IMG/VR virus record: IMGVR_UViG_3300046371_000076
Coordinates: 1 to 36,132 of that record
Strand: one strand, 5' to 3'
Length of the DNA stretch: 36,132 bases
Source of the DNA: a virus
Part shown: piece after piece, positions 1 through 36,132 of the stretch
Numbering within the stretch: position 1 is the first letter of the stretch
Layout of the letters: each line of letters begins with the position of its first letter
Notes under the pieces: generated by a model
What the model was told of the DNA's origin: nothing
What the model saw: the letters and a program-made list of their open reading frames with translations, nothing else
The model's database searches: none
Program-made: the position numbers and the translations under genes

Positions 1-1
1 C

Positions 2-952
2 GTAACAGGCACTGTAACTGCTGGTACTGCTACGTTTTCAAGTGGTGAATTAGCTAATAATTTAGTTGTTGCTACTACTACCTCAAGTATAAGCGCAGCT
101 CCTGATGTTGTGTTTGTAAAAGATAGATCGACAGCTCCCGCTGCTGGGGAGAAATTAGGTAACATAATTTTCCAAGCACCCGATGGTGACAACAATGCAA
201 CTAATGTAACTTACGGTAAAATCCAAGTATCAGCTACTGCTGTAGATGCTTCAGCCGACACATACTCTGGCCAGATAGACTTTTTTCCACAAAGCGAAGC
301 TACCTCCACAGCTAACAACGAAACAGTGTCTATGAAAGTAGGCTCTACTGATTTTGCTACAAATATAAATGTAACAGGCAAAATAACAGCGTCTGCATCT
401 GGAATAGCTGACAATGACGTAGCTGTATATGGATCAGGCGTAGCTGACGATGATTTCTTACGCATCAACGGCACTGACGTAGAGGGTCTTAGTGCAAGCG
501 AAGTTAAAACAGCTTTAAGCTTAGCTAAAGCAGATGTTGGTTTAGGCAATGTTGATAATGAAAGTAAAGCTACAATGTTTTCTTCTCCTACATTCACAGG
601 CACTGTAACTGCTTCTTCTTTAACATCTAGTTTAACTGTAGCGGTTGAAAGCGCAACTAAAGATGCTACAGCAATGACAGCTCTTATTGGCAAACGGATC
701 ATACACACAGGCGCAGCAGTAACTTATACAATGCCTGATGTTGGTGCTGGTGACGCAGGAAAAACATGGACTATTATGAATAACGGAACTGGTTCTTTGA
801 CTATTAATCGAACAACAAACTCTGAGTTTTTTGAATTAGTAGCAGGCCAAACAAGCTCAGCAACTACGTCTATAACTTTATTAAAAGGCGGTGTGGCTGA
901 GTTTATTGTTCAAGAAGCTAATAAAATTGTAGTTGTTGGTTCTGGAATCTAA
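2..952 (+). CDS. Tail fibre protein, C-terminal part (5' truncated by window edge)
   Basis: The reading frame is open from the first bases of the window, so the start lies outside; a GTG at 110 is not a convincing start because the frame upstream has the same Thr/Val/Ser/Gly-rich composition. The visible 316 residues carry beta-rich repeats of the type (V/F)TGTVTA seen near both ends, and a segment LGNVDNESKATMF that matches the widespread phage tail-fibre motif 'LGNVDNTSD'. The C-terminal ~100 residues (INRTTNSEFFELVAGQ) look like a compact head domain. Expected role: receptor-binding tail fibre or tail tip. The two small genes that follow could be fibre-associated or assembly proteins. Confidence 0.8.
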   Translation, partial: VTGTVTAGTATFSSGELANNLVVATTTSSISAAPDVVFVKDRSTAPAAGEKLGNIIFQAPDGDNNATNVTYGKIQVSATAVDASADTYSGQIDFFPQSEATSTANNETVSMKVGSTDFATNINVTGKITASASGIADNDVAVYGSGVADDDFLRINGTDVEGLSASEVKTALSLAKADVGLGNVDNESKATMFSSPTFTGTVTASSLTSSLTVAVESATKDATAMTALIGKRIIHTGAAVTYTMPDVGAGDAGKTWTIMNNGTGSLTINRTTNSEFFELVAGQTSSATTSITLLKGGVAEFIVQEANKIVVVGSGI

Positions 953-961
953 AGGTTAAAG

Positions 962-1399
962 ATGGTAGGAACTACAGGAGTTATTGCAGAAGCACAACCT
1001 AAGAGCGTAGTGACCGTAGGCGTATTTATTGATAAATTTGTAAGTGCTTATGGATTTATAAGATCTACAAGCATGGGTTCAATTAACGATAATTTTGTTT
1101 GTCTTAGCGGAGTGCCTTATCAGGTAGAAAGTTTAAATTCTACAAGTTTTTCAACAAGCTTGTTAGCATTAAAAAGACTAGACGGAACTAATCCAACCGC
1201 AGATGAGAAGCTTACAATTTTTGAAAAAATTGAAGTTCTTCCGCAGTTTGGGACTGTTGGAACTATATTAGATTCAGCAAACGCTACTACTTGTACTGTT
1301 TCTGGAGATACAATAACTTGGGGATGGAATTTTGGATATTCTGTTTCATTTGGCACAACAGCAGGAGCTATTAGCTCAATAACTTGGTACGAGGTTTAA
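962..1399 (+). CDS. Hypothetical protein next to tail fibre
   Basis: A 145-residue protein, not recognised. It starts 9 bases after the tail-fibre stop, with AAAGG six bases before the ATG. The sequence is rich in Ser, Thr, Val and Gly and alternates hydrophobic and polar residues, suggesting a beta-rich fold; two Cys (FVCLSG, TTCTVS) are widely spaced. No signal peptide or membrane segment is obvious. Its position between the fibre and the next small gene suggests a tail-tip or fibre accessory protein, which is inference from context only. Confidence 0.6.
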   Translation: MVGTTGVIAEAQPKSVVTVGVFIDKFVSAYGFIRSTSMGSINDNFVCLSGVPYQVESLNSTSFSTSLLALKRLDGTNPTADEKLTIFEKIEVLPQFGTVGTILDSANATTCTVSGDTITWGWNFGYSVSFGTTAGAISSITWYEV

Positions 1400-1400
1400 T

Positions 1401-1925
1401 ATGTATAATTGTACCTTAATAGACAAAGTTGACGATACTCTTTTTGAAAGTATCTATCAACAAAACAAAACAAAAATAGATCTTAATATGGGCTTTGCAG
1501 GAACAAGCTTTGACACAGACGAGAAAAAAATAGAATTAATGAAAATTAATTTTAATGAAAATATAGAAGGTTCTGTTCTTGTTCAAATTGCTAAGCAGTC
1601 AGACAACGAAGTTGTAGGCTATATTAAAGGCTTAGGAACTGGAACTACTTTAAAGTTTACAAATGCTGTGTTTAGAGATGATTTAATAGGAGATAGCTAC
1701 GGAAATGATTTGTTTATAGATACTCATTCTTTTTGGAAGTCTCTTGGTTTTAAAGAATTAAGAGCTTGTTTAGTTAAAACAGCTACAGAAGTTGTAGAGT
1801 TTACAAAGAATGAATGTCATCAGCCAGAGCTATTTCAGTTCAGAGCTGAAGACGAATATCCAAAAGGATATGAAGACGATGAGTTCCCCGACTTAACTCT
1901 TGTAACTTTAAAAATAATTAACTAA
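1401..1925 (+). CDS. Hypothetical protein, possibly GNAT-like
   Basis: A 174-residue acidic protein starting one base after the previous stop, with GAGG six bases upstream of ATG. A central stretch (VVGYIKGLG, then GNDLFIDTHSFWKSLGFKEL) recalls the beta4-alpha3 and 'lGFk' parts of GNAT acetyltransferases such as those encoded beside phage tail fibres, but the canonical acetyl-CoA pyrophosphate loop Q/RxxGxG/A is not clear. The C-terminus is acidic (DEYPKGYEDDEFPDL). The GNAT reading is a weak hypothesis; a fibre-associated protein is the alternative. Confidence 0.5.
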   Translation: MYNCTLIDKVDDTLFESIYQQNKTKIDLNMGFAGTSFDTDEKKIELMKINFNENIEGSVLVQIAKQSDNEVVGYIKGLGTGTTLKFTNAVFRDDLIGDSYGNDLFIDTHSFWKSLGFKELRACLVKTATEVVEFTKNECHQPELFQFRAEDEYPKGYEDDEFPDLTLVTLKIIN

Positions 1926-1941
1926 AGGTACATATAAAACT

Positions 1942-2127
1942 ATGACAATCAAAGACCTGTTAGCTCGAATAGAAAAACACGAAGCGGAGTGCGCTATACG
2001 TTGGAAGAATGTTGAAGAACAGCTTAAAAGCGGTGGAGCAAAGATGACACGCCTTGAGACTAGGATCTACGGTTTTAATGCAATACTGCTAACAGGCATC
2101 GTTGCAATCTTATTTAAAATAGTTTAA
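1942..2127 (+). CDS. Small XhlA-like coiled-coil membrane protein
   Basis: A 61-residue protein with an N-terminal charged amphipathic helix (residues ~3-38, ending MTRLETRIYG) and a C-terminal membrane segment of about 17 residues (ILLTGIVAILFKIV). This is the topology of the haemolysin XhlA family, often a holin accessory, and of other small phage membrane proteins. It sits between tail and internal-virion genes rather than in the lysis cluster at 16.3 kb, so it could equally be a membrane anchor used in ejection. AAAGG lies 13 bases before the ATG, a longer gap than in its neighbours. Confidence 0.6.
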   Translation: MTIKDLLARIEKHEAECAIRWKNVEEQLKSGGAKMTRLETRIYGFNAILLTGIVAILFKIV

Positions 2128-2148
2128 AAGAATAAAGGAACTAAACTA

Positions 2149-4428
2149 ATGAGTAAATATTTAAATGCTTTAAAAAATAAAAGGTCTAAGTTTCATGGAG
2201 GCGGCCATAATAAACTTGAGGATGGGACTTGGAGTCCTCATAATCCAAAGGAAAGAGCGCATGTAGACAAAGAACTTGAATATTTAGAAAGCGATGCAGA
2301 TTTTGACAATGATGGTGAGATTTCTGAAGCAGAAAAAAATAAAGCAAGGGCAGCTCTTGGAAGAACAAAAGATACAAAATACAACATGGACAGAACAAAT
2401 GCTGCTGGCGTTGATGTAAGGGAAGGAAAAGACGGCATTACTTCAAAAGAACATAGAAACTTAGAAGAAGGCGACATAGCTCTTCAAGGCACAGACAGTG
2501 CTTTAGCACGACAGAAAAAAGATAATGAGTGGTTAGTCAATAAGGGTTATGATCTTAATAATGATGGCGTAGTAAGTAATCAAGAGCATGTAGCAGGCAA
2601 AGAAGATAAAAATCTTTTAAAAACTGAAGAGGAAGTAAAAAAAGGACAAAAGGATCGTAAGCTAGGCTATGATACAAAGTATGCTCCAGTAGATATTCAT
2701 ACTGAAAAGCAAGCAGACAAAGCTACGGTAACTGATGCGAAGACAGGTCTTGCTGCGGATATTTCAAAAGATGATGAAGCGTCTGCTCCTTTTGTAACTG
2801 CTGAAGACGACATTCAACAAATAAGCGAGACTCCTAAAAGCACAGAGCTGTGGGCGCAAAATGTAACGGCTGAAAACTTATCGCCTGCGGCAGCACTTAA
2901 AGCAAGTCAAGCAGCAAGTATGGGCGATCCTTTAAAAGCAGGTCAATATCAAGCAGTAATGGCAGTAGACTTAGTGGGTCAAATGACTCCTGCTGAAAGA
3001 AACCAAGCGGCTGGCGAGTTTCAAAACAGTCCTGAAGTACAACGATTTAATAAGCTTGCCACTGAACTTCAAAACAGTCCCTCTTACAAAGATGCTGCAA
3101 AGAAACTTAATAATTTAGTTAGCACTGGTGTAGATCCTGAGTCTTCTGAATTTAAACAAGCTATAAAAGAAATGGAAGCCATTCAAGCCCCATTAGCAGA
3201 AGAGAGTAGAAAACTTGCAATAGCTCAAGACCAACACATAAGAGATTTTAAAAAGAATCTTTTAGGAGAAGTCCCGCAAGGTACTGCCGCTTCTGTTTTA
3301 GATGCAATAGATGTTACTAAAAAACAAACTACTGCTCAGGCAGGCTCTAAGTTAGCAAACGAAAATGGCGTAGACAGTGAATTAAGTGACGCTATTGCAA
3401 ACGATCCTGTAGGCGCTTTAGATAAAATGGAAGGCACAGACATTGAAAGTCGTGCAAATATAGCAGACCTTCCAGAAGAAGCTCTTATGTCTACGCAACT
3501 AGACGGCTTGCTTGCAGGCATGGAAGAAGGCAAGACTCCACTTTGGGCAAAGCCAGCAGTAGATAAAGTAAATGCTATGATGGCTGCAAGAGGCATGTCT
3601 GCTTCTACTGTAGGCCGAGACGCTTTGTTTAGTGCTATTATTCAAAGCGCAATGCCTATAGCACAAGACAATGCTAAAGCCTTGCAAGCACGAGCATCTC
3701 AGAAATTAGATGCTGCTGTTCAATTTAGAAAGCAAGAAAAAGACTTTGAACAACAAATGAAGATAACTAATCTTCAAAATCAACAACAAGCTTTTATTCA
3801 AGGTCGAGAGTTAAGGCAACAAACTATGCTTGCAAATCAATCGGCTCAAAATGCTGCCTTGCAATTTAATGCTTCAAGCCAACAGCAGACAGATCAGTTT
3901 ATGGCTTCAATGAAAAACAACATTAATCAGTTTAATGCTACTCAAGATAACGCAATGAAGCAGTTTAATACAGCCGAAATAAATAAAATGAATGCAATAG
4001 ATGCAGGCAATAAATTACAAGCAGATCAATTTAATGCAAATTTACAACAAGACGCTCAAAAGTTTTATGAGTCTAATATACTTCAACGTGAAACATTTAA
4101 TGCTACTAATGCTCAAGCAGTGCAGCAATCGGATATAGCTTGGCGTAGGAATACAAACACTGCCGCTACCGCAGCTTTTAATTCTGCAAATCAGCAAAAT
4201 GTTCAAAACGAATATAATTTAACAGCTCTTGATCAGGCTCAAGTATGGTTACAGATAAGAGACAACATGGCTTATATACGACAAAACTACGAGAATGAAC
4301 AACAACGCATAGCTCAACTGTACGCAACTGCAATAGGCAACGAAGCAGCTATGGGAGCTAAATCAAATGCTACAACAACAAAAAATCAAAAGGCATCTGC
4401 TGATTTTATTGATACCCTGTTTAGTTAA
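2149..4428 (+). CDS. Internal virion / ejection protein with EF-hand-like loops and 11-residue repeats
   Basis: A 759-residue, Gln/Asn/Ala-rich protein preceded by AAAGGA. The N-terminal region carries two complete 12-residue calcium-loop patterns (D51-x-D-x-D-G-x-I-x-x-x-E62 and D135-x-N-x-D-G-x-V-x-x-x-E146) with a degenerate third between them (KDGITSKE, ~94-101). Residues ~572-680 repeat an 11-residue unit beginning QFNA/QFNT/KFYE/TFNA, which predicts a long right-handed helical rod. No enzyme motif was found. It is followed by three further large structural-type genes; such Gln-rich helical proteins are common in podovirus ejection complexes. The assignment as an internal virion protein is by composition and context. 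Confidence 0.65.
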   Translation: MSKYLNALKNKRSKFHGGGHNKLEDGTWSPHNPKERAHVDKELEYLESDADFDNDGEISEAEKNKARAALGRTKDTKYNMDRTNAAGVDVREGKDGITSKEHRNLEEGDIALQGTDSALARQKKDNEWLVNKGYDLNNDGVVSNQEHVAGKEDKNLLKTEEEVKKGQKDRKLGYDTKYAPVDIHTEKQADKATVTDAKTGLAADISKDDEASAPFVTAEDDIQQISETPKSTELWAQNVTAENLSPAAALKASQAASMGDPLKAGQYQAVMAVDLVGQMTPAERNQAAGEFQNSPEVQRFNKLATELQNSPSYKDAAKKLNNLVSTGVDPESSEFKQAIKEMEAIQAPLAEESRKLAIAQDQHIRDFKKNLLGEVPQGTAASVLDAIDVTKKQTTAQAGSKLANENGVDSELSDAIANDPVGALDKMEGTDIESRANIADLPEEALMSTQLDGLLAGMEEGKTPLWAKPAVDKVNAMMAARGMSASTVGRDALFSAIIQSAMPIAQDNAKALQARASQKLDAAVQFRKQEKDFEQQMKITNLQNQQQAFIQGRELRQQTMLANQSAQNAALQFNASSQQQTDQFMASMKNNINQFNATQDNAMKQFNTAEINKMNAIDAGNKLQADQFNANLQQDAQKFYESNILQRETFNATNAQAVQQSDIAWRRNTNTAATAAFNSANQQNVQNEYNLTALDQAQVWLQIRDNMAYIRQNYENEQQRIAQLYATAIGNEAAMGAKSNATTTKNQKASADFIDTLFS

Positions 4429-4441
4429 TTAGGAGAAAGAA

Positions 4442-5896
4442 ATGGGATTAAAACTTAAAGTTAAATTTAAAAAATTTAAAAAGTCTGTAAAGAAACGTCT
4501 AAAAAGCGTTGGCAAAGTAATTAAAAAAGTAGCCAAAGCTACAGGCTTAGACAAAGCTGTGCGTTGGGTAGGCGGCAAGATTAAAAAAGCTTTTGTATCT
4601 TTTGGAAAGTTCATGGGCAAGATAGGTGTTGTAGGTCAAATAGCTATGATGTTTATACTTCCTGGAATTGGCGGAGCTTTAATGAAAGGTCTTTCAGCCT
4701 TTAGTCAAGCTGCAATAGGCGCAAGTAATTTTATTGTTCAAGGGGTTGGACATTTAGCTAAGTTTGCACATACAGCAATAAGTACGGTTGGTAATGTATT
4801 TAGCAATGTTACAAAAGGTGTAATGGACACGCTTGGAAACTTTGGTAAGACACTTGGAAAGAAAATGGGTTTTAATACTGGAGGCGCAGAAAACTTCTTT
4901 GGTTCAGGCGACAGTGCTTTTAGTCGAAGCTTTACTAATAAAGACGTTAGTCGATTTCAGAATTTAACTTTAGGTGAAGACGCTTATCAGAAAAAACTTC
5001 TTGGCGGGATGGAAAAAATAAATGCTGAAGCTGCTTTAAAGGCTTCTAATATTCAAGTAGTAGAAAGCAAAGCAGACTTTGTTAAAGGCGCAACAGCACC
5101 AGACGCTACTCAAGTTTATGGAGATACTATTCCTACAGTAGACTCTTCTATAGGAATGACAGACCAACAAATCATAGAATTTAATAAAACTGCTGTAGAT
5201 GGAGGATTAACAAATGTAATGCCTGACGGTACAGTAGAATTGTTAAATGAACAAGTTGTTAATCCTGATTCATTACTAGCTCAAGTGCCAACTGAAGGCA
5301 GCATGTCTGCGGCAGTAAATCAAAGCACAGTATATGATCCTTTTACAAAAGCACCTATAGATGGAGCTTTTTCTACTGAAATGAGCGTAGTAGATCCAAA
5401 CGCAATCTTTAATAAAGTTCCAGTAGAAACTCCGAGTTTATTAGACAAATTTAAAACAGGAGCTAGTAATCTATATAAAGACTCTAAAGCTGCTATAGGT
5501 GAAAAGATTAGTGAGGGCATTGACTTTATTACAGATCCTGAAGCTGTAATTGATAAAGGCGTTGAGTTAGGTGGAGATGCAATAGGTAAAGCGGTTCAAG
5601 TTTATGGAACAACACGAGCGCAAGAAATGGCTTTAGTTGCTGAACATGGAGAAGGCTTTAGGACTCCTGTTGATAACAGCGTAAGTAATGTTTATAGAAC
5701 TTACATACCTGAATTCACTACAGCAACTCTGGGGCAAACAGGTGCAGGCTATGCCGACACAACTAATCAATACGAGTCTCTTGCTTATAGTGGACAACAA
5801 TACGGAAACACAGCCTATCAATTAGACACTGGTTGGAGTTCTTATATAAACAGAGTAGGGCAAGGCTCTCAATTTAATGCAAGTAGTTGGGGTTAA
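4442..5896 (+). CDS. Putative membrane-active virion protein
   Basis: A 484-residue protein with GGAG six bases before ATG. Residues 1-60 are extremely Lys-rich and amphipathic (KLKVKFKKFKKSVKKRLKSV), followed by hydrophobic stretches (GQIAMMFILPGIGGALMKGL, ~residues 65-85) and Gly/Ala/Ser-rich helices to ~150. The middle is ordinary, and the last ~70 residues are rich in Tyr, Gln, Thr and Gly. A cationic amphipathic start joined to membrane-seeking helices fits an ejection protein that enters the host inner membrane, comparable in role to T7 gp14. Function is inferred; no family was recognised. Confidence 0.55.
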   Translation: MGLKLKVKFKKFKKSVKKRLKSVGKVIKKVAKATGLDKAVRWVGGKIKKAFVSFGKFMGKIGVVGQIAMMFILPGIGGALMKGLSAFSQAAIGASNFIVQGVGHLAKFAHTAISTVGNVFSNVTKGVMDTLGNFGKTLGKKMGFNTGGAENFFGSGDSAFSRSFTNKDVSRFQNLTLGEDAYQKKLLGGMEKINAEAALKASNIQVVESKADFVKGATAPDATQVYGDTIPTVDSSIGMTDQQIIEFNKTAVDGGLTNVMPDGTVELLNEQVVNPDSLLAQVPTEGSMSAAVNQSTVYDPFTKAPIDGAFSTEMSVVDPNAIFNKVPVETPSLLDKFKTGASNLYKDSKAAIGEKISEGIDFITDPEAVIDKGVELGGDAIGKAVQVYGTTRAQEMALVAEHGEGFRTPVDNSVSNVYRTYIPEFTTATLGQTGAGYADTTNQYESLAYSGQQYGNTAYQLDTGWSSYINRVGQGSQFNASSWG

Positions 5897-5901
5897 TAAT
5901 A

Positions 5902-6588
5902 ATGGTTGATGAAGAAGTTAAAAAAGAACAAGCACAAGAAGAATTAGATTACGAGACTTATTCAAAGCAAGCAATGATAGATGGGCCTATTGCTGGACAG
6001 TCTTTATTAACAGATCCAGCAAGTCCTCGGCCTGACGAAAAGCCTCCGTTTTTTACGGCTCTCAAACCTGCTTTAGAATATGTGTGGTCTACATTAATAC
6101 AACCTGAAAAATACACAAAAGCTATGCAGCTTTTAGGCTCTGAAGTTCCTGTGCTTAGTTTAGCTAAAGGCATGTTGTTTGTAGGCGTAAGAGACGGTAA
6201 ATGGAATCCTGACATGATGTTACTTTTGTTAGAGCCTGTTTCTTATATGCTTATTGCCCTTGCAGAACGTCAAGGAATACCTTTAGTTATCTATGAAGGC
6301 GAACAAGACGATGAAGAAGCTGAAGAAGAAATGATGGGAGTTGCTATTGAAGAGGAGCAACTTGCAGATCTTAGACGTAGCGCAGAGTCTAGTCGAGTAC
6401 CAGAAGGTATTTTGTCTGCAAAGATGCAAGCAGATTTAGAATCTATTCCAAAGCGTTCAGGTTTTGAAGTAGATGAAATGAACACAGGCGCTTCTGGAGA
6501 AGAACGCCCAAGCACATCTGATGAGCCTATGCCTGAAGCGGAACGGCCAGCAGAGCCTCAAGAAAGTTTAATGTCTAAACCAGAATAA
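5902..6588 (+). CDS. Hypothetical acidic protein of the virion module
   Basis: A 228-residue protein. I chose ATG at 5902, just after the previous stop, over a TTG at 5887 that would overlap the upstream gene. The central ~100 residues are moderately hydrophobic (LEPVSYMLIALAERQG); the C-terminal third is Glu/Asp/Pro/Ser-rich and looks disordered (EGEQDDEEAEEEMMG; EAERPAEPQE). No catalytic motif was seen. It is tightly packed between two large structural-type genes, so a minor virion or scaffold-like role is plausible but unproven. Confidence 0.55.
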   Translation: MVDEEVKKEQAQEELDYETYSKQAMIDGPIAGQSLLTDPASPRPDEKPPFFTALKPALEYVWSTLIQPEKYTKAMQLLGSEVPVLSLAKGMLFVGVRDGKWNPDMMLLLLEPVSYMLIALAERQGIPLVIYEGEQDDEEAEEEMMGVAIEEEQLADLRRSAESSRVPEGILSAKMQADLESIPKRSGFEVDEMNTGASGEERPSTSDEPMPEAERPAEPQESLMSKPE

Positions 6589-6602
6589 AGGAAATATATA
6601 AT

Positions 6603-8600
6603 ATGTCTATTCAAGATGTAGGTCAGTCGTTATTAGCTAATGTTCGTGAACGCAAAGATCAACAGTATGAGCAATATAAAAAAGATCAAAGAGATGCTGA
6701 AAGAACTGCGAAACGAAAAGAGCGTCAAGCTAAACTGCTTAATTATGGCGTTGGTTTTTTAGTTGATATAGGTAATAACATTGTAGCTAACAAAACAAAA
6801 GATTTCTTAACTACTGAAGATCAACTTGCAAAAACAGCAAGCATTAAAAATGCTAATGCTTTTGCTCAAGACTATGCAAATACAGAAGCGCAAATAAAAA
6901 CTTATGGTGGCACTTCTCAAGATTACTTTGCTGAGCAAGCTTTGCCTACAGTGCAGAAATTAATTAATACTGAGTATGGCGTAGGATATAATGAAGCTGA
7001 AAAGCAAGCCGCTACGGCAGCTTTAGCTATGAAGTATGGTACTTCGCTCTACGATGCTCATGAAAAACAAAGAGGTGTTTACGATAGGCTAGTTGCAGGA
7101 GACGTAAACTTTGCAGAATATAAAAAAGAAATAGCTGATCTTCAGCCTACAACTATGCTAGGCGCTTTGAAACAAAAAGCTGCTGGTTTGTTTAGTAAAG
7201 GCGAAGACATTGGTTATCAAACAGCAAGATCAATGGGCATGTTAGATATTGTAGATGACGAATTAGATTTTGATGGCGATGGCACAGTTACTGCGGCTGA
7301 AAGAAGTAGTAAAGAAGCTTTTTATAATGTTTATCGACAGTCAAAAAATAATATTCTTGCTACCCATGATCTTCTTCAAGACCTTAAAGACGCAGGAATT
7401 AACATATCTAAAGCTACTCCAACGCTAGGTAAGCCTACTAATATTTATACAATAAATGACTATGGAGAACAAAGACAAGTATCTATTCAAGAAAAAACAA
7501 TTAATGGCGTTTCTGTTGGTTGGGTTGAAGTAGGCACAGGCAAACCTTTTACAAGTCAGAATGGTGAAAGCGTTGACGTTTTAAAAGAAGCGGCAGTAGT
7601 AGAGTTAAATAAAGTTAGAGCTATACAGCCTCAAATTAATCAATTTATAAACCAAAACGATAGCGAAAGAGAAGCTTGGGGAAGAGCTATGAATGCTTTA
7701 ATAGGAGATGCTTCAGATCCAACAGTAAAAAAAGAACGTACAGAATTTGTTGAACGCAGAATGTTTTGGCCTATTACTAAGACAGCTAAGAAACTTCAAA
7801 ATACTTATAACGTAGGCAGCCTAGCAGCAATGCAAATAGCTGTTAAAATGCACACTTTAAACTATGAGTTTATTGGAGAGCAAGGTGGTTTTCTTGGTTC
7901 AAGAGATGAAATAGACATGAGCATGAGCTTGATGCCTGATTTAAAATGGAACAGTCAGCTTGCAGCCGCAGCAGTTTATGATATAGATCAAAGCGGAAAA
8001 TGGGCTGAGGGTGTTCGAGTAAATGACTCGTCAGAAGGAGCAAACGATGGCCTTATGACTTCGTTACTTAGTGAGTCACCAAAAAGAATGTCCCTAAAAC
8101 AAGTAGCTGCTTTTATTGGTGACGTAGAAGACGGAGGCAAAGGAGGTTTCTTAGGTCAGGCTAGATTTAGAGGTTTGCCTATGTATGCAGAAATAGTAGA
8201 ACAATTTAAAGGAGAGCGAGTTAATCAAATTAATCAAGCTGAAGAATCTGCAAGTACTTCAGAAAAAGGCTCGGTTGATGAAGTAGTTCAGTACTCTCAA
8301 GACGAAGCTAAACATTGGTTCCAGAAACATTTTGGAGCAAGTAGAGATTACCAAGCTGCTATTAAAGCAACTCCAGAACAGCAACAAACATTAATTAGAG
8401 CAACTGGTGGCGATGTTTATTTAAATAAACGTAGAAACAGAGAGCTTGTTCATCAAAAAGCTTATGATTGGATTGGTAATAAATTATTAAAAGCTAAAGC
8501 TATCAGAGAACTAAGTCCTACTGATCAGTTGCTTTATAGAAGAAGCGAAGACAAAGACGCTTTCTTATCTAATATTTATGGAGAAAAATTCAATGGTTGA
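6603..8600 (+). CDS. Internal virion / ejection protein with EF-hand-like loop
   Basis: A 665-residue protein with AAAGGA ten bases before the ATG. The N-terminal ~45 residues form a highly charged helix (RERKDQQYEQYKKDQRDAER) followed by a short hydrophobic stretch. At about residue 222 there is a complete 12-residue calcium-loop pattern D-F-D-G-D-G-T-V-T-A-A-E. The remainder is helical with no recognised enzyme motif. It overlaps the start of the giant downstream gene by 8 bases, suggesting translational coupling and a shared role in the ejection apparatus, as with T7 gp15 upstream of gp16. This analogy is positional; no detectable gp15 similarity is claimed. Confidence 0.6.
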   Translation: MSIQDVGQSLLANVRERKDQQYEQYKKDQRDAERTAKRKERQAKLLNYGVGFLVDIGNNIVANKTKDFLTTEDQLAKTASIKNANAFAQDYANTEAQIKTYGGTSQDYFAEQALPTVQKLINTEYGVGYNEAEKQAATAALAMKYGTSLYDAHEKQRGVYDRLVAGDVNFAEYKKEIADLQPTTMLGALKQKAAGLFSKGEDIGYQTARSMGMLDIVDDELDFDGDGTVTAAERSSKEAFYNVYRQSKNNILATHDLLQDLKDAGINISKATPTLGKPTNIYTINDYGEQRQVSIQEKTINGVSVGWVEVGTGKPFTSQNGESVDVLKEAAVVELNKVRAIQPQINQFINQNDSEREAWGRAMNALIGDASDPTVKKERTEFVERRMFWPITKTAKKLQNTYNVGSLAAMQIAVKMHTLNYEFIGEQGGFLGSRDEIDMSMSLMPDLKWNSQLAAAAVYDIDQSGKWAEGVRVNDSSEGANDGLMTSLLSESPKRMSLKQVAAFIGDVEDGGKGGFLGQARFRGLPMYAEIVEQFKGERVNQINQAEESASTSEKGSVDEVVQYSQDEAKHWFQKHFGASRDYQAAIKATPEQQQTLIRATGGDVYLNKRRNRELVHQKAYDWIGNKLLKAKAIRELSPTDQLLYRRSEDKDAFLSNIYGEKFNG

Positions 8601-11600
8601 TTCTTTAGCTCAAAGAACATTAGATTTATATGCTCAAAGAGGAGCAGGAGGAGAAATTACTCCTGAAGATACTTTAATACGAACACAAGAAGAAGCAAAC
8701 AATATTCAACGGTTATTAAAACAACCAAGAGACGTTACTGCTTTTGATCAAGATCCTGAAGTTCTTAAAGACTTTGAAACTGTAACAGATTACTTTGGAA
8801 GCAACCGAACTTTTATGAGTGGTCTGCTTGATCCTGCAAGCATGTTTAATGACAGACCTTCTGAAGCTATGAGAGACGAGTTTAGAATTTCTACGCTTGC
8901 AAACAGAGCTATGGACATGAAAGACGCAACTCCAGAAATTAAAGAAGCATATAACAGACTTCGAGAAAAATGGGAAGGCGCAGACATTCAAGGTTTTGAT
9001 GAGTGGGCAGGTTTTGTAAAAGACTATGGCATAGATCTTATAGCTAACTTTGAAACTATACCAATGATTGCTGCTGCTATTTATTCAGGCGGAACTGCTC
9101 CTACTGCTGCAAATGCAACGGTCAGGAAAGCTCTTCATAGCGCTTTACAGAAAGGAGCTACAGCAGCTAGTAATAACCCATTTAAGTTTGGTGCGGCTTA
9201 TGGCGGTACGTTTAGCAGTGCTGCTGACATAAGCGCTCAAAATTTAAACATGAACTTAGATAATCAAGATGAGTTTAGCTATGGTCAAAATGTTTTGTCT
9301 ACTGGTCTTGGTACTGTTCTAGGCGGAGGAATTAACTGGGGCTTGTCTAAAGTAATTAGCAAGGCGGCAACAAGACGAGCAGAGCGAGCAACTGATGACA
9401 ATAGTGTTCCTTTGTCTCAATCTAAAGGCTTAGAACTTTTTGACGAAGGAATAGAAGGAGAGTGGATTCCTTCTTCTGGCAGTACGGTAATTGATGAAGT
9501 AGATAGACTTCTGGCAGGCAACAGATTTGCAAGAGAAGTAGATCTTGATGATATAGAGTTAGGAGACTTTGATGAAATCTTAGACGACTTTGTAGCTGAT
9601 GTTGGTGGCGGTCAAGCTACACGAGATCAACTAGACGAAGTTGTACTAGGCGAATTAAAGTCTGGTGCAACTGGAGAAGTTATAAAAAATAACATAGCTT
9701 TTAATCTGTGGAAAATTTCTACAGAGCTAGTTGGCACAATGTTTGGTGGCAAATCTTCAGGTATTCTTACAAGCTACGTACCTTACTCAAAGACTGCTGA
9801 AACTTTAAGACAGCGTTTGTCTTTTGACTTTGGCATAAAAGCTACCCAAAAACAAGACGAAGTAGTGGGCATGGACTTTGCTGAAGTAGCTCGAAGATAT
9901 ACTGGTATTTTTAGAGAAAGGTATAGAGAAGCTTTAGCTCCTGTTGGTTTAGATTCTGTAAACGGCTCAATTGAAGACAGCGTTAGTGGTGCGTTAAATA
10001 GAGCTATTCGTGGTCAAATGTCTCCAGACATGACTATAAATACAGCAGCTAAAAACATACAGAACATGTTTAAGCAAATAGGCGAAGAGTTGCATGAAGC
10101 AGGCGTAATAGCTGAAAGAGTAGAAAACTACATTCCTCGTATGTGGAACGGTAAAGCTATTAAAAACAACAGAGATGAGTTCGAGCGTTTGTTAGTTGAA
10201 GAAGGCGAAGCTGATAGTTTAATAGAGGCACAAAGAATCGTAGACGAAATGCTAGATATTAAAAATCAATTAGATGGTGGCACAGCAGGACATTTCTTTT
10301 CTTCTAAACGTAAATTTACAGATATAAAAAACGAAGCTAAGTTTACAGAATTTTTAGAAGACGATTTAATAAGCGTTATTGAAACTTATAACTTCCAAGC
10401 TGGTAAGTCTTTAGCTAAAGTAAAAGTATTTAAAGCTAGAAACGAAGACGAGTTTAAAGCACAGTGGTTAAATCCTATAGTAGCTGAAATGCAGAAAGCT
10501 GGAAGAACTTTAAGTCCAGCAGATAGAGCAAGAATAGTAAATCTTTATAGACTTACTACTGGAGAAAACGTAGAGCGTTTTGGCAACTCGTTACAAACAG
10601 GAGTAGACGGGTATCAGTTAGCTACTCGTCTAGCAATGCTTCCATTAGCTACAGTAGGCAGTGTAACTGAGATACTTATTAATCTTGGTAAAGGAGGAGT
10701 GTTAAATACTGCTAAAGGTTTTAAAGAAGCCTCCGAAGTAGCTTATAAAACTATTACAAATGACCTACACTCAGAACTTAAAAATAGACACGGTTTAACA
10801 ACTAACGAAGTATGGCGAGAGTTGCAGTCTTTTGGCAAGGCAATGGATCAGTCTGTAGGTCAAATAGGCAATCGTCTTGCAGGCGATGATTTAATACATG
10901 AAGGAATGCAAGAAGTAAGCAATAAGTTTTTCCGTTTAAATTTACTAGATCAATGGACAAAGTTTGTTCAAATATCTTCATATGCTACAGGTAAAAATTT
11001 AATTGAAGATAATTTAAAAGCTATAGCTGCTCACGGATCTAAAGCTAGGACAGGCAAAATAGATTCAATGATTGGTGAGTTAAATGAACTAGGCATAGAC
11101 TATAAAGCTGGAGTAAATTGGATTAATAGCGGAGCAAAAAAATCTGATGATTACTATAAAGAATTTACACGAGGCGCATCACGATACGTAGATGGAGTAA
11201 TCTTACAGCCTACAGCAATGTCTAATTTAAAACCAACTCTTTACTCTAATCCTAAGACTACTATTTTATTTCAACTCTTAGGTTATCCAGCAGCTTTTAC
11301 AAATACTGTTCTTAAAGGGGCTGCAAAGTCTGTAATGAAAGATCCTAAACGAAACGGTGCTAAAGTAATGGGAGCTGCTTTGTCAATGACTGCGGCAGCT
11401 AGGTTTATGAACTGGGTGCGTTCTCGTGGCGAAAGCGAAGCTTGGCACATAGATGAATCAGAAAAAAACCTAAGAGCTATTGCACGTTGGGGCGGTAATG
11501 GATTATTTTTAGATACTTTTTCAAGATCTAAAAAGGAAGCTCTTTACGGTCAAAACCCTGCTGGCTATCTTACAATGCCATTTGGCCCTTTTGCTGGAGA

Positions 11601-14600
11601 AATGTTAGACATAGCTAGAGGCAGACCTGCCGAAGTGCTTGGAAACAAAGTTCCTCTTGTTGGATTAGGCACAACTCTTTTTGGTCAGGACGCAATGCGT
11701 AAGTACCGTAAGACTTTAAAGAGTATTGATAAAGGTATTTCTGACAAGTACGTTCCTGACTTTGAATATAACGTAGGCAAAGAAATGTTTTCTAAAGGTG
11801 GCGAAGTTGAAATAGCTAGAGCAGCTTCAGAGCCTGATGAAAGAATGAATAAAGTAACAGGCGTACCTTACAACGTAGAAGCTGGTACAGCCTTTATGGA
11901 CGAGCTTGATGAAGGAAGAACTCAGCGTTTTGGTTTTAATATAGGCGGTAAGGTAGCGCAAAAACTATCTTCTAAACTGGCTGAAGAAATAAATGTGCAT
12001 ACAGAAGGCTTGTTTAATTCTAAAGCTATTAATAATGTAGCAGAAGACATTAATGAAACTGTTACGCTTGGAGGAAACCTTAAAGGAATACAGGACGCAC
12101 CAGTTACTACAGACGACTTTGATACTTTAAGTTTACAAAGCATGTTTACTGACGAATACGATTTTGACGAATATGTAGACGTTGTAACTAAGTCAGTTCT
12201 TGAAGGAAATGTGTCGTCTAATGAACTGCTCACAGAGCTTGCAGAAGAAATAGATCCAAACTACGAAATGTTTGGAGCAATTAATGCGTCCCTTGAAAAT
12301 TTAAAAGTTAAAAAAGATAACCTGCTTCGTCCTGAGTTTAAAGATTTAGATCTAGGAGAAGAAGAAGAGTTGATTGAGCCTCTTACTAAGTTTGTAAGTA
12401 AACATATTAACAAAATGTATTCTGACACTTTAACTAAAGAAGGATCAGAAAAAGCAGCTAAGCAGCACATAGCTAATTTAATGGTTAAAGCTGATGCAAA
12501 TGATGAGATGGCTGAGTTTATAAAAGAAACTGCGGAAATAACTCCAATAGATAGAGGCAGTGATGCTGCGGTTGCGATCAATAAAAATTTAAATATTTCT
12601 AAGGACGAATTTATTGCTGACTCAGAAGTTACAGTCCCAGTATTTAGAGGCGTGTCTAGTTTTAATAATCATAACTATGATATTGCATATGCTTTCCCAA
12701 GAGAAATGGGAGTCCATTACGGCAATCAAGGCCAAGCAAACTATCAAGCTTTAAAAGAAATTAATTTTGATAGTGCTGTAGATAATTTTGCATTAGCCGC
12801 AACAGGCAGGCAAAAAGTAAGTAAAAAAGAAATGTTTGATATGTTTAAAGAAGAGGTAGAAAAAAACAAAAACTTAACTAATCAAGGCTTTGAAGAAAAT
12901 GTTCCTCCTGTAACTATACTAAAGGGTTATTTAAATATTAAAAATCCTTTGTTTATAAATTCAGACATGGGATCTTGGAGCGTAGACAATCTTTTAACTA
13001 AAGACTATGACTTAGTAGAAAACGCACTAGAAGAGGAGCTTGGCAGAGAACTTAGTAGTATTGAAATAGATCTAATAGATGAAATGTCTTTTAGAGCTGT
13101 TGCCCTTGAATCTAAATTTATTCTTGAAGCTTCAGAAGATGCAAACAGTAAAGGAACAAACAAGGTTCAAAACGAAATTGCAATGCTTCTTGATCATGCA
13201 AGACTAACAAAAGATTTTCAAAGCTTTTTAAAAGGTTTAGGTTTTGATGGTATTAAATACAAGAATCAAGTAGAGCCACCGTTTCAAGGCGAAGAGTTTT
13301 ATTCATATATTGCTTTTGACCCACAGCAGTTTAAAAACGTAAGCGCTGCTAAGTTTGATTTAAATGATCCTAGAGATATGTACTCTGAAGGTGGATCAGT
13401 TATAGCTAGGAAGCTTGGTATTCCTGACGAAGCTTTGTCGTGGGCTAGAAGCCAACGAGATAGGTTTCCAAAGAGCGAAAGCTATGACGGAATCGGAGAT
13501 GCGGCAGCTCACTTAGCCCTTGGTTTTATAACTAAAAATGCTAAATATCCTAAAGCTGCTTTGTTTGCAGCAAACGCTAGAGAGTTTGTAACTCTTGATC
13601 ATGTTGGCGGCAAAATGGATATTCATAACAATAAACTAGGCTCTCAAATACAAGCTAGAGATTTTAAACAAGCAGAGCAGGTTATTGATAAATTAATAGC
13701 AGACCGAAAAGCTGTGTTTATGACTCCATCTGAAAGTAAAGCAAGACGAGGCTATAGTGAAGGAGGTCAAGCTTCATATACAGTTGAGGCTGGAGACACT
13801 TTAACATCTATAGCTAAAAATGCTGACACAACAATAGAAGCTATAATGGGCCTTAATGATATTAAAGATGCTAATTTAATCTATGTAGATCAAAAGATTG
13901 TATTGCCTAAAGAAAAAGCATTTGAAGAAAATAAAGTAGTTAGCTCTCTTGCTTCAATGCGTGAAAAACAAGGAAGAAATAATAAGGCAGGAAAAGCGCT
14001 TAATAGACTTCGTAAACTTCGGCAAGATTCAGGCATATCGTCAGATACTTTAAGAGCTTTAAGAAACCTTAAAGAAAGATTAGTACCTAAAAATAAAGAG
14101 CCTGAAGAAAAAAGTTTTATTGCAAGCATACGACAAGCGGCAAATAATCAAGTAGTTAAGAACTTTGCAGACTTCTTTAATCCGTTTCAAAAAGACAAGA
14201 CAGAAGCAGATTACAACCCGAGTGTAATTGAAGCGTTGCGTTTTGCGGCAAAGAATGCTTTAAGCAAAGGTAAATTTAATATTGACTACGGTGATTATAA
14301 TCTACAAGAGTCTAATGTTAGGGGTCAAGTTGCTTATCCAGAGCAAAGAGAGCGAGACAATCTGCAAGCTAGAATGATTCGAGGCGACATTACGCCTACA
14401 GAAGAAGCGGCTTTTTCAGTAGGTGGCGCTCAACTTGCTGTTGAGGATGGTAAAGTATATGTCACAGATGTTTATAACTTTAATAACATAGGTGAGCGCA
14501 TATCTACAGCACTGCCTGACAACTACACTAAACTTAGAACTCTTATGGGTAAAATTAAAATACCTACTAACGACTATAAGAGCAAAATATATGTAGGAGA

Positions 14601-16296
14601 GTTAGATGAGCTTCAAGACAACGACAGATCTAAAGTAAACATAGGCGGCAAGATTGCTGCAAAATTAGCTCCTCGTATGGCAGAAGGTTTTTATAGCCCT
14701 TTAGAAAAGGCATCATTGAATCTCACTCGTGAAAAAGGTACGGGCAATTCGTTTCTGCAAGATTTAAAAAAAGGCGACAAGGGCAGAGTAACTGATGAAG
14801 AATTGGTTTTTACAGGCGTACAGAAAGAACTAAAAGGTTTGCCTAGTACAACAAAAGAAGAAGTTCAACAAATTGTTTCTAATAATAAAATTGAGTTAAA
14901 TACTCTTAGAGGTAAAAAAGGATTGACGCTAGAAGAGCAAGGCTTTGATGAGCTTTCTTTTAACGAAGCTGTTGATGATCATGGTTTGTATGCTTTTGAT
15001 ACAGAGTTTATTCAAAGCGTTTTATCTCCAGAGGTGTTAAGAAAAATTAACTCAGGCGAAATAGGTTTTGATGACGGTAAATATGTTGAGCCGTTAAGAA
15101 AAATGTATTTAAATAAGATGGCTAGAGTAGCTAAAAAAGACATAGGCGAAAAGTCAAAGGGCAAGTATACCTTTGCGGCTGAGTTTTCAGATTATACATT
15201 AGCTGCTAAAGCTGGCTATGAGCCTTCTAATTACAGAGTTATTGCACTGCGTACTCCAAAAAACACAGGCAACCCTATGTTAGATAATATTTCTCATGCA
15301 GAACATGAGCATTTTGGTGCTGTTCTTGAGTACACTAACGAGTCAATTGATAATATTATAGCGCATATTAGGGTTACTGACGGTTTAAGTGGCGACAATT
15401 TTGATAAGACAACTATGTTAATAGAAGAGATACAATCTGATTATCATAAACAAGGCGGCAAGCACGGGTATACTAAAATAGATAAGCCCCTTCCTTATAA
15501 TAAAGAAGAAAAAGAAAAAATCTTTATGACAGAATCAATGAAATTTTACGATGGTTATTTAAAAGAAGTAAAAAAATACTACGATGATCTTGAAGAATTA
15601 GATGAACAAGCTGAAGAATTTTCTGATTATGGTAGTTCTATAATAAACAATTTATTAGAAGAAGGCGTACCTGCAAAAGAAATTAAAATATTTTCTGATA
15701 AATTTATGGAAAATAAAATTAAAGAATTAAATCTTGAACAAAGATTAAACAAAGCAATAAGTGATAAACGATCTAATAGACTTATTCGGATGCTTAACTC
15801 AAAAATTGCTGAGTTAAACGTAGACTTTATAAAAGAGTTGGGAGAAGAAACAAGCGCAAAAGTACGAGATATTTACAAAAAATATTCACTTTATGATTCT
15901 ACTTTTGAAACGAATGATGCTGTTGCTGATGCCCCGTTTAAAAATAGCTGGCCTCGATTAACTCTAAGCAAAGCTCTTATTGAAGCTGTTGAACATGGAA
16001 ACAAACGCATTGCTTTAACTACAGGCAAGTCTCAAGCTGCAAGATACTCAGATGAAATGGGGAATCAACAAACAGGCTTAGGTGAAAAGTATGATACTAA
16101 GTTCTTAAAGCAGTTCAAGAAGCTTGGTAGTAAATACAATTCAAAAGTAAATGTAGAAGAAGTTGGCGTTGCTATAGACGGCAATGAAGTATTAGCAACT
16201 GAGCCTATGTATGTTATGGATATAACGCCAGAGATGGAAAACGCTGTGCGGCAAGGGTTGCGGATGTTTTATGAAGGAGGTTTGATTGATGCCTAA
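8593..16296 (+). CDS. Giant polyvalent ejection protein (ART-like, LysM and polyvalent-protein domains)
   Basis: A 2567-residue protein, far larger than T7 gp16. I prefer ATG 8593 (GGAG nine bases upstream) to ATG 8578. Residues 1-~1060 resemble the large internal proteins of marine podoviruses, ending near FQLLGYPAAFTNTVLKGAA (~895). Then come modules: ~1350-1600 an ADP-ribosyltransferase-like polyvalent domain (FRG, REMGVHYG, YLNIKNPL, GFDGIKYKN, SYIAFDPQQFK); ~1630-1700 a domain with GDAAAHLAL and MDIHNNKLG, like DUF6973-type domains; ~1729-1773 a LysM repeat (YTVEAGDTLTSIAK); ~1878-1960 an unknown domain (IDYGDYN, VTDVYNF); and ~2026-2550 the large polyvalent-protein domain (YSPLEKASLNL, IEEIQSDYHKQG, APFKNSWPRL, ALTTGKSQAARY). 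Expected to be packaged and injected into the host. Module calls rest on motif recall. Confidence 0.75.
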   Translation: MVDSLAQRTLDLYAQRGAGGEITPEDTLIRTQEEANNIQRLLKQPRDVTAFDQDPEVLKDFETVTDYFGSNRTFMSGLLDPASMFNDRPSEAMRDEFRISTLANRAMDMKDATPEIKEAYNRLREKWEGADIQGFDEWAGFVKDYGIDLIANFETIPMIAAAIYSGGTAPTAANATVRKALHSALQKGATAASNNPFKFGAAYGGTFSSAADISAQNLNMNLDNQDEFSYGQNVLSTGLGTVLGGGINWGLSKVISKAATRRAERATDDNSVPLSQSKGLELFDEGIEGEWIPSSGSTVIDEVDRLLAGNRFAREVDLDDIELGDFDEILDDFVADVGGGQATRDQLDEVVLGELKSGATGEVIKNNIAFNLWKISTELVGTMFGGKSSGILTSYVPYSKTAETLRQRLSFDFGIKATQKQDEVVGMDFAEVARRYTGIFRERYREALAPVGLDSVNGSIEDSVSGALNRAIRGQMSPDMTINTAAKNIQNMFKQIGEELHEAGVIAERVENYIPRMWNGKAIKNNRDEFERLLVEEGEADSLIEAQRIVDEMLDIKNQLDGGTAGHFFSSKRKFTDIKNEAKFTEFLEDDLISVIETYNFQAGKSLAKVKVFKARNEDEFKAQWLNPIVAEMQKAGRTLSPADRARIVNLYRLTTGENVERFGNSLQTGVDGYQLATRLAMLPLATVGSVTEILINLGKGGVLNTAKGFKEASEVAYKTITNDLHSELKNRHGLTTNEVWRELQSFGKAMDQSVGQIGNRLAGDDLIHEGMQEVSNKFFRLNLLDQWTKFVQISSYATGKNLIEDNLKAIAAHGSKARTGKIDSMIGELNELGIDYKAGVNWINSGAKKSDDYYKEFTRGASRYVDGVILQPTAMSNLKPTLYSNPKTTILFQLLGYPAAFTNTVLKGAAKSVMKDPKRNGAKVMGAALSMTAAARFMNWVRSRGESEAWHIDESEKNLRAIARWGGNGLFLDTFSRSKKEALYGQNPAGYLTMPFGPFAGEMLDIARGRPAEVLGNKVPLVGLGTTLFGQDAMRKYRKTLKSIDKGISDKYVPDFEYNVGKEMFSKGGEVEIARAASEPDERMNKVTGVPYNVEAGTAFMDELDEGRTQRFGFNIGGKVAQKLSSKLAEEINVHTEGLFNSKAINNVAEDINETVTLGGNLKGIQDAPVTTDDFDTLSLQSMFTDEYDFDEYVDVVTKSVLEGNVSSNELLTELAEEIDPNYEMFGAINASLENLKVKKDNLLRPEFKDLDLGEEEELIEPLTKFVSKHINKMYSDTLTKEGSEKAAKQHIANLMVKADANDEMAEFIKETAEITPIDRGSDAAVAINKNLNISKDEFIADSEVTVPVFRGVSSFNNHNYDIAYAFPREMGVHYGNQGQANYQALKEINFDSAVDNFALAATGRQKVSKKEMFDMFKEEVEKNKNLTNQGFEENVPPVTILKGYLNIKNPLFINSDMGSWSVDNLLTKDYDLVENALEEELGRELSSIEIDLIDEMSFRAVALESKFILEASEDANSKGTNKVQNEIAMLLDHARLTKDFQSFLKGLGFDGIKYKNQVEPPFQGEEFYSYIAFDPQQFKNVSAAKFDLNDPRDMYSEGGSVIARKLGIPDEALSWARSQRDRFPKSESYDGIGDAAAHLALGFITKNAKYPKAALFAANAREFVTLDHVGGKMDIHNNKLGSQIQARDFKQAEQVIDKLIADRKAVFMTPSESKARRGYSEGGQASYTVEAGDTLTSIAKNADTTIEAIMGLNDIKDANLIYVDQKIVLPKEKAFEENKVVSSLASMREKQGRNNKAGKALNRLRKLRQDSGISSDTLRALRNLKERLVPKNKEPEEKSFIASIRQAANNQVVKNFADFFNPFQKDKTEADYNPSVIEALRFAAKNALSKGKFNIDYGDYNLQESNVRGQVAYPEQRERDNLQARMIRGDITPTEEAAFSVGGAQLAVEDGKVYVTDVYNFNNIGERISTALPDNYTKLRTLMGKIKIPTNDYKSKIYVGELDELQDNDRSKVNIGGKIAAKLAPRMAEGFYSPLEKASLNLTREKGTGNSFLQDLKKGDKGRVTDEELVFTGVQKELKGLPSTTKEEVQQIVSNNKIELNTLRGKKGLTLEEQGFDELSFNEAVDDHGLYAFDTEFIQSVLSPEVLRKINSGEIGFDDGKYVEPLRKMYLNKMARVAKKDIGEKSKGKYTFAAEFSDYTLAAKAGYEPSNYRVIALRTPKNTGNPMLDNISHAEHEHFGAVLEYTNESIDNIIAHIRVTDGLSGDNFDKTTMLIEEIQSDYHKQGGKHGYTKIDKPLPYNKEEKEKIFMTESMKFYDGYLKEVKKYYDDLEELDEQAEEFSDYGSSIINNLLEEGVPAKEIKIFSDKFMENKIKELNLEQRLNKAISDKRSNRLIRMLNSKIAELNVDFIKELGEETSAKVRDIYKKYSLYDSTFETNDAVADAPFKNSWPRLTLSKALIEAVEHGNKRIALTTGKSQAARYSDEMGNQQTGLGEKYDTKFLKQFKKLGSKYNSKVNVEEVGVAIDGNEVLATEPMYVMDITPEMENAVRQGLRMFYEGGLIDA

Positions 16297-16639
16297 GTTT
16301 AAATATTTTAGCATAGATGAGTTTAATTGTCAAGAGACAGGAGAAAATAATATAAGTGAAGAGTTTATACACAGGCTTGACGAGCTTAGGGAGGCGTGTG
16401 GGTTTTCGTTCACTGTTACTTCTGGCTATCGTAGTCCTAATCATAGCATTGAAAAGCGCAAGTCTAAAGCAGGCACTCATGCTCAAGGCATTGCCGCAGA
16501 CATCAAAGTCTCTGGCGGTGGTCAGCGAAGAACAATAATTGAAGAAGCTTTGAAGTTAGGCTTTAATGGGATAGGAGTAGCTAAGTCATTTGTTCATGTA
16601 GACATTAGAGAAACTACTCCTGTGATATGGTGTTACTAA
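16289..16639 (+). CDS. Endolysin, peptidase M15 family
   Basis: A 116-residue single-domain zinc peptidase of the M15 type (L-Ala-D-Glu or D-Ala-D-Ala cleaving, as in T5-type endolysins). The zinc ligands are visible: H64 and D71 in THAQGIAADIKV (SxHxxGxAxD-like pattern) and H103 in FVHVDIRE, after TSGYRSPNHS near residues 44-53. It lacks a signal peptide, so export would depend on the holin encoded next. GGAGG lies eight bases upstream of ATG 16289, inside the end of the giant gene, with an 8-base overlap. Length is typical of phage M15A-like minimal lysins. Confidence 0.9.
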   Translation: MPKFKYFSIDEFNCQETGENNISEEFIHRLDELREACGFSFTVTSGYRSPNHSIEKRKSKAGTHAQGIAADIKVSGGGQRRTIIEEALKLGFNGIGVAKSFVHVDIRETTPVIWCY

Positions 16640-16640
16640 T

Positions 16641-17018
16641 ATGTTTAATTTTACATCACTGATTGCTCCAGTTGCAAACTTAGTAGGCTCGCATTTAAAT
16701 AACAAGAAAGAAGAAAAGCAGGCTAAGCACAAAGCTAAACTAGCTGTTATAGAAAACAACGCTGATTGGGAATCTAAGATGGCTGATGCGTCTGCTAATT
16801 CTTGGAAGGATGAGTTCTGGACTATTGTGCTTTCTGTGCCTATCTTTATGATTGGCTATGCAATAGCGGCCAATGACGTTGCTGTAATTGAAAGAGTTAC
16901 TTTAGCTTTTGCGGCTTTAAATGATTTGCCAGAATGGTATCAGTATCTTTTATTTATAGCTATCTCAAGTAGCTTTGGAATAAGAGGCGCTAAAAGTTTA
17001 ATGAATATGAGGAAATAA
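16641..17018 (+). CDS. Holin (3-TM type, PF11351-like)
   Basis: A 125-residue protein: a short hydrophobic start (SLIAPVANLVGSHL), a charged Lys/Glu helix (residues ~22-50), the conserved SWKDEFW segment, then two membrane segments (IVLSVPIFMIGYAIAA and YQYLLFIAISSSFGI) separated by a loop containing LNDLPEWYQ. This layout matches the 'holin of 3TMs, for gene-transfer release' family. It begins one base after the endolysin stop. It should form the inner-membrane lesion that lets the M15 endolysin reach peptidoglycan. Confidence 0.8.
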   Translation: MFNFTSLIAPVANLVGSHLNNKKEEKQAKHKAKLAVIENNADWESKMADASANSWKDEFWTIVLSVPIFMIGYAIAANDVAVIERVTLAFAALNDLPEWYQYLLFIAISSSFGIRGAKSLMNMRK

Positions 17019-17021
17019 TAT

Positions 17022-17336
17022 ATGGATATGGAAAATATTCCTATGGTTAGATTAACTTGGGAAGATGCCCAAGATTCCGATGGAGCTTGGACAGACATTG
17101 AAGATATTTTAAAGCACGAATGTGCTATATGTCAAGAGGTTGGTTGGTTAATATATAACAGCGATGATAAAGTAATAGTAATGAGATCTAGGATAGTAGC
17201 TGAAGAACTAGAAGAAGGTGGAGCTTTTGTAACTATTCCTAAAACTTGGGTAATGAAAATAGAAGAGTTGGTAGTAAATGAAAAGACTAATAGCATTAGT
17301 AATTTTAATTCTTATAAGTCCGTACACGCACAGTAG
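17022..17336 (+). CDS. Conserved phage hypothetical protein
   Basis: A 104-residue acidic protein with AGGA eight bases before ATG. The pattern MVRLTWEDAQ...W near the start, CAICQEVGWLIY in the middle and IPKTWVMKIEELV near the end is a small phage family I have seen described only as hypothetical, usually near endolysin or holin genes. No signal peptide or membrane segment is present. Its last 59 bases overlap the start of the next gene in another frame. No function assigned. Confidence 0.65.
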   Translation: MDMENIPMVRLTWEDAQDSDGAWTDIEDILKHECAICQEVGWLIYNSDDKVIVMRSRIVAEELEEGGAFVTIPKTWVMKIEELVVNEKTNSISNFNSYKSVHAQ

Positions 17337-17850
17337 CGGAAGCGAAGCAACTGTAGGGGACTTTGGAACTAATCAACAAGCAGAAACTATAACAACTACA
17401 ACAGAAACTACAGTGAATCAAGAAGGTATGCCTGTGACTACAGCGGTAGCTCCAGCAACCCCGACATATCAAGCAGATACTTGTATTGTTACGTCAGGAT
17501 CAGGCGTTCAGACCCTACAGATAGGGATCAGTACGTCTAAGATGAAGGTTGATGAGAACTGTGAGCGATTAAAATTAAGTCGTCAGCTTTCACTATTAGG
17601 TTTAAAAGTAGCTGCCACGAGTGTTCTTTGTCAGGACAATCGAGTATGGTGGGCTATGAGAAATGCACAAACGCCCTGTCCCATTAAAGGAAAAATAGGA
17701 GATGAAGCCCTTGAATACTATAGCCAAAACCCTGAGTACGTCCCTGATCGCCCTGTCGTTATCAAGTCTGACAAGTGCGGGGGAAAACGACTTCGATATG
17801 ACCCATTTAAGCGAAAGTACGTCAATGATAAGGACTGTGATAAACAGTGA
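17278..17850 (+). CDS. Exported protein with signal peptide, conserved Cys
   Basis: A 190-residue protein with a clear Sec signal peptide (MKRLIALVILILISPYTHS) and no lipobox Cys. The mature part starts with a Thr-rich linker and then a Cys-containing domain (TCIVTSGSGVQTLQIG, ENCERLKLSRQL, LCQDNRVWWAM, TPCPIKGKIG) ending in a Cys pair (DKCGGKRLR, DKDCDKQ). This pattern recurs in marine phages as an unnamed protein. An envelope role such as outer-membrane disruption during lysis is plausible from its place after the holin, but the Rz1 lipoprotein hallmark is absent. Its 3' 149 bases also encode the start of the next gene. Confidence 0.7.
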   Translation: MKRLIALVILILISPYTHSSGSEATVGDFGTNQQAETITTTTETTVNQEGMPVTTAVAPATPTYQADTCIVTSGSGVQTLQIGISTSKMKVDENCERLKLSRQLSLLGLKVAATSVLCQDNRVWWAMRNAQTPCPIKGKIGDEALEYYSQNPEYVPDRPVVIKSDKCGGKRLRYDPFKRKYVNDKDCDKQ

Positions 17851-18523
17851 GATGCAGGAATACATCCAATGGACTACTCAGTCTATGCTTGATGGTAACA
17901 CTATTATCTACAACAACGATGATGGAACTAGCTACGAGCTTACCGCAGAACAGATGGACATATTCAACCAAGCCTATGCTGATGGTTTAGCAAACAGTAC
18001 ACCAGAGGCTCTCACAGCCGTTCTACTAAACGATATGATTGACGTAGAGCAGGGTACTTATGAGGAGGAGAAAGAGAACCTGATAGAAGCAGCGAGCGAG
18101 ATAGCGGCTGTTACAAGTATAGCTGAGATGATTGTTGATGGTGACCAGCAGACTAAGATTAATGCAGAGGCTTATGCAACTGAGAATGATTTACGGGCTA
18201 TTAAAGAGTCTAGTCGTCAGCAGTTCAACACCAGCATTGATGGTATGCTTGAGGCGAGTATGACCAAGAACATGATTGAAGGGTATGCTCAAGACTCATT
18301 CGTCATAGACACCATAGCTGCTTCATTTATGAACACTAACACTATCATGGACTTCTTTACCAACACTTCAGTCTCTATAGATGCCTTGATGCCCACACAG
18401 CTTAACCTTCAGTGGATGGAGAGTAGCGTAGGTGTCGAAAGTGCTATGTATAATATGTATGCAAACAACCCAATATACCCAGAGATGGTAACTAGACCAC
18501 AACCAATAGGAGAACAACCATGA
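17702..18523 (+). CDS. Putative periplasmic protein whose signal peptide is nested in the upstream gene
   Basis: A 273-residue protein in the +2 frame. Translation from ATG 17702 gives a textbook signal peptide (MKPLNTIAKTLSTSLIALSL, then SSLTSA as the likely cleavage region), with AAGGA ten bases upstream. Internal ATGs at 17825 and 17852 lack a good ribosome binding site and would lose the signal. The mature protein is acidic and helical (AEQMDIFNQAYADGLANS; EEEKENLIEAASEIAAV) with Met/Asn-rich stretches; no family was recognised. The stop overlaps the next gene's ATG (ATGA). Its location argues for a role in the envelope late in infection. Confidence 0.6.
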   Translation: MKPLNTIAKTLSTSLIALSLSSLTSAGENDFDMTHLSESTSMIRTVINSEMQEYIQWTTQSMLDGNTIIYNNDDGTSYELTAEQMDIFNQAYADGLANSTPEALTAVLLNDMIDVEQGTYEEEKENLIEAASEIAAVTSIAEMIVDGDQQTKINAEAYATENDLRAIKESSRQQFNTSIDGMLEASMTKNMIEGYAQDSFVIDTIAASFMNTNTIMDFFTNTSVSIDALMPTQLNLQWMESSVGVESAMYNMYANNPIYPEMVTRPQPIGEQP

Positions 18524-18903
18524 AAGCGCAAGACGTAGCCTTATGGATAGGCATAGCAAGTTCAATAGGCGGTGCGGCAGTTGGCTATGGCACATTAACT
18601 GAAAAAGTATCTACACTGGAAGCTTCTACAGATGCTACTCATCTGGAAGCCCGATTAACTAAACTAGAAACGAGGATAGAAGACAATGATATTGGACACA
18701 TTGGTACAGAAATTCAAGAACTTCGGGGACAAATTGAAAGCAATGCCGAAAAAATTAAAGGGATTGTTGTCCCGAACACAAGCAAAATTAAAGCAGATAT
18801 ACGAGTGCTTGAAACAGAAGTTAAAGGGTTGGGTGAAGAGCTTAAAAGTCTTGAAGGTCGAGTCGAGAAAATAAATAGTAAACCAAGCAATCCATTGTTG
18901 TAG
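18520..18903 (+). CDS. Membrane-anchored coiled-coil protein (i-spanin-like topology)
   Basis: A 127-residue protein with AGGAG seven bases upstream and a 4-base ATGA overlap with the previous gene. One N-terminal membrane segment (VALWIGIASSIGGAAVGYGT) is followed by a long heptad-rich charged helix (LTKLETRIEDND ... LETEVKGLGEELKSLEGRV) to near the end. That is the topology of inner-membrane spanins (Rz-like), but also of other small phage membrane proteins. No separate o-spanin lipoprotein was identified. The KLETRI segment echoes RLETRI in the small membrane protein at 1942. Confidence 0.6.
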   Translation: MKAQDVALWIGIASSIGGAAVGYGTLTEKVSTLEASTDATHLEARLTKLETRIEDNDIGHIGTEIQELRGQIESNAEKIKGIVVPNTSKIKADIRVLETEVKGLGEELKSLEGRVEKINSKPSNPLL

Positions 18904-18913
18904 GAGAAAATTT

Positions 18914-19168
18914 ATGCCACAAGGTAAAGGAACTTATGGCTCTAAAGTAGGAAGGCCGCCTAAAAAGAAGCCGACTACTAGGGTTAGAAAAAACGCAGGT
19001 TCAACAGTAAACAAAGCTGGTAATTATACTAAGCCTACTATGCGTAAGAATTTATTTAACAAAATAAAGGCTGGTAATAAAGGCGGCAGTTCAGGCCAAT
19101 GGTCTGCACGAAAAGCTCAGATGCTTGCTAAAGAATATAAAGCTAAAGGCGGAGGTTATAAGTCATGA
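18914..19168 (+). CDS. Small basic phage protein
   Basis: An 84-residue, strongly basic Gly/Lys-rich protein with GGAG seven to eight bases before ATG. The N-terminus (MPQGKGTYGSKVGRPPKKKP) and the C-terminal motif WSARKAQMLAKEYKAKGGGY recur in marine phages as hypothetical small proteins. Its charge (pI clearly above 10 by composition) suggests nucleic-acid binding or packing inside the capsid. It opens a run of four consecutive overlapping basic microgenes before the strand switch. Confidence 0.7.
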   Translation: MPQGKGTYGSKVGRPPKKKPTTRVRKNAGSTVNKAGNYTKPTMRKNLFNKIKAGNKGGSSGQWSARKAQMLAKEYKAKGGGYKS

Positions 19169-19308
19169 AGGTTAAAGCACCAGCAGGTTTTCATTGGATG
19201 AAGCAAGAAGATGGAAGCATGAAGCTTATGAAACATAAAGGTAAGTTTGTTAAGCATAAAGGAGCTTCTCTTGAAGCAAACTTTGCAGTTCAAAAGGTTC
19301 ACAAATAA
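19165..19308 (+). CDS. Small basic protein (47 aa)
   Basis: A 47-residue protein beginning MKVKAPAGFHWMKQEDGSMK and ending EANFAVQKVHK. ATG 19165 overlaps the previous stop (ATGA), its TAA shares its last base with the next ATG (TAATG), and GGAGG lies nine bases upstream. The pattern KAPxGFHWMK...LMKHxGKFxxHKGASL is one I associate with marine phage small proteins. It is rich in Lys and His; a zinc-ribbon or DNA-binding role is possible but no ligand pattern is clear. Confidence 0.75.
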   Translation: MKVKAPAGFHWMKQEDGSMKLMKHKGKFVKHKGASLEANFAVQKVHK

Positions 19309-19565
19309 TGGCTGGGTTAAAGAAGTCTCAGAAGTCTTTAAAAAAATGGACTAAAGAAGATTGGGGAACTAAATCTGGCAAGCCAAGTACTCAAGGCGCT
19401 AAGGCTACAGGCGAGCGTTACTTACCTAAAAAAGCTAGACAGGCTCTAAGCTCTAAAGAGTATGCCGCAACGTCAGCTAAGAAGCGCAAAGACACTAAGG
19501 CTGGTAAACAACACAGCAAACAACCTAAAGCAATTGCAAGAAAAACTAGGAGGCATCGTAAGTAA
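19308..19565 (+). CDS. Small basic phage protein (cyanophage/pelagiphage family)
   Basis: An 85-residue Lys/Arg-rich protein. The sequence KKSQKSLKKWTKEDWGTKSG, TGERYLPKKARQALSSKEYA, GKQHSKQPKAIARKT matches in style a very widespread marine phage family found in cyanophages and pelagiphages (possibly the DUF5872 family; name from memory). It overlaps the preceding microgene by one base and the following gene by one base. It is presumably a late, virion- or DNA-associated protein; function unknown. Confidence 0.75.
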   Translation: MAGLKKSQKSLKKWTKEDWGTKSGKPSTQGAKATGERYLPKKARQALSSKEYAATSAKKRKDTKAGKQHSKQPKAIARKTRRHRK

Positions 19566-19852
19566 TGGCTAAGAAAAAAGATCCACGCTTAGCAAGAGCA
19601 GGCGTATCAGGGTTCAACAAACCTAAAAGAACCCCTTCACACAAAACTAAATCTCACGTTGTTGTAGCAAAGCAAGGTGATAAGATAAAGACTATACGCT
19701 TTGGACAGCAAGGCGTAACAGGAGCTGGCAAGAACCCTTCAAGTGCAAAGGACAAAGCTCGTAAGAAGTCTTACTACGCTCGTCACAATGCACAAGACTC
19801 TAGCCCCAGTAAATTATCGGCTCGTTACTGGTCGCACAAAACTAAGTGGTAG
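19565..19852 (+). CDS. Small basic phage protein (DUF6321-like)
   Basis: A 95-residue basic protein with AGGAGG eleven bases upstream. The motif chain AGVSGFNKPKRTPSHKTKSH, IKTIRFGQQGVTGAG, KSYYARHNAQD, SARYWSHKTKW matches the family I recall as DUF6321, common in marine phages. Conserved His, Tyr and Trp residues near the C-terminus suggest a folded domain. It is the last plus-strand gene: its stop lies inside the end of the converging minus-strand gene (11-base tail-to-tail overlap). Confidence 0.8.
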   Translation: MAKKKDPRLARAGVSGFNKPKRTPSHKTKSHVVVAKQGDKIKTIRFGQQGVTGAGKNPSSAKDKARKKSYYARHNAQDSSPSKLSARYWSHKTKW

Positions 19853-20063
19853 GATGATTAAGAGCTTCTAGTTCTAGTTCTAAATAAGAATGAAGAGGCT
19901 CTAGCTTTTCAGAGCAAAGTTTTAAAAGCTTACGCATCAGTTGAAGGTCATCGCCTTTAAATACTTTGTGCAGATCCTCTTCAGGTACTCCTGACATTTC
20001 TGTCATAACAATACCTGAAGAGTTTACTACTACTTTAAAGCCTATTAAGTTTCCCTCCTTCAT
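19842..20063 (-). CDS. Hypothetical small protein at the convergence point
   Basis: A 73-residue protein, last gene of the minus-strand operon. ATG 20063 overlaps the TGA of the upstream microgene (ATGA). The C-terminal half is helical and charged (HKVFKGDDLQLMRKLLKLCS; EPLHSYLELELEALN). Its 3' end overlaps the last plus-strand gene by 11 bases. No family recognised. No intrinsic terminator is visible here, so transcripts from both strands may run into each other. Confidence 0.6.
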   Translation of the reverse strand: MKEGNLIGFKVVVNSSGIVMTEMSGVPEEDLHKVFKGDDLQLMRKLLKLCSEKLEPLHSYLELELEALNHPTT

Positions 20064-20215
20064 ATAAGCACACAGCTTTGAAGCATAGACTTATATACAA
20101 TAATAAGAAACGTAGCCATTAAAGTGTTTGCACCCCAGAACCATGCAAACATTTCAAAGGTATCTCTGTTGTCTTTTATCCAAGTTTTAATTTTTCTTTT
20201 CTTTGTCTTAGTCAT
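20060..20215 (-). CDS. Small single-pass membrane protein (51 aa)
   Basis: A 51-residue protein: Lys/Arg-rich start (MTKTKKRKIKTWIKDN), an aromatic stretch (FEMFAWFWGANTLMATF) and a hydrophobic segment (LIIVYKSML) giving one membrane helix with cytoplasmic N-terminus. ATG 20215 overlaps the RNR stop codon (ATGA), and its own TGA overlaps the next ATG, so it is translationally chained on both sides. No function assigned. Confidence 0.65.
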   Translation of the reverse strand: MTKTKKRKIKTWIKDNRDTFEMFAWFWGANTLMATFLIIVYKSMLQSCVLI

Positions 20216-22122
20216 ATCTCACACTGCCCCGCTACGCAAGCTAACTCCTGCGTTCCTGTTGTTGTATCTTCCGTTTCAAACTTTCCAAGCTCGTCCCAAT
20301 CAATAGTCTTAGGCATCTTAGATAAAGCTTCCTTGTATTCTTCTTTAGTGATTGCTGTATACGGTGCTTGCTGATACACATGATCTGTACGAGGCAAGAA
20401 ACTAATACCTGAGCAACTATCTAACCGTTCCCATAACCACTGTCCAGCCGCCAAGAACTCTTCGTCTGAGTAGTATATAGTTACACTAGGCTTATGCTCG
20501 CACCAATGATTCTGGTAGATCTCCCACAAGTCTAACTGCTGTTGAACATTCAACTCATCTACGCTTGTAGATCCAGCAGGAGCTTTGATTGGAAAGGAGA
20601 ATACATAGTTGTCTTCGTTCATAACATCCTTTTCCCAAGGCACTCCAGCGTCTACTAAGAAAGCTGAGATAGGATCTTTGCCGTCACTACGCACTGTGCG
20701 AATGTACTGATCAGAGAACCTAGCATGAATGCCTGAAGCACTATCTACTAACTGAGACACAGTACCACTAGGCTTGACTGCTGTAATGGCAGTTGACTGA
20801 TTAATACCAAGCTTTTCAGCCCACTTCTTATTAGTCTTTACTGCTGTAGCTTTGAGCTTTTCAAGTACGTCAGGAAGACTTGACATGTTAGGATGCTCGA
20901 ACCAAGTACCTTTCTTTTGAGCGCCCGACATAACAGCATGATCCATGATGCCTGTCATGCTTACTCCAAGTAAGGCTTCTTCTGCTGTGTTCTTTTTCCA
21001 GATAGATCGTACATATCTGAAGTCAGTAAGAGAAGCTTGAAGTGTACCAAGTATAGTAGCAATCTCGACTTTGCGATTTAAATCATCAAAGGTGTCAGTA
21101 CTACGAATAACTATCTCGGATAAATTACACACTTGTGCAGACCTCAAGATTATTTCCGAGCATGGATTCGTACCAAACGCATGATCTACATCTCTGCGTC
21201 CGTGTCGCTCCGATTGTTTCTTTGCCGCAGTCCGAGAGAAGATACCACGCTCGCCAGCTTTAGATTTATAAAGCGCAACCCACTCCTCCAAGAAGGTTTC
21301 AAAGTCTGGCCTGTCTGTATACACAGCACTGTTATTAGCGAGCGCCCTTTGTGTATCAGTCTCCCACCAATTACCAGACTTAGCATGACGCATCCGATCA
21401 TCGCTAAGGTTAGACAAACTAATAAGCGCACTCCTACGGACACCACCCACCACCACAATTTCTGCAATCTTGCATACAATATCATGGCATTCTAGGCTGG
21501 TGAGTTTCCGACCAGCAGCACCCCTAAAAGTATTAACAGTGAAGTGAAACAAACTAACCAAAGGATCAGGGCCACTACTTCGCCCTCCGAAAGTTTTAAG
21601 CCTGTCGCCTTTTTTACGGAGGCGGCTAACATCCCAAGTAGGTACTTGACCCGAATACAAAAGGCTAACCAGCTCACGGTAAGCTTTAGCCCAACCGATT
21701 TTAGAGTCTTGTACAACGACTGTAGTATCTGTTTCATGAAATTCCTCCGCCACTTCTGGCAATTTGTTTACTGATTGACGTTCGACAGAGAAGCCTACCC
21801 CTGTGCCGCACATAAGAACATATAAGATCTCATCAAAAACTCTGATGTGATCTACTGCTACATAAGAACAATTGAATCCTGCCATGTTGTCTCGGTCAAG
21901 GGCTTCGCCTGCTGTCATGAGGCAACGCATTGAAGGCATTACTTCTAAGTTATAGATAGCATCGTACAGCATATCTGCTGTCTTGTCGTCTATTTGCTCA
22001 CGACCTTTCCAAAAATCTACATATCTTTGTACTGTTTCTTCCCAAGTCTCTCGCCTATTATCCTCTTCACGCCAGCGAGCATAACGTGATTTGTGTATGT
22101 ACTGCTGATAACTATCCATCAT
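20212..22122 (-). CDS. nrdJ: Class II (adenosylcobalamin-dependent) ribonucleotide reductase
   Basis: A 636-residue monomeric class II enzyme that reduces ribonucleotides to deoxyribonucleotides using a thiyl radical made by adenosylcobalamin. Visible residues: C85 (FNCSYV) and C332 (VCNLSEI) as the reducible pair, C321 in NPCSEI as the thiyl Cys with N319 and E323, the nucleotide-binding PSGTVSQLVDSASG segment, and the C-terminal redox pair C629/C634 (ELACVAGQCEI). Length and motifs agree with the Lactobacillus leichmannii-type single-polypeptide form. It needs no separate radical subunit but depends on host B12. It starts at ATG 22122, overlapping the upstream microgene, near the end of the replication operon. 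Confidence 0.95.
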   Translation of the reverse strand: MMDSYQQYIHKSRYARWREEDNRRETWEETVQRYVDFWKGREQIDDKTADMLYDAIYNLEVMPSMRCLMTAGEALDRDNMAGFNCSYVAVDHIRVFDEILYVLMCGTGVGFSVERQSVNKLPEVAEEFHETDTTVVVQDSKIGWAKAYRELVSLLYSGQVPTWDVSRLRKKGDRLKTFGGRSSGPDPLVSLFHFTVNTFRGAAGRKLTSLECHDIVCKIAEIVVVGGVRRSALISLSNLSDDRMRHAKSGNWWETDTQRALANNSAVYTDRPDFETFLEEWVALYKSKAGERGIFSRTAAKKQSERHGRRDVDHAFGTNPCSEIILRSAQVCNLSEIVIRSTDTFDDLNRKVEIATILGTLQASLTDFRYVRSIWKKNTAEEALLGVSMTGIMDHAVMSGAQKKGTWFEHPNMSSLPDVLEKLKATAVKTNKKWAEKLGINQSTAITAVKPSGTVSQLVDSASGIHARFSDQYIRTVRSDGKDPISAFLVDAGVPWEKDVMNEDNYVFSFPIKAPAGSTSVDELNVQQQLDLWEIYQNHWCEHKPSVTIYYSDEEFLAAGQWLWERLDSCSGISFLPRTDHVYQQAPYTAITKEEYKEALSKMPKTIDWDELGKFETEDTTTGTQELACVAGQCEI

Positions 22123-22262
22123 TCTAATATTTCCTTTTCTATTTGTGATTTAATGTTTTTGTTTTCTTTGCGTCTAACACTTTTAAGTTTTGTAGATGTC
22201 TGAACTTTGTTGTATTTTTTTTTCCTATCAAATCTATCTCGTCTTTCGTCTTTTCTATCCAT
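22119..22262 (-). CDS. Small charged protein (47 aa)
   Basis: A 47-residue, Lys/Arg-dominated protein (MDRKDERRDRFDRKKKYNKV, ending SQIEKEILE) filling the gap between the DUF3310 gene and the RNR. The start overlaps the upstream gene's stop by 8 bases and the TGA overlaps the RNR ATG (ATGATG). GAAGGG lies just upstream. The tight overlaps support it as real; alternatively it is only a coupling ORF that brings ribosomes to the RNR start. No family recognised. Confidence 0.6.
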   Translation of the reverse strand: MDRKDERRDRFDRKKKYNKVQTSTKLKSVRRKENKNIKSQIEKEILE

Positions 22263-22539
22263 ATCCCTTCTCGTTTAGTTCTATAAGTTTATTCAAATAC
22301 CAGATAGCCTTTCGAGCATCCTCAACTGGCTTGTGCTTTTCAAAAAGTCTACTGCCTGTGTATTTAAGAATGTTACCATGACAGTAGTCAATAGCTCCTT
22401 GTCTGCCAAGTACATCTATAATGTAGTCGATAGTTTCTATTTCTCCAGCATTGTAATGTGGAGGATGATCAACGGCATCTCTAATTGCTTTAGATGCTTT
22501 GTCCCAATCAGCAGGACTAGCATCGTCTATACTTGACAT
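22255..22539 (-). CDS. DUF3310 protein (T7 gp1.7-like nucleotide-metabolism family)
   Basis: A 94-residue protein when started at ATG 22539, which has GGAG five bases upstream; an earlier ATG at 22575 would overlap endonuclease I and lacks a binding site. The DUF3310 signature is complete: HPPHYNAGEIETIDYI, HGNILKYTGSRLFEKHKPVE, DARKAIWYLNKLIEL. In T7, gp1.7 carrying this domain has nucleotide kinase activity; whether this short version is an enzyme is not shown by sequence. Its place beside the RNR fits nucleotide metabolism. Confidence 0.85.
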   Translation of the reverse strand: MSSIDDASPADWDKASKAIRDAVDHPPHYNAGEIETIDYIIDVLGRQGAIDYCHGNILKYTGSRLFEKHKPVEDARKAIWYLNKLIELNEKGYG

Positions 22540-22558
22540 ATTATCTCCATCGTAAGTG

Positions 22559-23032
22559 TTAAGTTTCATCGTCAAAAGTCTCTCTCTTTAGTGGGTTAAT
22601 CCAAGAATCAGGAATAGAATCTTCGCTGAACCATTTAAAATCGTTTGCTGTAGCCCATTCGCCATGCGATCTTTTAGTCCCATCTTTTCTACGCTTAGCG
22701 GCAGGCATTGGTGCGTTGGGATTTGCGAACAAGAACACAAGCTCGGTGTCGGGTGGAAGAACCTTAGCTACCCAGATGTATTTACTATACTCTGCATAGT
22801 CCCAGAATCTTCCTTTAGCTTCAAGCAATATCTTTTTGCCGTCAATCTCCCGTATAAAATCAGGCTCATACTTATGCTCGACAACATAAGAAACTGTATT
22901 AGTATGAAAGTTCCAATCTTCTAGTATAGTATTGTGTAATATACATTCCCAGTTAGAGTCGTAACCTTTCGGCACGTTCTTTTCGACAGGTCGTTTAGCT
23001 CTTATTTTTCTAAAACCTTTTCGTACTTTCAA
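22559..23032 (-). CDS. Endonuclease I, Holliday-junction resolvase (T7 gp3-like)
   Basis: A 157-residue protein with the phage endonuclease I fold motifs: E29 (YDSNWE), D58 (YEPDF), and E71-x-K73 (LLEAKGRF), matching the E20/D55/E65/K67 active site of T7 endonuclease I. It should cut branched DNA, helping resolve recombination intermediates before packaging and degrade host DNA. Length is close to T7 gp3 (149). ATG overlaps the upstream stop (ATGA). A second, unrelated resolvase-type gene (endonuclease VII family) lies at 24890-25318. Confidence 0.92.
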   Translation of the reverse strand: MKVRKGFRKIRAKRPVEKNVPKGYDSNWECILHNTILEDWNFHTNTVSYVVEHKYEPDFIREIDGKKILLEAKGRFWDYAEYSKYIWVAKVLPPDTELVFLFANPNAPMPAAKRRKDGTKRSHGEWATANDFKWFSEDSIPDSWINPLKRETFDDET

Positions 23033-23220
23033 TGAATATCTCCATACCTTTCGGCTAGTTTAGTTTCTATTCTAATAGATAAAGAAGCTGCAAACATATC
23101 ATCTAAGTCTTCAAACTTTCTATCTCTGTCACCTAACAGCCAAAGACCTACTGCAATCATCATGGTTTCTAAGTCCTCGTAGTTGGTATAGTCTAGTTGA
23201 GCTTTGTCTATAAGATCCAT
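23029..23220 (-). CDS. Hypothetical protein (63 aa)
   Basis: A 63-residue acidic, helical protein (MDLIDKAQLDYTNYEDLETM ... DDMFAASLSIRIETKLAERY). It overlaps the preceding gene by 13 bases and endonuclease I by 4 (ATGA), consistent with coupled translation in the operon. No signal peptide, membrane helix or catalytic motif was seen, and no family was recognised. Confidence 0.6.
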   Translation of the reverse strand: MDLIDKAQLDYTNYEDLETMMIAVGLWLLGDRDRKFEDLDDMFAASLSIRIETKLAERYGDIH

Positions 23221-23486
23221 TGTATTTTCCTGTGATCAATATCTTCTATTTTAATATTGGGAAATTTCTTATGGAAAAGTTTTATTTTTTTAAAAGTCCA
23301 ACGTAAACTATAAGGTTGCATTTTAAATGCTTCGTTTATATAAAGATAAGTTTGGTCAGGCAACAGCTCAAGGCAATTTTCTTTTGTTATTTTACTAGCC
23401 TCTTGTTCATTGACCAAACTTTTGAGCCAATCAACTAATATAATATTAGCTTGCGCTCTAAGTCTTTTAGATTTCTTACCGTTCAT
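23208..23486 (-). CDS. Hypothetical basic protein (92 aa)
   Basis: A 92-residue Lys-rich protein with GAGGAG five bases before the ATG. Two regions look conserved in style: an N-terminal helix (RAQANIILVDWLKSLV) and a C-terminal part with YINEAFKMQPYSLRWTFKKI. It lies between the PD-(D/E)XK nuclease and endonuclease I, so it may assist DNA processing; that is context only. Overlaps the upstream gene by 4 bases. Confidence 0.6.
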   Translation of the reverse strand: MNGKKSKRLRAQANIILVDWLKSLVNEQEASKITKENCLELLPDQTYLYINEAFKMQPYSLRWTFKKIKLFHKKFPNIKIEDIDHRKIQWIL

Positions 23487-24340
23487 AACAGCTCCTCTAC
23501 TTTAGGTTCGGCAACTACTTTAGTTAAGTATACTAGACCTTTAGAATATTTAAAGGTTCTAAGTCCTTGACCATCGTTAGCATCCTTATGGCATTCGTAT
23601 TTGTATTTGCACCACGAACAACCTTTAGGAAGTTTCATGTTGCCTTTTATACCGTCAGCAATAGTATCATAGCATAAGTCTGGAGCAGTGTCTAGCTCTA
23701 ATGCAGGAATAAGAGTATCTATTTTATTAGTAATATTCATCTTGTCTTCTTGGTCAGGTAGGTGCATACACAGCTCACCGCTTTCTTTGTTCATCACAAG
23801 GAAGCCACCGTTGCTTGTGCCTTCAGCCGCCTCGTAAGCTGAGAGCTGGCCGAGGTAGCCAAAAGGGTCATCGTTTGCTAAGCCGTTGTTCTGGAACTTG
23901 TTGAACGCAAACCTTGAAGCTGTCTTGACATCTACTACTTCACCGTTTATCTTACAGTCCATGTGACCTTTGATGCCTTTAATATCTACTTCTTTCTGTT
24001 CGTCAGTTACTGTATGGCCAGACATCCGAACAAGCATAAGAACTATTTCTTCGAGTAGATGTCCATAAAGAAACTTGAGTTGTGTTGGTGCGTCAATGTC
24101 ACGCTTGGCACTTTCGTCTCTCTTCTCAAACCAAAGCTGTCGTGATGGCTTGCCTACGTTAGACATACGAATAGTAAATTCTTTGTTGCGCTCTTCTGGC
24201 TTAGCCCAACTAAGGAGTGCCTCACGAATCCCCTCAACAGTTAAGTCAATATCTTTTTCTGTTACTGGTAAGGCCACACCGTCTGAAAGACTTTGAAGAT
24301 GTGAATATATGTCTGGTACTACTTTAGTTAAATCACGCAT
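23483..24340 (-). CDS. PD-(D/E)XK exonuclease, Cas4/RecB-like, with Cys cluster
   Basis: A 285-residue nuclease. Visible motifs: H94 and E97/E98 (YGHLLEE), D128 (KGHMDCKI), D137-x-K139 (EVVDVKT) and the QxxxY motif Q165 (LGQLSAYE), the order used by RecB/Cas4/AddB-type nucleases. Near the C-terminus C241, C244 and C250 (CSWCKYKYEC), plus C223, could ligate an iron-sulfur or zinc centre. In T7-like phages this position is held by a 5'-3' exonuclease (gp6), so this may serve primer removal, host DNA degradation or recombination. The adjacent genes are other DNA-processing enzymes. Nuclease family is confident; the metal centre is inference. Confidence 0.85.
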   Translation of the reverse strand: MRDLTKVVPDIYSHLQSLSDGVALPVTEKDIDLTVEGIREALLSWAKPEERNKEFTIRMSNVGKPSRQLWFEKRDESAKRDIDAPTQLKFLYGHLLEEIVLMLVRMSGHTVTDEQKEVDIKGIKGHMDCKINGEVVDVKTASRFAFNKFQNNGLANDDPFGYLGQLSAYEAAEGTSNGGFLVMNKESGELCMHLPDQEDKMNITNKIDTLIPALELDTAPDLCYDTIADGIKGNMKLPKGCSWCKYKYECHKDANDGQGLRTFKYSKGLVYLTKVVAEPKVEELL

Positions 24341-24890
24341 ACTTTGTTCCGTCCATTAAGTTTAAGGCTTCTAGTGGTGGAGTGTTCCAAATGTTTACTT
24401 GAAACCCATATCTTTTTCCATTGTGTATCGGCATAACTCTATGCCATCTTGATGGATCAAACACAACAAGTCTATTATACACTGGCTCTATTCTTTCTGT
24501 AATTAAATTATCTTGTTTTCCTTGCTGATTTATTTCAAGATAGCCTCCAGTAAGTTTGTGCGGGAAGCCGTAGAATACAGTACTTGTGTTTGCACATACA
24601 GTTTTTCCTGTTGAAACAAACTCTAATTCATTTTTATCTTGATGCCAGTTCAGCGTCTCAACAGGGCTTAATATATTTCCCCAATACTCAAAGCAACCGT
24701 AACTTTCAGGATCTAAATGCCCCCAGATATTGTGAATAAGTCTTTTCCAAATATTGTCAAGCTCGCCTGTACCGTCCCACCATTCTGACAGATAAGTTTT
24801 TTCTTCATCTAAATCTAACCAAAGCTCTTTATGTCTCAAGTCTTTTAAAAGTTGGGAGTCTTTGTCTAAAAAATTATCTTTAAGATACAT
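24333..24890 (-). CDS. 2OG-Fe(II) oxygenase (first of two)
   Basis: A 185-residue protein with the iron and 2-oxoglutarate signature H83-x-D85 (NWHQDKNE) ... H150 (DPSRWHRV) ... R160 (NGKRYGFQVNIW), in a double-stranded beta-helix context with the GGYLEI strand between. AAGGAG lies eight bases before ATG. Members hydroxylate proteins, small molecules or nucleic acids; the substrate cannot be told from sequence. It sits within the DNA replication operon between endonuclease VII and the exonuclease, which makes a nucleic-acid or host-protein target worth considering. Confidence 0.85.
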   Translation of the reverse strand: MYLKDNFLDKDSQLLKDLRHKELWLDLDEEKTYLSEWWDGTGELDNIWKRLIHNIWGHLDPESYGCFEYWGNILSPVETLNWHQDKNELEFVSTGKTVCANTSTVFYGFPHKLTGGYLEINQQGKQDNLITERIEPVYNRLVVFDPSRWHRVMPIHNGKRYGFQVNIWNTPPLEALNLMDGTKYA

Positions 24891-25318
24891 TACTTTAACT
24901 CCTTTAAGTATTTAATAGCTCGCCAAAGAGTTTGTGTAGCGTCATCAAAGCCGCCTAATGCTCTGTTACATTTATGGCATAGCCACCCTCTGAACTTTCC
25001 TGTCTCGTGGCAATGATCTAGTACCCATGATCCATTCCTTGTATTGCCTGTACCTTTAACTTCTTCTGCGTTCTTGTTGCAGATAGGGCAGTGATAGCCT
25101 TCGGGTGGCATACCATGTTCTTCTCGTAAAGCTTTACGCACCTTTTGCATTTTGTTATTGCAACTACGGCATTCAGCTCTAAGATAGTTTCCACCAGACG
25201 CAAAGTTAAAGGCATCAAGAGGCAAAAACTTTTTACATTTACTGCAAGTTTTTCCGTCCTCGCAACCAAGGTCGGAGTGTTCGTTGAGAAGATAATCAAT
25301 AAGCATCTGTTGCTCCAT
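24890..25318 (-). CDS. Endonuclease VII family nuclease (HNH/His-Me)
   Basis: A 142-residue protein with two Cys clusters: an N-terminal pair set C25/C28 with C50/C53, and the endonuclease VII-type set C77/C80 (CPIC) with C114/C117 (CHKC). The catalytic His-Me motif is VLDHCHETGKFRGWLC (D101, H102), with N118 at the end of the fold, as in T4 gp49. Likely role: cutting branched DNA or nicking host DNA. GGAG eight bases upstream; TAATG overlap with the DNA polymerase stop. Its co-occurrence with endonuclease I is noted separately. Confidence 0.88.
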   Translation of the reverse strand: MEQQMLIDYLLNEHSDLGCEDGKTCSKCKKFLPLDAFNFASGGNYLRAECRSCNNKMQKVRKALREEHGMPPEGYHCPICNKNAEEVKGTGNTRNGSWVLDHCHETGKFRGWLCHKCNRALGGFDDATQTLWRAIKYLKELK

Positions 25319-27081
25319 TAGTGTGTCTCCGACCAGTTAGCTCCTACCTGATACTCGCCATCAAGAGGACATTTTAATGCTAAAGATTCTCCAGCTTCCA
25401 TGATTGCCCTGACACCTGCTTTACCTACAGCATCAGCATCTTCTTCATGGCATTCAATCTGCCACTCATCATGTACGTTGGCTACAAACTTAGCTCGTAG
25501 TTTATTTCTTTTAATATCATCTGCAAGAAACACCAGCGCTTGCTTCATAACAATAGCACCAGCACCCTGCAACAATGTATTCAATGCGGCATGTTCTGAT
25601 CTTACGGTTAGCTTACGTCCGTCAAGCCCTTTGACATAGCCTCCTTTTGCTTGGCGTTGTACTCGTGACGTAAGAGACTTAAATGATGGTAGATTATCAA
25701 AGAATGATTTTCTAAGTCCTTTGCCATGATCTCTACCTCTGCCAGCCACCTGTCCAAGCTTTGCATCTCCAGCTCCGTATAGGAGTGCATAGATGAAAGT
25801 CTTTGCCTGATTTCTTGATTCAAGCCCACCAAGTTTTTGATTAAAGGTGTGTATGTCTCCGTTAAGGATTTCATTTGTATACTCCTTATCATTCATGTAA
25901 TGTGCAAGCATTCGCAATTCTAAACCGCTTGCATCTATACCTACTAATTTATGTTTGTTTGGAACAGTCCAACAGCTACGACACTCCTTGCCGTAAGGCG
26001 AATGAGAGCTAGGTATCTGTGCCATGTTGGGATGAGAGTGGGTCATGCGACCTGTTACAGCACCATTAGGATTAACATATCCATGTACTCTTCCTTCATC
26101 TGTCATCTCTTTCATCCAGCTATTGACTTGAGCCAAGCGTTTCTGTACCATTAGATACTCAGCGATGAGCTGAGCCTCTGGTATATCCTTGATCTTACTC
26201 AACGTACCCTCATCAACTATCGGCTGACCAGTAGCTGTATGCTTCTTAGGCTTCCAACCAAACTCAATCAGGTACTCACCTATCTGCTTACGAGATCCAA
26301 GATTAAACTCAACTACAGTTTCACGTTCGATTGGCTCTGATGGCGCTAACGATAACTGAAACCACTCAGCGTCAGTAAGTCTAACTCCTTTACCGTCCTG
26401 ATCTTTTGCCAGTTTTGACAGTGTGCCAGACTTAGTGAGCTGAGCAGATAACAATTGAACTGTTACTTTAGGTTTGAATACTTGTTGCACTTCTGCTACA
26501 ATCTCTGCAAGTTTCTCCTCGAACTGTGCGATAAGAGTCATGGCAAGTTGTTGGTCTACAACAAAACCATTCTCCCGTTGATCGTTTACAATCTTAGCAA
26601 CATCATGCTCTAGTCGAACTGACTGAGCAGTAAACCCTTTAGATTCAAACTTGAGAGAATTGTAAACTTTAAGATTAAGAAGTACATCGTTGCGGCAATA
26701 CTCTAGCATCTCAGGATTGTAAGCCTCCCAAGCACCTTCGCTTTGACCATAGTCTCCTTTCTTAAATCCAAGGCGATAGCCCCAAGACTCTAGGCCATGC
26801 CCACCTTCACGGGTAGGCTTAAACAAACGTGATAGTACTAAAGTATCTACAATCTTTTTATCTGACAAGTCAATGCCAGCTACTTTCTTTACAGCAGGGA
26901 TGTCATAGCCAATAATATTGTGGCCTATAAGTTTGTCTGCTGATTGGAGAAGCTTATAGCCGTCCTCAACTTCAGGACAGCCAAAACTATAAACATCTTT
27001 AGTATCTACATCTATTGCTACAATGCAGAATATTTGTGTCGGGTCAAGGCCATTAGCCTCTATGTCGAATAGTAAATTCAT
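25318..27081 (-). CDS. DNA polymerase, family A (T7 gp5-like)
   Basis: A 587-residue polymerase with a 3'-5' exonuclease domain (D6 and E8 in FDIEANGLD; HNIIGYD; D132 in YCRNDVLLN) and a polymerase domain: motif A GIDASGLELRM (D383), motif B RNQAKTFIYALLYGAG (R423, K427) and motif C VHDEWQ (537-540). The residue matching E. coli Pol I position 762 is Tyr (Y431), the state reported to associate with fast, virulent phages. It is about 115 residues shorter than T7 gp5, and I see no obvious thioredoxin-binding insertion. It overlaps the primase-helicase stop by 4 bases. Confidence 0.95.
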   Translation of the reverse strand: MNLLFDIEANGLDPTQIFCIVAIDVDTKDVYSFGCPEVEDGYKLLQSADKLIGHNIIGYDIPAVKKVAGIDLSDKKIVDTLVLSRLFKPTREGGHGLESWGYRLGFKKGDYGQSEGAWEAYNPEMLEYCRNDVLLNLKVYNSLKFESKGFTAQSVRLEHDVAKIVNDQRENGFVVDQQLAMTLIAQFEEKLAEIVAEVQQVFKPKVTVQLLSAQLTKSGTLSKLAKDQDGKGVRLTDAEWFQLSLAPSEPIERETVVEFNLGSRKQIGEYLIEFGWKPKKHTATGQPIVDEGTLSKIKDIPEAQLIAEYLMVQKRLAQVNSWMKEMTDEGRVHGYVNPNGAVTGRMTHSHPNMAQIPSSHSPYGKECRSCWTVPNKHKLVGIDASGLELRMLAHYMNDKEYTNEILNGDIHTFNQKLGGLESRNQAKTFIYALLYGAGDAKLGQVAGRGRDHGKGLRKSFFDNLPSFKSLTSRVQRQAKGGYVKGLDGRKLTVRSEHAALNTLLQGAGAIVMKQALVFLADDIKRNKLRAKFVANVHDEWQIECHEEDADAVGKAGVRAIMEAGESLALKCPLDGEYQVGANWSETH

Positions 27082-28745
27082 AGCTCTTCCTCGGCATTGA
27101 ATTGGTTAGGGTCGTAGTCGTCTACTTCTCTAAGTCTACCAGACTCGTTGTCGAATAGCAAGTGTGTAGCTACTCCAACGTCACCAGTATACCTAGACTT
27201 TAAGACTCTTACTCGTGTGGTAGATGCTTCGATCTCATCGTCAGCTTGCTGGTTACGCTCTAAAGATATAACGCAATCAGATAACTGTGCGATACTTTGT
27301 GATCCACGCAGATGTGATAAGCCTGTCTCGATACCATTCTCGTGACCACGATTACCGTCAATGCGTCTGAGATGGGACACAAGAATCATACCTGCACCTG
27401 TCTCTTCTACAAGGGATCGTAGTCTTGTCATGATAGAGTCAATGTTCCTACGCTCATCGCCCTCCGTGTTTGCTGATACAAGCATATGCAAGTGGTCTAC
27501 TACAATCCATTTACAGCCGCAACCAACAATCATGAAGCGCAACTTGCTAAAAATACTGTCGATGTCGTTGACACCAAAGTGCGAATGAATCCAAACTCTG
27601 TCAGCATTGCTGTTGGCAAAGACATTGTTGAACATAGTATCTAGTTCTTCTGCGCTGTACTTGTCACGAACACTGTCGATGTGTAGCTTTGCGCTGGCTT
27701 CGATAGACAGTATACCATCTACTGTCCTACGCCAATCTTCTTCTAAAGCTACAATACCTACGTTATCTTCTGTGTTCTGTATCAGCCAATGCTCTAGCTC
27801 ACGAGTAACGCTTGACTTACCTAAACCAGTCCCGCCACACAGCGTAACCAATTCGCCCGCCCTTAGCCCTTCAAGCTTACTGTTCAAGCCGTGCCACGGA
27901 AATGGAATAGATGTTTTGCGTTCTCGATTGTTGAACTTTTCTTTCTGCTCAGTGATGTTCATGACACCTGATGGTGTATACATCTTAGAAGACCACCATA
28001 GCTGAACAAACTCTTGCCTACGATTCTGCCGTAGCATATCGTTAGAGTCTTTTATCTCGGCAGGTAAAGAAAATATTCTAGCCTTTGCAGGACTAAGGAC
28101 TCGTGCTACTTTCTTTGCAGCTTCACGACCGTGCTTGTCATTGTCAAAAGCTATGATAACATTCTCAAATGATTCAAGAAATTCTAAGCTATCCTTAACA
28201 TCTCGGACAGCTCCTGCCGCACCTGATCTTATAGATACGACAGGCCATTTGCTACCTAGTAATTCATAGGCGGCCATTGCATCGCACTCACCCTCCACAA
28301 GTGTAATGTATTTACCGCCAGCCTTGAACAGTTGCTCTCCGAAAAGACCAACACCTTTGGGCGAAGAAGTCCATACAAAAGATTTGTCTTGCTTTCTAAT
28401 CTTACAAGCAACTTCTTCGTTGTTGATGAAGTAAGGATAAGAGTGATCAATGATCTTACCAAAACTTTCCTTACTGGTTACGCCATACTTCTTGGCAGTT
28501 GCTAAACTAATACCTCTGTCTGTAAGCTCGTTGAAGTTTCTATGAACGAAGCCCTCTTTGCTTGCGCCTTGGTGAACTGTAAAGTCGATGGTATTATCCT
28601 CTTGAGTTTGTTGTACGTCCGATGTACTGTAGTCTTTAAAAAATGTGTTGCAACTAAAGCAATAAGCAGACCCATCTGCATTTATAGATACTGGGTCGCT
28701 CCCGCCACATGAGTGACAGGGTTGGTTGTGTTTAACAAAGGCCAT
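27078..28745 (-). CDS. Primase-helicase (T7 gp4-like)
   Basis: A 555-residue bifunctional protein from ATG 28745, chosen because AAGGA lies 8-9 bases upstream and it clears the previous gene; an upstream in-frame ATG at 28793 would overlap it. Zinc-binding domain C10-x2-C13...C29-x2-C32; TOPRIM primase core E151 (LVEGECDAM) and D201-x-D203 (AFDNDKHG); RecA-like DnaB helicase with Walker A GGTGLGKSS (304-312) and Walker B IVVDHLHML (414-422). It unwinds the fork and makes primers for the adjacent polymerase. Slightly shorter than T7 gp4 (566). All expected domains are present. Confidence 0.94.
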   Translation of the reverse strand: MAFVKHNQPCHSCGGSDPVSINADGSAYCFSCNTFFKDYSTSDVQQTQEDNTIDFTVHQGASKEGFVHRNFNELTDRGISLATAKKYGVTSKESFGKIIDHSYPYFINNEEVACKIRKQDKSFVWTSSPKGVGLFGEQLFKAGGKYITLVEGECDAMAAYELLGSKWPVVSIRSGAAGAVRDVKDSLEFLESFENVIIAFDNDKHGREAAKKVARVLSPAKARIFSLPAEIKDSNDMLRQNRRQEFVQLWWSSKMYTPSGVMNITEQKEKFNNRERKTSIPFPWHGLNSKLEGLRAGELVTLCGGTGLGKSSVTRELEHWLIQNTEDNVGIVALEEDWRRTVDGILSIEASAKLHIDSVRDKYSAEELDTMFNNVFANSNADRVWIHSHFGVNDIDSIFSKLRFMIVGCGCKWIVVDHLHMLVSANTEGDERRNIDSIMTRLRSLVEETGAGMILVSHLRRIDGNRGHENGIETGLSHLRGSQSIAQLSDCVISLERNQQADDEIEASTTRVRVLKSRYTGDVGVATHLLFDNESGRLREVDDYDPNQFNAEEEL

Positions 28746-28761
28746 AGGGATTTTCCTTGCA

Positions 28762-28989
28762 TTAAGTTTCTGTTTCCTCTTCTGTTTCCACAAGAGCTTC
28801 TTCGGACACTAACTCTTTTACTTTATTTGTAAGAGCTATTGAGCTTGCTCGTAAGATGTCTAGTTTCCTAGACACCTGTACGATTTCTCCTTGTACTTCT
28901 TGTAATAAGGAACAAGCCAGTGTCGCTTCGTCAGAAAGCTTATCAAGATCATAAACTTTACTGTCTATTGTCACTGTATTGTCTACCAT
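28762..28989 (-). CDS. DUF6447-like small protein
   Basis: A 75-residue acidic protein. The start (TVTIDSKVYDLDKLSDEA) followed by one long helix (LLQEVQGEIVQVSRKLDILR) resembles the phage family I recall as DUF6447. ATG 28989 overlaps the SSB stop (TAATG), with AAGGAG upstream. It lies between SSB and primase-helicase in the operon, so it may assist the replisome; no activity is known to me. Confidence 0.7.
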   Translation of the reverse strand: MVDNTVTIDSKVYDLDKLSDEATLACSLLQEVQGEIVQVSRKLDILRASSIALTNKVKELVSEEALVETEEETET

Positions 28990-29420
28990 TAAAATTCTCC
29001 TTCCATATCATCGTCATCAAATGAATCAAATTCAGCACCGTCTGGGCTACCGATCTCAACTAAATTAATTACCTGCATAGCTTGCAAGTCTAAACCTTTG
29101 AAAGTTTTACCTTTCCAGTTAGACTCCCACTCTTTGTACTGGACTTTAACCTCAGAGCCGTTGCCGACTTTACAATCTAAAGGTTGCTTAAACTTATCAA
29201 CAAGCTTTGGAGCAGGGCGAATCATGCCATTTGGCCCATTGACTTTACGTTTAATTACAATAGCTTTGCCCTCATCCATCTCCTTGATGGTGAAGCCACG
29301 CTCTCTAAAGTCTTCTGCTGTTTCGTCAGAGACTACTAGATTAACTGTATACACAGGCTCGAACGTGGTGTTCGGGTTAGTGACGCTTGCCCAATATGCA
29401 GTACCTTCTAAAATTGCCAT
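28989..29420 (-). CDS. Single-stranded DNA-binding protein (T7 gp2.5-type)
   Basis: A 143-residue protein. The N-terminal beta-rich domain (AILEGTAYWASVTNPNTTFE; YTVNLVVSD) resembles the OB-like domain of phage SSBs, and the protein ends in a strongly acidic tail with terminal Phe (EFDSFDDDDMEGEF), the classic feature by which gp2.5-type SSBs contact polymerase and primase-helicase. GAGGA lies seven bases before ATG. It is the first gene after a near-consensus promoter and heads the replication operon. Confidence 0.88.
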   Translation of the reverse strand: MAILEGTAYWASVTNPNTTFEPVYTVNLVVSDETAEDFRERGFTIKEMDEGKAIVIKRKVNGPNGMIRPAPKLVDKFKQPLDCKVGNGSEVKVQYKEWESNWKGKTFKGLDLQAMQVINLVEIGSPDGAEFDSFDDDDMEGEF

Positions 29421-29459
29421 ACTATTTTCCTCGTTAGTTTATGTTTAATTGAAGCGACT

Positions 29460-29489
29460 ATTATAACATAGCCAGAAATAAAGTGTCAA
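29460..29489 (-). promoter_or_regulatory. Strong sigma70-type promoter of the replication operon
   Basis: On the minus strand TTGACA (29489-29484) and TATAAT (29465-29460), both perfect consensus, are separated by 18 bases. The expected start is near 29453, about 33 bases before the SSB ATG. It begins six bases after the MazG-like gene's stop, in one of the few intergenic gaps. It implies use of the host RNA polymerase for SSB through the 19842 gene. Confidence 0.85.
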
Positions 29490-29494
29490 CTGTT

Positions 29495-29833
29495 TTATCT
29501 GTTGCCAATAGAATCTTTATCATAATCATCTTCTGACTTTATAAAGATGCCATCAACCATCGTGCCTTTGCGGTGCTTAATATCATTGTACGCATGATCA
29601 ACGCAGTCTTTAATAGAAATATTATTGCGCTCTGCTATGTTGACTAGCACTACAATGATGTCGCCTATATCATCTATAGGTGTCCTGCCTTTACAAATAC
29701 TATCTGATAGTTCGCCTACCTCCTGTATTAATTTTAATACTTGTTGCTTGTCATCTGAACCTACAATTAAGTTACGAGCATAGTGCCACTCAACAACGCT
29801 ACCAATTGAATGTTCTAATCCTGTCTCTATCAT
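29495..29833 (-). CDS. MazG-like nucleotide pyrophosphohydrolase
   Basis: A 112-residue all-alpha protein from ATG 29833, chosen because AGGAGG sits just upstream and it starts after the preceding microgene's stop. The metal-binding pattern is visible: E38 and E41 (IQEVGELSDSI) and D55/D58 (PIDDIGDIIVVLVNI), as in MazG and related NTP pyrophosphatases. Possible roles are removing abnormal NTPs, dUTP/dCTP hydrolysis or lowering (p)ppGpp; substrate unknown. The MazG pair ExxE and ExxD is kept except that the first position of the second pair is Asp. Confidence 0.8.
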   Translation of the reverse strand: MIETGLEHSIGSVVEWHYARNLIVGSDDKQQVLKLIQEVGELSDSICKGRTPIDDIGDIIVVLVNIAERNNISIKDCVDHAYNDIKHRKGTMVDGIFIKSEDDYDKDSIGNR

Positions 29834-29841
29834 CACACCTC

Positions 29842-30015
29842 CTAATTTATCCAACCTAAGTTTACCATACCTGATGCTATAATAAAACAACAAGTAATTA
29901 AATTACATACTATCCACATGGTTCTGACTACTGCAACCACATCAGCTTCTCTATTATTTTCGCTGGCCTTTTGTCCAAGACTCATAGCCCATAGTCGCCA
30001 AGCTTTTTTAAGCAT
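29842..30015 (-). CDS. Small membrane protein (57 aa)
   Basis: A 57-residue protein: MLKKAWRLWAMSLGQKASEN, a charged bridge, then a membrane segment (MWIVCNLITCCFIIASGMV). AAGGAG lies seven bases before ATG 30015; the stop is nine bases before the MazG-like gene. The MLKKAWRLWAMSLGQKAS pattern is one I associate with small phage proteins in similar operons. It may act on the host membrane early; function unknown. Confidence 0.7.
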   Translation of the reverse strand: MLKKAWRLWAMSLGQKASENNREADVVAVVRTMWIVCNLITCCFIIASGMVNLGWIN

Positions 30016-30133
30016 CAGTAATCTCCTTTTTAATTTGATCTTTAGCTTGCTGTCTGCTTTTAGCTTTCAATCTTTTGCGTAATCTTTTTGTCCAGCTACG
30101 GCTCAAGCAATTTACTTTTTCTTTAATCATCAT
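30008..30133 (-). CDS. Very basic microprotein (41 aa)
   Basis: A 41-residue Lys/Arg/Gln-rich protein (MMIKEKVNCLSRSWTKRLRK ... KDQIKKEITDA). It overlaps the upstream gene by 11 bases and the downstream gene by 8, with GAGG just before the tandem ATGs (30133, 30130). The overlaps support translation; a nucleic-acid-binding role is possible from charge only. Confidence 0.55.
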   Translation of the reverse strand: MMIKEKVNCLSRSWTKRLRKRLKAKSRQQAKDQIKKEITDA

Positions 30134-30281
30134 AGCCTCGCTTCTTCTGCTCTTTCTTTTTATCTACATGAGCTGTAGTCTTTGCATGGTCTGGCGTTTT
30201 CTTTCTTACGCTAAAGATTTTATCATAGTTAGAATCAAACATCAACTTATTTGTTGGCCGCTGTCGGCTACCTTTACTCAT
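30123..30281 (-). CDS. Small basic phage protein (52 aa)
   Basis: A 52-residue protein, MSKGSRQRPTNKLMFDSNYD then KIFSVRKKTPDHAKTT and a Lys-rich tail. The SKGSRQRPTN...FDSNYDKIF pattern recurs in T7-like and other podovirus genomes as an unnamed small protein. GGAG lies ten bases upstream; 8-base overlap with the preceding gene. Function unknown. Confidence 0.7.
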   Translation of the reverse strand: MSKGSRQRPTNKLMFDSNYDKIFSVRKKTPDHAKTTAHVDKKKEQKKRGYDD

Positions 30282-30432
30282 CTTCTACTTTCTCCAAGCT
30301 AATGTAAGTTGTGGTTTTCCTGTCAAGCAAGTCACCATGAAAGAGGCGAGCATCCTCAGCACTGCCGAACACTACCTCCCAATCTTTCTCAGTGCCATCG
30401 CTTTGCTTTGCACCCCATTTAATTAAGATCAT
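30274..30432 (-). CDS. Hypothetical protein (52 aa)
   Basis: A 52-residue protein (MILIKWGAKQSDGTEKDWEV ... TTTYISLEKVEDE) with AGGAG six bases before ATG 30432. It appears to be a small beta-rich domain. It opens a chain of four overlapping microgenes that ends at the MazG-like gene and directly follows a structured non-coding leader. No family recognised. Confidence 0.65.
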   Translation of the reverse strand: MILIKWGAKQSDGTEKDWEVVFGSAEDARLFHGDLLDRKTTTYISLEKVEDE

Positions 30433-30618
30433 ATCTAGCTCCTAGTTAAAGTGAATGGAGATGCTGGCGTAGCTTCTATAAATTTCCTCACCCGTCACAG
30501 CTTACGCAGTCTCCGCTACGGTTTACAGTTATCTCTGAGTCATTTGTTTGTGATAGTAAATCACCTCCTCATCGAGTGACCAAGCCCCGACTAGCCAGTT
30601 ACTAGCTGGCGTGTTCGT
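30433..30618 (-). other. Non-coding, GC-richer leader with potential pseudoknot
   Basis: No ORF longer than about a dozen codons fits here on either strand. On the minus strand the RNA could pair CGTAGC (30520-30515) with GCTACG (30473-30468), and GGAGA (30514-30510) with TCTCC (30461-30457), an interleaved order that defines a pseudoknot. A separate stem GCCAG/CTGGC lies near 30595-30610. The stretch is visibly richer in G+C than the flanking genes and ends about 25 bases before the next ATG. A cis-regulatory RNA or a replication signal is possible. Confidence 0.4.
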
Positions 30619-30726
30619 TTACTCATCGTCATCTATATCATCTAATAAGTTACTCACTAATATTAAAGCACAGCTAAGTCCATATAAAAGAACCATTAAA
30701 AATCCTAAGCCCATTAGTTCAGCCAC
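30619..30726 (-). CDS. Small membrane protein with acidic tail (35 aa, GTG start)
   Basis: A 35-residue protein: one hydrophobic segment (LMGLGFLMVLLYGLSCALIL) and an acidic end (DDIDDDE). The GTG at 30726 shares one base with the stop of the oxygenase gene (TAGTG), with AGGAGG eight bases upstream. The good binding site and the hydrophobic-then-acidic pattern support translation. Possibly a host-membrane-directed early protein. Confidence 0.55.
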   Translation of the reverse strand: MAELMGLGFLMVLLYGLSCALILVSNLLDDIDDDE

Positions 30727-31307
30727 TATCTTTTCCTCCTATCGCCAAGTTTAATTGGGGTCTTATCTATTGTTGGATAGTCAGTCCATATAGTTATAGA
30801 ATATTTCTCACCGCTTTTAAGCTTATTGCAAAAGTGCGGATGAGTTATACTAGCTGGCCACATAACAAGCTCGCCTACACCCATGTCTTTATTTGAAAAG
30901 ACTTCTTCGGGAAACATTAACTCTCCTCCCTCGTAGTCGTTGTTTAGTTTTATACTACCACTTACATAGCTTTCATCCCGATGAAGCGGCAAAAATGTTT
31001 GAAGCCCTGCCGCATACTTTATAGCAAAGATCTGATGTGGATCAGGTATCTCTGTATACATTAGCTCTCCTAGTTGCGGAAACACTAAAGCCTTTAAGCC
31101 CATCTGAATGGTGTCAAAAAAATCTGGTAGTTCTTCTTTAAAGTATATGTCTTGGGTAAAGTAATCCTCATCGTCTGCTTCAGACCCCCAAGTATTTAAC
31201 TCATTGCATTTGTTTAAAATAAATTCGCTAAACTCTTTAGTTAAAAAGGGCGTAGTAAATATATAAGGTGCTTTCTGTTCTATTTTAGGGTCTTCAAAAA
31301 AATTCAT
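30726..31307 (-). CDS. 2OG-Fe(II) oxygenase (second of two)
   Basis: A 193-residue prolyl-4-hydroxylase-like oxygenase. Iron ligands: H109-x-D111 (LPLHRDES) and H156 or H158 (ITHPHFCN); the 2-oxoglutarate-binding position is Lys (K168 in SGEKYSITIW) rather than the commoner Arg, a variation known in prolyl-4-hydroxylases. The strand EGGELMFP sits between, as in P4H-type folds. AGGA nine bases upstream. It is expressed in the early/middle region, unlike the oxygenase at 24333 in the replication operon; the two share only the core motif. Substrate unknown. Confidence 0.85.
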   Translation of the reverse strand: MNFFEDPKIEQKAPYIFTTPFLTKEFSEFILNKCNELNTWGSEADDEDYFTQDIYFKEELPDFFDTIQMGLKALVFPQLGELMYTEIPDPHQIFAIKYAAGLQTFLPLHRDESYVSGSIKLNNDYEGGELMFPEEVFSNKDMGVGELVMWPASITHPHFCNKLKSGEKYSITIWTDYPTIDKTPIKLGDRRKR

Positions 31308-31499
31308 TTATTTCCTCCACCCTACTGTCTTGCCCTCGCACTGAGCGAACCAAAAGTTTATGTCGTCTGCTATCTGCTGTGCTGTAGCATCGCCATCTAT
31401 AATCTTGATGTCTTCAGGCTTAACCTTTACAGACCAGTACTTTTCTTTTACATCTTCGTAAGTAGTGATGTCACTACCATCCATATAATACTGTAGCAT
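31308..31499 (-). CDS. Hypothetical protein (63 aa)
   Basis: A 63-residue acidic protein (YYMDGSDITTYEDVKEKYWS ... ADDINFWFAQCEGKTVGWRK). Its initiation region GGGAGATAGACTAATG nearly matches that of the genes at 33993 and 34242. It abuts the oxygenase gene (stop and start adjacent). No motif recognised. Confidence 0.6.
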   Translation of the reverse strand: MLQYYMDGSDITTYEDVKEKYWSVKVKPEDIKIIDGDATAQQIADDINFWFAQCEGKTVGWRK

Positions 31500-31503
31500 T
31501 AGT

Positions 31504-31746
31504 CTATCTCCCGTCTACTCTTATAGATATAAACTCTGGATCGTTCGGGTCTGTTATAGTAATAACATTACCATCTTCATCTGTTTTGGTAGCATATATA
31601 TCTAGCCCAAGCTCCTCGGTGTGCTGGTTGTAGTATATATTGCAATCAAATATGTCACCGCTTAACTCGAATGTTCTCCATTCGTCAATGTCTTCTAACT
31701 GATCTTTAATAAAATCTATTACTTCGTTCCGAGTCATCTGATTCAT
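31504..31746 (-). CDS. Hypothetical acidic protein (80 aa)
   Basis: An 80-residue acidic protein; N-terminal helix (RNEVIDFIKDQLEDIDEW) then alternating beta-type sequence (GDIFDCNIYYNQHTEELGLD). AGGAG eight bases before ATG; ATGA overlap with the upstream gene. No family recognised; small size and acidity are common among phage proteins that inhibit host enzymes, but nothing specific is visible. Confidence 0.6.
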   Translation of the reverse strand: MNQMTRNEVIDFIKDQLEDIDEWRTFELSGDIFDCNIYYNQHTEELGLDIYATKTDEDGNVITITDPNDPEFISIRVDGR

Positions 31747-32027
31747 GCGTATTTCTCCTGCATTAATGGCACAATTTCGTTTGTAAACTTTTCAGTAAAG
31801 ACTATCTCAAGCTCCCAAGTGTTAGCATCAAAGCTAAACAGATTGTGCATTGACTTTACTTTGAAAGCATCGCTTCGTGTAAAGTCTTCAAAGAAATCGC
31901 CACGATAAGTTTCTATCGTAGCTTGAATGGTTGCAGATGGATAGTCCCAATCTGTTATCTTAACATAAGCAGACTGTAAGCCGTCAAAGAATTTCTCTGC
32001 GGCTGGTATAGATAAAGCACTTTCCAT
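31743..32027 (-). CDS. Hypothetical protein (94 aa)
   Basis: A 94-residue protein from ATG 32027, chosen because AGGAG lies seven bases upstream and the start falls just past the previous stop; an upstream ATG at 32063 would overlap by 35 bases. Sequence MESALSIPAAEKFFDGLQSA then beta-rich segments (SATIQATIETYRGDFF; NTWELEIVFTEKF). No signal peptide or known motif. Confidence 0.6.
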   Translation of the reverse strand: MESALSIPAAEKFFDGLQSAYVKITDWDYPSATIQATIETYRGDFFEDFTRSDAFKVKSMHNLFSFDANTWELEIVFTEKFTNEIVPLMQEKYA

Positions 32028-32028
32028 T

Positions 32029-32238
32029 TTAAAACTCCTCGCCTTGTGTGTAGCATTTACCAAACGTGATTGAAAAGAAAGGGAGCAAGACTACTGCCCC
32101 CACGAATACACCAGCTTCGATGTCATCATCAAGCGTTTGACTAATCCAAACAGCTTTACCTTCATGGAATTCTAAATCAATTCCACAGCCGTTCCGAAAA
32201 TTAAACGCTAATGATCTATTGAATAGTTTAAATGTCAT
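32029..32238 (-). CDS. Small membrane protein (69 aa)
   Basis: A 69-residue protein from ATG 32238 (ATGA overlap with the DUF932-like stop; GGAG nine bases upstream). It starts MTFKLFNRSLAFNFRNGCGI, and one membrane segment is visible in the C-terminal half (AGVFVGAVVLLPFFSITFG). No family recognised; perhaps an early host-membrane protein. Confidence 0.6.
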   Translation of the reverse strand: MTFKLFNRSLAFNFRNGCGIDLEFHEGKAVWISQTLDDDIEAGVFVGAVVLLPFFSITFGKCYTQGEEF

Positions 32239-33182
32239 GCCGCAATACTCCAAGCATCAATAGCAGTTCTTACAGTCTCTCTACGTTTATGCAATCGAGC
32301 CGCAAGATTAGCAGGGTCAGCATTCTTAGATGATGGTGCATGGCTAGACCAATCAGTAAGAGCATTGTAGACTGCCCATTGATTCGATCCGAAGGCTGGA
32401 ACATAGTGTTCTATAAACTTATCCCAGATGTAATTAAGATTCTTATTTGTTCTTGAATCAAGCAAGACCCTTGATGGTGAGCTATATCTATAAGCATCTT
32501 CTTTTAATTTATCTAAAGCAGATGTAGCATTCACCGCTTTAGCAAAGAACTTAAACGCATCAGCCTCAGACATTTTTGTATTCATCCAAGTGTCCCACTG
32601 TTCCCTTTCATTCTCGAAAGCACCGAGGCATTTGACTATTACATTCGAGCCATGCTCAATGTCTAAGCCTTTCATATGCTTAGATTTATACACCGCAACA
32701 GTACCAGAAGTAAAGACTTGAGTATTCAAGCAAGCCGCTTGATGCGCTCCAACACTAATCATGAATGGCCAAGTACTATCGAGTGACGTAGTAGCTAATA
32801 GCTCTAGCGTTGCTGTGTCACCGTCTGGAGTAGGATAAGTATGATGCGGCATAGTATACCTTACATAAGTTCTACCGCCATTGTGAGACATCTGAATGTC
32901 TTCAGTGATTCCCTCAAGATTAAGATCAGATCGCTCTATAATCTTACGAGCAGACTCGATCATATCTCTAGGAGCTACTGGAACATAGCGTTTGCCATGA
33001 ACACCAAGCTCTGAGCCATCGTCATCACGATAAACAATACGCTTACTGCAAGTCTTCTCACCGTATGGTGTATCGTAAGTCAACGCACCTTCAAAGATTC
33101 CAAAGTCTGCATCGCCATAGCCATCAAGTCTTATGTTATCCATTGCTGATTTGTTTTGGTACATATTAAATACATTGTTCAT
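32235..33182 (-). CDS. DUF932-like phage/plasmid protein
   Basis: A 315-residue protein resembling the DUF932 (TIGR03299-type) family of phage and plasmid proteins: N-terminal beta-rich part (YDTPYGEKTCSKRIVYRDDD; GKRYVPVAPRDMIES) and the C-terminal SNQWAVYNALTDWSSHAP segment near residues 267-285, typical of the family. Its biochemical role is not established; it is often encoded in early regions. Here it has the longest leader in the operon (146 bases with a hairpin and a potential pseudoknot), suggesting specific control. Start ATG 33182 follows AGGAATAAGACT. Confidence 0.75.
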   Translation of the reverse strand: MNNVFNMYQNKSAMDNIRLDGYGDADFGIFEGALTYDTPYGEKTCSKRIVYRDDDGSELGVHGKRYVPVAPRDMIESARKIIERSDLNLEGITEDIQMSHNGGRTYVRYTMPHHTYPTPDGDTATLELLATTSLDSTWPFMISVGAHQAACLNTQVFTSGTVAVYKSKHMKGLDIEHGSNVIVKCLGAFENEREQWDTWMNTKMSEADAFKFFAKAVNATSALDKLKEDAYRYSSPSRVLLDSRTNKNLNYIWDKFIEHYVPAFGSNQWAVYNALTDWSSHAPSSKNADPANLAARLHKRRETVRTAIDAWSIAA

Positions 33183-33219
33183 AGTCTTATTCCTATTTAC
33201 TAAGGGTTAAATTAATGTC

Positions 33220-33249
33220 GGCAGTTTTTATTTAAAGAGTAAAACTGCC
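33220..33249 (-). promoter_or_regulatory. Hairpin in the DUF932-like gene leader
   Basis: The arms GGCAGTTTT and AAAACTGCC pair over nine bases around a short A/T-rich loop, about 38 bases upstream of ATG 33182. No run of U follows on the minus strand, so this is probably not an intrinsic terminator; an mRNA stability or translation control element is more likely. Confidence 0.5.
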
Positions 33250-33277
33250 ATCGTGCCAATAGGACACAAACCTCTAG

Positions 33278-33321
33278 CGGTCTATAAGACTATCAGCAAG
33301 CGACCGTTCACTCACTGATAG
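33278..33321 (-). promoter_or_regulatory. Predicted H-type pseudoknot in leader RNA
   Basis: On the minus-strand RNA the order is CUAUCAG (33321-33315), 8-base loop, CGGUC (33306-33302), 5-base loop, CUGAUAG (33296-33290), 7-base loop, GACCG (33282-33278). The two perfect stems (7 and 5 bp) interleave, which is the H-type pseudoknot topology. It lies between the stop of the 33329 gene and the DUF932-like start, in an otherwise non-coding 146-base interval. Confidence 0.5.
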
Positions 33322-33328
33322 AATACTA

Positions 33329-33601
33329 CTATAGAATTGTTTCTTTACCTTCGTGATCTTTGATGCCGTTAAAGTATACACCTCGACCTTGCTTATGCTC
33401 TAAGCTAAAAGCCCACAAGCCACAGTGCATATTTCTAAAGCACTCACCTTTAAAGTATGAAGGTTTGCGCTGTAGATTCTTACGCTTTCTTAGAATATAA
33501 GAGCGACCAAAGAACTTGCCACGCTTATTAACTTTACCAAAGACTAAATATACTAAAGCTGATACAGTAACATTGAACACAGATAAGAATAAATTTTTCA
33601 T
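33329..33601 (-). CDS. Hypothetical protein with N-terminal membrane segment (90 aa)
   Basis: A 90-residue protein from ATG 33601 (GGAG seven bases upstream); an in-frame ATG at 33655 lies upstream of the -10 box of the predicted promoter and would not be on that transcript. N-terminal hydrophobic helix (FLSVFNVTVSALVYLVFGKV) followed by a basic region (RGKFFGRSYILRKRKNLQRK) and a small Cys/Gly/Trp domain (ECFRNMHCGLWAFSLEHKQG). First gene downstream of the 33637-33665 promoter. Confidence 0.6.
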   Translation of the reverse strand: MKNLFLSVFNVTVSALVYLVFGKVNKRGKFFGRSYILRKRKNLQRKPSYFKGECFRNMHCGLWAFSLEHKQGRGVYFNGIKDHEGKETIL

Positions 33602-33636
33602 AACATTTCTCCAATAGTTTATAAGTGTGAAAAAGT

Positions 33637-33665
33637 ATTGTAAAGGATTCGGCAATCGTTGTCAA
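33637..33665 (-). promoter_or_regulatory. Sigma70-type promoter
   Basis: On the minus strand TTGACA (33665-33660, perfect) and TACAAT (33642-33637, 5/6) are separated by exactly 17 bases. The predicted start near 33630 is about 29 bases before ATG 33601. It lies immediately downstream of a long hairpin that may end the upstream transcript, giving a stop-then-restart arrangement. Confidence 0.8.
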
Positions 33666-33686
33666 CCCCTCCAAGCTGACGTTTGT

Positions 33687-33746
33687 GACTTAATAAGACC
33701 TTTTAAAACATTCATAAATGAATGTGTTTTAAAAGGCTTATAAGTC
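33687..33746. repeat. Long imperfect inverted repeat (TTTTAAAA-type hairpin)
   Basis: A roughly 60-base inverted repeat: GACTTAATAAG..CCTTTTAAAACATTCAT, loop AA, ATGAATGTGTTTTAAAAGG..CTTATAAGTC, with small bulges. It begins at the stop of the 33745 gene and ends about 22 bases before the -35 box of the next promoter. There is no T-run on either side, so it may block or process transcripts (RNase III-type) rather than act as a classic terminator. Confidence 0.75.
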
Positions 33747-33993
33747 ATTTAAATAATAATTCATTATAAGTAACTGTCTCGACCTCATCGTGAGTTACCA
33801 TAACTATTCGAGCGCCACAAGATAACAACGGCTTGTCGGTCGTTGACTGTATCACCTCGACCTCGCCTTTGACTATAGCCTTGTGGCAGTACACATTAGA
33901 CTTGCTAGTCTTTACTGTAATGGCAGGCTCATTTAAGCCATGCTTCAGGTTAGACTTTATAACGTGTTGATTTACATGGATATATGTTTTCAT
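33745..33993 (-). CDS. Hypothetical protein (82 aa)
   Basis: An 82-residue, beta-rich protein (MKTYIHVNQHVIKSNLKHGL; AITVKTSKSNVYCHKAIVKG). Its initiation region GGGAGATAGACTATG is nearly the same as that of the neighbouring 33997 gene (GGAGTATAGACTATG). Last gene before the long hairpin at 33687-33746. No family recognised. Confidence 0.6.
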   Translation of the reverse strand: MKTYIHVNQHVIKSNLKHGLNEPAITVKTSKSNVYCHKAIVKGEVEVIQSTTDKPLLSCGARIVMVTHDEVETVTYNELLFK

Positions 33994-33996
33994 AGT

Positions 33997-34242
33997 CTAT
34001 CTCCCAGACGTTACAGATTTATATAATTCACCATAGTCATCATCATAAGACGGATCAGCTTCACATATTGCATCAAGTAATTCGTTATAGTTAAGATACC
34101 TATCGTGATTATTATCTAAGCAAAACATAGCAGTACCAGTGCTAGTACACCAAATCTCAGTAACAGTCTTGCCATTTAGTGTATCGCCTACTGCAATATA
34201 ATCATTAAGCACATCGCCATTAAATTTAATTTCTTTATTCAT
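33997..34242 (-). CDS. Hypothetical acidic protein (81 aa)
   Basis: An 81-residue acidic protein (MNKEIKFNGDVLNDYIAVGD; TEIWCTSTGTAMFCLDNNHD) with GGAG eight bases before ATG in the shared TATAGACTATG context. Three bases separate it from both neighbours. No motif recognised; possibly an early host-directed protein. Confidence 0.6.
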   Translation of the reverse strand: MNKEIKFNGDVLNDYIAVGDTLNGKTVTEIWCTSTGTAMFCLDNNHDRYLNYNELLDAICEADPSYDDDYGELYKSVTSGR

Positions 34243-34245
34243 AGT

Positions 34246-34860
34246 CTATACTCCAAGTAGATAGTTTATGTGAACTTCAGAGACATGATTACCATCACGC
34301 CATTTTGGTGACTTAGTTGCTAGATTATCGCACCACTCATTCCATAGTGATTCAGTACCATAGTCATGGCAGATCGCTATATAGTTTTTAAGCTTAGTCT
34401 CATTAGCTTGTAAGCCCTTGATAGTCTTAGGATTCTTAGCCAACACGAATACTTTTGGGTCTAGTTTATACATTCTAATATTGTGAACATCCATGCAACC
34501 AACCAGCCCCATAGTTAATTGACACATGAATCCAGCTTTCGGCAAGCCTAGACCATCAACTCGCAAGAATACTCTCATTAAACTATACGCTTTATCATCA
34601 TCTGACTTATGGCTATTCGCTATAGCTTTGACCTGAGCATATAACTTATGCTTATTAGAATCTAAATACTTATAAGTCTTTGACTTAACGCCCCACAAAT
34701 ACTTAGAATTAATACCATTTTCCTTGACATCAGCAAGCTGATCACCACAGCTTAACCAATTTTGTTGGATGCTAACACTAACCAGCATCGCAACATCCAT
34801 TAGATTATTAGCGGATGCCATAGCATATTCTTGACATTGGATTGCATGAGTTTTATACAT
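34246..34860 (-). CDS. Helix-hairpin-helix protein, possibly DNA-glycosylase-like
   Basis: A 204-residue protein from ATG 34860 (GGGAGG ten bases upstream; the ATG at 34881 has no binding site). Residues ~94-133 read FLRVDGLGLPKAGFMCQL then MGLVGCMDVHNIRMYKL: a Gly-x-Gly hairpin (GLGLPKAG, ~103-110) followed by a conserved-looking Asp (D124) and Arg (R129), the order seen in HhH-GPD base-excision glycosylases (HhH motif, catalytic Asp). The family length is shorter than typical MutY/EndoIII and no Fe-S Cys cluster is present. Glycosylase activity is a hypothesis; DNA binding through the HhH is more secure. Confidence 0.55.
   Translation of the reverse strand: MYKTHAIQCQEYAMASANNLMDVAMLVSVSIQQNWLSCGDQLADVKENGINSKYLWGVKSKTYKYLDSNKHKLYAQVKAIANSHKSDDDKAYSLMRVFLRVDGLGLPKAGFMCQLTMGLVGCMDVHNIRMYKLDPKVFVLAKNPKTIKGLQANETKLKNYIAICHDYGTESLWNEWCDNLATKSPKWRDGNHVSEVHINYLLGV
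34831..34859 (+). promoter_or_regulatory. Candidate plus-strand (antisense) promoter
   Basis: TTGACA (34831-34836, perfect), 17-base spacer, TATACA (34854-34859, 5/6) on the strand opposite to all genes here, inside the start of the 34246-34860 gene. If active it would give an RNA antisense to the 34964 and 35190 genes, and a plus-strand intrinsic terminator exists at 35789-35837. It could be fortuitous in AT-rich coding DNA. Confidence 0.4.
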
Positions 34861-34895
34861 TTTTGGATTGCCTCCCGACATTTGGAAATAAAATA

Positions 34896-34942
34896 ACTTT
34901 TAAAATACATAATCGCTTTAAGCTCTTATGTATTTTAAAAGT
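34896..34942. repeat. Perfect 17-bp inverted repeat (hairpin)
   Basis: ACTTTTAAAATACATAA and TTATGTATTTTAAAAGT flank a 13-base loop. It lies in the gap between the stop at 34964 and the ATG at 34860. On the minus strand the 3' side is TATTTTATTT, loosely U-rich, so weak termination is possible. The TTTTAAAA core is shared with the hairpins at 33687 and 35693. Confidence 0.8.
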
Positions 34943-34971
34943 ATTTTAACAGATATTTATTTATTAATCAA
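34943..34971 (-). promoter_or_regulatory. Candidate minus-strand promoter for the 34246 operon
   Basis: TTGATT (34971-34966, 4/6) and TAAAAT (34948-34943, 5/6) are separated by 17 bases on the minus strand, overlapping the stop of the 34964 gene. The predicted start falls inside the right arm of the 34896-34942 hairpin, so new transcripts would lack the complete hairpin while read-through transcripts would carry it. Confidence 0.35.
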
Positions 34972-35116
34972 AATCCCATTCAGTCATTTCAAATTCATCC
35001 TCAACAGCTATTAATATATCTAAAGGATTAGATATAGTCCCATCCTCTTGTTGAGTTTCTGCAATAGAAAACATATAGTCTGTTAGATATGCTGATTGTT
35101 TTGTTGGATTGCTCAT
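34964..35116 (-). CDS. Small acidic protein (50 aa)
   Basis: A 50-residue acidic protein (MSNPTKQSAYLTDYMFSIAE ... AVEDEFEMTEWDFD) with AGGA eight bases before ATG 35116 in a TATAAACTATG context like other early genes. It lies directly after an intrinsic terminator, so it would be expressed by read-through. Size and acidity fit an inhibitor of host proteins, which is speculative. Confidence 0.65.
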   Translation of the reverse strand: MSNPTKQSAYLTDYMFSIAETQQEDGTISNPLDILIAVEDEFEMTEWDFD

Positions 35117-35148
35117 AGTTTATATCCTGTATGTGCGTTAATAGAATT

Positions 35149-35179
35149 AAAAAAACCCCGATCACTTTCGTGACCGAGG
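35149..35179 (-). terminator. Rho-independent terminator
   Basis: On the minus strand CCTCGGTCAC-GAAA-GTGATCGGGG forms a 10-bp stem (two G-T pairs) with a stable GAAA tetraloop, followed directly by seven T. It lies 10 bases after the stop of the 35190-35678 gene and before the 50-residue gene, so it should attenuate transcription from the first early gene. Confidence 0.92.
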
Positions 35180-35189
35180 CGTTATAGAT

Positions 35190-35678
35190 TTATTTACTTT
35201 GAATAGATTCTAAAATCATTCCGATGCCAGCTTCAATGTCGCCAACCTTGGAGACTAAAGTCTCAAAGCGATTTTCCATATCATCTAATCGGGCATTGAT
35301 CTTCTTGACATTAGAATTTTCAGGATGAACCTCAACTGGAACTAACGGAGCGGCAACCCTTTCGAGATAGTCTATAACCTCAGGCTCAGGCTTAGACTTC
35401 TTTGAAGTCTTCTTAGCTTTCGGCTTCGGTGCTGTCTTAGACTTAATGCGGGACTGAATAGACTTTGGAACTGTCTCGCATTCAAAGTAGCTTTGAATGT
35501 CTGCATGGGTCAGTTTGGCTTCGCCATGTTGAGAGTTGAGGATGGCGTTATAGACTTTCGTAAGCCCATAGCGCTCAGATTTTTCTGCGGCACACAGCGA
35601 AGCAAAGCGATTTGCGACAGCCCAAATTTGCTTTGAAGTGGCGATTCGGTTGGCGTCGATTTCGGTGAAGTTTGGCAT
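35190..35678 (-). CDS. First early protein: basic linker and C-terminal coiled coil, possible regulator
   Basis: A 162-residue protein, the first convincing gene from the right end, with GAGGA eight bases before ATG. Residues 1-~80 are a helical domain (RIATSKQIWAVANRFASLCA; TKVYNAILNSQHGEAKLTHA; ADIQSYFECETVPKSIQSRI) of possible DNA-binding type; ~81-97 is a Lys/Pro/Ser-rich linker (APKPKAKKTSKKSKPEPEV); ~124-158 is a heptad-repeat helix (INARLDDMENRFETLVSKVG) suited to oligomerisation. Domain-linker-coiled-coil is a common architecture for regulators. It is followed by a strong terminator and preceded by a 94-base hairpin and palindromes. Not recognised as a family. Confidence 0.7.
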   Translation of the reverse strand: MPNFTEIDANRIATSKQIWAVANRFASLCAAEKSERYGLTKVYNAILNSQHGEAKLTHADIQSYFECETVPKSIQSRIKSKTAPKPKAKKTSKKSKPEPEVIDYLERVAAPLVPVEVHPENSNVKKINARLDDMENRFETLVSKVGDIEAGIGMILESIQSK

Positions 35679-35692
35679 GGCAATTTTCCTCT

Positions 35693-35786
35693 AGTTGGTT
35701 TATTGAATTACTTAAAGATTCTAAAAAATACCTTTTTCACTTTAGTTCAAAAGTATTTTTTAGAATCGTAATTCAATAAACCAACT
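35693..35786. repeat. Very long hairpin (34 bp of stem) in the first gene's leader
   Basis: Outer arms 35693-35711 and 35768-35786 (19 bp, perfect, starting AGTTGGTTTATTGAATTAC) and inner arms 35717-35731 and 35753-35767 (15 bp, perfect, GATTCTAAAAAATAC) are joined by a 5-base bulge on one side; the loop is 21 bases. It lies 15 bases before the ATG of the 35678 gene, so it would be in its mRNA leader. Confidence 0.9.
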
Positions 35787-35788
35787 TC

Positions 35789-35837
35789 CACCTTACTTTA
35801 AAACAGTTATTAAAGTTTTAAAGTAAGGTGTTTTTTT
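35789..35837 (+). terminator. Plus-strand intrinsic terminator (16-bp stem, seven T)
   Basis: CACCTTACTTTAAAAC, 10-base loop, GTTTTAAAGTAAGGTG, then TTTTTTT on the plus strand. It has the right orientation to stop rightward transcription, yet no plus-strand gene lies upstream within 15 kb. On the minus strand the same stem is preceded by seven A, so it may also partly terminate or fold in the early leader. See the antisense-RNA finding. Confidence 0.8.
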
Positions 35838-36005
35838 GATCAGCTTCATAAACTTAACTAGACTTCTAAGCTCTGCTTAGTTAATGCTTCAAGCCATTGA
35901 AATCTTTGAAGACTTCCGAGAAGATTCTAAAGAATCTTAAAAGTCTCTAAAGCTCCACAATTTGTAAACTAGAGCGAAGCTCTCCAAAGGCTTTAAAGCC
36001 CTTTG

Positions 36006-36024
36006 AAGACTTTTAAAGTCTTTA
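36006..36024. repeat. Palindromic 19-mer, copy 1 (candidate operator)
   Basis: AAGACTTT-T-AAAGTCTT plus TA: a 17-bp dyad with one central base, identical to the copy at 36048-36066. It overlaps the -10 box of the predicted minus-strand promoter at 36021-36049. Centre-to-centre spacing to copy 2 is 42 bp, four helical turns. Confidence 0.65.
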
Positions 36025-36049
36025 CAGGCTATGCAGAGGTGTCCGTCAA
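36021..36049 (-). promoter_or_regulatory. Candidate early promoter
   Basis: On the minus strand TTGACG (36049-36044, 5/6) and TGTAAA (36026-36021, 4/6) are separated by 17 bases. It would transcribe leftward toward the 35678 gene through a ~345-base structured leader. Each box overlaps one copy of the palindromic 19-mer. Confidence 0.5.
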
Positions 36050-36066
36050 GACTTTTAAAGTCTTTA
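36048..36066. repeat. Palindromic 19-mer, copy 2 (candidate operator)
   Basis: Second identical copy of AAGACTTTTAAAGTCTTTA, overlapping the start of the -35 box of the predicted promoter at 36021-36049. An occupied site would be positioned to occlude or contact RNA polymerase. Confidence 0.65.
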
Positions 36067-36132
36067 ACGTGCGTGTAAGCTTGAGGGTAGGCAGGTGGCC
36101 ATACCCCCTCCCCCCTATATATACTCAATCTT

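Follow-up and report, generated by a model that had tools for sequence, protein, structure and literature searches.

A drifting array of short fold-back palindromes in the divergent intergenic region of a clade of HMO-2011-type marine phages

Results

The Intergenic Region and Its Phage

The window, that is the whole stretch of 36,132 nucleotides analyzed here, ends on the right in a contig break inside an intergenic region and not at a genome end. Three relatives (L001, L002 and L003) run past this point into a gene that encodes 132 aa. In HTVC115P, HTVC103P and other phages, homologues of its product carry the annotation terminase small subunit. The intergenic region lies between the leftward gene at 35190-35678, called the 35190 gene in the following, and the terminase small subunit gene beyond the window (Table 1). 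The initial annotation had considered that the sequence at this end might belong to a longer terminal repeat. The window ends are not joined by any direct repeat of 8-399 bases and relatives continue past the right end, hence a terminal repeat was rejected. We also rejected the idea that contig ends mark a physical terminus, since they scatter through the hairpin array described below and a few fall at the conserved box.

The window encodes a primase-helicase, PolA, a ribonucleotide reductase, a Cas4-type exonuclease and a Gp2.5-like SSB. PolA matches the pelagiphages HTVC103P/104P/115P at about 48%, and the terminase small subunit matches the same phages at 51-56% and HMO-2011 at 36.5%; by the latter protein, CRP phages and HMO-2011 are more distant. 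Because homologues of both proteins were found and both are closest to those of the Pelagibacter phages HTVC115P/103P/104P, the window is placed by protein similarity near the HMO-2011-type phages, a dominant and widespread marine group (PMC9038755). The words hairpin, promoter and intergenic are absent from the main paper on this group (PMC9038755). GC skew changes sign near 20 kb and the cumulative-skew minimum would fall near the right end. Gene direction changes at the same place, so the skew does not speak independently for an origin.

Table 1. Features at the right end of the window
Feature	Position	Strand	Remark
Intrinsic terminator of the 35190 gene, CCTCGGTCAC-GAAA-GTGATCGGGG-TTTTTTT	35152..35179	-	RNA-level control
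Gene for 162-aa protein	35190..35678	-	first leftward gene after the array
Long inverted repeat AGTTGGTTTATTGAATTAC...GTAATTCAATAAACCAACT	35693..35786	.	immediately upstream of the 35190 start codon
Long inverted repeat CACCTTACTTTAA...TTAAAGTAAGGTG	35789..35830	.	close to the 35190 start
Hairpin CTAAGC-TCT-GCTTAG	35866..35880	.
Hairpin AAGATTC-TAAA-GAATCTT	35921..35938	.
Mini-hairpin AGAGC-GAA-GCTCT	35971..35983	.	read from sequence
Palindrome GGCTTTAAAGCC	35989..36000	.	same array; read from sequence
Hairpin AAGACTT-TTA-AAGTCTT	36006..36022	.	first copy of the pair
Hairpin AAGACTT-TTA-AAGTCTT	36048..36064	.	second copy, closest to the conserved box
Conserved box GGCAGGTGGCCAT-(C run; G run in relatives)-TATATATAC	36090..36124	.	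extends beyond the window as ...TATACATTTT

Two 19-mers Are Members of a Hairpin Array

Two palindromic 19-mers had been described near the right end in the initial annotation, and this pair was borne out. AAGACTTTTAAAGTCTTTA occurs exactly at 36006-36024 and 36048-36066 on the plus strand, 42 bp apart from start to start. A search allowing up to three mismatches gave five matches in the window, far above the 0.06 obtained in shuffles; four of them are the two sites read on either strand, and the fifth is weak and lies at 18834. The pair sits within a run of further hairpins (35693-36000) that had been missed, and the two 19-mers are two members of a hairpin array, not an isolated operator pair. 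Their hairpin is the commonest in the arrays of the family, with 60 occurrences and 23 in reverse complement over 72 regions. At the place of the mini-hairpin, L003 carries AGAGC-TAC-GCTCT. The long inverted repeat at 35789..35830 has the same fold with another sequence in L004, L007, L008 and L009, and the one at 35693..35786 retains its fold with other letters in L004, L007 and L009. A further long inverted repeat, CTTTTAAAATACATAA...TTATGTATTTTAAAAG, was seen at 34896-34942, in the stretch between genes that precedes the next leftward one.

Searches with the 35190 and terminase proteins yielded 72 distinct intergenic regions with this layout, 601-1130 bp in length, from uncultured marine phages that are kin of HMO-2011 and HTVC115P. 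We counted non-overlapping, perfect hairpins with a stem of at least 6 and a loop of 3-8 and used dinucleotide shuffles as control. The 72 regions contained 715 such hairpins compared to 123 in the shuffles. With stems of at least 7, the array region reaches up to 7-9 hairpins per 500 bp, compared to mostly 0-3 elsewhere in the sampled loci; the window, with two to three of them, has one of the poorer arrays. Number and position of the array hairpins vary between clades, so that a joint alignment would be unreliable. Distinct inverted repeats with spacers of 0, 1, 2, 3, 4 and 5 nt numbered 13, 20, 24, 30, 42 and 14, respectively, an enrichment over about 2-5 each. The peak thus lies at 3-4 nt, spacers of 6-12 nt are near chance, and extra peaks at 13, 14 and 17 nt are probably due to the longer hairpins close to the start codon. 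Such a profile marks fold-back hairpins, not paired half-sites on duplex DNA. In L070, the intergenic region near the 35190 homologue carries several tandem units of ~75 bp containing GGTCAAGTCGTTTCCCT.CGCATTATGCGGTTGTGAAA.

Comparison of the spacing in related genomes showed that the pair at 42 bp is found only in L001, L003, L017 and a near-identical contig of L013. In other relatives with at least two copies, the spacing is 34, 51-55, 80, 144 or 223-236 bp. Nineteen of the 72 regions have no copy at all and the others have up to three. AAGACTTTTAAAGTCTT or its reverse complement is present in 53 of the 72 regions, up to three times.

Promoters and the Conserved Box

On the minus strand, TTGACG is located at 36049-36044 and TGTAAA at 36026-36021, separated by 17 bp. 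The two boxes of the promoter proposed in the initial annotation are therefore present where claimed; TGTAAA agrees with the consensus at 4 of 6 positions, and the promoter is not conserved outside near-identical relatives. All 72 regions carry leftward and rightward sigma70 promoters of the TTGACA-17-TATAAT type, each with at most one mismatch. These divergent promoters sit closer to the terminase gene, beyond the window. In L001, the leftward promoter lies, in window terms, about 130 bp past the window end, and the conserved leftward promoter of the relatives is about 200 bp away from the pair. Because all 72 regions carry promoters nearer to the terminase gene, the palindromes are predicted to lie in the transcribed leader of the leftward transcript.

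The array adjoins a G-run/TATATATA box, which was identified in 69 of the 72 regions by its TACATTTT end. Its homopolymer flips strand between relatives, the plus strand reading C in some and G in others; L051 (G type) and L052 (C type) have nearly identical box flanks. A similar box is present in HTVC103P and HTVC115P, both of which lack the array. The hairpin closest to the box was found in 29 different sequences, most often about 7 nt away. A table of box-proximal hairpins was restricted to perfect stems of at least 6, so that its inner pairs are Watson-Crick by construction. In most relatives the hairpin nearest the box differs in sequence from the one at 36048..36064 in the window.

Folding Is Kept While Letters Change

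The unbiased test is the nearest-neighbor comparison, in which hairpins are defined in one sequence and then read in the other. In 51 such comparisons, 1424 stem pairs of the array were unchanged, 63 had changed on one side and 48 on both. Of these double changes, 40 were again Watson-Crick, where one third would be expected if the sides were unrelated; such compensatory changes, as expected of a structured RNA, do not separate RNA from DNA. Stem sides diverge by about 5% compared to 14.5% at unpaired positions. In these comparisons the folding of the array is conserved while the letters drift.

If a transcript fold were selected, single changes should favor G.U on the transcribed strand. We observed 18 wobble-type single stem changes for the minus strand and 30 for the plus strand, and hence no such strand bias. 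Similarly, stems with one mismatch comprised 12 G.T and 10 A.C distinct cases on the plus strand. The terminators behind the 35190-type gene served as RNA control and had 17 G.U against 3 A.C, with cases that are few and related. Because the array lacks the wobble bias, unlike the terminators of the same transcript, it appears to be the DNA and not the RNA on which selection, or else a copying process, acts. No Rfam match at the gathering score was obtained in the window, L001, L003, L004 or L005. A strand bias in loop sequence was rejected as weak (T:A of 254:207 in loops versus 9038:8500 in linkers).

The 35190 Protein and Its Link to the Array

Structure prediction gives the 35190 family a confident helical N-terminal domain, a low-confidence linker rich in Lys, Pro and Ala, and a C-terminal coiled coil. 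Searches in Pfam, PHROGs, PDB and viral folds gave no match for this protein, and assignment to a known family or fold was rejected. Five relatives (L040, L041, L048, L050 and L058) have the box, no 35190 homologue and 0-1 hairpins with a stem of at least 7; L152 likewise has 0-1. L069 has four such hairpins despite a different neighboring gene. Where seen, the first leftward gene in L040, L041, L048, L058, L069 and L152 is unrelated and mostly encodes 149-185 aa. The isolates HTVC115P and HTVC103P have neither the array nor a 35190 homologue. Array and 35190-type gene mostly co-occur in these comparisons, a suggestive link, and the gene to which the initial annotation had pointed as nearest candidate is indeed tied in its occurrence to the palindromes.

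The 149-aa replacement protein beside the box also ends in a coiled-coil-like segment. The contig L152 (JAAXIF010000071.1), filed as a Sphingobacteriales MAG, has a box-like sequence as well as the phage terminase small subunit, and thus appears to be viral DNA that was placed in a bacterial bin.

Discussion

Our best guess is that the region is a replication origin or control region working via folded DNA. With a probability of roughly 0.45, we propose that the hairpin array in the divergent control region works as folded DNA, probably as part of an origin or early-control region, and is bound by shape. The short fold-back palindromes of this HMO-2011-type clade would act as hairpins on melted strands, or as cruciforms under negative supercoiling derived from transcription, and together with the adjoining G-run/TATATATA box they would probably form part of the replication origin or early-control region. 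Binding by shape would probably be achieved by the clade-specific, Lys-rich coiled-coil 35190 protein; replication proteins encoded by the phage itself (primase-helicase, Gp2.5-like SSB) are alternative candidates. Origin function and protein recognition are both what we infer from several lines of evidence. These are the hairpin excess, the 3-4 nt spacers, the paired changes without wobble bias, the box-adjacent hairpin that keeps its distance of about 7 nt with many stem sequences, and the divergent promoters in every region. Furthermore, the box is common to isolates without the array, and where no 35190 homologue is present, the array is mostly missing too. A skew minimum near this end and the encoded primase-helicase, PolA and SSB also count in favor. 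The signs of an origin at the region itself, namely the AT-rich box, the skew minimum near the window end and the adjoining leftward gene, are indirect. Against this proposal counts that the array is not linked to replication through any known protein, as does L069 with its several hairpins beside a different gene. Since AAGACTTTTAAAGTCTT recurs often, some sequence recognition may be superimposed. The more specific idea, that a clade of tailed dsDNA phages uses a shape-recognized hairpin array, bound by a 35190-family protein, as origin or early switch, is tentative and in our view rather doubtful.

The same palindromes could be read as a structured leader or noncoding RNA of several hundred nt, made from the leftward promoter and acting on 35190 expression or separately. 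Such an RNA would fit the layout of all 72 regions, where a transcript from the consensus-type leftward promoter would cross the array before reaching the 35190 start. It would also fit the short loops, which suit RNA hairpins, and the terminator that follows the gene both in the window and in several relatives. However, the G.U excess on the transcribed strand is absent from the array and present in the real terminators, no Rfam family reached the cut-off in five sources, and the flip of the box from G run to C run would alter the RNA drastically. We consider an RNA unlikely. Template switching during replication, which would keep copying one arm onto the other, can produce paired changes without selection and would leave palindromes without function. 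It yields no wobble strand bias and favors short loops, as observed, but does not account well for stems that diverge less than unpaired sites, for a hairpin whose distance to the box hardly varies among divergent relatives, or for an array whose presence mostly tracks the neighboring gene; we regard it as quite improbable.

The initial annotation, which is partly supported, had interpreted the pair as cooperative operators, and this operator reading is mostly wrong. A dimeric regulator (repressor or activator) that binds duplex palindromes, for which the 35190 protein is a possibility, would be in line with the wide recurrence of AAGACTTTTAAAGTCTT and with an adjoining gene whose coiled-coil product is a candidate regulator. 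Sites bound by sequence should keep their sequence, yet the arms covary and units of other sequence stand at equivalent places, so that the operator pair is unsupported. The 42-bp geometry is kept only in near-identical relatives, copy number varies down to none, and the promoter to be controlled is not conserved, the conserved one lying away from the pair. Operators of this kind are therefore very improbable. The case shows that an operator reading of one locus, however compelling, may not survive comparison with relatives. The array with its folded-DNA interpretation and the 35190 family together offer a concrete place and protein for testing replication start and early expression. It is unusual for an intergenic array to keep its folding and not its letters when this happens at the level of DNA and no RNA signature is seen.

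Filamentous phages of the M13 type have a single intergenic region with several DNA hairpins that serve origin and packaging functions. The array region resembles it in its intergenic DNA hairpins, with a known origin and packaging role in M13 and a putative origin role here. M13 is an ssDNA phage with few, specific hairpins, whereas the present phages are tailed dsDNA phages with a larger array and drifting stems. In phage N4, hairpins with short stems and tiny loops are recognized as folded DNA and act as promoters for a giant virion polymerase. By analogy, short DNA stems with tiny loops would also mark the early region here. Unlike the hairpin early promoters of the N4 virion RNA polymerase (PMC4496689), the array regions have consensus sigma70-type promoters. 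No N4-type virion RNA polymerase was found in the window; its largest protein (2572 aa, 8578-16296) matches LysM and endolysin families only, with a LysM domain and a giant endolysin family match over about 1560 residues. On the genes encoded in the window, hairpin promoters of the N4 type were rejected. GOLLD and ROOL, ornate large RNAs of bacteria and phages (PMC12286853), share with the array a long multi-hairpin noncoding region with paired changes, but the array matched nothing in Rfam, and its transcribed strand shows no wobble bias. The intergenic region of HTVC115P and HTVC103P differs from the array regions in lacking hairpin array and 35190 homologue. It is similar in its position beside the terminase small subunit gene and in the G-run/TATATA box of both isolates, and HTVC115P carries TTGACA-type divergent promoters, as do the array regions.
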